Below, piece by piece: positions 1 to 64,000 of a stretch of DNA of 64,000 bases. The stretch comes from Kitasatospora setae KM-6054 (GTDB lineage: Bacteria; Actinomycetota; Actinomycetes; Streptomycetales; Streptomycetaceae), in NCBI RefSeq assembly GCF_000269985.1, contig NC_016109.1:5979001-6043000 (forward strand). Direction: 5' to 3'. The stretch's first letter is position 1, and each line of letters starts with the position of its first letter. The notes below the pieces were generated by a model. That model ran no database searches. It worked only from the letters and a program-made list of their open reading frames with translations, and was not told where the DNA came from. Position numbers and translations under genes: made by a program.

Positions 1-419
1 TCCAGCAGCTCGCGGGCGGTCCGCTCGGCCTCGTCCTTCGGCACCCGGCCGACCTTCACCTGGGCCAGCACCACGTTCTGCAGCACGGTCTTGTGCGCGA
101 ACAGGTTGAAGGACTGGAACACCATCCCGACCCGGGCGCGCAGCCGGGCCAGCTCGCGGCCCTCGGCGGGCAGCGGCCGGCCGTCCACCTCGATCGTGCC
201 GGAGTCGATGGTCTCCAGCCGGTTGATGGTGCGGCACAGCGTGGACTTGCCGGAGCCGGACGGGCCGATCAGCACCACGACCTCGCCCTGGGCGATGTCC
301 AGGTCGATGTCCCGCAGCACGTGCAGCGCGCCGAAGTGCTTGTTCACCCCGCGCAGCGACACCAGCGGAGCGGTCGGGACGGCCTCCGCCTCGTGCGGGT
401 CGGCGCTGTTCTCGGTCAT
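1..419 (-). CDS. gluA: Polar amino-acid (glutamate-type) ABC transporter ATP-binding protein, 5' part only
   Basis: This is the N-terminal 139 codons or so of an ABC ATPase; the gene runs off the left edge. The ATG at 419 is preceded by a GAGGGAG ribosome site. The visible protein has the Walker A motif GPSGSGKST, followed by the Q-loop segment VGMVFQSFNLF and the FNLFAHKTVLQNV stretch typical of ATPases that energise uptake of polar amino acids (GlnQ/GluA family). It would sit on the cytoplasmic face and drive uptake together with a binding protein and two permeases, expected beyond the edge. The glutamate assignment rests on family resemblance and on my memory of this chromosomal neighbourhood; another polar amino acid is possible. 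Confidence 0.85.
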   Translation of the reverse strand, partial: MTENSADPHEAEAVPTAPLVSLRGVNKHFGALHVLRDIDLDIAQGEVVVLIGPSGSGKSTLCRTINRLETIDSGTIEVDGRPLPAEGRELARLRARVGMVFQSFNLFAHKTVLQNVVLAQVKVGRVPKDEAERTARELL

Positions 420-824
420 CGCGGCTCGCTCCCTCGTCCTCCGAACCCGGGCCGACTCGCAGGGGCCGCAGAGCCGGTGATGGTCCGTCTGATGTCCGGG
501 GGCCGGAGCCGGCGGAGCCCACGGCCCCCGGACGGGGCGACTTTAGGCAGGTACACGACGTCTCGTCAGCCGATCTGAGCTGAACTTGAGGATCACGGTT
601 CGGCTACGCCGGGTAGTCACGGGGTAGCGGATACCGGAGCGGCGGCGGAGCGGGAGGCTCGGCCGACCGGGTGACGCCGGAGGGGCATGGATGCCAGGAT
701 GGCCCGATCCCGGTGCGCGGCGCGGCGCGCCGCCGACCGGGGCCGCCCCCGGCACCGGAAGGCCGTACGTGGTCGAACCGGGGCGCGCCGAGCCCGAGCA
801 CCCCCACCGTCGGAAGGGAACCCG
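420..824. other. Divergent intergenic region between the ABC ATPase and the response regulator
   Basis: No convincing gene here. It holds the promoters of two divergent transcripts. The only clear structure is the inverted repeat at 494-533. A GGAAGGG ribosome site at 812-818 serves the response regulator. Confidence 0.6.
494..533. promoter_or_regulatory. 12-bp inverted repeat in the leader of the ABC ATPase gene
   Basis: GTCCGGGGGCCG (494-505) and CGGCCCCCGGAC (522-533) are perfect complements around a 16-nt spacer. It lies about 75 nt upstream of the ATPase start, so it could be an RNA hairpin in that leader or a protein-binding palindrome. Function is inferred only. Confidence 0.4.
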
Positions 825-1616
825 ATGCGCCTGCTCCTGGTCGAGGACGACGACCGCGTGGCCGCCGCCCTGGTCGCGGTGCTGGGCCGGCACGGCTTCC
901 AGGTCCGGCACGCCCGCAGCGGGCACGAGGCGCTGGACGCGCTCGTCCCGGACGGCAGCGACCCGTACCGGGTGGTGCTGCTCGACCTCGGGCTGCCCGA
1001 CCGGGACGGCTTCGAGGTGTGCAGCCGGATCCGGGCCGGCAGCGGCGTCCCGGTGATCATGGTGACCGCGCGGGCCGACATCCGCTCCCGGATCCACGGC
1101 CTCAACCTCGGCGCCGACGACTACGTGGTCAAGCCCTACGACATGGGCGAACTGCTCGCCCGGATCCACGCGGTGGCCCGCCGCGGCGCCCCCCGGGCCG
1201 GCGAGGACAGCGGCCCCGAGCCGACCGGCCCGCTGGCCTCCCGCGGCGTCGAGATCGACCGCGAGCGCCGCCGGGTCTCGGTCGAGGGCCGCGACGTCCC
1301 GCTCACCCGCAAGGAGTTCGACCTGCTGGCGCTGCTCGCCCAGAGCCCCGGCGTGGTCTACCGGCGCGAGCAGATCTTCAGCGAGGTCTGGCGCTCCGGC
1401 TGGGAGGGCAACGGTCGCACCCTGGAGGTGCACGTCGGCTCGCTGCGCACCAAGCTCGGGCTGCCGGGGCTGGTCGAGGCCGTCCGCGGCGTCGGCTACC
1501 GGATCGCCCCGGAGCCGGCGGAGCAGGCCGAGCAGGTCGAGGGGCCCGGCGGTGCCGGGGAGGCCCGGGGCGCTGCCTCCGCCTCCGCCTCCGCCGACGA
1601 CGACGCGGAGCGCTGA
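825..1616 (+). CDS. OmpR/PhoB-family two-component response regulator
   Basis: A 263-residue DNA-binding regulator. The receiver domain covers about residues 1-120, with the acidic pocket EDDD at 7-10, the phospho-acceptor Asp54 in LLDLGLP, and the conserved Lys in VVKPYD. A C-terminal winged-helix domain follows, with LTRKEFDLLALL and the final RGVGYRI strand typical of OmpR/PhoB proteins. An acidic, Ala-rich tail follows. The ATG at 825 is chosen because GGAAGGG lies just upstream and the receiver begins at once; the frame stays open further upstream without homology. It is followed after 6 nt by its sensor kinase gene. The target genes are unknown; the convergent TAXI gene is a candidate. 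Confidence 0.92.
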   Translation: MRLLLVEDDDRVAAALVAVLGRHGFQVRHARSGHEALDALVPDGSDPYRVVLLDLGLPDRDGFEVCSRIRAGSGVPVIMVTARADIRSRIHGLNLGADDYVVKPYDMGELLARIHAVARRGAPRAGEDSGPEPTGPLASRGVEIDRERRRVSVEGRDVPLTRKEFDLLALLAQSPGVVYRREQIFSEVWRSGWEGNGRTLEVHVGSLRTKLGLPGLVEAVRGVGYRIAPEPAEQAEQVEGPGGAGEARGAASASASADDDAER

Positions 1617-1622
1617 CCGCGC

Positions 1623-3056
1623 GTGCGCAACCGTCTGCTCGGCATCCTGATCGCCCTGATGGCCTGCGTGCTGGCCGCGCTCGGCGTGCCGCTGGCCTAC
1701 CTGATCGCCGCCTCCGAGCAGTCCAAGGTGGTCGTCGACCGGATCGACGACGCCGCCCGCTTCGCCCAGGACCTGCCCACCCAGGGCCGCCCGAACACCG
1801 CCGCGGTCAAGGGCGACCCGCAGCCGGGCCCCGGCGACACCGGCCGGCTGTACGCCCTGACCAGCGAGGCCGACCGCTACCACGAGCTGTACGGCGCCCG
1901 GATCGGCGTCTTCCAGCGCGACGGCAGCGCCATCGCGGTCGCCCCGGCCGGCTGGCGCCCGCCCACCGCCGGCCCCGGCGAGCAGGCCTACCACGAGGCG
2001 CTGGCCGGCCGCCGCAGCCACAACCCGCCGCAGGTCTGGCCGTGGACCCCCGACCGCACCCTGACCGTCGCGCTGCCCGTGGTCCGCGACGGCGACGTGG
2101 TCGCCGTGGTGCTCACCGAGTCGCCCACCGGCGGCCTGCGCTCGCGCGTCCTGCACCGCTGGATGGTGCTGGCCGGCGGCGAGGCGCTGGCCATGATCGT
2201 CGCGATCCTGCTCGCGATGCGGCTCACCGGCTGGGTGCTGCGCCCGGTCCGCACCCTCGATCGGGCCACCCACGACATCGCCACCGGGCGGCTCGGCGCC
2301 CGGGTCGCCCCCAGCGGCGGACCGCCCGAACTGCGGCGGCTGGCCCGCTCGTTCAACGACATGGCGGACCACGTGGTGCTCGCCATCGACCAGCAGCGGG
2401 CCTTCGTCGCCGACGCCTCGCACCAGCTGCGCAACCCGCTCGCCGCGCTGCTGCTGCGGGTCGAGCTGATCGGCCTCGACCTGCCCGAGGGCCACGAGGA
2501 GGAGCTGGTCGCCGTCCGCGAGGAGGGCGCCCGGCTGGCCCGGGTGCTGGACGACCTGCTCGGCCTGGCCACCGCCGAGGGCTCCCGGCCCGAGCCCGAG
2601 CCGGTCGACCTGGTCGGCCTGGTCCGCGCCCGGGTCGACGCCTGGCGGCCGCTGGCCGGGCAGCGCGGCGTCGACCTGCACTGGGAGGGGCCGCCGCTGG
2701 CGCACGCCTGGGCCGACCCGATCGGATTCGGCAGCGCGCTGGACGCCGTGCTGGACAACGCGCTCAAGTTCACCCCGGTCGGCGGCGCCGTCCGGGTCGG
2801 CCTGCGGATCGGCAAGGACGAGGTCACCGCGACCGTCACCGACGCCGGCCCCGGCCTCACCGAGGAGGAGCTCGCCCGGGTCGGCGACCGGTTCTGGCGC
2901 TCCTCCCGGCACCAGAACATCGACGGCTCGGGACTCGGCCTCTCCATCGCCCGCACCCTGCTGCTGGCCGGCGGCGGCGGCCTCGGCTTCGCGCCCGCCG
3001 AGCCGCACGGCCTGACCGTGCGGCTCGCGGTGCCCCGGCGGCGCCCGCGCCGCTGA
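1623..3056 (+). CDS. Membrane sensor histidine kinase
   Basis: A 477-residue kinase starting at GTG 6 nt after the response regulator stop, so the two form one transcript. Residues about 7-29 form a first membrane helix, then an extracytoplasmic sensor of roughly 150 residues, a second helix at about 179-202, and a HAMP segment. The phospho-acceptor His267 lies in ASHQLRNPL. The ATPase domain has the N box LDNALKFTP, the G1 box DAGPGL and the G2 box GSGLGLSIA. It should autophosphorylate on sensing a periplasmic-side signal and pass phosphate to Asp54 of the partner. The sensor region resembles nothing I can name; a ligand presented by the adjacent TAXI protein is an inference. Confidence 0.92.
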   Translation: MRNRLLGILIALMACVLAALGVPLAYLIAASEQSKVVVDRIDDAARFAQDLPTQGRPNTAAVKGDPQPGPGDTGRLYALTSEADRYHELYGARIGVFQRDGSAIAVAPAGWRPPTAGPGEQAYHEALAGRRSHNPPQVWPWTPDRTLTVALPVVRDGDVVAVVLTESPTGGLRSRVLHRWMVLAGGEALAMIVAILLAMRLTGWVLRPVRTLDRATHDIATGRLGARVAPSGGPPELRRLARSFNDMADHVVLAIDQQRAFVADASHQLRNPLAALLLRVELIGLDLPEGHEEELVAVREEGARLARVLDDLLGLATAEGSRPEPEPVDLVGLVRARVDAWRPLAGQRGVDLHWEGPPLAHAWADPIGFGSALDAVLDNALKFTPVGGAVRVGLRIGKDEVTATVTDAGPGLTEEELARVGDRFWRSSRHQNIDGSGLGLSIARTLLLAGGGGLGFAPAEPHGLTVRLAVPRRRPRR

Positions 3057-3084
3057 GGCCCGCGCCGCCGAGGCCCGGTCGGGG

Positions 3085-3110
3085 GCCGGCCGGCGCGGGG
3101 GCCGGCCGGC
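3085..3110. terminator. Bidirectional terminator-like hairpin
   Basis: The 10-bp self-complementary word GCCGGCCGGC occurs at 3085-3094 and 3101-3110 around a GCGGGG loop, between the convergent kinase and TAXI genes. It lies inside a 15-bp direct repeat (3081-3095, 3097-3111). Confidence 0.5.
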
Positions 3111-3115
3111 GGTGC

Positions 3116-4153
3116 CTACGGCTTGACCGACAGGTAGTAGCGCTTGGCGCCGTCGTGCAGCGGCAGCGGGTCGGTGTACACCGCGGTGCGCAGGTCCACC
3201 AGCTGCGCGGCGTGCACCTTGCGGCCGATGTCGTCCCGGCTGTCGATCACCGCCCGGGTCAGCGCCTCCACCAGCGCCGGGTCCACGTCCGCCCGGGTCA
3301 CCAGCAGGTTCGGCACCGCGACGGTCGGCACCGCCGTCCGCTCCGGCTCGACGTCCGGGTAGGCGTCCGCCGGGATGGTCGCGGCCCGGTACGCGTCCAT
3401 GCCGGGGCCGGCCAGCTGGTGCAGCGGGTCGGAGAGCTCGCCCATCGGGACGATCCGGATCGGCGTCCGGGCCGACAGGTCGGAGAGCGCCGCCGTGGGC
3501 AGGCCGCCGGACCAGAAGAACGCGTCCAGCTCCCCCTTCTGCAGCTTGTCGGCGGACTCGGTGACGTTGGTGGCCGAGCCGCGGACGCCGTGGTCCGGGT
3601 CCACCCCGGCCGCCTCCAGCAGCCGCCGGGTGACCAGGTTCACCCCCGACTTGTCCGGTCCCACCCCGACCCGCAGCCCCCGCAGGTCCGCCACCGAGCG
3701 CACCGGCGACTCGGCCGGCACCACCAGCTGGATGTAGTCGTCGTACAGCCGGGCGATCGCCCGCAGCTTCGGCTTGTCCGGGCTGGCGAAGGTGGCCACC
3801 GCGTCCGCCGTGGCCACCGCGAAGTCGTCCCGGCCGCTGACCAGCCGCTCCAGGTTGTCCATCGAGCCGACCGAGTTGTCCAGCTGCACCCGCAGCCCCG
3901 GCAGGTGCTGTCCGAGGTAGTCCCGCAGCAGCACCCCGTAGCGGTCGTACACCCCGCCGGTGACCCCGGTCGCGAACGCCACCCGGCCGTGCGGGCCCGC
4001 CGACGAGCGGGCCGAGGAGACCCACCAGCCGCCCAGCCCGCCGGCCACCAGCAGCAGCACCGCGGCCAGCCGCAGCAGGCGGCCGCGCAGCGCTGCGCGG
4101 GCCGCGGCACCGGCGGCGGCACGGGCACGGGACGGGAGGTTCGCGGCAGCCAT
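3116..4153 (-). CDS. TAXI-family TRAP-type solute-binding protein
   Basis: A 345-residue extracytoplasmic binding protein. After an Arg-rich N-terminus comes one hydrophobic segment ([20 protein letters not shown]) serving as signal or membrane anchor. The mature part opens with [13 protein letters not shown], the signature of TRAP-associated extracytoplasmic immunogenic (TAXI) proteins, and continues with [21 protein letters not shown] and [11 protein letters not shown]. Family members bind glutamate, 2-oxoglutarate or similar carboxylates and normally feed a fused TRAP permease; none is in the window. ATG 4153 is preferred because CAGTAT lies 7 nt upstream, fitting a leaderless mRNA; GTG 4177 is the alternative. 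It converges on the two-component genes and may belong to their sensing circuit. Confidence 0.85.
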
Positions 4154-4207
4154 GCCGTGGATACTGCCAGCCCCCACCGCCCGGCGGGAGGCCCTCCCGG
4201 GTGCCCG

Positions 4208-4213
4208 TACCCT
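4208..4213 (+). promoter_or_regulatory. Putative -10 box of miaB
   Basis: TACCCT sits exactly 7 nt before GTG 4221, the spacing expected if transcription starts on the start codon. Confidence 0.4.
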
Positions 4214-4220
4214 TGGCTCT

Positions 4221-5717
4221 GTGGGTATGGAGGAGAGCTTGCGAACTTACAAGGTCGTCACGTACGGCTGCCAGATGAACGTCCACGACTCCGAGCGGCT
4301 GTCCGGGCTGCTGGAGCAGGCCGGCTACGCCAAGGCCGTCGGCGACGGCGACCCCGACCTGGTGGTCTTCAACACCTGCGCGGTCCGCGAGAACGCCGAC
4401 AACAAGCTGTACGGCAACCTCGGCCGGCTCGCCCCCGCCAAGCAGGCCAACCGCGGCATGCAGATCGCCGTCGGCGGCTGCCTCGCCCAGAAGGACCGCG
4501 AGACCATCGTCCGCAAGGCCCCCTGGGTCGACGTCGTCTTCGGCACCCACAACATCGGCCACCTGCCCGCGCTGCTGGAGCGCGCCGCCGTCGAGCGCGA
4601 GGCCCAGGTCGAGATCCTGGAGTCGCTGGAGACCTTCCCCTCCACCCTGCCCGCCCGGCGCGAGTCCGCGTACGCGGCCTGGGTCGCGATCTCGGTCGGC
4701 TGCAACAACACCTGCACCTTCTGCATCGTCCCCGCGCTGCGCGGCAAGGAGGAGGACCGCCGCCCCGGCGACATCCTCGCCGAGGTCGAGGCGCTGGTCG
4801 CCGAGGGCGTCGTCGAGGTCACCCTGCTCGGGCAGAACGTCAACGCGTACGGCTCCGACCTCGGCGACCGCGAGGCGTTCGGCAAGCTGCTGCGCGCCTG
4901 CGGCCAGGTCGAGGGCCTGGAGCGGGTCCGGTTCACCTCGCCGCACCCGCGCGACTTCACCGACGACGTGATCGCCGCGATGGCCGAGACGCCCAACGCG
5001 ATGCACCAGCTGCACATGCCGCTGCAGTCCGGCTCCGACCGGATCCTGAAGGCGATGCGCCGCTCCTACCGGCAGGAACGCTTCCTCGGCATCATCGAGA
5101 AGGTCCGCGCCGCGATGCCGGACGCCGCGATCTCCACCGACATCATCGTCGGCTTCCCCGGCGAGAGCGACGAGGACTTCGAGCAGACCCTGCACGTGGT
5201 CCGCGAGGCCCGGTTCGCCAACGCCTTCACCTTCCAGTACTCCAAGCGGCCCGGCACCCCGGCCGCCGAGATGGACGACCAGATCCCCAAGGCCGTCGTC
5301 CAGGAGCGCTACGAGCGGCTGGTCGCCCTCCAGGAGGAGATCTCCTGGGAGGAGAACAAGAAGCAGGTCGGCCGCCGGCTGGAGGTCCTGGTCGCCGAGG
5401 GCGAGGGCAAGAAGGACGACCGCACCGACCGCCTCTCCGGGCGCGCCCCCGACAACCGGCTCGTGCACTTCACCCGCCCCGAGGGCGGCGTCCGCCCCGG
5501 CGACATGGTCACCGTCGAGATCAGCTACGCCGCCCCGCACCACCTGCTCGCCGAGGGCCCGGTGCTGGGCGTCCGCCGCACCCGGGCCGGCGACGCCTGG
5601 GAGAAGCGGCGGGCGGCCCCCGCGGCCAAGCCGGCCGGCGTGATGCTCGGCCTGCCCGGCATCGGCGTGCCCGCGCCGGCGGCGGTGCCGGGCGGGGACG
5701 GCTGCGGCACCTGCTGA
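4221..5717 (+). CDS. miaB: tRNA-2-methylthio-N6-dimethylallyladenosine synthase MiaB
   Basis: MiaB adds the methylthio group to i6A37 of tRNAs reading UNN codons, completing the modification begun by MiaA. The N-terminal MTTase domain carries three cluster-binding Cys in YGCQMN (Cys17), FNTCAVREN and GGCLAQ. The radical-SAM triad CNNTCTFC gives Cys161, 165 and 168. The HPRDF and LQSGSD stretches are typical, and a TRAM RNA-binding domain ends the family core, followed by a short Ala/Pro/Gly-rich tail ending GCGTC. The start is uncertain: GTG 4221 (7 nt after TACCCT), ATG 4227, or TTG 4239, which has GGAGG at good spacing. The frame is open further upstream but without homology. Confidence 0.96.
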
Positions 5718-5736
5718 CGGCCGGCCGGAGCCCCGC

Positions 5737-5784
5737 GGGGGGCGGCGGCCCGACGGAGGAGACTCCGCCGGGCCGCCGCCCCCC
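5737..5784 (+). terminator. Strong hairpin terminator after miaB
   Basis: Two 22-nt arms (5737-5758 and 5763-5784) pair with one mismatch around a GAGA tetraloop, 20 nt after the miaB stop. There is no U-run, as is usual for streptomycete terminators. Confidence 0.8.
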
Positions 5785-5791
5785 GCTCGCG

Positions 5792-5797
5792 TAGAGT
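5792..5797 (+). promoter_or_regulatory. Putative -10 box for the LigB-like gene
   Basis: TAGAGT ends 7 nt before ATG 5805, supporting a leaderless transcript and choosing that ATG over GTG 5796, which overlaps the box. Confidence 0.45.
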
Positions 5798-5804
5798 GAC
5801 CGGC

Positions 5805-6497
5805 ATGCTTGCTGCCGCCGCCGTGTGTCCCTGCCCGCCGTTGCTCGTGCCGGAGGTGGCCGCCGGGGCCGCCGACGAGGCGGCCGGGCTGCGGGAGGCG
5901 TGCCTGGCGGCGGTGCGGGAGCTGGCCGGGACGGAGCTGGTGGTGGTGGTCGGCACCGGCGAGCGGGCCGGGGTGTGGACCGAGGGCGGGGCCGGGTCGC
6001 TGCACCGGTACGGGGTGCCGAAGGCGGTCCGGCTGCCGCTGGGCGGGGTGGCGGGGCCGGAGCTGTCGCCCGCGCTGACGGTCGGCGCGTGGCTGCTGGA
6101 GGAGGCAGCCGTCCGGGTGCCGACGCACGCCGTCGCGGTGCGGCCGGACACCGCGCCGGAGCGGCTGCTGGGCCTGGGCCGGGGGCTGGCCGAACTCGCG
6201 GACCGGGTGGGCCTGTTGGTGCTCGGCGACGGCAGCGCCCGGCGCTCGGTGAAGGCCCCCGGCTACCTGGACGAGCGGGCCGAGGGCCACGACCGGACGG
6301 TGGCGCTCGCGCTGGCCGGGGCGGACGCGGCGGCGCTGGCCGCGCTGGACGCCGGGCTCTCGGCCGAGCTGATGGCCGAGGGCCGCGCCCCGTGGCAGGT
6401 GCTGGCGGGCGCCGCGGAGGGCGCCGGGCTCGCCGGCGAGCTGCGCTACGAGGACGCCCCGTACGGCGTCGGCTACCTGGTGGCCTCCTGGCGCTGA
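5805..6497 (+). CDS. Class III extradiol dioxygenase LigB-like protein
   Basis: A 230-residue protein conserved beside miaB/miaA in streptomycetes as far as I recall. It starts MLAAAAVCPCPPLLVPEVA; the N-terminal PPLLVPE and the overall alternating fold resemble class III extradiol ring-cleavage dioxygenase subunit B or MEMO-like proteins. No pathway partners for aromatic degradation are nearby, so the enzymatic label is structural only. LVVVVGTG and LVLGDGSARR are plausible core beta strands with Gly turns. It is isolated from miaB by a terminator and meets the next gene tail to tail. A role in tRNA modification is possible from position but unsupported by sequence. Confidence 0.7.
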   Translation: MLAAAAVCPCPPLLVPEVAAGAADEAAGLREACLAAVRELAGTELVVVVGTGERAGVWTEGGAGSLHRYGVPKAVRLPLGGVAGPELSPALTVGAWLLEEAAVRVPTHAVAVRPDTAPERLLGLGRGLAELADRVGLLVLGDGSARRSVKAPGYLDERAEGHDRTVALALAGADAAALAALDAGLSAELMAEGRAPWQVLAGAAEGAGLAGELRYEDAPYGVGYLVASWR

Positions 6498-6519
6498 ACC
6501 GGGCCGAGGGGGAGGCCGG

Positions 6520-6741
6520 TCAGTCGTCCTTGGGCTTGGCGGCGAAGTCGTCGCGGGCGTGCTTGGTGGCCGAGGTGCCCTTGACGATCTTGTCCGAGTA
6601 CTTGTGCTTGGTCGCCTTGTCGATCGCCTCGCCGGTCTTGTCCACCACGCTGTCGATCTTGTCGCCGTGCTTCCCGGCCAGCTCGCTGGCCTTCTCCTTG
6701 AGTTCCTCGGCCTTGCCCTTGAGGTTGTCCATCAGGCCCAT
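6520..6741 (-). CDS. Small antitoxin-like protein (Rv0909/MT0933 family)
   Basis: A 73-residue, highly charged helical protein beginning MGLMDNLKGKAEELKEKAS. Such proteins are grouped with the mycobacterial MT0933/Rv0909 antitoxin family and also look like CsbD-type stress proteins. GAGGAGCG lies upstream of the ATG at 6741 (a second ATG is at 6732). No toxin gene adjoins it: the neighbours are the LigB-like gene and divergent miaA. It is therefore probably an orphan small acidic or basic helical protein, and antitoxin activity should not be assumed. Confidence 0.7.
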   Translation of the reverse strand: MGLMDNLKGKAEELKEKASELAGKHGDKIDSVVDKTGEAIDKATKHKYSDKIVKGTSATKHARDDFAAKPKDD

Positions 6742-6849
6742 CGAGTGCGCTCCTCGCGAATCGGGTCATTTCGTACCGGATACAGCTGATCCTCCCCGGT
6801 CAACGACGGTGCGACACGGGAGGTGCCCGGCTTTTGCGAGACTGGGGGA

Positions 6850-7830
6850 GTGAGCGGTTCCTCTTCTTCCCAGTCCGCGCCCCCCGGCGCCGCCCTGCCC
6901 CGGGTGGTCTCGGTGGTCGGTCCGACGGCGGCCGGCAAGTCCGACCTGGCGGTGGCGATCGCCCGCGAGCTCGGCGGGGAGGTGGTGAACACCGACTCGA
7001 TGCAGCTCTACAAGGGCATGGACATCGGCACCGCCAAGCTGACCACGGCGGAGCGGGCCGGCGTCCCGCACCACCTGCTGGACGTCTGGGAGGTCACCGA
7101 GACCGCCTCGGTGGCCGAGTACCAGGCCCTGGCGCGGGCCGAGATGGACCGGCAGCTGGCGGCCGGGCAGCTGCCGGTGCTGGTCGGCGGCTCGGGCCTG
7201 TACGTGCGGGCCGCGGTCGACGAGATGGAGTTCCCCGGCACCGACCCGGCGGTCCGGGCCCGGCTGGAGGAGGAGCTGGAGCGGGTCGGCCCCGGCACCC
7301 TGCACCGGCGCCTGGCGGGGCTCGACCCGGCCGCGGCGGAGGCGATCCTGCCCAGCAACGGGCGGCGGGTGGTCCGGGCGCTGGAGGTCGTCGAGATCAC
7401 CGGGCGCCCGTTCACCGCCAGCCTGCCGACCCAGCGGGCGGTGTACGAGGCGGTGCAGATCGGCGTCCGGGTGCCGCGCCCGGAGCTGGACCGGCGGATC
7501 GAGCTGCGGGTGGACCGGATGTGGGAGGCCGGGCTGCTCGACGAGGTCCGGGAGCTGGAGGCGGCCGGGCTGCGCGAGGGCCTGACCGCGAGCCGGGCGC
7601 TCGGCTACCAGCAGGTGCTGGCGTTCTTCGCCGGGGAGTGCACCGAGCGGGAGGCCAGGGAGGAGACCGTCCGGGCCACCCGGCGGTTCGCCCGGCGGCA
7701 GGAGTCCTGGTTCCGCCGGGACGCCCGGATCCACTGGCTGGACCGCCCCGAGGGCGCCGACCCGGTCGAGCTGCTGGCGCGCGCACTGGAACTGATCGAC
7801 CGTCCGGCGGAGCCCGGCGAACCCGGCTGA
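6850..7830 (+). CDS. miaA: tRNA dimethylallyltransferase MiaA
   Basis: A 326-residue enzyme that transfers the dimethylallyl group from DMAPP to N6 of A37 in tRNAs reading UNN codons. The P-loop GPTAAGKSDLA is near residue 20, followed by the DSMQLYKGMDIGTAK motif that binds substrate and the LVGGSGLYVRA motif. The C-terminal part includes ASRALGYQQ and RRFARRQ.WFRRD. GTG 6850 is chosen because it places the P-loop at the usual distance; GTG 6823 is an alternative with weak support. It makes the substrate of MiaB, encoded 1.1 kb upstream, so the ms2i6A pathway is together here. Confidence 0.96.
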   Translation: MSGSSSSQSAPPGAALPRVVSVVGPTAAGKSDLAVAIARELGGEVVNTDSMQLYKGMDIGTAKLTTAERAGVPHHLLDVWEVTETASVAEYQALARAEMDRQLAAGQLPVLVGGSGLYVRAAVDEMEFPGTDPAVRARLEEELERVGPGTLHRRLAGLDPAAAEAILPSNGRRVVRALEVVEITGRPFTASLPTQRAVYEAVQIGVRVPRPELDRRIELRVDRMWEAGLLDEVRELEAAGLREGLTASRALGYQQVLAFFAGECTEREAREETVRATRRFARRQESWFRRDARIHWLDRPEGADPVELLARALELIDRPAEPGEPG

Positions 7831-8082
7831 CCGGCGGATTCCGGCGCCCGGAGGGCGGGATCCGGCCAGGCTCGCGGCGTCTGCACCGGCAGACGCAGGT
7901 GCAGAAGGCACCGGCGGTCACGGCGGGATCACGTCCTGGCATCGGATCACCCGATCATGCCGTGCGGCGCCCTGTCCGGGTCTTGGTACGTGCCATCATC
8001 GGTACCACCGAGGCCCGGCACGCGGGCCGGCCTCACCGCCCGCGAGCCCCCGAGCTCGTGTCGAGCCGTCAGGGGAGGCCGC

Positions 8083-8568
8083 GTGTCAACGGGTACCGGC
8101 CCCGAAACCGATGAGCTGTTCGGCGGTGTCCCCGACGGGTCCGAGACCCTTCCCGAGCTCGTCGGCCCCACCACCTCGTACGCCGTGGCGCTGCCCGCGA
8201 TCGACGACCTGGCGGCCACGCCCGGCGTCGTCCACGAACGGGACATCCGGCCGCGCCGCCGGCTGCGCTGGTGGCAGATCCTGCCGATCGCCGCGACCGT
8301 GATGTTCGGCTCGCTGATGTTCGCCTTCCCGCTGGCCTTCGGCACCGAGGGCGCGACCGCGATGATCGGGATGCTCGGCCTGCTGATCACCGCCGCCTCG
8401 GTCGGCTGGGGCGCGATGGCCGCCCGCCGGGCCGGCTACAAGTGGCCGGGCGTGCCGCGCCGCGGCAGCGCCGAGCGGGCCGGCTGGAAGGCCATCGTGG
8501 TCTACACCCTGCTGGCCGCGCTGGCCGTCGCGCTCGCCGTCTGGCGGGTCATCCACCTGCGCGGCTAG
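8083..8568 (+). CDS. Conserved membrane protein of unknown function
   Basis: A 161-residue protein with an acidic soluble N-terminus of about 65 residues followed by three predicted membrane helices: IAATVMFGSLMFAFPLAFG, MIGMLGLLITAASVGWGAMA and VVYTLLAALAVALAVW. A basic segment (DIRPRRRLRWW) precedes the first helix. The GTG at 8083 has the excellent ribosome site AGGGGAGG about 5 nt upstream. I recognise no catalytic motif. It lies between miaA and dapF with a weak hairpin after it and is probably its own transcript. Confidence 0.8.
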   Translation: MSTGTGPETDELFGGVPDGSETLPELVGPTTSYAVALPAIDDLAATPGVVHERDIRPRRRLRWWQILPIAATVMFGSLMFAFPLAFGTEGATAMIGMLGLLITAASVGWGAMAARRAGYKWPGVPRRGSAERAGWKAIVVYTLLAALAVALAVWRVIHLRG

Positions 8569-8571
8569 GCT

Positions 8572-8588
8572 CCGGGCCCCCGGCCCGG
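8572..8588 (+). terminator. Short GC hairpin after the membrane protein gene
   Basis: CCGGGCC and GGCCCGG pair around a CCC loop, directly after the stop codon and ahead of the dapF promoter. Confidence 0.4.
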
Positions 8589-8604
8589 GGCGGGCGGGCT
8601 TCGT

Positions 8605-8610
8605 TACCAT
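8605..8610 (+). promoter_or_regulatory. Putative -10 box of dapF
   Basis: TACCAT ends 7 nt before GTG 8618, consistent with a leaderless dapF mRNA. No ribosome site precedes this GTG. Confidence 0.5.
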
Positions 8611-8617
8611 CGGCGGT

Positions 8618-9505
8618 GTGAGCGAGCACAGCGGCACCAGCGGCATCAGCGGGACGGCCTTCCTCAAGGGGCACGGCACCCAGAACGACTTCGTGATCGT
8701 CCCCGACCCGGACGGGCGGATCGACCTCTCGGCGGCGGACGTCGCCGCCCTGTGCGACCGGCGGGCCGGGATCGGCGCGGACGGCGTGCTGCGGGTGGTC
8801 CGCTCGGCGGCCGAGCCCGCGGCGGCCGGGATGGCCGGGCAGGCCGAGTGGTTCATGGACTACCGCAACGCGGACGGCTCGATCGCCGAGATGTGCGGCA
8901 ACGGGGTGCGGGTCTTCGCCCGCTACCTGGTGCACGCCGGGCACGCCGGGTCCGGCGAGCTGGCGGTGGCCACCCGGGGCGGCGTGAAGCGGGTGCGGAT
9001 CGCCGCGGACGCCCCCGACGGCACCCCCGGCGACGTCACCGTCGACATGGGCCGCGCCGCCTTCCCCGGCCCGGACGGCGTCACCGTCACGGTGGACGGC
9101 CGCAGCTGGCCCGCGCTGAACGTCAACATGGGCAACCCGCACGCCGTCGCGTTCGTCGAGGACCTGGCGCACGCCGGCCACCTGTACGAGGCCCCGGCCA
9201 CCGCCCCGGCGGGCGCGTACCCGCAGGGCGTCAACGTGGAGTTCGTGGTGGACCGCGGCGAGCGGCACGTCGCGATGCGGGTGCACGAGCGCGGCTCCGG
9301 CGAGACCCGCTCCTGCGGCACCGGCGCCTGCGCCGTCGCGGTGGCGGCGATCCGGCGGGACGGCGCCGACCCGGCGGCGACCGGCGAGGCGGTCCGCTAC
9401 ACGGTGGACGTGCCCGGCGGGCGGCTGGTGATCGAGGAGTTCCCGGACGGCCGGATCGAGATGACCGGGCCCGCCGTGATCGTCGCGGAGGGCGTGCTCG
9501 CCTGA
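8618..9505 (+). CDS. dapF: Diaminopimelate epimerase
   Basis: A 295-residue PLP-independent racemase converting LL- to meso-diaminopimelate for lysine and peptidoglycan (streptomycetes then use LL-DAP in the wall and meso-DAP for lysine). Both catalytic thiols are visible: Cys93 in MCGNGVR and Cys233 in SCGTGA. GHGTQNDF at the N-terminus and NMGNPHAV are further family motifs. Starting at GTG 8618 gives full family length with a short Ser/Gly leader. It is followed by a 176-nt gap before rshA. Confidence 0.96.
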   Translation: MSEHSGTSGISGTAFLKGHGTQNDFVIVPDPDGRIDLSAADVAALCDRRAGIGADGVLRVVRSAAEPAAAGMAGQAEWFMDYRNADGSIAEMCGNGVRVFARYLVHAGHAGSGELAVATRGGVKRVRIAADAPDGTPGDVTVDMGRAAFPGPDGVTVTVDGRSWPALNVNMGNPHAVAFVEDLAHAGHLYEAPATAPAGAYPQGVNVEFVVDRGERHVAMRVHERGSGETRSCGTGACAVAVAAIRRDGADPAATGEAVRYTVDVPGGRLVIEEFPDGRIEMTGPAVIVAEGVLA

Positions 9506-9681
9506 CGGCCGGTCAGCGCGACGCGCGGTCAGCTCCCGCTTCCCAGACCGCCGTCCGGCTAATCCGCCCGTTCGGGTGATCCGGGTGACAGAGGGGAAGC
9601 GGGGGCTCGCGCAACGTGCTCTGCTCGGTAGCATGGACCACCGGGTCGGCCGTCGCTCCGGTGTTGCTGCCGGAGGTGCAG

Positions 9682-11931
9682 ATGACCATCCGCTCCGAGT
9701 TGGCGGGTTCGCCGTCCAAGCAGCAGGCGGGCCGGTTCAGCCGGGCGGCGCTCGGCCGGGCCGGCCGGGCGGCGCTGCTCGCCACCGGGCGGACCCCGGT
9801 GCCGGACGCCATCGAGCCGATCGTCCAGGCCCACCGGGTGCACCACCCGCAGGCCGACGTACCGCTGCTGACCAGGGCGTACCGGCTCGCCGAGGAGAGC
9901 CACCGGGGGCAGACCCGGAAGAGCGGCGAACCGTACATCACCCACCCGCTCGCGGTGACGATGATCCTCGCCCAGCTCGGCGCGGACACCACCACGCTGG
10001 TCGCCTCGCTGCTGCACGACACCGTCGAGGACACCGAGGTGACGCTGGAGCAGGTCGCCGAGGACTTCGGGCCCGAGGTCGCCTACCTGGTCGACGGCGT
10101 CACCAAACTGGAGAAGGTCGACTTCGGGGCCGCCGCCGAGCCCGAGACCTTCCGCAAGATGCTGGTCGCCACCGGCGACGACGTCCGGGTGATGGTGATC
10201 AAGCTCGCCGACCGGCTGCACAACATGCGCACCATCCGGCACATGCGGCCGGCCAGCCAGGTGCGGATCGCCAACGTCACCCGGGACGTGCTGATCCCGC
10301 TCGCCGAACGGCTCGGCATCCAGGTGGTCAAGGCCGAGCTGGAGGACATCGTCTTCGCCACCCTGCACCCCGAGGAGTACGAGCACACCGGCACGGTGGC
10401 CGGCGGCTGGGCGGACGGCGTGCTCGCCCCGTTCGCCGCCGAGCTCGGCCGCCAGCTCACCGAGGCCGGGATCCCGGCCGCCGTCACCGTCCGGCCCCGG
10501 CACCTGGTCTCGCTGCACCGGGTGCTGATCAAGCGCGGCGGCCCGGACGGCGCCGGGCTGCGGCCCGCCGACTTCGGCCGGCTGCTGGTGGTGGTCGAGG
10601 ACAACGCCGACTGCTACGCCGTGCTCGGCGAACTGCACACCTGCTGGACGCCGCTGCCCGGCGAGTTCAAGGACTTCGTCGCCGCCCCCAAGTTCAACCT
10701 CTACCAGTCGCTGCACACCGCGGTCGCGCTGCCCGGCGGCGAGGTGGTCGAGGTGCTGGTCCGCACCCGGCGGATGCACGAGGTCGCCGAGACCGGCGTG
10801 GTCGCCCTCGGCGACCCGCGCACCGACCGGCCGCACACCGCCGACGACCCCGAGGACCGCACCGACCCGGCCCGCCCCGGCTGGCTGGCCCGGCTGCTCG
10901 ACTGGCAGCAGGACACCCCCGACCCGGACGCCTTCTGGTCCGCGCTCACCGCCGACCTGCGCGACGACCGCGAGATCACCGCCGTCACCGAGGACGGCGC
11001 CACCCTGCACCTGCCGACCGGCTCCAGCTGCCTGGACGCCGCCTACCTGATCGGCGAGGAGACCGGCCACCGATGTATCGGCGCCCGGGTCAACGGCCGG
11101 CTCGCCGCGCTCTCCACCCAGCTCCGCGACGGCGACGTGCTGGGCCTGCTCACCGCCCCCGAGGGCGAGGACAGCTGGCCCGACCCGGAGTGGCTCGACT
11201 ACCTGCGCACCCCCGGCGCCCGGCTCGCCGTCGAACGGCGGCTGGCCGCCCGTCCGGCCGTCGCCGAACCGCCCGCGCCACCCGCCGTCCCGGCCCCCGC
11301 CGCGCCGCCCGCGCCGCCCGCCGCCGGGGCCGTCTCGCCCGCGGAGGTGCCGGAACTGCCCGGCGCCGCCGTCCGGTTGGCCCGCTGCTGCACGCCCGTC
11401 CCGCCGGACGAGGTGACCGGCATCGTGCTGCGCGGCGGGGCCGTCGCGGTGCACCGGGCGGGCTGCCCCACCGGCGTCCGGATGCTGCGCGGCGGCCGCC
11501 GCCCCGCCGAGGTCCGCTGGCTGCCCGGCGGCGCCCCGCAGTGGGGCTACCGGGCCACCCTGCACGCCGAGGCGCTCAACCGCCCCCGGCTGCTCGCCGA
11601 CCTGACCGAGGCGATCTCCGGCGAGGGCGTGTCGATCTTCTCCGCCGAGGTCGAGCCGCCCCGCCAGCTGCGGGTCCGGCACAGCTACACCCTGGAACTG
11701 CCGGACGCGGCGGCGCTGCCCGCGGTGATGCGGGCGATGCTCCGGGTGTCGGGCGTGTACGACGTCTACCGGCCCAGCGGGCCGGAGGAGACGGCGGGGG
11801 CGGGCGCCGGGGGCGAGGAGGCCCCTGGTAAAAGGGATGACTCGGACACCGCGGACGTGCAACCATCGTGGGGAATTCACGGCGGCTCCGCCGTGTTGTC
11901 CGAGAGCACGATCCGATCAACCCAAGGATGA
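9682..11931 (+). CDS. rshA: RelA/SpoT homologue RshA, (p)ppGpp hydrolase with altered synthetase domain
   Basis: A 749-residue multi-domain Rel protein, matching the second relA/spoT homologue of Streptomyces, located between dapF and hflX. The HD hydrolase domain looks intact: His112-Asp113 in LLHDTVEDT and the KLADRLHNMRT motif. The synthetase domain (about 270-370) keeps GEFKDFVAAPKFNLYQSLHT and the Glu of VEVLVRT, but the nucleotide-binding stretch reads VRPRHLVSLHRVL, the usual DLxxxR segment reads DFGRLL, and the HW after AExG is missing. TGS (LPTGSSCLDAA), a zinc-finger-like ARCCTPVPPDE region and an ACT domain follow. ATG 9682 has GGAGGTGCAG upstream. The last 30 or so codons run through the hflX leader. 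Confidence 0.9.
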   Translation: MTIRSELAGSPSKQQAGRFSRAALGRAGRAALLATGRTPVPDAIEPIVQAHRVHHPQADVPLLTRAYRLAEESHRGQTRKSGEPYITHPLAVTMILAQLGADTTTLVASLLHDTVEDTEVTLEQVAEDFGPEVAYLVDGVTKLEKVDFGAAAEPETFRKMLVATGDDVRVMVIKLADRLHNMRTIRHMRPASQVRIANVTRDVLIPLAERLGIQVVKAELEDIVFATLHPEEYEHTGTVAGGWADGVLAPFAAELGRQLTEAGIPAAVTVRPRHLVSLHRVLIKRGGPDGAGLRPADFGRLLVVVEDNADCYAVLGELHTCWTPLPGEFKDFVAAPKFNLYQSLHTAVALPGGEVVEVLVRTRRMHEVAETGVVALGDPRTDRPHTADDPEDRTDPARPGWLARLLDWQQDTPDPDAFWSALTADLRDDREITAVTEDGATLHLPTGSSCLDAAYLIGEETGHRCIGARVNGRLAALSTQLRDGDVLGLLTAPEGEDSWPDPEWLDYLRTPGARLAVERRLAARPAVAEPPAPPAVPAPAAPPAPPAAGAVSPAEVPELPGAAVRLARCCTPVPPDEVTGIVLRGGAVAVHRAGCPTGVRMLRGGRRPAEVRWLPGGAPQWGYRATLHAEALNRPRLLADLTEAISGEGVSIFSAEVEPPRQLRVRHSYTLELPDAAALPAVMRAMLRVSGVYDVYRPSGPEETAGAGAGGEEAPGKRDDSDTADVQPSWGIHGGSAVLSESTIRSTQG
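11878..11895 (+). promoter_or_regulatory. Small hairpin in the hflX leader, inside the rshA 3' end
   Basis: CACGGCG and CGCCGTG pair around a GCTC loop 37 nt upstream of the hflX start and within the last codons of rshA. It may affect hflX translation or mRNA processing; function is inferred. Confidence 0.35.
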
Positions 11932-11932
11932 A

Positions 11933-13432
11933 ATGACCTCCACGTTCGACAGCCGCACCCGATCGGGCGAGTCCGCCAACCGACTCGCCGACCTCAAGGC
12001 GGAAGCCCTGATGGACGAGGACCTCGCGGCGATCGACGAGGGCCTCGGCAACTACGACGGAGCGCAGTACGACCGCACCGAGCGCGCCGCGCTCCGCCGC
12101 GTCGCCGGCCTCTCCACCGAACTCCAGGACGTCACCGAAGTCGAGTACCGCCAGCTCCGGCTGGAGCGCGTGGTGCTCGTCGGCGTGTGGACGGACGGCA
12201 CGCTGGAGGAGGCGGAGAACTCGATGGCCGAGCTCGCCGCCCTCGCCGAGACGGCCGGCTCCGAGGTCCTGGACGGCGTGATCCAGCGCCGTGACAAGCC
12301 CGACGCCGCCACCTACATCGGCTCCGGCAAGGCCAAGGAGCTGCGCGACATCGTCGCCTCCACCGGCGCCGACACCGTGGTCTGCGACGGCGAGCTCACC
12401 CCCGGCCAGCTGATCCACCTCGAAGACGTGGTCAAGGTCAAGGTCGTCGACCGCACCGCCCTGATCCTGGACATCTTCGCCCAGCACGCCAAGTCCCGAG
12501 AGGGCAAGGCGCAGGTCTCGCTCGCGCAGATGCAGTACATGCTCCCGCGCCTGCGCGGCTGGGGCCAGTCGCTGTCCCGGCAGATGGGTGGCGGTGGCTC
12601 CGGCACCTCGGGCGGCGGCATGGCCACCCGCGGTCCCGGTGAGACCAAGATCGAGACCGACCGGCGGCGGATCCGCGAGAAGATGGCGAAGCTCCGCAAG
12701 GAGATCGCCGAGATGAAGAAGGGCCGCGACACCAAGCGGCAGGAGCGGCGGCGCAACCACGTCCCCTCGGTGGCCATCGCCGGCTACACCAACGCCGGCA
12801 AGTCCTCGCTGCTCAACCGGCTCACCGGGGCCGGCGTCCTGGTGGAGAACGCCCTGTTCGCCACCCTGGACCCGACCGTCCGCCGGGCCGAGACCCCGAG
12901 CGGCCGGCTCTACACGCTGGCCGACACCGTCGGCTTCGTCCGGCACCTGCCGCACCACCTGGTCGAGGCGTTCCGCTCCACCATGGAGGAGGTCGGCGAC
13001 GCCGACCTGATCCTGCACGTGGTGGACGGCTCGCACCCCGAGCCGGAGACCCAGCTCGCCGCCGTCCGCGAGGTGATCGTCTCGGTCGACGCGCAGAACG
13101 TGCCGGAGATCGTGGTGATCAACAAGGCCGACGCGGCGGACCCGCTGGTCCTCCAGCGCCTGCTGCGCCGCGAGCCGCACGCCATCGTGGTGTCGGCCCG
13201 CAGCGGCCAGGGCATCGAGGAACTGCTCGCCCTGATCGACCGGGAACTGCCGCACCCCGCGGTGGAGGTCACGGTCCTGGTGCCGTACACCCGCGGCGAC
13301 CTGGTCTCCCGGGTGCACGCCGAGGGCGAGCTGCTCTCCACCGAGCACACCGCCGACGGTACCCTGCTGCACGCCAAGGTCGCCACCGTGCTGGCCGCCG
13401 AGCTGGAGCGGTACGCGGTCGTCACGGCCTGA
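11933..13432 (+). CDS. hflX: GTPase HflX
   Basis: A 499-residue ribosome-associated GTPase that splits stalled or hibernating ribosomes after stress. After a streptomycete N-terminal extension come the HflX subdomain ending RGPGETKIETDRRRI, the coiled linker RRIREKMAKLRKEI, and the G domain with G1 GYTNAGKSS (Gly284 onward), G3 DTVGF and G4 NKAD. ATG 11933 follows AAGGA by 5 nt and overlaps no rshA codon (rshA stops at 11931), so coupling is possible. Ends 6 nt before a long perfect palindrome that acts as terminator. Confidence 0.95.
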   Translation: MTSTFDSRTRSGESANRLADLKAEALMDEDLAAIDEGLGNYDGAQYDRTERAALRRVAGLSTELQDVTEVEYRQLRLERVVLVGVWTDGTLEEAENSMAELAALAETAGSEVLDGVIQRRDKPDAATYIGSGKAKELRDIVASTGADTVVCDGELTPGQLIHLEDVVKVKVVDRTALILDIFAQHAKSREGKAQVSLAQMQYMLPRLRGWGQSLSRQMGGGGSGTSGGGMATRGPGETKIETDRRRIREKMAKLRKEIAEMKKGRDTKRQERRRNHVPSVAIAGYTNAGKSSLLNRLTGAGVLVENALFATLDPTVRRAETPSGRLYTLADTVGFVRHLPHHLVEAFRSTMEEVGDADLILHVVDGSHPEPETQLAAVREVIVSVDAQNVPEIVVINKADAADPLVLQRLLRREPHAIVVSARSGQGIEELLALIDRELPHPAVEVTVLVPYTRGDLVSRVHAEGELLSTEHTADGTLLHAKVATVLAAELERYAVVTA

Positions 13433-13438
13433 CGACCG

Positions 13439-13506
13439 GGCCGAGCGCATGCGGAAGGGCGGCCCACCCCCGCGGGGGTGGGCCGCCCTTCCGCATGCGC
13501 TCGGCC
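13439..13506. terminator. 68-nt perfect palindrome between hflX and the protease gene
   Basis: Every base from 13439 to 13472 is complementary to 13506 down to 13473 (34 bp), with no unpaired loop in the DNA. In RNA it folds into a very stable hairpin in both directions, suiting a shared terminator for the two convergent genes. Confidence 0.85.
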
Positions 13507-13540
13507 TTACCTGGCCTTATCCGGCCTTACTTGGCCTTGG
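13503..13540. repeat. Four GGCCTTA words at 10-bp spacing
   Basis: GGCCTTA-like words start at 13503, 13513, 13523 and 13533. Each of the first three contains a TAA stop on the minus strand, and the third supplies the stop of the protease gene (13527-13529). Confidence 0.6.
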
Positions 13541-14678
13541 CGAGGAAGCCGTCGAACATCTTCTTGGCGTCCGGGCCGAGGCTCGGGCCGGCCAGCCAGT
13601 GGCTGCCGTTGTCGCCGATCGAGACGTTCGAGAACAGCATCCGCTTGCCGTTCTGCTCGGTGAACCAGCCGCCGCCGGAGGAGCCGCCGGTCATGTTGCA
13701 GCCCATCATCATCATCGGCGGCCGCGAGGGGTCGAAGACGAACGGCGTGAGCTTCACGTTGGAGTCGCAGTGCTCCAGCTCCTGGCCGTCGAACGGCTTC
13801 CCGGCCGGGTAGCCGTACGCCTTCGGCGCGGTCAGGTCGGTCGACTTGGCGCCGAACAGGACCGGCACCGAGCCGCCGACGGTCTCCTCCAGCGAGCGCT
13901 TGGAACCGTCGATGTTGGTCACCCGGACCACCGCGAAGTCGAACTGGTTGGCCGAGGTGCCGTGCAGGGTGCCCTCCTTCACCCACTGCGGCATCACCAG
14001 CATGTCGATGGCCAGCCACTGGCCCAGCGGCGCGGCCTCGGCCCAACTGGCGCTCCGGTTGCCGTTGCTGCTGACGCCGGTGCGGTTGTAGCTGGGCGCG
14101 AACAGGAAGTTGGTGAAGTACTTGCCGCCCTTGCCGTCGTGCACGCAGTGCGCGGCGGTCCACACCAGGTTGCTCTTGCCCGGGTGGTCCGGGTCGGAGA
14201 CCACGGTGCCGGAGCAGACCGCGTCGCCCTCGCTGGTCGCGAACCGGATCTTGCCGAGCACCGCGGTGTCCGCGGCGTACGGGTGCTGCTGGGGCCGGGC
14301 CGGGATGGTCGCCGGCAGGACCACGTCACGCAGCCCGGGCGCCTTCTCGTCGGTCGAGATCTGGGTGCCCTTCGACGGGTCGCCCGGGGTCTTCTTGTTC
14401 CAGTAGTTCCGGATCGCGTCGATGTCCTCCGGCTTGAAGCCGTTCTGGGACGCCCACTTCTTCCAGTCGTCGCCGGTCCAGCTCTGTACGTCGGAGAGGT
14501 ACTTCTGCAGGTCGGCGACGTCCACCGAGTCCTTCGCGGAGTCGCCGGCGGCGGCCGAGGAGACGGCCGGCTTCGGGTCCTGCTTGGAACAGGCGGCGGT
14601 GCTGACGGCGAGCACCGTCACCAGGGCGGCCGCGGCCGCCTTCCGGAACCGGTGGATCGGGCGGTGCTGGTCGGTCAT
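13527..14678 (-). CDS. Secreted trypsin-like serine protease lipoprotein
   Basis: A 383-residue S1-family protease. The lipobox VSTAAC near residue 29 indicates a lipoprotein fixed to the outer membrane face. The catalytic set is visible: His in TAAHCVHDG, Asp in NQFDFAVVRV and Ser in GGSSGGGWF. The N-terminal segment before the domain has a WxxxxWxxFxxxxxxA-like pattern (SWTGDDWKKWASQNGF) shared with the next gene. Length and motifs resemble the actinomycete trypsin_2/V8-like group. It is the downstream member of a tandem pair transcribed leftwards; 97 nt separate it from its paralogue. Substrate unknown. Confidence 0.88.
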   Translation of the reverse strand: MTDQHRPIHRFRKAAAAALVTVLAVSTAACSKQDPKPAVSSAAAGDSAKDSVDVADLQKYLSDVQSWTGDDWKKWASQNGFKPEDIDAIRNYWNKKTPGDPSKGTQISTDEKAPGLRDVVLPATIPARPQQHPYAADTAVLGKIRFATSEGDAVCSGTVVSDPDHPGKSNLVWTAAHCVHDGKGGKYFTNFLFAPSYNRTGVSSNGNRSASWAEAAPLGQWLAIDMLVMPQWVKEGTLHGTSANQFDFAVVRVTNIDGSKRSLEETVGGSVPVLFGAKSTDLTAPKAYGYPAGKPFDGQELEHCDSNVKLTPFVFDPSRPPMMMMGCNMTGGSSGGGWFTEQNGKRMLFSNVSIGDNGSHWLAGPSLGPDAKKMFDGFLAKAK

Positions 14679-14696
14679 GGGTCTTTCCCCCGTGCT

Positions 14697-14724
14697 GGTC
14701 GCTGGTCGTTGGTCGCTGGTCGTG
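14697..14724. repeat. 4 x 7-bp tandem repeat
   Basis: Units GGTCGCT, GGTCGTT, GGTCGCT and GGTCGTG follow one another in the gap between the two protease genes. Confidence 0.7.
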
Positions 14725-14775
14725 TCGAAGTGGATCGGGAGCGGCGGCGGGACCCGCCGTCCCGGGGGAGCCGGC

Positions 14776-15960
14776 TCACTGCCGGGAGAGGTAGGCCAGC
14801 GCCTGGCGGGCCACGTCCTCCAGGTAGGGGCCGTTCAGGGCGGTGTGCGCCGAGGTGCCGATCGAGGTGTTGCTGACCAGCCGCTGGCGGCCGTCCGGGC
14901 CGTCGGCGAACCAGCCGCCGCCCGAGGCGCCGGCCGTCATGGTGCAGCCGATCACCAGCATCGGCGGCCGGGCCGGGTCGAAGCTGCGCGAACCCGGCCG
15001 GCCGGAGTCGCAGCGCTCCAACTCCTGCCCGTCGAACGGCGCCACCGCCGGGTACCCCCAGGCCTGGATCGCCAACCGCTCGCGCGGGGCGTCGAACCAG
15101 ACCGGTACGGCGGTGCCGACCGCCTCCTCCAGCGAGCGGGTCTCGCCCTCCGGGCCGCGCACCTTGACCACCGCGAAGTCGTACTGGTTCGCGGCGTCCC
15201 CGCCCCTGGTGCCCTCGGTGGTCCACAGCGGCGAGGTGATCACCTTGTCGGCCCACCACTGCCCGAGCGGCGCGACCTCGGCCAGCGTCGCCTTCCGGTG
15301 GTCGCTGGCCGCGCCGGAGCTGTTGTACGCCGGCACGAACACCAGGTTCTTGTACCAGTCGCCGCCCCTGCCCTCGTGCACGCAGTGCGCGGCCGTCCAC
15401 ACCAGGTCGCTCTTCCCCGGGTGCGCCGGGTCGGCGACCACGGTGGCCGAGCACTGGCCGGTGCCGCCGCCCGGCGCGGTCATGAAGACCTTCCCGGACG
15501 CCGGGTAGCTGGTGTACGGGCGCGGCACCGGCTGCGCGGCCACCGGGGGCGGCGCGTACGGCGCCCCGGACGCGGACGGCGCCCCGGACGCTCCGGCGGG
15601 CGACGGCGAGCCGCCCTCCGGAGCGCCCGCCGACGGCGAAGGCGAAGGCGACGGCGACAGCGGCGACGGCACGGCCGAGGCCGACCCCGACGCCGGGGCC
15701 GACGGCTCCGCGGCCGGGGCGGGCTGCCGCGGCGGCGCCTGGTCCATCCGCTCGGCGCTCCACAGGCCCGGCACCACCTGGTTGTGGAAGCCGTGCCGCT
15801 GCGCCCAGCGGTCCCACTCGCCGGCGCCCCACTGCCGCAACTCGGCGAAGCCGCGCGGGTTCCCGTCGTCGCCGCCCCCGCCGCCGGACGTGCAGGCGCT
15901 CGCGCCCCCGGCGGCCAGGACGGCCGCGGACAGCGCGGCCACCACCCCCCGTGCCCTCAC
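14776..15960 (-). CDS. Secreted trypsin-like serine protease lipoprotein, paralogue
   Basis: A 394-residue paralogue of the preceding protease. Lipobox GASAC near residue 23; catalytic His in AAHCVHEG, Asp in NQYDFAVVKV, Ser in AGASGGGWF. The front part repeats the WGAGEWDRWAQRHGF pattern seen in the sister gene, so the pair arose by duplication. Unlike the sister, it carries a low-complexity linker of about 60 residues rich in Pro, Ser, Ala and Gly, probably crossing the cell wall or spacing the catalytic domain. It begins at GTG 15960 and is divergent from the siderophore operon. Confidence 0.87.
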   Translation of the reverse strand: MRARGVVAALSAAVLAAGGASACTSGGGGGDDGNPRGFAELRQWGAGEWDRWAQRHGFHNQVVPGLWSAERMDQAPPRQPAPAAEPSAPASGSASAVPSPLSPSPSPSPSAGAPEGGSPSPAGASGAPSASGAPYAPPPVAAQPVPRPYTSYPASGKVFMTAPGGGTGQCSATVVADPAHPGKSDLVWTAAHCVHEGRGGDWYKNLVFVPAYNSSGAASDHRKATLAEVAPLGQWWADKVITSPLWTTEGTRGGDAANQYDFAVVKVRGPEGETRSLEEAVGTAVPVWFDAPRERLAIQAWGYPAVAPFDGQELERCDSGRPGSRSFDPARPPMLVIGCTMTAGASGGGWFADGPDGRQRLVSNTSIGTSAHTALNGPYLEDVARQALAYLSRQ

Positions 15961-16092
15961 CGGCTACCCCCCAAGTCAACGGATCTCTCCCCGGGGACAG
16001 TCTCCCATCCGGGTACGGAGCGCCGGACGTCCGGTGCCCCTGCCGTTGACGTCCGGTCACCGAACCGTGATGGTGACGGTCCGCCAGGGTGC

Positions 16093-16122
16093 CGAACCCT
16101 CACACCGAAGAGTGAGGGTTCG
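16093..16122. promoter_or_regulatory. 11-bp inverted repeat upstream of the siderophore operon
   Basis: CGAACCCTCAC (16093-16103) and GTGAGGGTTCG (16112-16122) are perfect complements around ACCGAAGA. It lies between divergent promoters and could be an operator or a hairpin. It does not match the iron-box consensus. Confidence 0.5.
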
Positions 16123-16172
16123 CCCGAAAACCACCGGAACGAGTGAGCCGATCTTGTGCCCGGCCACCCGGG

Positions 16173-16191
16173 ATAGGTAACCCTTACCCGA
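16173..16191 (+). promoter_or_regulatory. Iron-box-like operator (DmdR/IdeR type)
   Basis: The 19-mer ATAGGTAACCCTTACCCGA has a perfect GGTAA-CCC-TTACC core and agrees with the actinobacterial iron box TTAGGTTAGGCTAACCTAA at about 12 of 19 positions. It lies 28 nt upstream of the first siderophore gene, where an iron-loaded DtxR-family repressor would block transcription. Confidence 0.6.
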
Positions 16192-16219
16192 AGGCAGTCA
16201 CGCGGCTCAAGGAGCGGAT

Positions 16220-17980
16220 TTGGCCAGCACCCTCACCGGCGTCCCCCCGGCCGTCCAGCCGGCGGCCGGGCACCCCGCCCCGGACCCGCTGCTCGACCCC
16301 GACCCGGCCGTCGCCGCCGAACACGCCGCCACCGAGAGCCTGTTGCGCTGCTGGGCCCGGGAGACCGCGGCCGAGCGCCCCGACGGCGACCTGCTGCGGA
16401 TCCCGGTGCTCGGCGGCGCCGCCGAGCTCTCCGCGCCGGTCCGGCACTGGTCGGCCTGCGGCTGGCACCGCTTCGGCCCGGCCGCCGTCTCCACCGGCAC
16501 CGCCGGGCACCCGGTCGACGCGGTCACCGTCGCCGCCCTGGTGGCCGGCGCCACCGGCCGCCCCGAACCCGGCCAACTCGCCGACCTCACCGCCCGGGTG
16601 GCCGACTCGGTCGGCCGCACCGCCGAGATCCTCACCCACCGCCGGACGATCTCCGCCGCGCCCGCCGACCCGTTCCTGCGCGCCGAGCAGTCGCTGCTGC
16701 TCGGCCACCCGCTGCACCCCACCCCGAAGAGCCGCGACGGCCTCGGCCCCGCCCAGTCCGCCGCGTACTCCCCGGAGCTGCACGGCAGCTTCCGGCTGCA
16801 CTGGTGGGCCGCGCACCGCTCGCTGCTGGCCGGCGACTCGGCCGCCGGCACCCCGGTCGAGCGGCTCACCGCCGAGCTGTACGGCCGCACCCCGCCCGCC
16901 GGGACCGCCGTGCTGCCGCTGCACCCCTGGCAGGCCCGGGAGCTGGCGCTGCGCCCGGCCGTCGCCGAACTGCTGGAGCTCGGCCTGCTCACCGACCTCG
17001 GCCAGCACGGCGAGCCCTGGCACCCCACCAGCTCGGTGCGCACCGTCTGCCGGCCCGGCACCCCGTGGATGCTCAAGCTCTCGCTGGGCCTGCGGATCAC
17101 CAACTCCCGCCGGGAGAACCTCCGCAAGGAACTGCACCGCGGCGCCGAGGTGCACCGGCTGCTGGAGGCCGGCCTGTCCGACCGCTGGAAGGCCGCCCAC
17201 CCCGGTTTCGACATCGTCCGCGACCCGGCCTGGATCGGCGTCGACCACCCCGCGCTGGCCGACCCCAACGGCCTGGACACCGTGCTGCGGCAGATGCCGT
17301 TCGGCCCCGCCGACCGGGCGCTCTGCGTCGCCGGACTGGTCGCCGAGCAGCCGATCGGCCGACTCGACTCGCAACTGTCGGACATCATCGGCGAGTTGGC
17401 CGCCCGCACCGGCCGCTCCACGCCGACCGTCGCCACCGAGTGGTTCCTCCGCTACCTGGACGCCGTCGTCCTGCCGATCCTCTGGCTGGACGGGCAGGCC
17501 GGCATCGCCCTGGAGGCCCACCAGCAGAACAGCCTGGTCCTGCTGGACACCCTCGGCTGGCCCACCGGCGGCCGCTACCGCGACAACCAGGGCTACTACT
17601 TCCGCGCCTCGCACGCCGACCGGCTGCGCGCCCTGCTGCCCAACCTCGGCGAGCACAGCGACACCTTCGTGCCCGACCCGGTCGCCGACGAGCGCTTCGC
17701 CTACTACCTCGGCATCAACCACGTCCTCGGCCTGATCGGCGCCTTCGGCTCCCAGGGCCTCGCCGACGAACAGCTGCTGCTGGCCGCGTTGCGCCGCTTC
17801 CTGGCCGGCCCCGCCGCCACCGCCACCGGCTCCGGGCTGCCCGCCCACCTGCTGGACGCCCCCACCCTGCGCTGCAAGGCCAACCTGCTCACCCGGCTGC
17901 ACGGCCTGGACGAACTGGTCGGCCCGGTCGAGACCCAGTCGGTGTACGTCGAGATCGACAACCCGGTGGCCCGGGCGTGA
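16220..17980 (+). CDS. IucA/IucC-family siderophore synthetase, IucA/AcsD-like
   Basis: A 586-residue NRPS-independent siderophore (NIS) synthetase, an adenylating ligase joining a carboxylate, commonly citrate, to an amine or hydroxylamine. Family motifs: GHPLHPTPKSRDG (ATP-binding), LPLHPWQAREL, SSVRTVCRPGTPWMLKLSL and the EAHQQNSLVLLD loop. A ferric-reductase-like C-terminus follows. The TTG start at 16220 is supported by AAGGAG 5 nt upstream; no ATG or GTG gives a better start. It is first in a four-gene operon. The canonical GHPxHPxxK and EAHxQN motifs fit a type A, citrate-using enzyme, but substrate cannot be read from sequence alone. Confidence 0.92.
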   Translation: MASTLTGVPPAVQPAAGHPAPDPLLDPDPAVAAEHAATESLLRCWARETAAERPDGDLLRIPVLGGAAELSAPVRHWSACGWHRFGPAAVSTGTAGHPVDAVTVAALVAGATGRPEPGQLADLTARVADSVGRTAEILTHRRTISAAPADPFLRAEQSLLLGHPLHPTPKSRDGLGPAQSAAYSPELHGSFRLHWWAAHRSLLAGDSAAGTPVERLTAELYGRTPPAGTAVLPLHPWQARELALRPAVAELLELGLLTDLGQHGEPWHPTSSVRTVCRPGTPWMLKLSLGLRITNSRRENLRKELHRGAEVHRLLEAGLSDRWKAAHPGFDIVRDPAWIGVDHPALADPNGLDTVLRQMPFGPADRALCVAGLVAEQPIGRLDSQLSDIIGELAARTGRSTPTVATEWFLRYLDAVVLPILWLDGQAGIALEAHQQNSLVLLDTLGWPTGGRYRDNQGYYFRASHADRLRALLPNLGEHSDTFVPDPVADERFAYYLGINHVLGLIGAFGSQGLADEQLLLAALRRFLAGPAATATGSGLPAHLLDAPTLRCKANLLTRLHGLDELVGPVETQSVYVEIDNPVARA

Positions 17981-18534
17981 TCCCGGCGACCGGGACGATC
18001 CCCACCCCTGCCGGCCCGCTGGTCCTGCGCACGGTCGACCCCGCGACCGACCTCGACCTGCTGGCCGGCTGGATGAACGACCCGGACACCGACCGCTGGT
18101 GGGCCCTCGCGGGCCCGCCCGCCACCACCGCCGCCCACCTCGCCGCGCAGCTCGACGGCGACGGCCGCAGCCGCCCGGTGCTGGCCCTGCTCGACGCGGT
18201 GCCCACCGGCTACTTCGAGCTGTACCGGGCCGACCTCGACCCGCTCGCCGCGCACTACCCCGCCCGCCCGCACGACCTCGGCGTGCACCTGCTGCTGGCC
18301 CCCGCCGCCCGCGGCCGGGGCCTGGCCGCCCCGCTGCTCGCCGCGACCGCCGCCCGGCTGCTGGAGCGCGAACCCCGCTGCACCCGGGTGCTCGCCGAAC
18401 CCGACGTCCGCAACGCGCCCTCCGTCCGGGCGTTCGCCCGGGCCGGGTTCACCCGCGCCGCCGACCTCGACCTGCCCGACAAGCGCGCCGCCCTGATGAT
18501 CCGCCGGCGCGCCGACCCCACCGCCGCCACCTAG
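17977..18534 (+). CDS. Siderophore-type GNAT N-acyltransferase, IucB-like
   Basis: A 185-residue GNAT acyltransferase. The GTG at 17977 overlaps the preceding stop by 4 nt (GTGA), so translation is coupled. The sequence FELYRADLDPLAAHY and LGVHLLLAP, with the acyl-CoA loop RGRGLA, matches the siderophore acetyltransferase group (IucB, Acetyltransf_8), not general GNATs. It would acylate the N-hydroxyl-amine made by the monooxygenase encoded next, giving the hydroxamate. The acyl donor (acetyl- or succinyl-CoA) is not decidable from sequence. Confidence 0.9.
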   Translation: MIPATGTIPTPAGPLVLRTVDPATDLDLLAGWMNDPDTDRWWALAGPPATTAAHLAAQLDGDGRSRPVLALLDAVPTGYFELYRADLDPLAAHYPARPHDLGVHLLLAPAARGRGLAAPLLAATAARLLEREPRCTRVLAEPDVRNAPSVRAFARAGFTRAADLDLPDKRAALMIRRRADPTAAT

Positions 18535-18540
18535 GACGAC

Positions 18541-19917
18541 ATGACCTCCCACGACGACACGGCGGGCCGGCCGCCCGAGCCGTACGACCTGATCGGCGTC
18601 GGCATCGGCCCGTTCAACCTCTCGCTGGCCGCGCTCGCCGACCGGGCCGAGACCGTCAGCGCGCTGTTCCTCGACGCCCGCCCCGAGTTCCGCTGGCACC
18701 CCGGCATGCTCGTCGACGGCGCCCGGATGCAGGTCCCGTTCCTGGCCGACCTGGTCACCCTGGTCGACCCCACCAACCCGTGGTCCTTCCTCAACTACCT
18801 GCGCGAGAAGCAGCGGCTGTTCCCGTTCTACTTCAGCGAGCGCTTCCAACTGCCCCGCCGCGAGTACGAGGACTACTGCCGGTGGGCCGCCCACGCGCTG
18901 CCGAACTGCCGCTTCGACAGCCCGGTCACCGCCGTCCACTGGGACGCCGCGGAGGAGCACTACCTGGTGCGCGCCGCCGGGGAGACGCACCGCGCCCGCA
19001 ACCTCGTCCTCGGCACCGGCACCGAACCCGCCCGCCCCGAGTCCTTCGCCCCGCTGCGCCGCCACCCCGCCGTGCTGCACTCCGCCGACTACCTGACCCG
19101 GCGGCACGAACTCGACGCGGCCCGGGACGTCACGGTGGTCGGATCCGGCCAGTCCGGCGCCGAGGTCTTCCTCGACCTGCTGCGCCACCGGGCCGGCGAC
19201 GGCACCCGGCTGCGCTGGCTCACCCGCACCCGGGCGCTCGCCCCGATGGAGTACTCCAAACTCGGCCTGGAGCAGTTCACCCCCGACTACACCCGGTACT
19301 TCCACGGCCTGCCCGCCGACGTCCGGGACGCCCTCGTCCCCGCCCAGTGGCAGCTGCACAAGGCCGCCAGCGCCGAGACCCTCGCCGAGATCCACGACCA
19401 CCTGTACGAGCGCACGATCGGCCGCCCGATCGACGCCGAACCGGTCGAGATCCTCCCCGGCACCGCCGTCACCGAGGCCGGGCAGGGCCCCTGCGGCGGC
19501 CTCGAACTGCACTGCCGGCACGCCGACTCCGGCCGCCGCCACCTGGTCCGCACCGACGCCGTGGTGCTGGCCACCGGCTACCGGGCGGTCCGGCCCGCCG
19601 CGCTCGACCCGATCGCCGAGCTGGTCGACTGGGACGAGCAGGGCCGCTACCGGGTCGACCTCGACCACCGGGTCGCCACCCGGCCGGAACTCACCGGCGG
19701 TCTGTACGTCCAGAACGCCGAGCTGCACACTCACGGTGTCGGCACCCCGGACCTCGGACTCGGCGCGCACCGCGCCGCCGTGATCCTGAACGCCGTCGCG
19801 GGCAGGACCCTCCACCCGCTGCCCCACCGCACCGCCTGGACCACCTTCGCACCGCCGCTCGCGGCGGCGCTCCCGCGACCCCAGGAAGGGACCGAGCGTG
19901 CCGCAGCCCGCCGCTGA
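18541..19917 (+). CDS. Lysine/diamine N-monooxygenase, IucD/DesB-like
   Basis: A 458-residue flavin-dependent N-hydroxylating monooxygenase. The FAD site is VGIGPFNLSLA near the N-terminus; PEFRWHPGM and FLADLVTLVDPTNPW are strongly conserved in this family; the NADPH site is VVGSGQSGAEVF; ATGYR near the C-terminus closes the FAD domain. It hydroxylates a primary amine of lysine, cadaverine, putrescine or 1,3-diaminopropane. It starts 6 nt after the acyltransferase stop. Which amine is used cannot be told; no decarboxylase gene is present in the operon, unlike desferrioxamine clusters. Confidence 0.93.
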   Translation: MTSHDDTAGRPPEPYDLIGVGIGPFNLSLAALADRAETVSALFLDARPEFRWHPGMLVDGARMQVPFLADLVTLVDPTNPWSFLNYLREKQRLFPFYFSERFQLPRREYEDYCRWAAHALPNCRFDSPVTAVHWDAAEEHYLVRAAGETHRARNLVLGTGTEPARPESFAPLRRHPAVLHSADYLTRRHELDAARDVTVVGSGQSGAEVFLDLLRHRAGDGTRLRWLTRTRALAPMEYSKLGLEQFTPDYTRYFHGLPADVRDALVPAQWQLHKAASAETLAEIHDHLYERTIGRPIDAEPVEILPGTAVTEAGQGPCGGLELHCRHADSGRRHLVRTDAVVLATGYRAVRPAALDPIAELVDWDEQGRYRVDLDHRVATRPELTGGLYVQNAELHTHGVGTPDLGLGAHRAAVILNAVAGRTLHPLPHRTAWTTFAPPLAAALPRPQEGTERAAARR

Positions 19918-21688
19918 ACCCGCACTCCACCTGCCGCCCCAGCTCACCTCCGAGCACTGGCGGGCCGCCGGCCGCGAGATGCTCGCCAAACTGCTCGGCG
20001 AGTTCGCCTACGAGGAGCTGCTGGACCCGCGGGCCGAGGGCGGCGACCGCTACCTGCTGCGCCTGCCCGACGCCGACTACCGGTTCACCGCCCGCCGCGG
20101 CGCGTACGGCAGCTGGCGGGTCGAGCCGGGGTCGGTCGAGGGCGGCGACGACCCGCTGCGCTTCCTCCAGCGGGCCCGGCACGTGCTCGGGCTGAGCGGC
20201 GACACCACCGGCCACCTGGTGCGCGAGCTCACCGCCACGCTGATCGCCGACGCCCACCTGCGGGCCACCGCGCTGACCGCCGCCGAACTCGCCGACCTCG
20301 ACCACGTCGCCCTGGAGGGCCGGCAGACCGGCCACCCGTGGATCGTCGCCAACAAGGGCCGGCTCGGCTTCTCCGCCACCGACGCGGCCGGCTGGACCCC
20401 GGAGGCCCGGCTGCCGCGCACCCTGCCCTGGCTGGCCGTGCACCGCAGCCTGGCCGAGTTCCGCGGCGACCCGACCATCTACGACACCGAGCTCGACCCC
20501 GCCTTCCGCCGCCAACTCGGCGACCGCGCCGACGAGTTCCACCTGCTTCCGGTGCACCCCTGGCAGTGGGACGAGACCGTGGTCGGCCTGTTCGCGCCGT
20601 GGATCGCCGACGGCCGGATCATCCCGCTGCCCACCGACGGCGACCTGCGGCTGCCCCAGCAGTCGATCCGCTCCTTCTTCAACCTCAGCCGCCCCGACCG
20701 GTGCACCGTCAAGCTGCCGCTCGCCGTCCTCAACACCCTGGTCTGGCGCGGCCTGCCCACCGAGCGCGCGCTCGCCGCCCCCGCCGTCACCGGCTGGATC
20801 CACCGGCTGCGCGACGGCGACCCGTACCTGCGCGACGAGTGCCGGGTGGTGCTGCTCGGCGAGATCGCCTCGGTCACCGTCGAGCACCCGCTGTACCGCG
20901 ACCTGCCCGACGCGCCCTACCAGTACAAGGAACTGCTCGGCGCGATCTGGCGCGAACCGCTCGGCCGCCACCTGGAGCCCGGCGAGCGCGCCCGCACGCT
21001 GGCCGCGCTGCTGCAGACCGGCTCGGACGGGCGGGCGCTGACCGCCGAGCTGGTGGCCCGCTCCGGGCTGGCCCCCCGGGAGTGGGCCGAGCGGCTGTTC
21101 GCCGCGATGCTGCCGCCGCTGCTGCACTTCCTGTACCGCTACGGCCTGGTGTTCTCCCCGCACGGCGAGAACGCCATCGTGGTCTTCGACCGGGACGACG
21201 TGCCGGTCCGGCTCGCGGTCAAGGACTTCGTCGACGACGTCAACCTCAGCGACCAGCCGCTGGCCGAACTCGCCGACCTGCCCGCCGACATCGCCGGGGT
21301 GCTCAACCGGGAGGAGCCCGACTACCTCTGCCAGTTCCTGCACTCCGGCCTGTTCATCGGCGTCTACCGCTACCTCGCCCCGCTCATGGAGGACCAACTC
21401 GGCCTGCCCGAGCAGGAGTTCTGGGGGCTGCTGGCCGAGCGGATCCGGGCCTGCCAGCGCCGGTTCCCCGAACTCGCCGACCGGCACAAGCTGTTCGACC
21501 TGTTCGCGCCCCGGATCGACCGGCTCTGCCTGAACCGCAACCGGCTGCTGCTGGACGGCTACCGGGACCGCCCCGACCGCCCGCACGCCGCCGTGCACGG
21601 CCAGGTCGACAACCCGCTGCACGCCGCCGCCCCGCCGCCCGCCCGGCTCCCCGCCCAGCCGTCCCGGGCTGTCAGTCCCGCCCCGTAG
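19898..21688 (+). CDS. IucA/IucC-family siderophore synthetase, IucC/DesD-like
   Basis: A 596-residue second NIS synthetase, overlapping the monooxygenase gene by 20 nt with AGGAAGGGA upstream of GTG 19898. Motifs: GHPWIVANKGRLGF, LLPVHPWQWDETV, LPQQSIRSFFNLSR, VKLPLAVLNTLVWRG and SPHGENAIVVFDR, the latter with VKDFVDDVNL. This pattern, with the N-terminal EHWRAAGREMLAKLLGEFAYEEL, is closer to DesD/IucC (type C, acting on succinylated or citryl intermediates) than the first synthetase. It ends 12 nt before dinG. Together the two synthetases can make a doubly substituted product. Confidence 0.92.
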   Translation: MPQPAAEPALHLPPQLTSEHWRAAGREMLAKLLGEFAYEELLDPRAEGGDRYLLRLPDADYRFTARRGAYGSWRVEPGSVEGGDDPLRFLQRARHVLGLSGDTTGHLVRELTATLIADAHLRATALTAAELADLDHVALEGRQTGHPWIVANKGRLGFSATDAAGWTPEARLPRTLPWLAVHRSLAEFRGDPTIYDTELDPAFRRQLGDRADEFHLLPVHPWQWDETVVGLFAPWIADGRIIPLPTDGDLRLPQQSIRSFFNLSRPDRCTVKLPLAVLNTLVWRGLPTERALAAPAVTGWIHRLRDGDPYLRDECRVVLLGEIASVTVEHPLYRDLPDAPYQYKELLGAIWREPLGRHLEPGERARTLAALLQTGSDGRALTAELVARSGLAPREWAERLFAAMLPPLLHFLYRYGLVFSPHGENAIVVFDRDDVPVRLAVKDFVDDVNLSDQPLAELADLPADIAGVLNREEPDYLCQFLHSGLFIGVYRYLAPLMEDQLGLPEQEFWGLLAERIRACQRRFPELADRHKLFDLFAPRIDRLCLNRNRLLLDGYRDRPDRPHAAVHGQVDNPLHAAAPPPARLPAQPSRAVSPAP

Positions 21689-21700
21689 GCTGGGGGCGTC

Positions 21701-23791
21701 ATGACGAACGACACCACCGAACCCCTGCCCGGCGGCCCGGAGACGGCCGAGACCCCCGCGCCGGCCCCCGCCTCCCGCCTCCCCGAGCTGCTGCACGCCG
21801 CCGTCGCCGCCGTCGGCGGCACCGAGCGGCCCGGCCAGGTCCGGATGGCCGAGGCGGTCTCCGCCGCCGTCGACGACGGCGAGCACCTGCTCGTCCAGGC
21901 CGGCACCGGCACCGGCAAGTCCCTCGCCTACCTGGTGCCCGCGCTCGCCCACGGCGACCGGGTGGTCGTCGCCACCGCGACGCTCGCCCTGCAGCGCCAG
22001 CTGGTCGAGCGCGACCTGCCGCGCACCGTCGAGGCGCTGCACCCGGTGCTGCGCCGCCGCCCGCTGTTCGCCATGCTCAAGGGCCGCTCCAACTACCTGT
22101 GCCTGCACCGGGCCAACGAGGGCACCCCGAGCGACGAGGGCGAGGGCCTGTTCGATCCGGTCGACGCGCTCGGCGGCCCCACCGGCAAGCTCGGCAAGGA
22201 CGTGCTCCGGCTGCGCGAGTGGGCCGAGGAGACCGAGACCGGCGACCGCGACGACCTCACCCCCGGCGTCTCCGACCGGGCCTGGGCCCAGCTCGCCGTC
22301 ACCTCCAAGGAGTGCCTGGGCGCCTCCCGCTGCGCCTACGGCGAGGAGTGCTTCGCCGAGCAGGCCCGCGAGCGCGCCAAGCTGGCCGACGTGGTGGTCA
22401 CCAACCACGCGATGCTCGCGATCGACGCGATCGAGGGCGCCCCGGTGCTGCCCGAGCACGGCCTGCTGATCATCGACGAGGCGCACGAGCTGGTGAACCG
22501 GGTCACCGGCGCGGCCACCGCCGAGCTGACCGTCGGCGCGGTCAACCGGGCGGTCAAGCGCGCCGCCAAACTCGCCAACGAGAAGGCGGTGGACGCGCTG
22601 CAGGCCGCCGCCGAGAACTTCCACGGCCTGATGGAGACCGCCCAGCCCGGCCAGGTCGACGAGCTCCCCGAGTACCTCGGCTACGCCGTCGCCGCCATCC
22701 GGGACGCCTGCCGCCAGGTGATCACCTCGCTCGGCGAGACCAGGGACAAGGGCCTCACCGACGAGGACGCCGTCCGCAAGCAGGCGATGGCCTCCGCCGA
22801 GACGCTGCACGAGACGGCGGACCGGCTGCTCACCGGCTCCGAGTACGACGTGGTCTGGATCGAGCGCTCCGACCGCTTCGGCCCGGGCACCGCCTCGCTG
22901 CGGGTCGCCCCGCTGTCGGTCTCCGGCCTGCTCCGGGAGAACCTGTACAAGGACCGCTCGGTCGTCCTGACCTCCGCCACCCTCAAGCTCGGCGGCGACT
23001 TCAACGGCGTCGCCGCCTCGCTCGGCCTGCCCGGCGAGACCCGGCTCCCCGACCAGCGCACCCCCGACGGCCCCGCCGCCGAGACCGGCGAGGACGCCCC
23101 GCCGTACTGGCGCGGGCTGGACGTCGGCTCCCCGTTCAGCTACCCCAAGCAGGGCATCCTCTACGTCGCCAAGCACCTCCCGCCGCCCGGCCGGGAGCCC
23201 GACCGGCCCGAGATGCTGGACGAGCTGACCGAGCTGATCGGCGCGGCCGGCGGGCGCACCCTCGGCCTGTTCTCCTCGATGCGGGCCGCCCAGACCGCCG
23301 CCGAGAAGCTCCGCGAACGGCTCGACGTGCCGATCCTGCTCCAGGGCGAGGACACCCTCGGCGAGCTCATCAAGACCTTCGCGGCGGACGCCGAGACCTG
23401 CCTGTTCGGCACCCTCTCGCTCTGGCAGGGCGTCGACGTGCCCGGCTCGGCCTGCCAGCTCGTCGTGATGGACCGGATCCCCTTCCCCCGGCCGGACGAC
23501 CCGCTGATGAGCGCCCGGCAGAAGGACGTCGAGGCCCGCGGCGGCAACGGCTTCATGGCGGTCGCCGCCACCCACGCCGCGCTGCTGATGGCCCAGGGCG
23601 CCGGCCGGCTGGTCCGGGCCGCCGACGACAAGGGCATCGTCGCGGTCCTCGACCCGCGGCTGGCCACCGCCCGGTACGGCGGCTTCTTCCGCTCCTCCAT
23701 GCCGGACTTCTGGTACACCACCGACCGCAACCAGGTCCGCCGCTCGCTCGCCGCGATCGACGCCGCCGCCCCGCCGGTCAAGCAGCGCTGA
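21701..23791 (+). CDS. dinG: ATP-dependent DNA helicase DinG family
   Basis: A 696-residue superfamily 2 helicase of the XPD/DinG type that unwinds DNA 5'-3' and resolves R-loops and G-quadruplexes in repair. Walker A is AGTGTGKS near residue 66; the DEAH box starts at Asp259 in IIDEAHELVNR. Four Cys placed like the XPD-type iron-sulphur ligands are at 134, 205, 211 and 217. C-terminal motifs include LFGTLSLWQGVDVPG and QGAGRLVR. TAGGCT, overlapping the preceding stop, lies 9 nt before the ATG and may be a -10, so dinG may be transcribed apart from the siderophore operon. It converges on lexA. Confidence 0.92.
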   Translation: MTNDTTEPLPGGPETAETPAPAPASRLPELLHAAVAAVGGTERPGQVRMAEAVSAAVDDGEHLLVQAGTGTGKSLAYLVPALAHGDRVVVATATLALQRQLVERDLPRTVEALHPVLRRRPLFAMLKGRSNYLCLHRANEGTPSDEGEGLFDPVDALGGPTGKLGKDVLRLREWAEETETGDRDDLTPGVSDRAWAQLAVTSKECLGASRCAYGEECFAEQARERAKLADVVVTNHAMLAIDAIEGAPVLPEHGLLIIDEAHELVNRVTGAATAELTVGAVNRAVKRAAKLANEKAVDALQAAAENFHGLMETAQPGQVDELPEYLGYAVAAIRDACRQVITSLGETRDKGLTDEDAVRKQAMASAETLHETADRLLTGSEYDVVWIERSDRFGPGTASLRVAPLSVSGLLRENLYKDRSVVLTSATLKLGGDFNGVAASLGLPGETRLPDQRTPDGPAAETGEDAPPYWRGLDVGSPFSYPKQGILYVAKHLPPPGREPDRPEMLDELTELIGAAGGRTLGLFSSMRAAQTAAEKLRERLDVPILLQGEDTLGELIKTFAADAETCLFGTLSLWQGVDVPGSACQLVVMDRIPFPRPDDPLMSARQKDVEARGGNGFMAVAATHAALLMAQGAGRLVRAADDKGIVAVLDPRLATARYGGFFRSSMPDFWYTTDRNQVRRSLAAIDAAAPPVKQR

Positions 23792-23795
23792 GCGG

Positions 23796-23842
23796 GCACG
23801 CGGAAGGCCGGTCCCGTCGGGCGGGACCGGCCTTCCGCGTGC
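23796..23842. terminator. Bidirectional terminator between dinG and lexA
   Basis: A perfect 21-bp stem (23796-23816 with 23822-23842) around TCGGG, 5 nt after dinG and 10 nt after the lexA stop. Confidence 0.85.
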
Positions 23843-23851
23843 GGGGCGCGC

Positions 23852-24688
23852 TCAGAGGCGGCGCAGCACCGCCACCACCTTGCCCAGGATCGTCGCGTTG
23901 TCGCCCGGGATCGGCTCGTACGCGGCGTTGTGCGGCATCAGCCAGATCTTGCCGTCCTCGCGCTTCAGCCGCTTGACCGTCGCCTCGCCGTCGATCATCG
24001 CGGCCACGATGTCGCCGTTCTCGGCGACCGGCTGCTTGCGGACGGTCACCCAGTCGCCGTCGCAGATCGCGGCCTCGACCATGCTGTCGCCCTTCACCGT
24101 CAGCGCGAACAGCTCGCCCTCGCCGACCAGTTGGCGCGGCAGCGGGAAGACGTCCTCGACGGTCTGCTCGGCCAGGATCGGGCCGCCGGCCGCGATCCGG
24201 CCGACCAGCGGCACGTACGAGGTGGAGGGCCGGCCGGAGGTCTCGGTCGCCGTCGGGCGGGCCACCTCGACGCCGCGCACCTCGTAGGCGCGCGGGCGGT
24301 GCGGGTCGCGGCGCAGGAAGCCCTTGCGCTCCAGGGCCATCAGCTGGTGCGCCACCGAGGAGGTCGAGGACAGGCCGACGGCCTGGCCGATCTCCCGCAT
24401 GGACGGCGGGTACCCCCGGCGCTGGACGGAGTCCCGGATGACCTCGATGACCCGGCGCTGCCGCTCGGTCAGGCCCGCCTCGTCGGTGCGGATGCCGGGC
24501 GGCCGGCCGGGGAGCGAGCGGGCGACGGGGACGGGAGCACCGAGCGGGGTTTCCTCGATCGGCTGACTACGGCTCATGGTCTGATCCAGACTCTCCTGGT
24601 CAGTGGTGCGCGCGGAACGCTCCTGCACCGGGATGGCGGTCTTGGCTTCGGCGGTGTGCATGACGCTGGTGGCGCTGGGGGTGGACAT
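23852..24688 (-). CDS. lexA: SOS repressor LexA
   Basis: A 278-residue repressor-protease. A long low-complexity N-terminus precedes the winged helix [16 protein letters not shown] / [14 protein letters not shown] / [14 protein letters not shown]. The self-cleavage site is the Ala-Gly bond in GRIAAGGP; the catalytic dyad is Ser in KGDSMVEA and Lys in [11 protein letters not shown] 24688 is chosen because GAGAGGG lies about 9 nt upstream; ATG 24721 has no ribosome site and ATG at MSRSQPIEE would be a shorter option. An SOS box lies 73 nt upstream, so it should be autoregulated. Confidence 0.95.
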
Positions 24689-24760
24689 CGCGGCGACCCT
24701 CTCGTCGGGCTGGTGCTCCATCTGCCCAGCTCAACTGGCCCCTCTATCGAAAGGTTGCGC

Positions 24761-24774
24761 CAAACACACGTTCG
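24761..24774 (-). promoter_or_regulatory. LexA (SOS) box of lexA
   Basis: Read on the minus strand, CGAACGTGTGTTTG fits the Gram-positive consensus CGAACRNRYGTTYG at every position. It lies upstream of lexA and in the shared lexA/nrdR gap. Confidence 0.85.
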
Positions 24775-24824
24775 AGTGAATTTATTCGAGGTCGGCTGAC
24801 GTGATCAAGATTTCGGGTGTAAGT

Positions 24825-24838
24825 CGATCGCGTGTTCG
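24825..24838 (+). promoter_or_regulatory. Second, one-mismatch LexA box
   Basis: CGATCGCGTGTTCG (complement CGAACACGCGATCG) departs from the consensus at one position. It is centred 64 bp from the first box, toward nrdR, and could let LexA act on the nrdR promoter or cooperate at lexA. Confidence 0.5.
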
Positions 24839-24924
24839 ACTCTCGCGGTCGTCGGACAGTCTATGGCGCCGCCCCGCGAGCTGTCCCCGAAACCGCCCGT
24901 TCACTCGGCGTGGCGAAGTTTCCC

Positions 24925-24940
24925 ACACAACATCTAGTGG
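24925..24940 (+). promoter_or_regulatory. NrdR box upstream of nrdR
   Basis: ACACAACATCTAGTGG resembles the NrdR box ACACwATATwGTGT. A second, weaker match (GCACAGGTCTTGTGTT, 24958-24973) is centred 33 bp downstream, about three helical turns, as expected for paired NrdR boxes. This implies autoregulation of nrdR-nrdJ. Confidence 0.65.
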
Positions 24941-25027
24941 TCTACGCTCGCCATCGGGCACAGGTCTTGTGTTCGGGTAGCATGTTGTCTGTTGTACGCC
25001 GTCGGCCGGACAGGGAGGGAGTTCCAG

Positions 25028-25504
25028 GTGCACTGCCCCTTCTGCCGGCACCAGGACAGCAGAGTCGTGGACAGTCGGGCCAGCGACGACGGGAGCTCGA
25101 TCCGCCGCCGCCGGCAGTGCCCGGACTGCGGTCGCCGGTTCACCACCGTCGAGACCGCCACCCTGATGGTGATCAAGCGCAGCGGCGTCACCGAGCCCTT
25201 CTCCCGCGAGAAGGTGATCTCCGGCGTCCGCAAGGCCTGCCAGGGCCGCCCGGTCACCGAGGACGCGCTGGCCCAGCTCGGCCAGCGGGTCGAGGAGTGC
25301 GTGCGGGCCAGCGGCAGCGCGGAACTCTCCACCCACGACGTCGGGCTGGCCATACTCGGCCCGCTGCGGGACCTCGACGTGGTGGCCTACCTGCGCTTCG
25401 CCTCGGTCTACCGCGCCTTCGACAACCTCGAGGACTTCGAGGCGGCGATCGCGGAGCTGCGCGCCGAGCAGGCCGTCGCCCCCGAACCGGTGCCCGTGTC
25501 CTAG
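25028..25504 (+). CDS. nrdR: Transcriptional repressor NrdR
   Basis: A 158-residue nucleotide-sensing repressor of ribonucleotide reductase genes. The zinc ribbon uses Cys3, Cys6, Cys31 and Cys34 (CPFC and CPDC); an ATP-cone follows, with [19 protein letters not shown] 25028 is chosen because GGGAGGGA lies 7 nt upstream and the protein then begins MHCPFCRH, as in the family; the frame extends upstream to 24992 without homology. NrdJ is encoded 168 nt downstream. Confidence 0.95.
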
Positions 25505-25672
25505 GAACGGGCCTCCGGCGCCTTCGCGCGCCCTTTTCACGTACGCCATCCACGCAGTACCCCGTGCGTCGAGGTCGGGTTCCCCCCTGCCCGCGCACGG
25601 ACGGAACGAACCAGTCGTGCCCGGACTTTCTCGGGCACTTCGGGCGTTTGCCCAGGAGGAGGAGCAGGAGCA

Positions 25673-28567
<2,895 letters not shown>

Positions 28568-28594
28568 CGCCCGGCCGACGACGGCCCGACCCCA

Positions 28595-28626
28595 GGGGCG
28601 CCCACCGGAAACCCGGTGGGCGCCCC
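28595..28626 (+). terminator. Terminator after nrdJ
   Basis: A perfect 14-bp stem (28595-28608 with 28613-28626) around AAAC, 27 nt after the stop. Confidence 0.85.
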
Positions 28627-28656
28627 GCGCCGTTCCGGGCCCGGGAGCCGGCGGCC

Positions 28657-28713
28657 CGCCGCGCGCCGTTCCCCCCGCCGCGCGCCGTTCCCCCCGCCGC
28701 GCGCCGTTCCCCC
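28657..28713. repeat. 3 x 19-bp perfect tandem repeat
   Basis: The unit CGCCGCGCGCCGTTCCCCC is repeated three times without error in the gap between nrdJ and the reductase gene. Confidence 0.9.
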
Positions 28714-28790
28714 GGCCGCGCGGGCCGGGCTGCCGGGCGGGCCGGGGCCGGGCAGGCTGGGGGGAGTGGCGGAGCAGAGGGGTGAACGCG

Positions 28791-29549
28791 ATGCGGCCGA
28801 TACTCGTGACGGGCGGGACGGGAACCCTGGGGAGCGCCGTGGTGGGCCGGCTGCTGTCGCGCGGCTGCCCGGTGCGGGTGCTCAGCCGGCAGGCGCACAC
28901 CCCGGGGGAGCACGGCTGGGCGGTGGGCGACCTGGTGACCGGCCGCGGGCTGGACGCGGCGCTGGCCGGCGCCGGGACGGTGGTGCACTGCGCGACCACC
29001 CACGGGAAGCGGGACGTCGAGGCCACCCGCCGCCTGCTGGAGGCGGCCCGCGGCGCCGGGGTGCCGCACCTGCTGTACGTGTCGATCGTCGGGGTGGACC
29101 GGGTGCCGCTCGGCTACTACCGGGTGAAGGCGGAGTGCGAGCGGCTGGTCGCCGACTCCGGCCTGGGCTGGACGGTGCTGCGGGCCACCCAGTTCCACGA
29201 CCTGCTGGCGCGGGTGCTGGAGGGCCTGTCGAAGGCCCCGGTGGTGGTGGTGCCGCGCGGGGTGGCGTTCCAGCCGGTGGACGTGCGGGACGTCGCGGAG
29301 CGGCTGGCGGAGCTGGCCGAGGGGGCCCCGGCCGGGCGGGCGGACGACTTCGGCGGGCCCCGGGCCCGTCCGGTGGAGGCGCTGGCGGCGGAGTTCCTGC
29401 GGGCCCGGGGCCGGCGGCGGCCGGTGCTGCGGGCGCCGCTGCCGGGCCGGTCGGTGAAGGCGCTGCGGGCGGGCGGGAACCTGGTGCCGGAGCACCGGGC
29501 GGGCCGGATCACCTTCGCCGAGTTCCTGGCGGAGCGCTATCCGGCCTGA
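28791..29549 (+). CDS. NmrA/atypical SDR-family NAD(P)-binding protein
   Basis: A 252-residue Rossmann-fold protein. The dinucleotide loop is VTGGTGTLGSAVV at the N-terminus. After HCATTHGKRDVEATRRLLEA come LLYVSIVGVDRVPLGYYRVK, split here as VSIVGVDR and YYRVKAECE, giving a YxxxK-like pair seen in atypical SDRs of the NmrA type. These bind NAD(P) and act as oxidoreductases or redox sensors. ATG 28791 has GAGGGG 8 nt upstream; GTG 28782 is possible. The gene ends 62 nt before the HTH gene, which has its own promoter. Substrate unknown. Confidence 0.82.
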   Translation: MRPILVTGGTGTLGSAVVGRLLSRGCPVRVLSRQAHTPGEHGWAVGDLVTGRGLDAALAGAGTVVHCATTHGKRDVEATRRLLEAARGAGVPHLLYVSIVGVDRVPLGYYRVKAECERLVADSGLGWTVLRATQFHDLLARVLEGLSKAPVVVVPRGVAFQPVDVRDVAERLAELAEGAPAGRADDFGGPRARPVEALAAEFLRARGRRRPVLRAPLPGRSVKALRAGGNLVPEHRAGRITFAEFLAERYPA

Positions 29550-29563
29550 CCCCCGCGCCGATC

Positions 29564-29581
29564 TGTCAACCATGGTTGACA
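29564..29581. promoter_or_regulatory. Palindromic operator 1
   Basis: TGTCAACCATGGTTGACA is a perfect 18-bp palindrome that covers the -35 hexamer TTGACA of the HTH gene. Confidence 0.75.
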
Positions 29582-29605
29582 CGCCCGCTCGCGTCAACCT
29601 ATGTT
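29576..29605 (+). promoter_or_regulatory. Leaderless promoter of the HTH/Clp-N operon
   Basis: A consensus -35 TTGACA (29576-29581) and -10 TATGTT (29600-29605) are 18 bp apart; the start codon ATG 29612 is 6 nt after the -10, so transcription should begin at or next to it. Both hexamers lie inside the palindromes. Confidence 0.7.
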
Positions 29606-29609
29606 GACA
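29592..29609. promoter_or_regulatory. Palindromic operator 2
   Basis: CGTCAACCTATGTTGACA matches operator 1 at 14 of 18 positions, lies 28 bp from it, and covers the -10 up to 3 nt before the start codon. Confidence 0.7.
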
Positions 29610-29611
29610 CC

Positions 29612-29842
29612 ATGAGTGAGACGACACGGCTCGCGGCCGACGCGAGCAGCGGCGATCCGGCCACCGGCCTGCGCGCCGTCCGGGCCCTGCGGGACCTGGC
29701 CGACCGACTGGAGGACCTGCAGGTCGGCAACGCCCGGCGCAAGGGCTGGTCCTGGCACGAGATCGCGGTCTGCCTGGGGGTCACCCGGCAGGCCGTCCAC
29801 AAGAAGCACGCCCGGCGGACGGCCGGCGGGGGAGGGGACTGA
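29612..29842 (+). CDS. Small helix-turn-helix regulator
   Basis: A 76-residue protein with a coiled N-terminal half (LRAVRALRDLADRLEDLQVG) and a helix-turn-helix WSWHEIAVCLGVTRQAVHKK resembling sigma-region-4 or MerR-type recognition helices. It has no sensor domain. The downstream gene follows after 1 nt with its own GGGGAGGGGA site. Twin palindromes over its leaderless promoter suggest autorepression, by this protein as a dimer. Similar HTH genes commonly precede Clp-N-domain genes in streptomycetes, as I recall; the regulated process is unknown. Confidence 0.85.
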   Translation: MSETTRLAADASSGDPATGLRAVRALRDLADRLEDLQVGNARRKGWSWHEIAVCLGVTRQAVHKKHARRTAGGGGD

Positions 29843-29843
29843 C

Positions 29844-30407
29844 ATGTTCGAACGGTTCGCGCAGGAGGCCCGCCACGCGGTCACCCGGGCCGGCGCGGAG
29901 GCCCGCCGGATGGGCCACGACCACCTGGGCACCGAGCACCTGCTGCTCGGCCTGCTCGCCCGGCCGCAGGACCCGGCCGCCCGGGTGCTCGCCGGCTTCG
30001 GACTCGACCTGGACGGCGGACGGCGCGCGGTGCTCCACGCGCTGGGCGGCTCCGAGCCGGAGCGCGACGCCGCCGCGCTGGCCGCGATCGGCATCGACCT
30101 GGACGCGGTCCGCGCGGCCGTCGAGCACACCTTCGGCGCCGGCGCGCTGGACGCCCCGCCGCCGGCCCGCCGCCCCCGCCGGGGCGGGCCCCGGTTCACC
30201 GAGCGCGGCCGGCGGGCGATGGTGCTGACCCTGCGCGCGGCCACCGGGCAGGGGGCCCGCCGGATCGAGACCGGCCACCTGCTGCTCGGCCTGCTCCGCG
30301 AGGGCGGCGGAACGGCCGTCCGGGTGCTGCGCGAGCGGGGCGTCGACCCGGCCGCGCTGGAGCGCGCGACGGAAGCGGCGCTGGTGGGCGGCGTGCGGGC
30401 GGCCTGA
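29844..30407 (+). CDS. Stand-alone double Clp N-terminal domain protein
   Basis: A 187-residue protein made of two Clp repeat (Clp-N) motifs: HDHLGTEHLLLGLLARPQD near residues 30-50 and ETGHLLLGLLREGGGTAVR near 140-160. Clp-N domains bind substrates or adaptors at the front of ClpA/ClpC unfoldases, but here the ATPase domains are absent, so it cannot unfold proteins itself. It probably acts as an adaptor, decoy or ligand-binding partner. It is co-transcribed with the small HTH regulator (1-nt gap), which suggests that it modulates or is controlled by that regulator. Confidence 0.88.
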   Translation: MFERFAQEARHAVTRAGAEARRMGHDHLGTEHLLLGLLARPQDPAARVLAGFGLDLDGGRRAVLHALGGSEPERDAAALAAIGIDLDAVRAAVEHTFGAGALDAPPPARRPRRGGPRFTERGRRAMVLTLRAATGQGARRIETGHLLLGLLREGGGTAVRVLRERGVDPAALERATEAALVGGVRAA

Positions 30408-30497
30408 AGGCACGGTGCGGTCACAACTGGGGCGCTGCCCGATGAAGGTCGAACGCGCTCCTTGGCCTGGGGGTACCGGTGAGTTAACGTCTTTGAG

Positions 30498-30511
30498 CCA
30501 GCGATCGCTGG
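30498..30511. promoter_or_regulatory. Palindromic operator candidate upstream of the sugar importer
   Basis: CCAGCGATCGCTGG is a perfect 14-bp palindrome with a central CG, the style of LacI-family operators that control sugar importers. It lies 81 nt upstream of the binding-protein start; no LacI gene is in the window. Confidence 0.5.
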
Positions 30512-30591
30512 GTACAGATACACATCTCCGGTACAGCGCAGTGTTTCTGTCGTACGGCTGGCATGCCCATGCCCTGGCAAGGAGGACCGCA

Positions 30592-31965
30592 TTGACCACC
30601 CCCGTGACCACCCGAAGCCGTCGGCTGCTCGCCGTACCGGCCGTGCTGGCACTGGCGTTGACGGCCGCCTGCTCGAACAGCTCCTCCGACGGCGGTGGCG
30701 GCGGGGGCGGCTCCAGCGCCGCGCTGACCGGTGACTGCGCCAAGTACCAGGCGTACGCGGGCCACTCCGGCACCAAGGTCACGATGTACGCCTCGATCCT
30801 CTCGCCCGAGTCCGACTCGCTGGAGAAGTCCTGGGCCGAGTTCACTACCTGTACCGGCATCAAGATCAGCTACGAGGGCTCCAACGACTTCGAGTCGCAG
30901 CTCCCGGTCCGGGTGGCCGGCGGCAACGCCCCCGACCTGGCGATCGTCCCGCAGCCCGGCCTGCTCGCCCAGATGGTGAAGTCCGGCAAGGTGGTCAAGC
31001 CGCCGCGGCAGACCGTCGAGAACGAGAACAAGTGGTCGCCGGTCTGGAAGGAGTACGGCTCGGTCAACGGGACCTTCTACGCGGCGCCGATGAGCGCCAA
31101 CATGAAGTCGCTGGTCTGGTACTCGCCGAAGGCGTTCAAGGCGGCCGGCTACGAAGTCCCGAAGACCTGGGCCGACCTGGTCGCGCTCAGCGACCGGATC
31201 GCCCGCACCGGCGGCGGCACGAAGCCCTGGTGCGGCGGCATCGGCTCCGGCACCGCCACCGGCTGGCCGGCCACCGACTGGCTGGAGGAGGTCGTGCTCG
31301 GCTCGTACGGCGGCGACGTCTACGACCAGTGGGTCAGCCACCAGGTGAAGTTCTCCGACGAGAAGATCACCACCGCGATGAAGACCGTCGCCGACTGGAT
31401 GCAGAACCCGGCCTGGGTCAACGCGGGCTTCGGCGACGTCAAGACGATCGCCACCACCACCTTCCAGGACGCCGGCAGCCCGATCCTCAGCGGCAAGTGC
31501 GGGATGCTCCAGCAGGCGTCCTTCTACCGCGCGCAGTGGCCCAAGGGCACGGCCATCGGGCCGGACGGCGACGTCTTCGCCTTCCACCTGCCCGCGGTGA
31601 ACCCGCAGGTCAACAACCCGGTCGAGGGCGGCGGCGAGTTCCTGGCCGCGTTCTCCGACCGGCCCGAGGTGCAGGCCGTGCAGAACTACCTGTCCAGCTC
31701 CGAGTGGGCGAGCAGCCGGGTCAAGGTCTCGCCGGGCTGGGTCTCCGCCAACCAGGGCGTGGACAAGAGCCTGTACACCGACCCGATCGACCGGCTCTCC
31801 GCCGACTCCCTCACCGACCCCGCGGCCACCTTCCGGTTCGACGCCTCCGACCTGATGCCCGCCGCCGTCGGCTCGGGCGCCGAGTGGAAGGCGCTGACCG
31901 CCTGGTTCGCCGAGGGCCAGTCGATCCAGAAGACGGCGGCCGACATCGACGCGGCCTGGCCGTAG
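30592..31965 (+). CDS. Sugar ABC transporter substrate-binding lipoprotein
   Basis: A 457-residue family 1 extracellular solute-binding protein. The signal peptide ends in the lipobox ALTAAC, so the protein is anchored by lipid outside the membrane, followed by a Ser/Gly linker. The mature part resembles alpha-glucoside binders (AglE type): APDLAIVPQPGL, YAAPMSANMKSLVWYSPKAF and GWPATDWLEE. The TTG start at 30592 is fixed by AAGGAGG 6 nt upstream. Two permease genes follow. No ATPase gene is present, which is normal for streptomycete sugar importers that share MsiK. Confidence 0.9.
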   Translation: MTTPVTTRSRRLLAVPAVLALALTAACSNSSSDGGGGGGGSSAALTGDCAKYQAYAGHSGTKVTMYASILSPESDSLEKSWAEFTTCTGIKISYEGSNDFESQLPVRVAGGNAPDLAIVPQPGLLAQMVKSGKVVKPPRQTVENENKWSPVWKEYGSVNGTFYAAPMSANMKSLVWYSPKAFKAAGYEVPKTWADLVALSDRIARTGGGTKPWCGGIGSGTATGWPATDWLEEVVLGSYGGDVYDQWVSHQVKFSDEKITTAMKTVADWMQNPAWVNAGFGDVKTIATTTFQDAGSPILSGKCGMLQQASFYRAQWPKGTAIGPDGDVFAFHLPAVNPQVNNPVEGGGEFLAAFSDRPEVQAVQNYLSSSEWASSRVKVSPGWVSANQGVDKSLYTDPIDRLSADSLTDPAATFRFDASDLMPAAVGSGAEWKALTAWFAEGQSIQKTAADIDAAWP

Positions 31966-32005
31966 GCCGACGGCGCTAGCCGGCCGGCGGCCGCAACGGC
32001 CCGGC

Positions 32006-32077
32006 CGGCTGCGGCGGTTCGGCCCGCCACGGCGGTTCGGACGGCTGCGGCGGTTCGGACGGCTGCGGCGGTTCGGA
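32006..32077. repeat. 4 x 18-bp tandem repeat in the importer operon
   Basis: Units of CGGCTGCGGCGGTTCGGA (two exact, 32042-32059 and 32060-32077; two diverged, 32006-32041) lie between the binding protein and the first permease. Confidence 0.85.
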
Positions 32078-32084
32078 CGCCACC

Positions 32085-32112
32085 GGGCAGCGCGGGCCCG
32101 CCCGCGCTGCCC
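32085..32112 (+). terminator. Intra-operon stem-loop
   Basis: GGGCAGCGCGGGC and GCCCGCGCTGCCC pair, 120 nt after the binding-protein stop and 30 nt before the first permease. Such a hairpin typically lets part of the transcription stop or protects upstream mRNA, giving more binding protein than permease. Confidence 0.65.
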
Positions 32113-32141
32113 TTCCCGTGCCCTGAGGAAGGACCCACCGC

Positions 32142-33167
32142 ATGCCCACCGACACCCGGCTCGCCGGGCCGGCGCTCCACCTCGCCGACTCGCTGTGGCA
32201 GGACGCGGCGATCAAGTTCGGCAACACCGCGGGCGCCGTCCTGGGCTTCCTCGGCGTGCTGCTCGTCGTCTTCTTCGCGGCCGGCCGCGCCACCGGACGC
32301 TTCTCCCGCCCGCTGGCGATCGCCCTGATGCTCGGCCCCGCCGCCGTCCTGCTGCTCACCGGCCTGGTCGTGCCGCTGCTGCGCACCGTCTACCTGAGCT
32401 TCTACGACGCGGACTCGGCGAAGTTCGTCGGCGGGAAGAACTACGGCTGGGCGGCGACCAGTTCGACGATCCACGAGGTGCTGCTGAACACCCTGCTCTG
32501 GCTGGTGGTCGCCCCGGTCGCCGCCACCGGCCTCGGCCTGCTGCTGGCGATGCTGGTCGACCGGATGCGCGGCCAGGCGGTCTACAAGTCGCTGATCTTC
32601 ATGCCGATGGCGGTCTCGCTGGTGGCCGCCTCGCTCATCTTCAAGCTGCTGTACGAGTCGCGCGGCAACGGGCAGAACCAGGTCGGCCTGCTCAGCCAGC
32701 TCGCGGTCGTGCTCGGCTGGGACGACCCGCCGAACTGGATCCTCAGCCAGCCGCTGAACAACTTCCTGCTGATGTCCGCGATGGTCTGGGTGCAGACCGG
32801 CTTCGCCATGGTGGTGCTGTCCGCCGCGATCAAGGCCATCCCGGACGAGATCACCGAGGCCGCCCGGCTCGACGGCGCCACCGGCCTGCGGCTGTTCCTG
32901 CACGTCACCGTGCCGATGATCCGCACCACGCTTGTGGTGGTGCTCGCCACGGTCATGATCATCACCCTGAAGGCCTTCGACATCGTCCGCACCATGACCG
33001 GCGGCAACTTCGGCACCCAGGTGCTGGCCAACGAGATGTACTCGCAGAGCTTCGACCAGTACAACACCGGCCGGGGCAGCGCCCTCGCGGTGATCCTCTT
33101 CCTCGCGGTGGCCCCCCTGGTGGTCTACAACATCGCCCTGCTGCGCAAGGAGCGTGCGACCCGATGA
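32142..33167 (+). CDS. Sugar ABC transporter permease, AglF/MalF-like
   Basis: A 341-residue inner-membrane permease with about seven helices. The EAA loop, which docks the ATPase, is visible as EITEAARLDGATGLRLFLHV. The N-terminus has an extra helix (GAVLGFLGVLLVVFFAAG) before the first core helix. ATG 32142 follows GAGGAAGGA. The end overlaps the next permease by 4 nt (ATGA). Confidence 0.93.
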   Translation: MPTDTRLAGPALHLADSLWQDAAIKFGNTAGAVLGFLGVLLVVFFAAGRATGRFSRPLAIALMLGPAAVLLLTGLVVPLLRTVYLSFYDADSAKFVGGKNYGWAATSSTIHEVLLNTLLWLVVAPVAATGLGLLLAMLVDRMRGQAVYKSLIFMPMAVSLVAASLIFKLLYESRGNGQNQVGLLSQLAVVLGWDDPPNWILSQPLNNFLLMSAMVWVQTGFAMVVLSAAIKAIPDEITEAARLDGATGLRLFLHVTVPMIRTTLVVVLATVMIITLKAFDIVRTMTGGNFGTQVLANEMYSQSFDQYNTGRGSALAVILFLAVAPLVVYNIALLRKERATR

Positions 33168-34171
33168 GCACCGAGTCCGCCGAGTCCGCCGAGCCCACCG
33201 GCGCCACCGCGGGCCGGACGCCCGCCGGCAGGACGCCCGCCGGCAAGGCGTCCAGGCCCGACCTGCCGCCCGTGAAGGCCGTCCGCCGGGCGTTCAGCTC
33301 GCCGCTGGCCGGCGCCCTGGTGGTGGCCGTCACGGTGCTCTGGACCATCCCGACCGTCGGCCTGCTGGTCACCTCGCTGCGCCCGAAGCAGGACGTGGTC
33401 TCCTCCGGCTGGTGGGAGGCGTTCGTCCACCCCGACCTGGGGTTGGAGAACTACCGGGCGGTGCTGTTCGAGAACTCCTTCGGGACCTCCGGCGGCCTGA
33501 TGCCGTACCTGGTCAACTCGGTGGCGATCGCCATCCCGGCCACGGTCTTCCCGCTGGTGCTGGCCGCGATGGCGGCGTACGCGCTGGCCTGGGTGCGGTT
33601 CAAGGGCAGCGACGCGGTCTTCTTCGCGGTCTTCGCGCTGCAGGTGGTGCCGCTGCAGATGTCGCTGGTCCCGCTGCTGCGGCTGTTCTCCGGCGGCGCG
33701 CACCTGGGGTCGGTGACGGTGATCCCGGCGCTCAGCCTGAAGGACTCCTACCTGCCGGTCTGGCTGACGCACACCATGTTCGCGCTGCCGCTGGCGATCT
33801 TCCTGCTGCACAACTTCATCGCCCAGCTGCCGCGCGACCTGATGGAGGCGGCGGTGGTGGACGGCGCCTCGCACTTCAAGATCTTCCGGTCGATCGTGCT
33901 GCCGCTGAGCGCGCCCGCGCTGGCCTCGTTCGCCATCTTCCAGTTCCTGTGGGTGTGGAACGACCTGCTGGTGGCGCTCACCTTCGCCGGCGGCAACCCG
34001 ACCGTCGCGCCGATGACCTCCCGGCTGGCCCAGCTCTCCGGTTCCGACAGCAGCCACTGGGAACTGCTCAGCGCGGGCGCGTTCCTGTCGATGCTGATCC
34101 CGCTGGCGGTGTTCTTCGCGCTGCAGCGCTACTTCGTCCGCGGTCTGCTGGCCGGGTCGGTCAAGGGCTGA
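33164..34171 (+). CDS. Sugar ABC transporter permease, AglG/MalG-like
   Basis: A 335-residue partner permease with six core helices and the EAA loop LMEAAVVDGASHFKIFRSIV. A cytoplasmic, low-complexity N-terminus carries a repeated AGRTPAG-type stretch of about 40 residues before the first helix (LVVAVTVLWTIPTVGLLV). ATG 33164 overlaps the previous stop. Last gene of the importer operon; a weak inverted repeat (34202-34224) follows. Confidence 0.93.
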   Translation: MSTESAESAEPTGATAGRTPAGRTPAGKASRPDLPPVKAVRRAFSSPLAGALVVAVTVLWTIPTVGLLVTSLRPKQDVVSSGWWEAFVHPDLGLENYRAVLFENSFGTSGGLMPYLVNSVAIAIPATVFPLVLAAMAAYALAWVRFKGSDAVFFAVFALQVVPLQMSLVPLLRLFSGGAHLGSVTVIPALSLKDSYLPVWLTHTMFALPLAIFLLHNFIAQLPRDLMEAAVVDGASHFKIFRSIVLPLSAPALASFAIFQFLWVWNDLLVALTFAGGNPTVAPMTSRLAQLSGSDSSHWELLSAGAFLSMLIPLAVFFALQRYFVRGLLAGSVKG

Positions 34172-34381
34172 GCCCGGCGGGGGCGCAAGGGCTGAACCAC
34201 CCGTCCGCACTTCTTGAACGGACGCGGACAAACAGGTCGGATGCGGAGCGTTCGCGTCCTAGTTGGCCGGAAGTGGTGGCTGTGATGTGAGGATTCTGGG
34301 GACGCGCCGGGGTCGGAGCCGGTAGGACGGAGGGCGGCAACTTCTGCCGTTGATCCGGTCATCCGACCTTGGGGGGTTGGC

Positions 34382-37300
34382 GTGAGGCTCAGAAAACGAA
34401 TCGCCGGGCTGCTCGTGGGCATGCTCGCGGCAAGCGGACTGATGGTGGCGGCGCCCGCGGCGCACGCGGCCACGGCGGTCCTCGGCAACAACACCGTCGG
34501 CACCGCGACCGACTCCGGTGACTCCAACTACATCAACACCTCGCGCTTCGTGACGGGCGCCAGCGGCGGCACCGTCAACAGCGTCAGCGTGTACGTCGGC
34601 GCCGTCGGCTCCACGCCCAACGACCAGTACCAGGTCGCGGTCTACGGCGACGTGGCCGGCAAGCCCGGCCCGCTGCTCGGCTCCTCCGCGTCCGGCACGC
34701 TCACCGCGCACGCCTGGAACACCCTGCCGGTCGCCGCGACGCTCGCGCCGAACACGCCGTACTGGCTGGCGTACAACTCCAACGGCGTCTCCGCCGCCGT
34801 CAACAACCTGAACTACTCCACCGGCGGCCAGAGCGGCTACTCCACCGGCGGCGCGGCCTACGGCACTTGGCCCAGCAGCTTCGGCGCCGTCTCCACCGGC
34901 AACCTCAACTACTCGATCTACGCCACCTACACGACGTCCGGCGGCGGTGGCGGCACCCCCGGCAGCGGGCCCGGCAACGAGGGCCCGATCCTGCTGGTCA
35001 CCAACTCGGCCAACCCGTACAGCACCTACTACGGCGAGATCCTCAAGGCCGAGGGCCTGAACTACTACAAGACCGTCGACCTGAGCACCGTCACCGCGAC
35101 CCTGCTCAACTCGTACGACGTGGTCCTGCTCGCCGAGAACCAGCTCACCGCTGCCCAGACCACCCTCTTCACCACCTGGGTGAACGCCGGCGGCCGGCTC
35201 GTCGCGATGCGGCCCGACAAGCAGCTCGCCGGGCTGCTCGGCCTCACCGCCGGCACCGACACGCTGGCCGACGGCTACCTGAAGATCGAGACCACCGCGG
35301 CCCCCGGCACCGGGCTGACCCCGGACACCATCGGCTTCCACGGCACCGCGGACAAGTACACGCTGAACGGCGCCACCGCCGTCGCGACGCTGTACAGCGA
35401 CGTCGCCGTGCCCACCACCAACCCGGCCGTCACGCTGCGCACCGTCGGCAGCGGCCAGGCCGCCGCGTTCACCTACGACCTCGCCAAGTCCGTCGTGCAG
35501 ACCCGCCAGGGCAACATCGCCTGGGGCGGCCAGCAGCGCGACAACGTCGACGGCATCGAGGCCAGCGAGATGTTCTTCGGCACCGGCGGACAGCTCAACT
35601 GGAACAACCTCGACAAGGCGCAGATCCCGATCGCCGACGAGCAGCAGCGCCTGCTCGCCAACCTGATCACCACCATCGACGCGAGCAAGAAGCCGCTGCC
35701 GAAGTTCTGGTACTTCCCGCGGGACGTCAAGGCCGTCGTGGTGATGACCGGTGACGACCACGGCATCGGCGGCACCGGCGGCCGCTTCGACGGCTACGTC
35801 GCGCAGAGCCCGGTCGGCTGCAACGTCGCCAACTGGGAGTGCGTGCGCGCCTCGTCCTACATCTACACCAACGACCCGCTGACCGACGCCCAGGCCAAGG
35901 CCTACTCCGACCAGGGCTTCGAGATCGGCGCGCACGTCACCACCAACTGCACCCCGTGGGGCACCCCCGCCGACCTGCAGAACATCTACGCCACCCAGAT
36001 CGGCGCCTGGAAGGCCAAGTACACCTCGCTGCCCAACCCGGACAGCACCCGCACCCACTGCGTCGAGTGGGACGACTGGGCGACCCAGGCCAAGACCAAG
36101 CTGGCCAACGGCATCCGGCTGGACACCGACTACTACTACTACCCGGCCAGCTTCGTGCAGGACCGGCCCGGCTACTTCAACGGCACCGGCCTGCCGATGA
36201 AGTACGCGGACAGCGACGGCAGCACCATCAACGAGTACCAGGCCACCACCCAGCTCACCGACGAGTCCGGGCAGTCCATGCCGGGCACCGTCAACACGCT
36301 GCTGGACAACGCCTACAACTCCAAGGGCTACTACACCGTCCTGACCGCCAACATCCACACCGACTACGCCGCCTCCACCGCCTCGGACCAGGTCATCGCC
36401 TCGGCCAAGGCGCACGGCGCCCCCGTCGTCTCCGGCCGGCAGCTGCTCAACTGGCTGGACACCCGCAACGGCTCCGCGTTCTCCGGCCTGAGCTGGAGCG
36501 CCAACACGCTGAGCTTCAGCATCACCGGCGGCGCCAACGGCCTGCGCGCCATGGTCCCGGTCAACTCGGCGGCCGGCACCCTGACCGGCATCAAGCAGGG
36601 CGCCACCAACGTCAGCTACCGCATCGAGACCATCCACGGCATCGCGTACGCCTTCTTCGACGGCAACGTCGCCTCGTACACCGCGACCTACGGCACCGAC
36701 ACCACCGCGCCGACCGTCACCGGCTCGGTCCCGGCCAACGGCGCCACCGGCGTCTCGGCCACCGCCCCGGTGAAGGCCTCGTTCAGCGAGCCGGTCCAGG
36801 CGAGCACCGTCAACGGCACCAACGTCACGCTGAAGACCACCACCGGCTCCGTCGCGGTCGCCGGCACCGTCTCGCTGGACGCCGCCACCAACACCGTCAC
36901 CTTCACCCCGAGCGCCGCGCTCTCGCTCAGCACCGGCTACACGCTGAGCGTCGCCAACGTGAAGGACCTGGCGGGCAACACCCAGACGGCCGCCTACACC
37001 GCGGCCTTCACCACCGCCGGCGCGCCGCCGCAGACCATCGGCAACAACGCCGTCGGCAGCCAGCTCGACGACACCGACTCCAACCACCTCAACGGCTCCA
37101 AGATCACCACCGGAGCCTCCGGCATCGCGCTGACCTCGCTCAACGTGCACACCGGGCAGACCAGCGCCGCACCCAACAACCAGTTCCAGATCGCCATCTA
37201 CAGCGACAACGGCGGCTCGCCGGACGCCCTGCTCGCCACCAGCTCGGTCGGCACGCTGAGCGCCAACGCCTGGAACAGCGCCCCGATCAGCTACACGCTG

Positions 37301-37495
37301 GCGGCCAACACCACGTACTGGGTGATCTACAACTCCAACGGCACCAGCTCCACCGTCAACAACATGCACTACAGCTCCGGCCCGGCCGGCTCGGGCGTCT
37401 ACAGCAGCGCCTCCGTCCCGTTCGGCACCTTCCCGGCCAGCTTCGGCACCGCGGTGAAGGACAACCTCGTGTACTCGCTGTACGGCACGTACTGA
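34382..37495 (+). CDS. Large secreted multi-domain protein, polysaccharide-deacetylase-like core with duplicated end modules
   Basis: A 1037-residue exported protein; the signal peptide ends at AHA (residue 29). Residues about 30-180 and 883-1037 are copies of one module (GNNxVG, DSNxxN, NxQxQxAxY, YWxxYNSNG, FGTxPxSFG, YSxYxTY), probably a beta-sandwich carbohydrate-binding domain. A Gly-rich linker leads to a ThuA/amidotransferase-like segment (about 203-430, ILLVTNSANPYSTYYGEIL), then a deacetylase-like segment with VVVMTGDDHG and EIGAHVTTNC, and a bacterial Ig-like Big_5 domain (about 772-878, SVPANGATGVS). The enzyme motif differs from the usual TFDDG/HxxxH pattern, so activity is unsure. 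GTG 34382 follows a GGGGGG site. It lies behind the sugar importer. Confidence 0.78.
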   Translation: MRLRKRIAGLLVGMLAASGLMVAAPAAHAATAVLGNNTVGTATDSGDSNYINTSRFVTGASGGTVNSVSVYVGAVGSTPNDQYQVAVYGDVAGKPGPLLGSSASGTLTAHAWNTLPVAATLAPNTPYWLAYNSNGVSAAVNNLNYSTGGQSGYSTGGAAYGTWPSSFGAVSTGNLNYSIYATYTTSGGGGGTPGSGPGNEGPILLVTNSANPYSTYYGEILKAEGLNYYKTVDLSTVTATLLNSYDVVLLAENQLTAAQTTLFTTWVNAGGRLVAMRPDKQLAGLLGLTAGTDTLADGYLKIETTAAPGTGLTPDTIGFHGTADKYTLNGATAVATLYSDVAVPTTNPAVTLRTVGSGQAAAFTYDLAKSVVQTRQGNIAWGGQQRDNVDGIEASEMFFGTGGQLNWNNLDKAQIPIADEQQRLLANLITTIDASKKPLPKFWYFPRDVKAVVVMTGDDHGIGGTGGRFDGYVAQSPVGCNVANWECVRASSYIYTNDPLTDAQAKAYSDQGFEIGAHVTTNCTPWGTPADLQNIYATQIGAWKAKYTSLPNPDSTRTHCVEWDDWATQAKTKLANGIRLDTDYYYYPASFVQDRPGYFNGTGLPMKYADSDGSTINEYQATTQLTDESGQSMPGTVNTLLDNAYNSKGYYTVLTANIHTDYAASTASDQVIASAKAHGAPVVSGRQLLNWLDTRNGSAFSGLSWSANTLSFSITGGANGLRAMVPVNSAAGTLTGIKQGATNVSYRIETIHGIAYAFFDGNVASYTATYGTDTTAPTVTGSVPANGATGVSATAPVKASFSEPVQASTVNGTNVTLKTTTGSVAVAGTVSLDAATNTVTFTPSAALSLSTGYTLSVANVKDLAGNTQTAAYTAAFTTAGAPPQTIGNNAVGSQLDDTDSNHLNGSKITTGASGIALTSLNVHTGQTSAAPNNQFQIAIYSDNGGSPDALLATSSVGTLSANAWNSAPISYTLAANTTYWVIYNSNGTSSTVNNMHYSSGPAGSGVYSSASVPFGTFPASFGTAVKDNLVYSLYGTY

Positions 37496-37818
37496 GGCGG
37501 CTGAGCGGCTGAGCCGACCGGCGCCAGGCGCGCCGGCGCGTAGACGCGCAGGCGTGTGAGCGCAGGGGCGGGTGGGCCGGTTCGCGGCCGCCCGTCGGGC
37601 AACCACCCACCGGGGCGGTTCCGACCACGAATCCGTGGCCGGGACCGCCCCGGCGGCATGGGCGGGCCGTTCGCCCCGCTCGCCCGCTGCTCCCGGGGGC
37701 GTCGGCGCGTCGGCGCGTCGGCGTACGCTGAGGAGGCCGGTGGCCCTCCCGCCCCGCCATGCCCTGCCATGCCTCGACCCGCCCCGACCCGCCTCGCCTC
37801 ACCGAACGGAACGACCCG
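37496..37818. other. Intergenic region before RNase HII
   Basis: No gene seen. It contains the hairpin at 37610-37653 and three CGTCGGCG units in tandem (37700-37723). The rest is GC-rich and without clear promoter elements. Confidence 0.6.
37610..37653 (+). terminator. Terminator of the secreted-protein gene
   Basis: A 20-bp stem with one A-C mismatch and one G-U pair around AATC, 115 nt after the stop. Confidence 0.75.
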
Positions 37819-38502
37819 ATGCCGTACGACCCCCCGACCCACGCGGTCGAGCGCTCCCTGCACCAGGCCGGGGCCCGGGTGGTGGCCGGGCTGGACGAGG
37901 TCGGCCGGGGCGCCTGGGCCGGGCCGGTCATGGTCGGCGCCGCCGTCACCGGCCTGCGCCGCCCGCCCGAGGGGCTGACCGACTCCAAGCTGCTCACCGA
38001 ACGGCGCCGGGCCGCGCTCGCCCCGGTCCTGGAGGAGTGGGTGACGGCGTACGCGATCGGCTCCGCCTCGGCGCTGGAGTGCGACGAGCTCGGCATGACC
38101 GCCGCGCTCCGGCTGGCGGCCGTCCGCGCCCTGGAGGAACTCCCGGTGCGGCCCGACGCGGTGATCCTGGACGGCAAGCACGACTACCTGGGAGGTCCCT
38201 GGAGGGTCCGCACCGTGATCAAGGGCGACCAGTCCTGCGTCTGCGTCTCCGCCGCCTCGGTGCTGGCGAAGGTCCGGCGGGACGCGCTGATGGCGGAACT
38301 CGGCAGCGGCCACCCGGAGTTCGCCTTCGCGGAGAACGCCGGCTACCCGTCGCCGACGCACCGCGCCGCCCTGGAGGAGCACGGCCCCACCGAGCACCAC
38401 CGGCTCTCCTGGGCCTACCTGGACGACCTGCCGCGCTGGAGCCACCTCAAGCGGCAGCGCGGCTCCGCCGACACCGGCGAGCAGCTCTCGCTGGGCTTCT
38501 GA
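37819..38502 (+). CDS. rnhB: Ribonuclease HII
   Basis: A 227-residue RNase H type 2 enzyme that nicks RNA/DNA hybrids and removes ribonucleotides misincorporated in DNA. Catalytic acids: Asp26-Glu27 in DEVGRG and Asp118 in VILDGKHD. The family motifs LTDSKLL and [12 protein letters not shown] are also present, as is HRLSW near the C-terminus. ATG 37819 gives the usual spacing to DEVGRG; there is no strong ribosome site. A few helicase and nuclease-type genes (recQ) are near, fitting a DNA-maintenance neighbourhood. Confidence 0.95.
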
Positions 38503-38604
38503 GGGTCCAGCGGTTTCCTGGGTGTTTCCCGAGTGCCCGCAGGCGCCTCCCGGGGCCACCGGGCGCTCCGTCGGTGCGCCCCGGATGATTTCCGGACGCT
38601 TTCG

Positions 38605-38624
38605 GGCGGCCGGAACCGGCCGCC
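38605..38624 (+). terminator. Hairpin after rnhB
   Basis: GGCGGCCGG and CCGGCCGCC pair perfectly around AA, 102 nt after the stop. Confidence 0.55.
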
Positions 38625-38680
38625 GGACTGGCCCGAGGGGAGGTCGAAAGGGGGCGGAAAGGGCTCGGCGGGCCTGAATC

Positions 38681-38695
38681 CTGACGGTTCGTCAG
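38681..38695. promoter_or_regulatory. Palindrome CTGACGGTTCGTCAG
   Basis: A 6-bp inverted repeat with a 3-nt centre, 113 nt upstream of the next start codon. The local sequence is AT-richer than its surroundings. Possible operator. Confidence 0.4.
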
Positions 38696-38794
38696 TATTC
38701 ATCCACTGGTCACCGGAGTGTCGCCGCCGGTGTGCGCACAGCGCGCCACACTTCCAACTGGTGGGGTGCCCGTGCGCATCCGACCGGCATTTGA

Positions 38795-38800
38795 TAGGAA
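38795..38800 (+). promoter_or_regulatory. Putative -10 box, leaderless
   Basis: TAGGAA ends 7 nt before ATG 38808; there is no ribosome site. Confidence 0.45.
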
Positions 38801-38807
38801 TCCGGGT

Positions 38808-39422
38808 ATGCCTGTCTTCCCCGAGGAGCCGGAGATTCACGAGACGATCCCGGGCCCCGGCGTTCCCCTTCCCCACAAGTCGGACGCACCTGCCCCCCGT
38901 ATGCCTTCCCCCACCGCCGTCGCCGCTCCGGTCCCGGGCCCGCGCCCCGGTCCGCCGCGCCCCGCGCCGCCCCGTGCCGACCGGCCGGTCCCCGGCCCGA
39001 GGCCCCCGGCCCGTCCCAAGTCCAACCCCGCGCCGCGCCCCGGCCGGCCGGAGGTCCAACTCCTGCCCGCCGGCGCGGCCGAGGCGATCGACCGTGCCGA
39101 CGAGGCGGTCGACGCACTGCTGGAGTCCGGCCGCCGCCCCGGCGACGTGCTGGTCCTGACGGTCGGCGGGGCGCACCCCTGGCAGGAGCACGAGCTGAGC
39201 TTCGGCGAGGAGCGCTACTGGGCGCAGCTCGCCGACGGCGGCGACGTGTTCTACGCCGACGCGGCCGCGACGCGTCCGTTCCGCCGGGACGTGGTGGTCC
39301 TGGTGGTCAACGCGGACCGGTCGGAGCGGGTGGCCGCCGCGGCGCGCAAGGCGCTGGAGCGGGCCGGGAAGCTCCTGGTGGTCTGCGGCGAGACCGAGAC
39401 GGTCGCCCCGCTGTTCGCCTGA
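38808..39422 (+). CDS. Conserved protein of unknown function with Pro-rich N-terminus
   Basis: A 204-residue protein. The first 80 residues are a disordered, Pro/Arg/Ala-rich tail; the rest is a compact alpha/beta segment with LLPAGAAEAIDRADEAVDALLESGRRPGDVLVLTVG (given in pieces: EAVDALLESGRRPGDVLVLT), EERYWAQL, DVFYADA and RRDVVVLVVNAD. The core recalls the C-terminal part of some UvrD-like helicases (the strand LLxLVVNR region), but Walker motifs are absent. I do not recognise a function. The nearby recQ and rnhB genes suggest a link to DNA processing at most. Confidence 0.7.
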   Translation: MPVFPEEPEIHETIPGPGVPLPHKSDAPAPRMPSPTAVAAPVPGPRPGPPRPAPPRADRPVPGPRPPARPKSNPAPRPGRPEVQLLPAGAAEAIDRADEAVDALLESGRRPGDVLVLTVGGAHPWQEHELSFGEERYWAQLADGGDVFYADAAATRPFRRDVVVLVVNADRSERVAAAARKALERAGKLLVVCGETETVAPLFA

Positions 39423-39476
39423 GCCCCGCCGCTCCGCCCGCCCGTTCCTCGTTCGCCCGTCCTCCGTCAGCCGGAT

Positions 39477-39508
39477 CCGCCCGCCGTGCCGCCCGGCACG
39501 GCGGGCGG
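39477..39508. terminator. Bidirectional terminator
   Basis: Perfect 14-bp stem (39477-39490 with 39495-39508) around GCCC, between convergent genes. Confidence 0.8.
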
Positions 39509-39611
39509 CACGGTCCGGCACGGTCGGCGGGCCGCTCCGTGCTGCCCGCCTCCGGTTTCCCGCTGCCCGCCGCTCAGCCCGTTCGCCCGTCCCTCGTTCC
39601 GTCGCCGGTGG

Positions 39612-40301
39612 TCAGCGTGCGGCGGTGCGGCGGGCCGTCCTGGCCTCGTGCGTCCCTTCCAGGGCGCGGACCGCGTCCAGTGAGGTGACCGGGGCGACCG
39701 GCGGCTGCTGGGGGAGCGGTGGCTCGGCCGGTACGGCTGACACGCCGCGCGGGAGGCGCGGTGGCAGTTCGGTGACGGTGTGCAGCGGCCCGAGCGCCCA
39801 CGACCCGGAGTTCGGGTTGCGCCCGCGCCGGCCGTCGCCGAGCGACTGCCACCCCGCCGGGGTGAGCGTCAGGTACGAGCCGCAGCGGAGCCCGTGCAGT
39901 TCGGCGGCGGCCCGCAGCGCCCACATCCAGGCGCCGTCCTGCTCGGTCCAGTCCGGGACGCCCTCGCGGCAGCGCAGCAGGACGGTGGTCCGGCTCGGAC
40001 TGTGCCGCTTCAGGTCGTGCGGGGTGACCCGGCGGAGATGGCCGAGCAGGGCGTTGCGGTGGTCCCACCCGTCGCTGAACTGCGGCCGGACGCCGAACGA
40101 CGCCGACGCCACCACCCGGTCGTCGGCCCCCAGCACCGCGACCACCGTGGTCCCCGGCTGCGGGAGGTGCCGCTGGTGCAGTTCGGTGACGAACTCCCGG
40201 GGCGCCCGCAGCAGCGGCACGCCGTGGCTGCGCCACTCCGGCAGGGTGATGCTCCGGTGCCCGTCACAACGGGAAGGACCTCGGTCGATGCCGTTGATCA
40301 C
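39612..40301 (-). CDS. Conserved actinomycete protein of unknown function
   Basis: A 229-residue soluble protein with no transmembrane or signal segment. It contains RAPREFVTELHQRHLPQPG, VVAVLGADDRVVASASFG, and SYLTLTPAGWQSLGDGRRG; the first half is alpha/beta-like and the C-terminal 60 residues are Pro/Ala-rich. AGGAGG precedes GTG 40301, although the spacing is short. I recognise no domain. It lies between the previous unknown gene and recQ. Confidence 0.65.
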   Translation of the reverse strand: MINGIDRGPSRCDGHRSITLPEWRSHGVPLLRAPREFVTELHQRHLPQPGTTVVAVLGADDRVVASASFGVRPQFSDGWDHRNALLGHLRRVTPHDLKRHSPSRTTVLLRCREGVPDWTEQDGAWMWALRAAAELHGLRCGSYLTLTPAGWQSLGDGRRGRNPNSGSWALGPLHTVTELPPRLPRGVSAVPAEPPLPQQPPVAPVTSLDAVRALEGTHEARTARRTAAR

Positions 40302-40711
40302 GATCCTCCTTCCCGGGCTCGCGCCCCTGGGGCGCGCGAGCGTACGCCGAAGGCCGGGTCCGACGGACCAGGCACTGGATACCTTCCAATTCTCGGGCGA
40401 GAGCACTCCGAGCGGCAATGATGAAATGACGAGCGCGGCCCGAAATCCCTGCTTCTGCCGGATATGTCCCGCGCCCTCGACGGGGCCATTCGGCTGACCC
40501 GGCGGTGAGCGCCGGATGTACGGCCCGAAACTTTCCGGTGTGCGCCTCCTTCACATCCGGGCGCCCGACCTCCTTCTCGGGCGCGGGAGAGACGGATTTC
40601 CGGCCACCGCCCGCCCGCCCGGTGGGCGCGGACGGTGCGGTGCGGTGCGGTGCTTCCGGGTCGGTTCCGGAGCCGCTTCCGGGGCCGGGGCTCACGCCCG
40701 GCGGCCGGGTC
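40302..40711. other. Intergenic region downstream of recQ
   Basis: No gene I can support. It has four GGTGC units in tandem (40634-40653) and an 8-bp inverted repeat GCGCCCGA/TCGGGCGC (40561-40584) that could end recQ transcription 128 nt after the stop. Confidence 0.5.
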
Positions 40712-42907
40712 TCATCCCCGGACCGCCAGGACGAGGGGCAGGACGGCGGTGGCGCCGGCCTGCCGGAGCAGCCGGGCGGCGACCGTCAGCGTCCAGCCCG
40801 AGTCGACCAGGTCGTCGACCAGGAGGACCGGGCCCGGCGCGGCGGCCAGTGCCTCGGCCAGGCCCGGCGGCAGCGCGAGCGCCCCGGCGACCGAGCGCAG
40901 CCGCTGGGCGCTGTTGCTGCGCGGGCCGTGCGGGGGCTCCCCGGTGGCGTACTCGATCCGGCCGAGCAGGGACATTCGGCCGATCGAGGCCAGGCCGCCG
41001 GCCAGGTCGGAGACCAGCTGGGGGCGGGTGGAGGAGTCGAGCGCGACCACGCCGACCGGGCGGTCGAGCCGCTGCCCGTCCGGGCCCCCGGGGCCGGCCC
41101 AGCCGCCGGGGCCCCTGGCCCAGTCCGCGACCACCCCGACCATCGCGTCCAGCACCTCGCGCGGCAGCGGCCCGTCCGGCGAGCGCTCGTCCAGCAGCGA
41201 ACGCAGCCGGCCGCCCCAGCCGATGTCGGACAGCCGGCCCAGCGCGCGCCCCGGCTCGGCCTGCTGGGCCGGGGGGATCCGGCCCTTCAGCGGGACGCCC
41301 AGGGACTCCATCCCGGTGGGCCACATCCGCCGGGTCTCGAAGGAGACGCCGGGGCGGCCGAGCGCGGCCCGGGCCGCGTCCAGCGCGCCCGCGGACACCT
41401 CGGCGGAGTGCCGGGGCGGGCCGCAGCGGTCGCAGCGGCCGCACGGGGCCGCCTCCGGGTCGTCGAGCTGGCGGCGCAGGAACTCCATCCGGCAGCCCCC
41501 GGTGGCCACGTACTCCCGCATCGCCTGCTGCTCGGCCTCGCGGGCCCGGGCGACCTTGGCGTACCGCGCGGCGTCGTACTGCCAGGTCTCGCCGGTGGAC
41601 TCCCAGCCACCGCGCACCCGGCGGACCGCGCCGTCCACGTCGAGGACCTTGAGCATGGTCTCCAGCCTGGTGCGGCGCAGGTCGACCGAGGTCTCCAGGG
41701 CGGCGGTGGAGAGCGGGCGGCCCGCCTCGGAGAGCGCGTCCAGCGTGCGGCGGACCTGCTCCTCGGCGGGGAAGCCGATCGAGGCGAAGTACCGCCAGAT
41801 CGCCTCGTCCTCCCGGCCCGGCAGCAGCAGGACCTCGGCCCGGTCCACGCCGCGGCCGGCCCGGCCGACCTGCTGGTAGTAGGCGATCGGGGAGCTCGGC
41901 GAGCCGAGGTGCACCACGAAGCCGAGGTCCGGCTTGTCGAAGCCCATGCCGAGGGCGGAGGTGGCGACCAGCGCCTTGACCCGGTTCTCCAGCAGCGCCG
42001 TCTCGGCCTCGCGGCGCTCCGCGTCCTCGGTCCGCCCGGAGTAGGCGGCCACCTGGTACCCGCGCCCGCGCAGGAACTCGGTGACCTCCTCGGCGGCGGC
42101 CACCGTGAGGGTGTACACGATGCCGGAGCCCGGGAGGTCGGGCAGGTGGTCGGCGAGCCAGGCCAGCCGGTGCGCCGGGTCGGGCAGCGGCAGCACCGCC
42201 AGGCTGAGGCTCTCCCGGTCCAGCGGCCCGCGCAGCACCAGGGCCTGCGCGTCGCCGGCGCCGGTGCCCAACTGCTCCGCGACGTCCGCCGTGACCCGGG
42301 CGTTCGCGGTCGCCGTGGTCGCCAGCACCGGGACGCCGGGGGAGAGCTCGGCCAGCATGGTGCGCAGCCGCCGGTAGTCGGGCCGGAAGTCGTGCCCCCA
42401 GTCGGAGATGCAGTGCGCCTCGTCGACCACCAGCAGGCCGGTGGAGGCGGCCAGTTTGGGCAGCACGTGGTCGCGGAAGTCGGGGTTGTTCAACCGCTCC
42501 GGGCTGACCAGCAGGACGTCGACCAGGCCGTCGGCGACCTCCTGCTGGATCTGCGACCACTCCTCGGGGTTGGCCGAGTTGATCGTCCGGGCGCGGATGC
42601 CCGCCCGGGCGGCCGCGTCGACCTGGTTGCGCATCAGGGCGAGCAGCGGGGAGACGATGACGGTCGGGCCGGCGCCGCGCGCGCGGAGCAGCGCCGTGGC
42701 GATGAAGTAGACGGCGGACTTGCCCCAGCCGGTCCGCTGGACGACCAGGGCGCGGCGGCCGTCCACCACCAAGGCCTCGATGGCTCTCCACTGGTCCTCG
42801 CGCAGCACCGCGCCGGAGCCGGCGAGCTCGCGCAGCACGGCTTCCGCGGCGGCCCGGACGGCTTCGCGGTCGGCTGGGGTGGTCGGGTGGAGCTCGCGCT
42901 TCTGCAT
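40712..42907 (-). CDS. recQ: RecQ-type DNA helicase with a C-terminal phosphoribosyltransferase-like domain
   Basis: A 731-residue SF2 helicase. Motif I is QRTGWGKSAVYF, the DEAH box with RecQ aromatic loop is VVDEAHCISDWGHDFRPDY, motif V is ATSALGMGFDKPDL and motif VI YQQVGRAGRG. The zinc knuckle MEFLRRQLDDPE and CGRCDRCG follows. After about residue 530 comes an extra domain ending LLVDDLVDSGWTLTVAARLL, the PRPP-binding pattern of phosphoribosyltransferases, unlike classical RecQ with its HRDC domain. The ATG at 42907 is chosen because TATCCA lies exactly 7 nt upstream. A weaker start 8 codons earlier (GTG) is possible. Confidence 0.9.
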   Translation of the reverse strand: MQKRELHPTTPADREAVRAAAEAVLRELAGSGAVLREDQWRAIEALVVDGRRALVVQRTGWGKSAVYFIATALLRARGAGPTVIVSPLLALMRNQVDAAARAGIRARTINSANPEEWSQIQQEVADGLVDVLLVSPERLNNPDFRDHVLPKLAASTGLLVVDEAHCISDWGHDFRPDYRRLRTMLAELSPGVPVLATTATANARVTADVAEQLGTGAGDAQALVLRGPLDRESLSLAVLPLPDPAHRLAWLADHLPDLPGSGIVYTLTVAAAEEVTEFLRGRGYQVAAYSGRTEDAERREAETALLENRVKALVATSALGMGFDKPDLGFVVHLGSPSSPIAYYQQVGRAGRGVDRAEVLLLPGREDEAIWRYFASIGFPAEEQVRRTLDALSEAGRPLSTAALETSVDLRRTRLETMLKVLDVDGAVRRVRGGWESTGETWQYDAARYAKVARAREAEQQAMREYVATGGCRMEFLRRQLDDPEAAPCGRCDRCGPPRHSAEVSAGALDAARAALGRPGVSFETRRMWPTGMESLGVPLKGRIPPAQQAEPGRALGRLSDIGWGGRLRSLLDERSPDGPLPREVLDAMVGVVADWARGPGGWAGPGGPDGQRLDRPVGVVALDSSTRPQLVSDLAGGLASIGRMSLLGRIEYATGEPPHGPRSNSAQRLRSVAGALALPPGLAEALAAAPGPVLLVDDLVDSGWTLTVAARLLRQAGATAVLPLVLAVRG

Positions 42908-42914
42908 GGGGTCA

Positions 42915-42920
42915 TGGATA
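42915..42920 (-). promoter_or_regulatory. Putative -10 box of recQ
   Basis: On the minus strand TATCCA ends 7 nt before ATG 42907; no ribosome site, so a leaderless mRNA is likely. Confidence 0.5.
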
Positions 42921-43052
42921 CCGTGCGGCACGGACGGACCGCGAATGACAGGCTGTGGACAGAGTGGCGTTGATCGGTTGATATGACGTCAAATCGCTCC
43001 AAGTACCGTGAAATGCGGGTGATTCGTCAGAGGAGATGCTGAACCCCCCGAG

Positions 43053-43061
43053 TTATCCACA
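43053..43061 (+). promoter_or_regulatory. DnaA-box-like motif
   Basis: TTATCCACA matches the DnaA box exactly; CTGTCCACA (complement at 42954-42962) is a second near match 100 bp away. Both lie in the recQ/DUF4192 gap. Chance is likely in a 64-kb window. Confidence 0.3.
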
Positions 43062-43113
43062 GGCTGGGGCCAATCGTCCGCAGTCGGGCGCGATCCGGTC
43101 CATGCTTTCCGCC

Positions 43114-44655
43114 ATGACCGCAGACGACCGCACCACCACCCCCGCCCCGCGCCCCGGCCACCTCCCGGTCCGGCTGCGCGGCCCCGCCGACATGGCGGAG
43201 ATGCTCCCCTACCTGCTGGGCTTCTTCCCCGACGACAGCATCGTCGCGGTGGGCCTGCAGGGCGCCGCGCTCGACCAGGGCGGGGTGATCCGGATCGACA
43301 TCCCGGAGGACCCGGCCGACTGGGAGCGCACCGCGGTGGAGTCCGCCCGGCTGCTGGTCGAGCTGTCCGAACAGCGCGACCGCCGCCCCGTCCAAGTCCT
43401 GCTCTACCTCTGCCGGGATCCCGCCGGCGGCCCCGGCGGGCCCGAGGGCGCCCACGCCGTGCTGGCGCGGCTCCGCCCGCTGGCCGCCGCGCTCGCCCGG
43501 GCCTTCCGGGACGAGCGGGTGGCCGTCAAGGAGTCGCTGTGCGTCTCCGGGGGCCGCTGGTGGTCCTTCCTCTGCGCCGGGGCCGACTGCTGTCCGCCGG
43601 ACGGCACCCCGGTCCGGGCCGCCCACCAGCCCAGCCCGCTCGCCGCGGCGGCCACCTACGCGGGCCTCGCCCCGCGCGGCAGCCGCAAGGCGATCGTGGC
43701 CGGGCTGTCCCCGATCGGACCGCCGGGCTCCGAGACCCAGCGCCGCGCCCTGGAGGACGCCGGCCCGCCCTTCATCCGCGAACTGGCCGGCCCCGGCGGC
43801 CGGGAGGCGGCCGTCGAACGCACTGCGGAGCTGCTCGCCGAAGCGATGGCCGAATTCCACGCCGGGGCCAAGGAGTTGGACGCCGCGCGCACCGCCAGGC
43901 TGCTGATCGGCCTGCAGGACAAGCTCGGTCGGGACCGCGCGGCCGAGTACGCCGAGCCGGACGAACTCGCCGCCGCCCAACGGCTGTGGCGGTTCCTGAT
44001 CCAGCGCTGCGTCGACCCGTTCGAGCACCTGGCGTCCCCGCCGCTGACCCTGCTGGCCTGGACGTCCTGGCTGGCGGACGACTCGGCCACCGCCCGGGTC
44101 GTCCTGGCCAGGGCACTGGAGCTGGAACCGACCTACACCCTGGCCCAACTCCTCTACGAATCGCTGAACGCCGGTCTCGCTCCGGAGGCCCTGCTCCGGG
44201 TCGTCCGCCGCGAACGCACCACCCGCCTGCGCGACCCGCAGGTGTCGCCGCAGAGTCCGCAGGCGTCGCAGGACCAGGGGACCCCGCAGGCCCCGCCGCC
44301 TTCGGAACCCCCGCCGCCGGCGCCCGGAGCGGGCCCGGAGCACCCCGGGCCGACCGTCGACCCCGGACCGGCCGTCGTCCGACCGGCCGAGGGCCGGGCG
44401 ACCGCTCCGGGGGAGCGGTCCGTCGGCTTCGAGGCGCACCGGGCGCCGGAGCCCGACGGCCCCGGCCCCGCTCCCGCCGCTGACCGGTCCGCGGCGCCCG
44501 AGGGCGGGCGGCCGACCGCCGCGCCCGACGGGCCGCCGGCCGCGGCCTGCCGGGCCGAGCGGGTGCGCCGCTCCTGCGCCCACCGGATCACCCCGGCGAG
44601 CACCCGCGTCCGACCGGCCCGGACGCACCGGAACCGACACGCGATCGGAGACTGA
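43114..44655 (+). CDS. DUF4192 domain protein
   Basis: A 513-residue protein matching the actinobacterial DUF4192 family: RGPADMAEMLPYLLGFFPDDSIVAVGL at the N-terminus (in pieces RGPADMAEMLPYLLGFFPDD), then a mostly helical core with TPVRAAHQPSPLAAAATYAGL and RVVLARALELEPTYTLAQLL. The last 170 or so residues are disordered and Pro-rich. Function unknown in the family. The start is unclear: ATG 43114, ATG 43102 and upstream codons are all open; I chose 43114 as it gives a compact N-terminus. Convergent with the hydrolase gene. Confidence 0.85.
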   Translation: MTADDRTTTPAPRPGHLPVRLRGPADMAEMLPYLLGFFPDDSIVAVGLQGAALDQGGVIRIDIPEDPADWERTAVESARLLVELSEQRDRRPVQVLLYLCRDPAGGPGGPEGAHAVLARLRPLAAALARAFRDERVAVKESLCVSGGRWWSFLCAGADCCPPDGTPVRAAHQPSPLAAAATYAGLAPRGSRKAIVAGLSPIGPPGSETQRRALEDAGPPFIRELAGPGGREAAVERTAELLAEAMAEFHAGAKELDAARTARLLIGLQDKLGRDRAAEYAEPDELAAAQRLWRFLIQRCVDPFEHLASPPLTLLAWTSWLADDSATARVVLARALELEPTYTLAQLLYESLNAGLAPEALLRVVRRERTTRLRDPQVSPQSPQASQDQGTPQAPPPSEPPPPAPGAGPEHPGPTVDPGPAVVRPAEGRATAPGERSVGFEAHRAPEPDGPGPAPAADRSAAPEGGRPTAAPDGPPAAACRAERVRRSCAHRITPASTRVRPARTHRNRHAIGD

Positions 44656-44693
44656 CCATGCGCACCCTCGCCCAGGACCCGCGGGCCGACCGG

Positions 44694-46007
44694 CTACACC
44701 TCGCCGCGCGCCATCCGGACCAGCCGGTCCAGGACGGCCCGGCCGCTGGTCCGCACCCCGTCGTGCTCCCACTCGTTGGTGACCCAGACCCGGGTCCCGG
44801 CCACCGCGTCCGCGGTCTCCAGCGAGTGCGCCGTGTCCACGTACATGTCGTCGTGGTACACCGCCGCGTACACCGGTACCTGGTTCGCCGCCAGGCGCGG
44901 CAGGTCGTACAGGTCGGGCCAGTCGGTGCGCTCCGCCAGCAGCTGCGCCGTCTCGCGCAGCGGCCGCAGCGCCGGGTCGGTCTCGAACATCCAGGGGTGG
45001 ATCGTCTCGCCGGTGAGCAGCACCGGCCCGTCCCCGGCCAGCGCCGCCTCGGCGTCGAACTCGGGGAACTCCTTGCGCACCCGCTCCGCGGACCAGTCGG
45101 TGGCCCCCGGGTCGACCGAGCGCTGCCCGTAGATCGACTCGTGCAGGACGGCGTAGAGCGGGTTCTGGGCGAAGGACAGGTGCGACTGCGCCCCGGCCAG
45201 GAAGGTGTCGGAGAGCTCCGGCCCGTCCGGCCCCTCCACCCAGGCCTCCTCCAGCAGGTAGTGCAGGACGTAGGAGCCCGAGCCGCTGCCCAGCATCAGG
45301 CCCAGCGCCTGGAACGCCCGGACGGTCAGCGTGCCCCCGTCGGGGAGGGTCGCGGGCCGCTCGACCAGGTGCGCCGCGATTCGCCGTACCGCCGCCACGT
45401 CCTGGGGGAAGCGCGCGTAGTGGCCGGCGTTCTTGCGGGCGACGCGCGGGAAGGCCGCCCGGTAGACCTCGTCCGCCGAGCGGCGCAGGCCGGCCAGGCC
45501 GCCGGTGACGAAGGCCTCGCGCAGGTGCTCCGGCGCCAGCGAGAGGTAGGTCAGGGTGCAGAAGCCGCCGAAGCTCTGGCCGAGCAGGCTCCACACGCCG
45601 TCCTCGCCGAGCAGGCGGCGGCGGACCAGCTCGGCGTCCCGGACGATCGAGTCGGCCCGGAAGTGCGCCAGGTACTCGGCCTGCTGCCGGGCGTCGCCGC
45701 GGCGGGCCAGGGTCTGCCGGTTGGCCGGGGTGGAGCGGCCGGTGCCGCGCTGGTCCAGCAGCAGCACCCGGTAGTCGTCGAGCGCCCGGTCCAGCCAGCC
45801 GTCCCGGCCCATCGGCCGGTTGGCCTTCCCACCGGGGCCGCCCTGCAGGTAGACCAGCCACGGCAGTTCGTCGTGCTCCCGACCGGCGGCCACCACCTCG
45901 CGGGCGTAGACCTCGATCGACTCGCCCTCGGGCGCGGCGTGGTCCAGCGGCACCCGGAAGACGTGATCGGTGGTGACGATTCCGGGGATGCGGCTGAGGG
46001 AGGACAT
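44694..46007 (-). CDS. Proline iminopeptidase-like alpha/beta hydrolase (peptidase S33 family)
   Basis: A 437-residue cytoplasmic hydrolase. Oxyanion strand LVYLQGGPGGKAN, LLDQRGTGRSTP and the nucleophile elbow GQSFGG (Ser) are as in prolyl iminopeptidases, and YHDDMYVDT with NEWEHDGV supplies acid and His near the C-terminus. It probably removes N-terminal residues, proline first, from peptides. AAGGAG precedes the ATG at 46007. It stands alone, divergent from the debranching-like gene. Substrate is inferred from the family only. Confidence 0.9.
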   Translation of the reverse strand: MSSLSRIPGIVTTDHVFRVPLDHAAPEGESIEVYAREVVAAGREHDELPWLVYLQGGPGGKANRPMGRDGWLDRALDDYRVLLLDQRGTGRSTPANRQTLARRGDARQQAEYLAHFRADSIVRDAELVRRRLLGEDGVWSLLGQSFGGFCTLTYLSLAPEHLREAFVTGGLAGLRRSADEVYRAAFPRVARKNAGHYARFPQDVAAVRRIAAHLVERPATLPDGGTLTVRAFQALGLMLGSGSGSYVLHYLLEEAWVEGPDGPELSDTFLAGAQSHLSFAQNPLYAVLHESIYGQRSVDPGATDWSAERVRKEFPEFDAEAALAGDGPVLLTGETIHPWMFETDPALRPLRETAQLLAERTDWPDLYDLPRLAANQVPVYAAVYHDDMYVDTAHSLETADAVAGTRVWVTNEWEHDGVRTSGRAVLDRLVRMARGEV

Positions 46008-46562
46008 GCAACTCCTTGGTACGAGCTGGTCACAGGCGGGGCGCGACGCCGATCGTCGGGGTCACCGGTGCGTCCGGCGTCGTCCTCGCACCGTATCCTG
46101 ACCGCGGACAGGAGCCACCGGGGGGCGTCCGCCACGTGCGGAGACCCCCGAGCGGCACCACGACACAGCGGGCGCCCCGGGTGTCGGTCGCGGAGCGCCG
46201 AACGACCCTCGGCCCGCGGCCGCCTCCGGCCGGGCGTCCGCCGGACGGGCGTGACCTGGGGCGGGTGTGGTGCGTTCAATCTGCGGGACGCCGCCACCCG
46301 GACCGGCACCGCCGGCCGGACCGCGGCCGGGGCGACCGTCCCGGGCACCGGTCACGCGTCGTTCGACCCGGCGCGGCCGGCCCCCGGGCGGCCTCGACGT
46401 CCGGGCCGGGACACCGCCCCCGCCGGGGCGGGGCACCGGAGGTCAGGTCCCACCGGAGTCACAGCCGCGTGTTCCGGCGGCAGAGCAGCACAGTCCGCGA
46501 TCGAGCACGCTCGCGGCCGACCGAGCCCGCAGCCCTCGGCCGGTCGGGGGGAGGAGAGCCCG
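46008..46562. other. Intergenic region, 555 nt
   Basis: No gene with codon or motif support. It holds the divergent promoters, the imperfect hairpin at 46121-46149, and the GGGGAGGAGAG ribosome site of the debranching-like gene near 46548-46558. Confidence 0.6.
46121..46149. promoter_or_regulatory. Imperfect hairpin
   Basis: TCCGC and GCGGA pair around CACGT, flanked after a 2-nt internal loop by GGGGG and CCCCC. Confidence 0.35.
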
Positions 46563-49214
46563 GTGACCGACCCAAGGCCACCCCACGCAGCGCCGCAACC
46601 GCTGCCACCCGCCAATCCGCCGTCCCCGGGCGCCGCCGCGCCGCCCGGCGGCCCGGCCGGCCCCCCGCACCCCCGCCAGGCCACGCCCGCGTACGGGACG
46701 CCCACCGGTTCTGTCCCTGTCCCTGCCCACGGAACGGCCGGGCCCGGTCCGACGGTTCACGGCACCCCCGCTCACGGCACCCCGGCCCACGGCACGCCTC
46801 GGCCCGCCACCCCGCCCTACGGCACCCCGGCGGGCGCTTGGCACCCGGGCGCCCACCCCTACCAGGGCCCCGCCGGCACGCCCCCGTACGGGACCCCGGC
46901 CGGCGGTGCGCCGTACGGTGCCGCCGCCACCCCGCCGTACGGCACCGTGACGCGGCCGGCCCCGGCCCACCCGGCGGGCGGGTGGGGCGGTCCGGCGCCG
47001 CGGGCCGACCAGCCGTCAGCTCCGGCCGCTCCGGCCGGAGTCAGGTCGGAGCAGGTGGCGGGCGCGCCCGCCGCCGGCCTGTCCAGGGGGCCCGCCCAGG
47101 CGCCGCCGCCCCGGCCGCAGCCCTCCGCCGCGCACGACGTCCTGTGCGTCAACGCCCCGGGCATGGCGGCCTCCGGGTCGGACGGCCAGCTCCGGGGCCA
47201 GGGCCTGCACGGCTTCTTCCGGCACGGGGTGCGCACCCTGGCCCGGATGGAGCTGCGGCTGGGCGGCGTGGAGCCGCTCCCGCTGCAGGGCGTCCTGACG
47301 TCCGCGGCGGCGGCCCGGTTCGTCGGCTCGGTCCGGGTGCCGGGCGACCTCGACCCGGATCCGGCGCTGACGGTCGAGCGGCTGCGGCACGCCGACGGCG
47401 CGGAGACGGTGACGGTCCGCAACACCGGCGCCCGTCCGGCCCGGCTCCCGCTGGAGATCGCGCTCGGCACCGACCTCGGCCTGCTCACCGACATCGCGGC
47501 GGGCCGGCGCTCTGCCGACCTGCCCGGCCAGGTCCAGTCGTCCGGCCTGCGCTGGGTCGGCCAGGGCCGGGCCGCCACCGTCAGCGCGCGGCCCTCGCCG
47601 CACGCGGTGCTGGCCGGTGCGGGCGTGCTGCGCTGGGACTTGGAGATCCAGCCCGGCGCCCGCTGGTCGGTCGACCTCCGGGCCGAGCTGGAGACCCCGT
47701 CGACGGCGCGGCCGCCGACGGGCCGGGGCCCGGGCGTGCCGCTGCCCTGGTCCGAGCCCGAGATCCGGGCCGACGACCGCCGGGCCGCCCGCCTGGTCGC
47801 CCGCGCCCTGGACTCGATGAGCGGCCTGCTGCTCGCCGACGCCGACCGCCCGACTGACCTCTACACCGCCTCGGGCGCCCCCTGGCGGTTCGGCCTGACC
47901 GCCGCCGACGCGCTCTGGGCCGCCCGGATGACCCTCCCGCTGGGCACCCGGCTCGCCGCCGGCACCCTGCGGGCGGTCGCCCGCCGCCAGCACCAGGCCG
48001 CCCCGCCGGCCGCCGTGCCCGCCCGCCCGGCCGACCCGGCCCCGGGTGAGGGCGGGTCGGCCCCGGAGGGCGCCACCGGTCCGCTCGGCGGCGAGGCCGG
48101 TCCGGCCCAGGCGCTGGACGGCGTGATCCCCGGCCCGCTCCGGCACGGCGGCCCCGAACTGCCCGCCAGCTGCACCGCGACGGAGGCGACCCTGCTGTTC
48201 GTCACGGTGCTGGCGGAGGCCTGGCGCTGGGGCATGCCCCGGGCCGAGGTCGCCGAGCTGCTCCCGGCGGTGGAGCGGGCGCTCGGCGCGCTGCGGGCCG
48301 CGGTGGTGGAGGGCCCCGACGGTCCGGTCGGCTTCGTCGGCGACTTCGGGCGCCCGGCCGAGGAGCGCGCCGCGCGCCCCGGCCCGGCCCGCTGCGAGGT
48401 CCAGGCGCAGGCCCACCGGGCGGCCCTCCAGGGAGCCGACCTACTGGACGCCTTCGACCGGCCCGGGGCGGCGCGCTGGCGCACCTGGGCAGCGGAGTTG
48501 AGGGAACGGTTCCGCGAGCAGTTCTGGATCGACGACCTGTCCGGCGGCCGCCCGGCCGCCGCCCTGCTGGCCCCGGACCGCCCGGTGCCGGCCCTCGCCT
48601 CCACCCTGGTGCACCTCTTCGACCCCGGCCTGGCCGCCGAGGGCGAACTGCACGAGAGCCTGCTCGACCGCGAGCAGACCAGACTGCTGGCCCAGCGCCT
48701 GGTCACCCCGGAGCTCGACTGCGGCTGGGGGCTGCGCACCCTGAGCGCGAAGTCCCCCCGGTTCAACCCGCTCGGCCACCGCAGCGGCGCGGTGCGGGTC
48801 CAGGAGACCGCGCTCGCGGTCAGCGGCCTGGTGGACGCCGGCTTCGAGCGGGAGGCCGAAATACTGCTGGAGGGCCTGCTGGAGGCGTCCGTGCACTTCG
48901 ACGGCCGACTGCCCGAGATGTACGCCGGTGAGCAGAAGGTCGCCGACTGCCCACCCGTCCCGCACCCGGCGGCCTGCCGCCCGGCCGGGGTCTCCGCGGC
49001 GGCCGCCGTCCACCTGGTGCTCTCCCTGGCGGGCGTCCGCCCGGACGTCCCGTCCGGGCGGGTGGCCACCCGCCCGGCGAGCACCGCCCCGCTGGGCGCA
49101 CTGGAACTGACCGGCCTGCGGGTGGCCGGCGAGCCGTTCTCGGTCCGGGTCAGCCGGATCGGCGTCGCGGTCGTGGAGGAGGCGCCGTCGTTCCTGCAAC
49201 TCGCCGCTAGCTGA
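46563..49214 (+). CDS. Glycogen-debranching-like protein with PYGTP-repeat N-terminus
   Basis: An 883-residue cytoplasmic protein. The first 190 residues are disordered and Pro-rich, with repeated HGTPAHGTP and PYGTPAG words. Residues about 200-400 match the glycogen-debranching N-terminal domain ([35 protein letters not shown]), and the rest is a six-hairpin glycosidase-like helical domain ([30 protein letters not shown]). GTG 46563 follows GGGGAGGAGAG. The core motifs ([19 protein letters not shown]) belong to the amylo-alpha-1,6-glucosidase family. Activity on glycogen or trehalose-linked glucan is inferred. A Pro-rich linker splits the domains near residue 475. Confidence 0.82.
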
Positions 49215-49361
49215 GCCCCGGTCGGGACAGGGGCCGGTCCCGCCCGGCCCTCGTCCGGCCCTCGCCCGGCCCCGGTCTGGTCTTGGCCGCGCCCCGGCGG
49301 CGCCTCGGCCGGGCCTGCCGTACAGCCTGCCGCCGGAGGGGAAAAGCGCTGTGGTCTGTGA

Positions 49362-49386
49362 TTATCGTCAGAGAGACGACTAAGAT
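49362..49386 (+). promoter_or_regulatory. Leaderless promoter and palindromic operator of the Nudix gene
   Basis: TAAGAT (49381-49386) lies 7 nt before ATG 49394. TCGTC and GACGA (49365-49369, 49375-49379) form an inverted repeat just before it, extended by TTA and TAA with a one-base bulge. It sits over the promoter where an NrtR-type autorepressor would bind. Confidence 0.5.
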
Positions 49387-49393
49387 CGGCGAC

Positions 49394-50152
49394 ATGTCGC
49401 GTTATGACCCGTCGGCCTTCCCCCCGTTCGCAGTCACGGTTGACCTCGTGGTGCTGACGGTGCGCGACCACGAGCTGTGCGCCCTGCTGGTGAAGCGCGG
49501 CGAGGCGCCGTTCCAGGGCTACTGGGCGCTGCCCGGCGGCTTCGTGCGCCTGGACGAGGGCCTGGCCGAGGCGGCCTCCCGGGAGTTGGCGGAGGAGACC
49601 GGCCTGCGGGCCCAGTCGCTGCCCGGCAGCCTGCCCGCCGGGCAGACCCCCGCCGGGGCGCACCTGGAGCAGCTCGCCACCTACGGGCACCCGCAGCGGG
49701 ACCCCCGGATGCGGGTGGTCAGCGTCGCCTATCTGGTCCTCGCCCCGGACCTGCCCTCGCCCCGCGCGGGCGGCGACGCCAGCAGCGCCCGCTGGGCGCC
49801 GGTGCGCGAACTCTTCGGCGAGGAGCGCAACGACGGCGTGCTGCTCGCCTTCGACCACGAGCAGATCCTGGCCGACGGGGTGGAGCGCGCCAGGTCCAAG
49901 ATCGAGTACTCCTCGCTGGCCACCGCCTTCTGCCCCCCGGAGTTCACCGTCGGGGAGCTGCGCCGGGTCTACGAGGCGGTCTGGGGCGTGGTGCTCGACC
50001 CGCGCAACTTCCACCGCAAGGTCACCGGCACCCCGGGCTTCCTGCTCCCCTCCGGCGGCACCACGACCCGCCAGGGCGGCCGCCCCGCCCAGCTGTTCAC
50101 GGCCGGCGGCGCCACCGTCCTCAACCCCCCGATGCTGCGCCCCGAGTCCTGA
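49394..50152 (+). CDS. NrtR-like Nudix-winged helix transcriptional regulator
   Basis: A 252-residue protein with a complete Nudix box, [20 protein letters not shown], followed by TGL in the N-terminal domain, and a C-terminal winged helix segment [11 protein letters not shown] and DPRNFHRKV. This two-domain order is that of NrtR, an ADP-ribose-sensing regulator of NAD metabolism; in NrtR the Nudix domain binds but usually does not hydrolyse ADP-ribose, but here the box looks intact, so hydrolysis is possible. ATG 49394 is chosen because TAAGAT sits 7 nt upstream. No NAD gene is adjacent. A regulator of its own promoter is likely. Confidence 0.8.
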
Positions 50153-50424
50153 ACGCCGAACTCCCGACCCTGAGCGCCCGATCCCGAACCTCGCCACCTG
50201 AACCCCGCCGCCTGAGCCCAGCGGCCTTGCGGCCAACGGGTGGTGACGGTCCGTGAGAAAGGCGTCAGCGCGGCGAGGAGGCTGTCGCCCGCACGGGTGA
50301 GGTCGGCGCTGACACCGTCCGCGGCCCATCCGGAATGCCTGGTTTCCCCGCTTCCGCGTCCTACTGTGCAGGCTCAGGCCGGGCGGACGCCCCGGCCGGG
50401 CGGCGGGCGAGGGAGCGGGCGGCG

Positions 50425-52095
50425 ATGATCCAGATCACCGGACTGACCAAGGCGTACCGGCGGGGGCGTCCTCCCGCGGTGCTCGACCTGAGCTTCGACG
50501 CCCGCCCGGGGATGGTCACCGCGCTGCTCGGGGACGAGGGGGCGGGCAAGTCGACCGCGCTCCGGCTGATGGTGGAGCTGGAACGGGGCCACGGCCTCAC
50601 CCTGTTCGACGGCCGGACGTACCGGCGGATCCGGCGCCCGGAACGGGAGATCGGCGTCCTGCTGTCCACCGGCCGCCCGGAGGCCGGGCACCCCGGACAG
50701 CGGGCCCGGGCCCACCTGCGGATGCTGGCCGGCACGGTCGGCGTCCCGGCCCGCCGGGCCGACGACCTGCTGGAGCAGACCCGGCTCGCCGCCGTCGCCG
50801 ACCACCGGCTCGGCACCTTCTCGCCCGGCATGCACCGCCGCCTCGCCCTGGCCGCCGCGCTGCTCGGCAACCCCTCGACGCTGCTGCTGGACGCTCCCAC
50901 CGAGGGCCTGTCCCCGAGCGGCGAGGAGTGGTTCCGGGCCTTCCTGCGCTCCTTCGCGCTCTCCGGCGGCACCGTGCTGACCACCACCCGGGCCCCCGAG
51001 GAGGCCGCCGGACTCGCCGACCGGGTGGTCACCCTGGACGCGGGCCGACTGGCCGCCGACCAGCCGGTGGTGGAGTTCCGCCGGACCAGGCTGCACCCCG
51101 AAGTGCTGGTCCGGGGGCCGCAGATGGCCCGCCTCGCGGACCTGCTGACCGCCCAGGGCGGCCAGGTCCGGCACGACGGCGGGGCCGGCCTCGCGGTGAG
51201 CGGCATCGGCCGCACCGAGATCGGCGAACTCGCCTACCGCAACGGCATCCTGCTGCACGAGCTGGCCGACCGGGTGGTGGAGCGCCCGGTCTCCTACCCC
51301 TCCGCCCTGCCCAGCAGTTCGGGCCGCTCCGGCCAGGTGCTGATCCGGACGGCGACCGATCCCGGCGAGCGGCCGCCCGCCGGGCAGCGCCCGGTGACCA
51401 TCGGCCGCCCGGCCGGACCGGAGCGCCCGCTCGACCACCGCGGCCTGCAGGCCGGCCGCTGGGCCGCCGCCGCGCTCGCGCCGAACCCGGTCGCCCCGGA
51501 GCAAGGGCAGGGGCAGGAGCGGGAGCGGGAGCGGGAGGAGACCCGGGGCGAAGGCCAGGGCGCCTCGCTGCCCGCCCCGACCCCGTCGGCCCCGACCCCG
51601 CCTACCCCGACCCCGGCCCCGCCGGCAGCGGTGGTGCCGGCGCCGTCGGCCCCCGCCGTCGACCTGACCCGCCGGACGTCGCGGACGCCCGGCGGGGCCT
51701 CCGCGCTCGGCCATCCGGAGGCACGCGGCGCGGCGCGGCCCGCGCGGCCGGTGGCGCCGGAGCCCGCGGCGGCGACCATGGCCGACGCCGAGCAGTTGGC
51801 CGCCAACCCGACCGACGCGGAACTGCTGACTCCCGCGCGGATCAGGGGAGTCGGCCACCAGCCCGCGCCGGTCCGACCCTTCGCGGGACGCCCCTGGCCG
51901 GCCCCGGCCGACGCCGCCGAACTGCGGGCCGCCGAGCCCGCCGAGTCCGCAGGCCCGGCGGCCCGGCCGAGGCAGTCAGCCGAGCCAGCCGAGTCGGGTA
52001 CAGGAACAGGAACAGGAACAAGCACAGGCACAGGCACCGGTACGGAAACAGCGGCGCGGCGCGCTGCCGTCGGCGACGAGAACGGGAGTGAGTGA
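50425..52095 (+). CDS. ABC transporter ATP-binding protein with unusual Walker B and long tail
   Basis: A 556-residue protein. The ABC domain covers about residues 1-230: Walker A GDEGAGKST (Lys42), the signature region FSPGMHRRLALAAALLG in the DrrA style, and Walker B LLLDAPTEG. The usual catalytic Glu after Asp156 is Ala157, and the D-loop reads GLSP, not GLD. The rest, over 300 residues, is a disordered Pro/Ala/Arg-rich tail with GT repeats. ATG 50425 follows GAGGGAG; the frame is open upstream without homology. The next gene overlaps by 4 nt and encodes the membrane partner. Likely exporter or a regulator-like ABC with weak ATPase; substrate unknown. Confidence 0.85.
   Translation: MIQITGLTKAYRRGRPPAVLDLSFDARPGMVTALLGDEGAGKSTALRLMVELERGHGLTLFDGRTYRRIRRPEREIGVLLSTGRPEAGHPGQRARAHLRMLAGTVGVPARRADDLLEQTRLAAVADHRLGTFSPGMHRRLALAAALLGNPSTLLLDAPTEGLSPSGEEWFRAFLRSFALSGGTVLTTTRAPEEAAGLADRVVTLDAGRLAADQPVVEFRRTRLHPEVLVRGPQMARLADLLTAQGGQVRHDGGAGLAVSGIGRTEIGELAYRNGILLHELADRVVERPVSYPSALPSSSGRSGQVLIRTATDPGERPPAGQRPVTIGRPAGPERPLDHRGLQAGRWAAAALAPNPVAPEQGQGQEREREREETRGEGQGASLPAPTPSAPTPPTPTPAPPAAVVPAPSAPAVDLTRRTSRTPGGASALGHPEARGAARPARPVAPEPAAATMADAEQLAANPTDAELLTPARIRGVGHQPAPVRPFAGRPWPAPADAAELRAAEPAESAGPAARPRQSAEPAESGTGTGTGTSTGTGTGTETAARRAAVGDENGSE
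51997..52044 (+). repeat. Eight 6-bp repeats inside the ABC ATPase tail
   Basis: GGTACA, GGAACA three times, AGCACA, GGCACA, GGCACC and GGTACG encode eight (G/S)-T pairs near the protein end. The codons are far less GC-biased than in flanking genes, suggesting recent repeat growth. Confidence 0.75.
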
Positions 52096-52907
52096 CCGTG
52101 CGGGTGGTGGCGAGTGAGGTGCGGCGTCTGCGCGGGGTGCGTTCCACGTGGGTGGTGGTCGCGGGCGCGCTGCTGGTGAACGCGGCGGTGGCGGCGTTCA
52201 CCGCGAGTCGGCTGCCGGCCGGGGAGTTGGCGGTGCCGGACGCGGTGCGGGTGGTCGCGGCGGTGGTGCCGGCCCTGCCGCTGCCGCTGACCGCGCTCGC
52301 GGCGGCGGTGCTCGGCGCGCTGGCCTACGGCAACGAGACGCGCTGGCCCGGCCTGCCCGCTTCCCGGGTGACGCTGGGGCGCCGGCTCGGCGGACTGCTG
52401 GCGAAGGCGCTGGTGGTGGGTGCGACGGCGGCCCTGCTGGCGGTGGCCGTGCTCGGTCTGAACGCCTTGGCGGCCTGGCTCGCGCTGCCCGCCGGGACGG
52501 ACGCCGCGGCGCTGCTCGCCCCGTCCGTGTGGCCGGCCGGCCCGTTCGCGGCGGGCGGGATCGGCCGTCCGCTGCTGGTGTTCCCGGTGCTCGCGGTGGC
52601 GGGCGGCTGGGCCGGGCTGCTGATCACCTCGCTGGTCCGCAGCGCCGTCGTCGGCATCCTGCTGACCGGCGCGCTGCCCGCCCTGCTGGAGCCCACCGCG
52701 GGTCTGCTGCTGCACCGTACGGGTCGCAACTGGCCTTTCTGGGTACGGGAGTTGGTGCCCTTCCAGTACGGCCTGGACTGGGTCCGCGGTACCGCCGACC
52801 GGACGGCCGGCGCGCTGGACGGGGTGGTGGCGGCCGCGCTGCTGGCGCCCGCCGGGCTGCTGGTGCTGGCGGCGGTGCTGGCCCAGCTGCGCCGCCGCAG
52901 CCTCTGA
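52092..52907 (+). CDS. ABC transporter membrane protein (integral subunit)
   Basis: A 271-residue membrane protein with about six hydrophobic helices, including VVVAGALLVNAAVAAF, ALPLPLTALAAAVLGALA, LLAVAVLGLNALAAWLAL and GLLVLAAVLAQL. It resembles ABC-2-type exporter subunits and pairs with the ATPase gene, whose stop overlaps the GTG start (GTGA). No binding protein is present, so an export or membrane-remodelling role is more likely than import. Confidence 0.82.
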   Translation: MTVRVVASEVRRLRGVRSTWVVVAGALLVNAAVAAFTASRLPAGELAVPDAVRVVAAVVPALPLPLTALAAAVLGALAYGNETRWPGLPASRVTLGRRLGGLLAKALVVGATAALLAVAVLGLNALAAWLALPAGTDAAALLAPSVWPAGPFAAGGIGRPLLVFPVLAVAGGWAGLLITSLVRSAVVGILLTGALPALLEPTAGLLLHRTGRNWPFWVRELVPFQYGLDWVRGTADRTAGALDGVVAAALLAPAGLLVLAAVLAQLRRRSL

Positions 52908-53165
52908 GCTGCGCGGTCGCCGTCCGCCGTCCGGCGTCCGGCGTCGCGGAAAGGGCCGGAAAGCGCGGGGGAGCGGTGCCCGGAAGGGCCTTGACGGTGT
53001 GACAGTCGGGTCGGCCGGGGCGGTTGGGAAAAAACACACCTTGTGACCGGTATGCGCATTTACGGCTGATAAGAAGTCAATTATCCAGACACGGTCGATC
53101 ACCCTTTCGTGTGCTTTTCACGAGAATGCTCAAGGCGGATCCGCCGATCGCCGACAAAGGAAGGC

Positions 53166-54038
53166 GTGAGTACCCTTGCGCACCCCACCGTTACCGCCGC
53201 TCGCCAGGCCGAGTCGATCTCCGCCTCCGAGCTTGACCGTTTCCCGTACGCCGACCGCCCGGCCCCGCCCGCGCCCCGCTGGGAGGGGGCCGAGAGCGAC
53301 CTCTCCCGGGTCGGTCGGAAGACCACCAGCAGCCGCGGCCGCGGCCTGCACGGCCAGTTGGTCCAGCAGCTCGGCCAGATGATCGTCTCCGGCGACCTGG
53401 GCGCCGACCGCCCGCTGGTGCCGGAGGAGATCGGCCAGCGCTTCGAGGTCTCCCGCACCGTGGTGCGCGAGTCGCTCCGGGTGCTGGAGGCCAAGGGCCT
53501 GGTCTCGGCCCGGCCGAACGTCGGCACCCGGGTCCGCCCGGTGAGCGACTGGAACCTGCTGGACCCCGACATCATCGAGTGGCGCGCCTTCGGCCCGCAG
53601 CGCGACGAACAGCGCCGCGAGCTGTTCGAGCTGCGCTGGGCGATCGAGCCGCTGGCCGCCCGGCTGGCCGCCGGCCACGGCCGGGAGGACGTCCAGCACC
53701 GGCTGGTCGAGCTGACCGAGATCATGGGCCACGCCGGCAACCAGGGCGACCTGGTCAGCTACGCCCGGGCCGACGCCGAGCTGCACGGCCTGGTGCTGCA
53801 GATGGCCGGGAACCGGATGCTGGAGCACCTGTCCGGCATCGTGGCCGGCGCGCTCCAGGTCTCCGGCGGTTCCGGCGGCACCTGCGAGCGCCCGTCCGAG
53901 TCGGCGGTCGGCCTGCACGCCCGGCTGGTGGACGCGCTCGGCACCGGGGACGGCACTGCCGCCGAGGCCGCCATCCGCGCGCTGCTCACCGTCCACCCGG
54001 ACATCGAGCACGCCGTCCCCGCGCCGCGCGAGCACTGA
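53166..54038 (+). CDS. FadR/GntR-family transcriptional regulator
   Basis: A 290-residue regulator. After a 60-residue disordered stretch, the winged helix reads LVQQLGQMIVSGDLGADRPL, then VSRTVVRESLRVLEAKGLV, as in GntR proteins. A FadR-type (FCD) helical domain follows (DPDIIEWRAFGP, FELRWAIEPLAARLAA, ADAELHGLVLQMAGN), which binds small acids in relatives. The start GTG 53166 is chosen because GGAAGG is just upstream. Conserved upstream of the principal sigma gene in streptomycetes, as I recall. The regulated pathway is unknown. Confidence 0.9.
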   Translation: MSTLAHPTVTAARQAESISASELDRFPYADRPAPPAPRWEGAESDLSRVGRKTTSSRGRGLHGQLVQQLGQMIVSGDLGADRPLVPEEIGQRFEVSRTVVRESLRVLEAKGLVSARPNVGTRVRPVSDWNLLDPDIIEWRAFGPQRDEQRRELFELRWAIEPLAARLAAGHGREDVQHRLVELTEIMGHAGNQGDLVSYARADAELHGLVLQMAGNRMLEHLSGIVAGALQVSGGSGGTCERPSESAVGLHARLVDALGTGDGTAAEAAIRALLTVHPDIEHAVPAPREH

Positions 54039-54408
54039 GCGGCCGGACCCCAGTCGCCCGGAGCCGGATGGCCCCTCCGCTGCCCCGCCCGCGCAGCCGA
54101 GGGGCCATCGGCACGTCAGGGCCCCGGGCCGTCCCGCGGGCCTCGCGGATAGGCCGCTCGGGGGCTGCCCGAGGCGGTCGCCGGGTGGTGTGACGGGCGC
54201 CACGACGGGCATGCGTAACACTTGAGGGGCGGCAGCGATGTGTACGGAGCGGAAGCAGCTCCGGAATATCACCACTAGCCAGCTGGCTGTGATGGTCCGC
54301 GGCGCTGCTGCCGTCCTGCAGACCCCGGTCACCGTCCACCCGTCCGAGCCCGAGCAGTCGGGCCGGTCGGTGCGGGTTCGTGTCCACTCATCGTCCGAGA
54401 GGTTGTTC
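54039..54408. other. Intergenic region before the sigma factor
   Basis: Holds the terminator at 54067-54109 and the hrdB leader. The reading frame of hrdB stays open from 54238, with a GAGGGG site upstream of an ATG there; see findings. Confidence 0.6.
54067..54109 (+). terminator. Terminator of the FadR-type gene
   Basis: GATGGCCCCTC and GAGGGGCCATC pair (11 bp), and inside them GCTGC pairs with GCAGC, 28 nt after the stop. Confidence 0.75.
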
Positions 54409-56034
<1,626 letters not shown>

Positions 56035-56050
56035 TCCGGCTCCCGGACGT

Positions 56051-56097
56051 CACGCGAACGGGCCCCTCCACCATCGGTGGAGGGGCCCGTTCGCGTG
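56051..56097 (+). terminator. Terminator after hrdB
   Basis: A perfect 22-bp stem (56051-56072 with 56076-56097) with a 3-nt ATC loop, 17 nt after the stop. Confidence 0.85.
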
Positions 56098-56256
56098 TCC
56101 GGGGATCGCCCGTTGGGGTGGCGGGCGGGCCGGACGGGGGCACGCGGGGTGACCGGCTGACTACGCTGGGCCGGTTGTCGCGGCGCACCGCGGCAGCACG
56201 CCCCGCCGGGCGCCCGCCCGGCGCTGCGGGAACCCGCCGACACCCCTGGAGAACCG

Positions 56257-57111
56257 GTGCCCATCCTGGACACGTTCGCGCCTCGGCTGCTCCGCCGCCG
56301 GGCGGTCGCGCTCGTCGCCCTGGCCGCCCTGCCCGCCCCGCTGGTCGCGCTGGGCGCGGCCGCTCCGGCCGCCGCGCAGCGGCGGATCATCGGCGGGACG
56401 GGCACCACCACCGGCGAACACCCGTGGATGGTGGCGCTGGCCAGCCGGCAGCAGTTCGGCTCGGCCCGCTCCGGGCAGTTCTGCGGCGGGGCGCTGATCA
56501 GCCCGACCAAGGTGATCACGGCGGCGCACTGCTTCTACGACGAGTCCACCGCCCGTCCCACCGACCGGCCCGGACTGCGGGTGGTCCTCGGACGGGACGA
56601 CCTGCGGGGCACCGCGGGGCGGGAGGTGGCGGTGCGCGCGGTGTGGATCGACCCCGGCTACAGCTTCACCGCGAACACCCGGGACGTGGCGGTGCTCACC
56701 CTCACCGAGCCGCAGGACGGCCGACCGGTGCTGGAGCTGGTGAACCCGGGCGAGACCGAGCCCTACGCGGCGGGCACCCCGGCGACGGTCTTCGGCTGGG
56801 GCGACACCCGGGGCAACGGCAGCTACTCGAACACGCTGCGCCAGGTCACCGTGCCGATCGTCTCGGACGAGGTCTGCGGGCACGCCTACCCGGGCGGCGC
56901 GGACAGCGCGTACGACGCCCGCAGCATGGTGTGCGCGGGCGAGCAGCAGGGCGGCCGGGACGCCTGTCAGGGCGACAGCGGCGGGCCGCTGCTGGTGGCC
57001 GGGCGGCTGGCCGGGCTGGTCTCCTGGGGGGCCGGCTGCGCGGAGGCGGACCACCCCGGGGTGTACACCCGGATCGCGGCGGTCTCGGAGGCCGTGCACA
57101 ACGTGCTGTGA
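56257..57111 (+). CDS. Secreted trypsin-like serine protease
   Basis: A 284-residue S1 protease with signal peptide ([16 protein letters not shown]) and an RR-IIGG activation site near residue 43. Catalytic His91 in TAAHC, Asp143 in RDVAVL and Ser241 in GDSGGPL. Asp235 sits six residues before the catalytic Ser, as trypsin Asp189, so cleavage after Lys or Arg is expected. Six Cys allow three disulfides. GTG 56257 follows GGAGAA. A single transcript between the terminator of hrdB and the hairpin at 57196. Resembles Streptomyces griseus trypsin. Confidence 0.94.
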   Translation: MPILDTFAPRLLRRRAVALVALAALPAPLVALGAAAPAAAQRRIIGGTGTTTGEHPWMVALASRQQFGSARSGQFCGGALISPTKVITAAHCFYDESTARPTDRPGLRVVLGRDDLRGTAGREVAVRAVWIDPGYSFTANTRDVAVLTLTEPQDGRPVLELVNPGETEPYAAGTPATVFGWGDTRGNGSYSNTLRQVTVPIVSDEVCGHAYPGGADSAYDARSMVCAGEQQGGRDACQGDSGGPLLVAGRLAGLVSWGAGCAEADHPGVYTRIAAVSEAVHNVL

Positions 57112-57195
57112 GCCCCCGGACGGCGGGACGGCGGGACGGCGGGGGACCCGGGGGACTGCCGCACGGCGGGGGCGGCGGGACGGCGGGGAAACGCC

Positions 57196-57240
57196 ACGGC
57201 CGGGTGGCCCGCCCCTGGAAGGGGTGGGCCACCCGGCCGT
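57196..57240. terminator. Bidirectional terminator
   Basis: A 20-bp stem with one G-U pair around TGGAA between the convergent trypsin and zinc-ribbon genes. Confidence 0.8.
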
Positions 57241-57270
57241 TTCAAGCAGCTCGGGAGAGCAGCGGGAGCG

Positions 57271-57501
57271 TCAGCGCTCCCCCTCCTCGGCGACTGCCGG
57301 GGTGCCGGAGAGGCGGTCGCTCTCGTCGTGTATCTCCACGGCGATCTTCTTGAGCTCAGGCTCGAACTTTCGCCCGTGGTGGGCGCAGAACAGCAGCTCT
57401 CCGCCACTGGAGAGGACGACGCGCAGGTAAGCCTGAGCGCCGCAACGGTCGCAGCGGTCTGCCGCGGTGAGCGGGCTCGCAGGGGTCAGAACAGTAGTCA
57501 C
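57271..57501 (-). CDS. Small zinc-ribbon-like protein (DUF7455-type)
   Basis: A 76-residue acidic protein. CDRCGAQAYLR and CAHHGRKFEPELKKI supply a Cys-X2-Cys and a Cys-X2-His-type metal site. It is conserved in actinobacteria, next to parE in streptomycetes, and a DNA- or RNA-related role is often guessed but unproven. The GTG at 57501 has GAAGAGG upstream. Confidence 0.85.
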   Translation of the reverse strand: MTTVLTPASPLTAADRCDRCGAQAYLRVVLSSGGELLFCAHHGRKFEPELKKIAVEIHDESDRLSGTPAVAEEGER

Positions 57502-57969
57502 GTCGCCTCTTCTCTAGCTCGACGAGCTGTGTACCAGGATCAACATCCAACCAGGTCGAATTCGTTCCCGCTCGTGGCTTTTCTCTTGGAGGATTCTGCC
57601 GTCGTCTTGATGAGGACGTGCCCCGGGTAACGGTGGTTCATGCCTACCGATTCCCGCGGCCGGCCAATCGCCTCGAACACCCGACCGGGCCGGGGGGCGA
57701 GGTCCGCGTAGCATAATCCTCCGCTGGGTTGGAGCATAAGCCCCGTCCCGGAACCCGTTGGACCGCATCGCAGCAGCTCCCGGCCCTCTCGGGCGCCCCG
57801 GACCCGCCAGGACCCGTGGTGTCGGCAGGAGATGGCAGGCTGGTAACCGCCCCCGGGGCGGGAATCGTGTTCGCGCAGCGCGTACAAAGCGAGCGGGCCC
57901 GAGCGGCCCGGATCTCAGTTGCTGAGAGCATGCGGGGGTGTCCGTCAACGTCATGGAGGAGTGCAGAGC
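57502..57969. other. Divergent intergenic region, 468 nt
   Basis: No supportable gene. It carries promoters for the zinc-ribbon and parE genes, and a direct repeat AGCATAA(T/G)CC at 57710-57719 and 57733-57742, 23 bp apart (about two turns). A GGAGGA site lies 9 nt before the chosen parE start. Confidence 0.5.
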
Positions 57970-60081
<2,112 letters not shown>

Positions 60082-60091
60082 GCGAGCCGGT

Positions 60092-60131
60092 GCCGAAGGG
60101 CTCTCCACCCCCGGGTGGAGAGCCCTTCGGC
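60092..60131 (+). terminator. Terminator after parE
   Basis: A 19-bp perfect stem (60092-60110 with 60113-60131), 10 nt after the stop. Confidence 0.8.
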
Positions 60132-60220
60132 GTGCGGGATCAACCCGCGCTCCGAGGACCGGGCGACCCGCGCTCCGTAGCGTTGGCGGTGTCGAGAACA
60201 CCCCGTCTGGAGGCACCGAG

Positions 60221-60709
60221 ATGACCGCCCTGTCCGATGTCCTGATCGCCGTCGCCGTGATCGTCCTGGTGGTGGGCCGGCAGCTGCGGGCCCGCCGGCT
60301 GGACGGCGAGCGCCGCCTGTGGCTGCTGCTGCCGCTGGTGCTGGTCGCCGCCGGACTGCGCGACACCGCCCTGCTCGACCCGGAGCACCGGGCCACCGCC
60401 GCCGTGCTGCTGGCCGGCTCGCTGCTCACCACCGCCGGCATGGGCTGCGCCTGGGCCTGGACGGTGCGGATCTGGCGGGAGGCCGACGGCGTGCTGTGGA
60501 GCAGGGGCGGCACCGCCACCGTGTTCGCCTGGGTCGGCGCCGTCGTGATCCGGATCGGCTGGTACGGGCTGGGCGCCGCGCTGCACGTCCACCAGTCCGG
60601 CAGCGTGCTGCTGCTCTCGCTCGGCGTGCTGCTGCTGACCCGCTCGGTGGTCCTCCGCTGGCGGGCCGGGCAGTTGGACGGCGGCAAGCGGCACACGCTG
60701 GCCGCCTGA
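60221..60709 (+). CDS. Small membrane protein, CcdC/DUF1453-like
   Basis: A 162-residue protein with four hydrophobic helices, among them IAVAVIVLVVGRQL, LWLLLPLVLVAAGL and VFAWVGAVVIRIGWYGLGAAL. No signal cleavage site. The pattern resembles CcdC (DUF1453) proteins. It starts at ATG 60221 after GGAGGCACCGAG and lies 69 nt before the sensor kinase, possibly in the same operon. Its function is unknown. Confidence 0.75.
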   Translation: MTALSDVLIAVAVIVLVVGRQLRARRLDGERRLWLLLPLVLVAAGLRDTALLDPEHRATAAVLLAGSLLTTAGMGCAWAWTVRIWREADGVLWSRGGTATVFAWVGAVVIRIGWYGLGAALHVHQSGSVLLLSLGVLLLTRSVVLRWRAGQLDGGKRHTLAA

Positions 60710-60778
60710 GACGCCGTCAGAACACCGCCGCCGGGCTCCGACTGGGCCCGGCGGCGCCGCTGTTGAGAGGATCGGCCG

Positions 60779-61939
60779 GTGAGCACACTGCAACGCTGGA
60801 CCCGCTGGCCCGCCGGGGACGTCCCGATCCGGGAGCGCGGTTCGCGGGCCCGGACCACGCTGTCCTTCTTCGGCCGGGCCGCGATGCTGGGCGCCGTGGT
60901 CTTCGGCACCTTCGCCGAACAGCGGTACACCGGCTGGCGGTTGCTGCCGCCGATCGGCTGGATCGCCGCCACCGCCGGCCTGTTCACCGGCTGGTACTTC
61001 GCCTGCCGGGCCCGCCGGCTGTGGCCCGCGCTGGGCTGCGCCGCCGGACTGCTGGCCACCGCCGGGCTCGCCCACGAGGGCGGCGCCGACACCCTGGCCT
61101 CGGTGATCTGGTGCGGGCTCGCGGTGCTCGCCGTGATCCGGCTGCCGCTGGCCGCCGGACTGGTCACCGCCGGCGCGGCGCTGGCGAGTTACGGCCTGGG
61201 CACCGGGGAGTCGCTGCTGGTGATGCTGGCCGTCGCGGGCGGCCTCGGCCTGCTCGGCTACCTGCTGCGCCTCGACGGCCAGGCCCGCTCCGCGCAGCGC
61301 GCCCTGCTCGCCCAGGAACGCGCCGCCCAGGCCGCGCGGGCCGAGAGCGCGGCGCTCGCCGAACGGGCCAGGATCGCCCGGGAGATCCACGACGTGCTGG
61401 CGCACAGCCTCTCCGCGCAGCTGGTGCACCTGGAGGCGGCCCGGCTGATGCTGGACGCCGGGGCCGAGCGGGCCGAGGTCCGCGAACGGGTGGTCGCCGC
61501 CCGGCGGATGGCCCAGGACGGCCTGGCCGAGACCCGGCAGGCGCTGTCCGCGCTGCGCGGCGAGTTCGCCCCCGTCGCCGAGTTCGTCGCCGAGCTGGCC
61601 GCCGAGGCCGGGGCCGGGCTGGCCGTCGACGGGGTGCCGCGCCCGGTGCCCGCCGAGGCCGGCCTGGCGCTGCGCCGGGTCGCCCAGGAGGCGCTGACCA
61701 ACGCCCGCAAGCACGCCCCCGGCGGCCGGGTGGACGTCCGACTCGCCTACCGGGAGGGCGAGGTGGAGCTGCGGGTGCGCAACTCGGCCGCCCCGCGCGG
61801 GGCGCACCCCGTGCTCGGCGGCAGCGGGAGCGGGTACGGTCTGCTCGGGATGCGCGAACGCGCGGAACTGCTCGGCGGCGAACTGCTGGCGGGCCCCGAC
61901 GAGGGAGGGTGGCGCGTGCTGCTGCGGGTGCCGGCGTGA
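60779..61939 (+). CDS. Two-component sensor histidine kinase, NarX/DesK type
   Basis: A 386-residue kinase. The N-terminal half has about five membrane helices; the dimerisation domain is RIAREIHDVLAHSLSAQLVH, with the phospho-acceptor His; the ATPase domain has RRVAQEALTNARKHAPGG and GSGSGYGLLGMRERAELLGG. HisKA_3/HATPase_c architecture. The GTG at 60779 follows GAGAGGATC. It overlaps the response regulator by 4 nt (GTGA). The signal is unknown. Confidence 0.92.
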   Translation: MSTLQRWTRWPAGDVPIRERGSRARTTLSFFGRAAMLGAVVFGTFAEQRYTGWRLLPPIGWIAATAGLFTGWYFACRARRLWPALGCAAGLLATAGLAHEGGADTLASVIWCGLAVLAVIRLPLAAGLVTAGAALASYGLGTGESLLVMLAVAGGLGLLGYLLRLDGQARSAQRALLAQERAAQAARAESAALAERARIAREIHDVLAHSLSAQLVHLEAARLMLDAGAERAEVRERVVAARRMAQDGLAETRQALSALRGEFAPVAEFVAELAAEAGAGLAVDGVPRPVPAEAGLALRRVAQEALTNARKHAPGGRVDVRLAYREGEVELRVRNSAAPRGAHPVLGGSGSGYGLLGMRERAELLGGELLAGPDEGGWRVLLRVPA

Positions 61940-62640
61940 CGGACGGACCGATCCGGGTGGTGGTCGCCGACGACCAGACCGTGGTGCGGGAGGGGATCGT
62001 GATGCTGCTCGGCCTGCTGCCGGGCATCACCGTGGTCGGCTCCGCGCCGGACGGCGAGGAGGCGCTGCGGCTGGTCGCCGAACACGCCCCCGACGTGGTG
62101 CTGATGGACCTGCGGATGCCGCGCTGCGACGGCGTGGAGGCCACCCGCCGGATCCGCGCCGGGCACCCCGGCACCGAGGTGGTGGTGCTCACCACGTACG
62201 CCGACGACGACTCGCTGTTCTCCGCGCTGCAGGCCGGGGCGCGCGGCTTCCTGACCAAGGACGCCGGCGCGGAGGAGATCGCCCGCGCGGTCGCGGACGT
62301 CCGCTCGGGCGCGGCCGGGCTCTCCCCGCAGGTCCAACTGCGGCTGCTGGAACGGCTGGCGGGCCCGGCGGCGGCTCCCGAGCCGGCGCCGGTCGCGACG
62401 GAGGCCGCCCCGGAGGCCGTCCGACGCCCTTCGCTGCCGGACGGGTTGACCCAGCGGGAGGCCGAGGTGCTGGCGCTGATCGCCGCCGGACTGTCCAACG
62501 CCGAGATCGCGGAGAGGTTGTTCGTCAGCCCCGCGACGGTGAAAACACATATCAACAACCTTTTCGCCAAGACGGCGGTACGGGATCGCGCGCAGGCCGT
62601 GGCGTACGCCTTCAGGCATGGAATTTCCGACGGTTCGTAA
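61936..62640 (+). CDS. LuxR/NarL-family response regulator
   Basis: A 234-residue regulator. The receiver carries the acidic pair in ADDQTVVREG, the phospho-acceptor Asp in VLMDLRMP and the Lys in LTKDAGAEE. A Pro/Ala-rich linker precedes the LuxR helix-turn-helix LTQREAEVLALIAAGLSNAE with VSPATVKTHINNLF. The GTG at 61936 overlaps the kinase stop (GTGA). The targets are unknown; the DUF485/symporter genes 110 nt downstream are possible. Confidence 0.93.
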   Translation: MTDGPIRVVVADDQTVVREGIVMLLGLLPGITVVGSAPDGEEALRLVAEHAPDVVLMDLRMPRCDGVEATRRIRAGHPGTEVVVLTTYADDDSLFSALQAGARGFLTKDAGAEEIARAVADVRSGAAGLSPQVQLRLLERLAGPAAAPEPAPVATEAAPEAVRRPSLPDGLTQREAEVLALIAAGLSNAEIAERLFVSPATVKTHINNLFAKTAVRDRAQAVAYAFRHGISDGS

Positions 62641-62753
62641 ACCCACTCCCGGGTCGCTGGTTCGGGTGAACGTATCTGCACCGGTTTCGCGGTGTGGTTT
62701 GTGACGCTCCATCATGGTTCGGTCGTAGTGACCGAAATGATGAGGTGTCGACT

Positions 62754-63170
62754 GTGGCGCAACAGGAGAGAGTCGACTGGTGGGCCGCGGCCGCCGCCCG
62801 GCCCCGGGCGGTGGCGCGGCAGCGGGCCGCGGAACCGGTGGCGCCGGAGGAACGCGTCGGGCGCGAGGTCTACCGCAGCGTCCAGGACAGCGAGGCCTTC
62901 CAGGACATCCGGCGCGGCTACCGCTCGTTCGTGTTCCCGGCCAGCGCCGGGTTCCTGGCCTGGTACCTGCTGTTCGTCGCGGCCCAGGCGTTCGCCCCGG
63001 AGCTGATGAGCCGACAGGTCGCCGGGCCGCTCAACCTGGCCTGGCTGCTCGGCCTCGGCCAGTTCGCCTCGACCTTCCTGCTGACCTGGCTCTACGCCCG
63101 CAACGCCCGCACCAAGCGCGATCGAGCCGCCCTCGAACTGCGCTGGGACACCCAGGACCAACTGCGATGA
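62754..63170 (+). CDS. DUF485 membrane protein
   Basis: A 138-residue protein with a charged N-terminus and two membrane helices (SFVFPASAGFLAWYLLFVAAQ and LNLAWLLGLGQFASTFLLTWLY, pieces of each). DUF485 proteins accompany acetate/monocarboxylate symporters of the ActP/MctC type. GTG 62754 has TGAGG 8 nt upstream; GTG 62745 is an alternative. The stop overlaps the start of the symporter gene (ATGA). Confidence 0.9.
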   Translation: MAQQERVDWWAAAAARPRAVARQRAAEPVAPEERVGREVYRSVQDSEAFQDIRRGYRSFVFPASAGFLAWYLLFVAAQAFAPELMSRQVAGPLNLAWLLGLGQFASTFLLTWLYARNARTKRDRAALELRWDTQDQLR

Positions 63171-64000
63171 CCCCACACCCCAGCCACGGCCTGGCGGTGG
63201 CCCTGTTCGCCGTCGTCGTCGCCGTCACCCTCACCATCACCGTCTGGGTCGGCCGCCGCGGCCACGCCGCCGAGGACTTCTACGCCGGCGGCCGCGACTT
63301 CTCGCCGCTGCAGAACGGCTTCGCGCTCTCCGGCGACTACCTGTCGGCCGCGTCCTTCCTCGGCGTCACCGGCCTGATCGCGCTCTACGGCTACGACGGC
63401 GTGCTCTACAGCATCGGCTTCCTGGTCGCCTGGCTGGTCGTGCTGATGCTGGTCTCCGAACTCGTCCGCAACGCCGGCCGCTACACCCTGGCCGACGTGC
63501 TGGCGCTGCGGATGCGCCAGCGGCCGGTGCGCGCCGCGGCCGGCCTGGCGTCCATGGTCGTCACCCTGATGTACCTGATCGCGCAGATGGTCGGCGCCGG
63601 CAGCCTGGTCGCGCTGCTGCTCGGCACCGACAGCGGGGCCGCCAAGGGCTGGACCATCGTCGCGGTCGGCGGCCTGATGATCGTCTACGTCACGGTCGGC
63701 GGGATGCGCGCCACCACCTGGATCCAGATCGTCAAGGCCTTCCTGCTGGTGGCCGGCTCGGTGCTGCTCACGGTGCTGGTGGTGGCCCGCTTCCACGGCG
63801 ACCTGGGCGCGCTGATGCACGCCGCCGCGCAGCACAGCGGCGTCGGCGACCGCTACCTGCAGCCCGGCCTGAAGTACGGGGCCAGCACCACCAGCCGGCT
63901 CGACTTCTTCAGCCTCGGCCTGGCGCTGGTGCTCGGCACCGCGGGCCTGCCGCACATCCTCAGCCGCTTCTACACCGTGCCCACCGCGCGGGCCGCGCGG
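63167..64000 (+). CDS. Sodium/solute symporter (ActP/MctC-like), 5' part only
   Basis: The first 278 codons of a sodium:solute symporter that runs off the right edge. EDFYAGGRDFSPLQNGFAL and SGDYLSAASFLG are the family signature for acetate and other monocarboxylates. Seven or more hydrophobic helices are visible, e.g. MVVTLMYLIAQMVGAGSL and IVAVGGLMIVYVTVGGMRATT. The ATG at 63167 overlaps the DUF485 stop. Substrate (acetate, pyruvate, propionate) is not resolvable. The remaining half is outside the window. Confidence 0.93.
   Translation, partial: MTPHPSHGLAVALFAVVVAVTLTITVWVGRRGHAAEDFYAGGRDFSPLQNGFALSGDYLSAASFLGVTGLIALYGYDGVLYSIGFLVAWLVVLMLVSELVRNAGRYTLADVLALRMRQRPVRAAAGLASMVVTLMYLIAQMVGAGSLVALLLGTDSGAAKGWTIVAVGGLMIVYVTVGGMRATTWIQIVKAFLLVAGSVLLTVLVVARFHGDLGALMHAAAQHSGVGDRYLQPGLKYGASTTSRLDFFSLGLALVLGTAGLPHILSRFYTVPTARAAR

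Follow-up and report, generated by a model that had tools for sequence, protein, structure and literature searches.

ClpC1 is an antitubercular target, and mycobacterial ClpC2 (Rv2667; PDB 8ADA and 8AD9), in which an N-terminal helix-turn-helix (HTH) is joined to a Clp_N domain without ATPase, is a known cause of potency loss for cyclomarin-type compounds. ClpC2 represses its own gene from the palindrome CGTCAAC-n5-GTTGACG, which is often present twice and lies over the −35 and −10 elements of a leaderless promoter; cyclomarin A releases this repression and is then sequestered by ClpC2 (Taylor et al. 2023, PMC10030653). ClpC2 is induced by cyclomarin and not by ecumicin or ilamycin, though it binds both (PMC12913811), so binding and induction need not coincide. 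In the published work, the DNA binding of ClpC2 was assigned to its Clp_N domain, and the R185A/R189A substitutions in that domain weakened DNA binding; tight binding was lost in the Clp_N domain alone and in R57A (PMC10030653). The crystallized N-terminal fragment, 8ADA, comprises residues 4–72 and was trimmed by proteolysis (PMC10030653). An HTH region in ClpC2 had already been pointed out in the paper on the Mycobacterium tuberculosis antitoxin RelI (Rv2664; PDB 9SDC), which related RelI to ClpC2 (PMC13284704). The "ClpC2" of the Streptomyces ADEP papers is a Clp-ATPase and was set aside as not of the Rv2667 type.

In the window analyzed here, a stretch of 64,000 nucleotides (positions 5,979,001–6,043,000) from the 8.78-Mb, single-contig genome of the soil actinomycete Kitasatospora setae, an operon encodes a 76-aa HTH protein (P0001; positions 29612–29842, plus strand) and, 1 nt further on, a 187-aa Clp_N protein (P0002; 29844–30407, plus strand). 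The pair resembles ClpC2 in its HTH, which is of the same family, in its Clp_N without ATPase, and in the twin GTCAAC palindromes over the −35 and −10 of a leaderless promoter. Unlike ClpC2, it consists of two polypeptides, its operators have a spacer of 4 nt (N4) rather than 5 nt (N5), and its Clp_N protein belongs to another clade and carries an extra half-repeat. Because it lacks three tested features of ClpC2, namely one polypeptide, N5 spacing, and the Clp_N clade, the pair was not filed as ClpC2. It is probably an autorepressed sensor or decoy built on the ClpC1 N-terminal domain and made of two proteins, that is, a two-protein counterpart of ClpC2.

The sequence-only reading had described two 18-bp palindromes, 28 bp apart, over the −35 and −10 of a leaderless promoter. 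Operator O1 (29564–29581, no strand assigned) is a perfect 18-bp palindrome, TGTCAACCATGGTTGACA, with the core GTCAAC-N4-GTTGAC at 29565–29580. In O2 (GTCAAC-CTAT-GTTGAC at 29593–29608, likewise unstranded; GTCAACCTATGTTGAC), the 6-bp arms are perfect and the center and outermost bases are asymmetric, which confines the full 18-bp symmetry to O1. The distance of 28 bp was confirmed as start-to-start spacing. The promoter overlap also held: O1 overlaps the −35 and O2 the −10 of a predicted sigma-70-type promoter, TTGACA-18-TATGTT (29576–29605, plus strand), with TTGACA at 29576–29581, a gap of 18 bp, TATGTT at 29600–29605, and a match of 10/12. This was the sole promoter-like match of the region (1 found; shuffles 0.0), and the transcript is predicted to be leaderless because transcription from this promoter would begin at the ATG (29612). 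The chance expectation per genome, from base composition, was ∼0.1 for single sites and 1e-8 for twin sites; the scan of the K. setae genome returned three perfect N4 sites, two of them at this operon. The one further site, in the rplN–rpsQ gap, is a perfect single N4 palindrome that directly precedes rplN, a gene of the ribosomal protein cluster (K. setae 3556714; 1501–1516 of locus L009) and may be a chance match, which is probable, or a real site. A larger N4 regulon in K. setae was rejected, and a lone N5 site in that genome, which is without a clear promoter, was likewise discounted as part of a regulon and is probably due to chance.

The structure model of the HTH protein had a pLDDT of 89, and its recognition helix spans residues 59–71 (TRQAVHKK). 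Against Pfam, HTH_23 matched below its cutoff, and a Foldseek search with the model gave nothing at E ≤ 0.001, the weak matches being mostly HTH domains. The profile of the split HTHs aligned with the N termini of fused ClpC2 (hhalign) at a probability of 97.6% and an E value of 2.9e-12. The nearest solved HTH was RelI (1.8e-5), which is also small, stands alone, and is related to the N terminus of ClpC2 but has the RelS toxin as its partner where the present protein has Clp_N. At the split loci, residue 64 covaried with the inner operator base: K occurred with C (AC in 309/352 half-sites), Q with C, T, or G, and E with G (48/48). The K/E contrast corresponds to one clade (group B, support 100/100) and is one event seen many times. 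The proposal that the HTH protein reads the twin palindromes is supported by this covariation and by the operators retained at stand-alone HTH relatives that have no adjoining Clp_N gene. A dimer of the 76-aa protein is thus very probably the reader of O1 and O2 and the autorepressor of the operon, as predicted from sequence.

The homology to ClpC2, the covariation of residue 64, and the operators kept without an adjoining Clp_N together point to the HTH as the DNA reader, a well-supported assignment drawn from sequence comparison. The last residue of 8ADA matches V73 of the fused ClpC2 of K. setae, directly before TRQAAQKRF. The structure therefore stops before the recognition helix and does not show the complete HTH, a possible reason for seeking DNA binding in the ClpC2 Clp_N domain. 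The HTH as reader also agrees with the loss of tight binding in R57A and in the isolated ClpC2 Clp_N domain. The effect of R185A/R189A is the chief counterpoint, and the Clp_N domain of ClpC2 may help bind DNA; R189 of ClpC2 corresponds to G in P0002.

The fused ClpC2 of K. setae (244 aa) has its own twin sites in the same genome as the split pair. In the unrooted Clp_N tree, fused ClpC2 formed one clade (support 100/98), and the split Clp_N proteins formed another (90/84) beside ClpC1. A recent fission of ClpC2 was rejected on account of the fused ClpC2 in the same genome and the separate Clp_N clades. ClpC-type N domains thus seem to have been joined with members of one HTH family in two different arrangements; being unrooted, the tree gives no direction.

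The idea that the two genes might always be separated in other genomes was contradicted: the HTH gene lay immediately 5′ of Clp_N in 89/89 homologous loci, the second pair of K. setae included. A close Clp_N homolog was found in 86 of the 298 genomes of the host's family, 51 of these 86 in the host's genus; this is a lower bound because more distant split pairs also exist. At the split loci, the twin operators lie at about −47/−46 and −19 relative to the HTH start. The two-gene core and its operators were constant and the flanking genes varied, which agrees with a self-contained module; a wider operon around the pair was rejected since the neighbors were not constant. Named carriers are Planotetraspora, Modestobacter, Actinoallomurus, Blastococcus, Nocardioides, Winogradskya, Actinomadura, Pseudonocardia, Rhodococcus, and Streptomyces diacarni. 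The literature search found no paper on a split HTH and Clp_N pair, so the view of the module as little described stands for the pair itself but not for its relative ClpC2, which is well described and has a near-identical operator, the twin layout, and the leaderless promoter.

The second HTH and Clp_N pair of K. setae is diverged (about 240198–240981, minus strand, within locus 239258–242416). Its N4 sites, GGCAAC-N4-GTTGAC and GTCAAC-N4-GTTGCT, are imperfect, and its Clp_N protein has no clear repeat 1. A split pair was also present in 6/20 genomes of a family that is probably Mycobacteriaceae (f4); in split pairs from this family (L293–L297), K64 was replaced by Q in most, the inner operator bases were degenerate (AG, AT), and several pairs had GTG starts. 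ClpC3 of Mycobacterium smegmatis, a second small Clp protein reported to bind cyclomarin and ecumicin (Hoi 2023, as cited in PMC10864484), is a putative counterpart of the split Clp_N.

The operator spacer separated the split and fused systems. When exact half-sites were counted and spacers of 0–12 were all allowed, N4 was found at every site of the main split group (121/121) and of group B (20/20), and N5 at every site of the fused ClpC2 loci (42/42). With only GTCA/TGAC fixed and spacers of 0–8 allowed, N4 was found in all 211 outer-motif sites of 109 split loci. Of the 395 genomes of the class covered by an operator-first search, 53 had exact N4 twins and 80 had N5 twins, and the reversed operator pattern gave none in the same search; N4 and N5 twins occurred together in 16 genomes (a count from two lists). 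Among 30 N4 twin loci that were read, all had a stand-alone HTH of the split-pair family (29 by profile, L141 by eye), with Clp_N next to it in 21. Among 30 N5 twin loci, fused ClpC2 was present in 28, and in one the HTH was joined to something else. A single change on the HTH tree explains the N4/N5 state, indicating a clean split between clades rather than many independent events. We infer that, within one cell, the spacer difference would prevent cross-regulation between the split repressor and fused ClpC2.

The Clp_N protein had been read as a two-repeat Clp_N without ATPase. In Pfam it matched Clp_N (8.4e-27) and no other domain, and AAA+ modules are absent from its 187 aa. The AlphaFold model (pLDDT 91) has 10 helices, comprising repeat 1 (4), a half-repeat (2), and repeat 2 (4), so the earlier description holds for the domain and the missing ATPase but not for a plain double Clp_N. 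The extra two-helix half-repeat (residues ∼72–98; 30057–30137, plus strand) lies between repeats 1 and 2 and is conserved across the split family. The best Foldseek matches were M. tuberculosis ClpC1 N-domain structures (TM 0.86–0.87 by target), many of which hold lassomycin, rufomycin, or cyclomarin. Like the ClpC1 N-terminal domain, P0002 has an MFERF start, a double Clp_N fold (TM 0.86 by target), and the cyclomarin-contact residues F2 and F80; unlike it, P0002 is without AAA+ modules, its repeat 2 motif is degenerate, it contains the half-repeat, and E89, also a cyclomarin contact, is changed to V. Position 89 is E in 54/78 group A relatives. By analogy, this ClpC1 N-domain mimic is probably a decoy or sensor for ClpC1 ligands.

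In the circuit that we propose, the 76-aa HTH dimer would very probably bind GTCAAC-N4-GTTGAC at O1 and O2, mask the −35 and −10, and silence its own operon. The co-produced Clp_N protein would mimic the ClpC1 N-domain and take up peptide antibiotics, adaptors, or misfolded chains. More tentatively, Clp_N may touch the HTH dimer, its half-repeat being a candidate contact surface, such that a ligand weakens DNA binding and the operon is induced, the extra Clp_N then serving as a sponge that shields ClpC1. That Clp_N is the missing sensor of the HTH, as had been suggested, is plausible given that ClpC2, a relative made as one protein, works that way (PMC10030653). The other role that had been suggested for it, an adaptor for ClpC1, may also apply.

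The two proteins could also act without such a dialogue. The HTH might be a plain autorepressor and Clp_N an anti-adaptor of ClpC1 or a proteostasis buffer that competes for adaptors or damaged substrates, with neither antibiotic sensing nor a direct effect on the HTH. The mimicry of the ClpC1 N-domain, which is the docking site of adaptors, the loss of E89 in the clade of P0002, and the mild heat induction and proposed holdase role of ClpC2 (PMC10030653) are consistent with this account, but a regulatory link is suggested by the translational proximity and by a constant pairing with a single HTH family, and both functions are linked in ClpC2; we regard it as unlikely. An input through proteolysis appears less likely again. 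Here the HTH itself would be a ClpC1P substrate, a block or overload of ClpC1 would shift its level and make the operon respond, and Clp_N would merely modulate proteolysis. In its favor, a small HTH that has no sensor domain must receive its input somehow, some stand-alone HTH relatives have no adjoining Clp_N gene, and ClgR and PopR are examples of small regulators that the Clp proteases of Streptomyces degrade (PMC9765437). Against it, stabilization of the repressor by a ClpC1 block would reduce decoy expression instead of raising it. The likeness to RelI, which its authors related to ClpC2 (PMC13284704), and the compact two-gene operon could further suggest a toxin–antitoxin-like pair with the HTH as antitoxin-type repressor and Clp_N as the toxic partner. 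This is very improbable, since Clp_N is not a RelS/BrnT-type toxin, a RelE/BrnT-like partner is absent, and derepression of ClpC2 in M. smegmatis caused no growth defect (PMC10030653).

Compared with what has been described, the new elements are an HTH homologous to the ClpC2 N terminus as the predicted DNA reader, a one-base spacer code, and a conserved Clp_N half-repeat. Since DNA reading and ligand binding are split over two proteins, the proposed sensor/decoy pair can give a direct view of the workings of ClpC2-type switches, together with a test of the published domain assignment of ClpC2. The N4/N5 pair offers a natural case in which to see how paralogous repressors that share one half-site avoid cross-talk. 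With two genes and an operator code of its own, this putative second decoy family, which occurs in the probable Mycobacteriaceae as well, could add a layer of tolerance. A joint reading of these data, which we offer only tentatively, is that ClpC2-family repressors have a half-site in common, differ by one base in the spacer (N4 when the HTH stands alone, N5 when it is fused to Clp_N), and through this code form parallel insulated alarm circuits within one cell; the stand-alone HTH would be a portable N4 regulator coupled to several protective genes (a ClpC1-domain decoy, a beta-lactamase-family enzyme, an ABC transporter, and possibly HelR), and ClpC2 would read DNA through its N-terminal HTH and not through Clp_N.

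Genes other than Clp_N were also observed near members of this HTH family. At three loci with exact N4 twins (L149, L150, and L151), the stand-alone HTH was followed by a beta-lactamase-family enzyme instead of Clp_N (PF00144, 5.6e-38 at L150), and at two others (L140 and L141) by an ABC transporter (PF00664, 5.1e-38 at L140). At L160 and L162, where an HTH gene again sits at exact N4 twins, a HelR-type RNA polymerase motor gene lay on the opposite strand, ∼490–880 nt off; the L160 fragment matched NF041254 (4.8e-170), and the link is uncertain. About 244 nt past an exact N5 twin at L169, a 196-aa protein encoded on the minus strand carried the same HTH motif with a non-Clp_N domain and is possibly another fusion of the HTH family.
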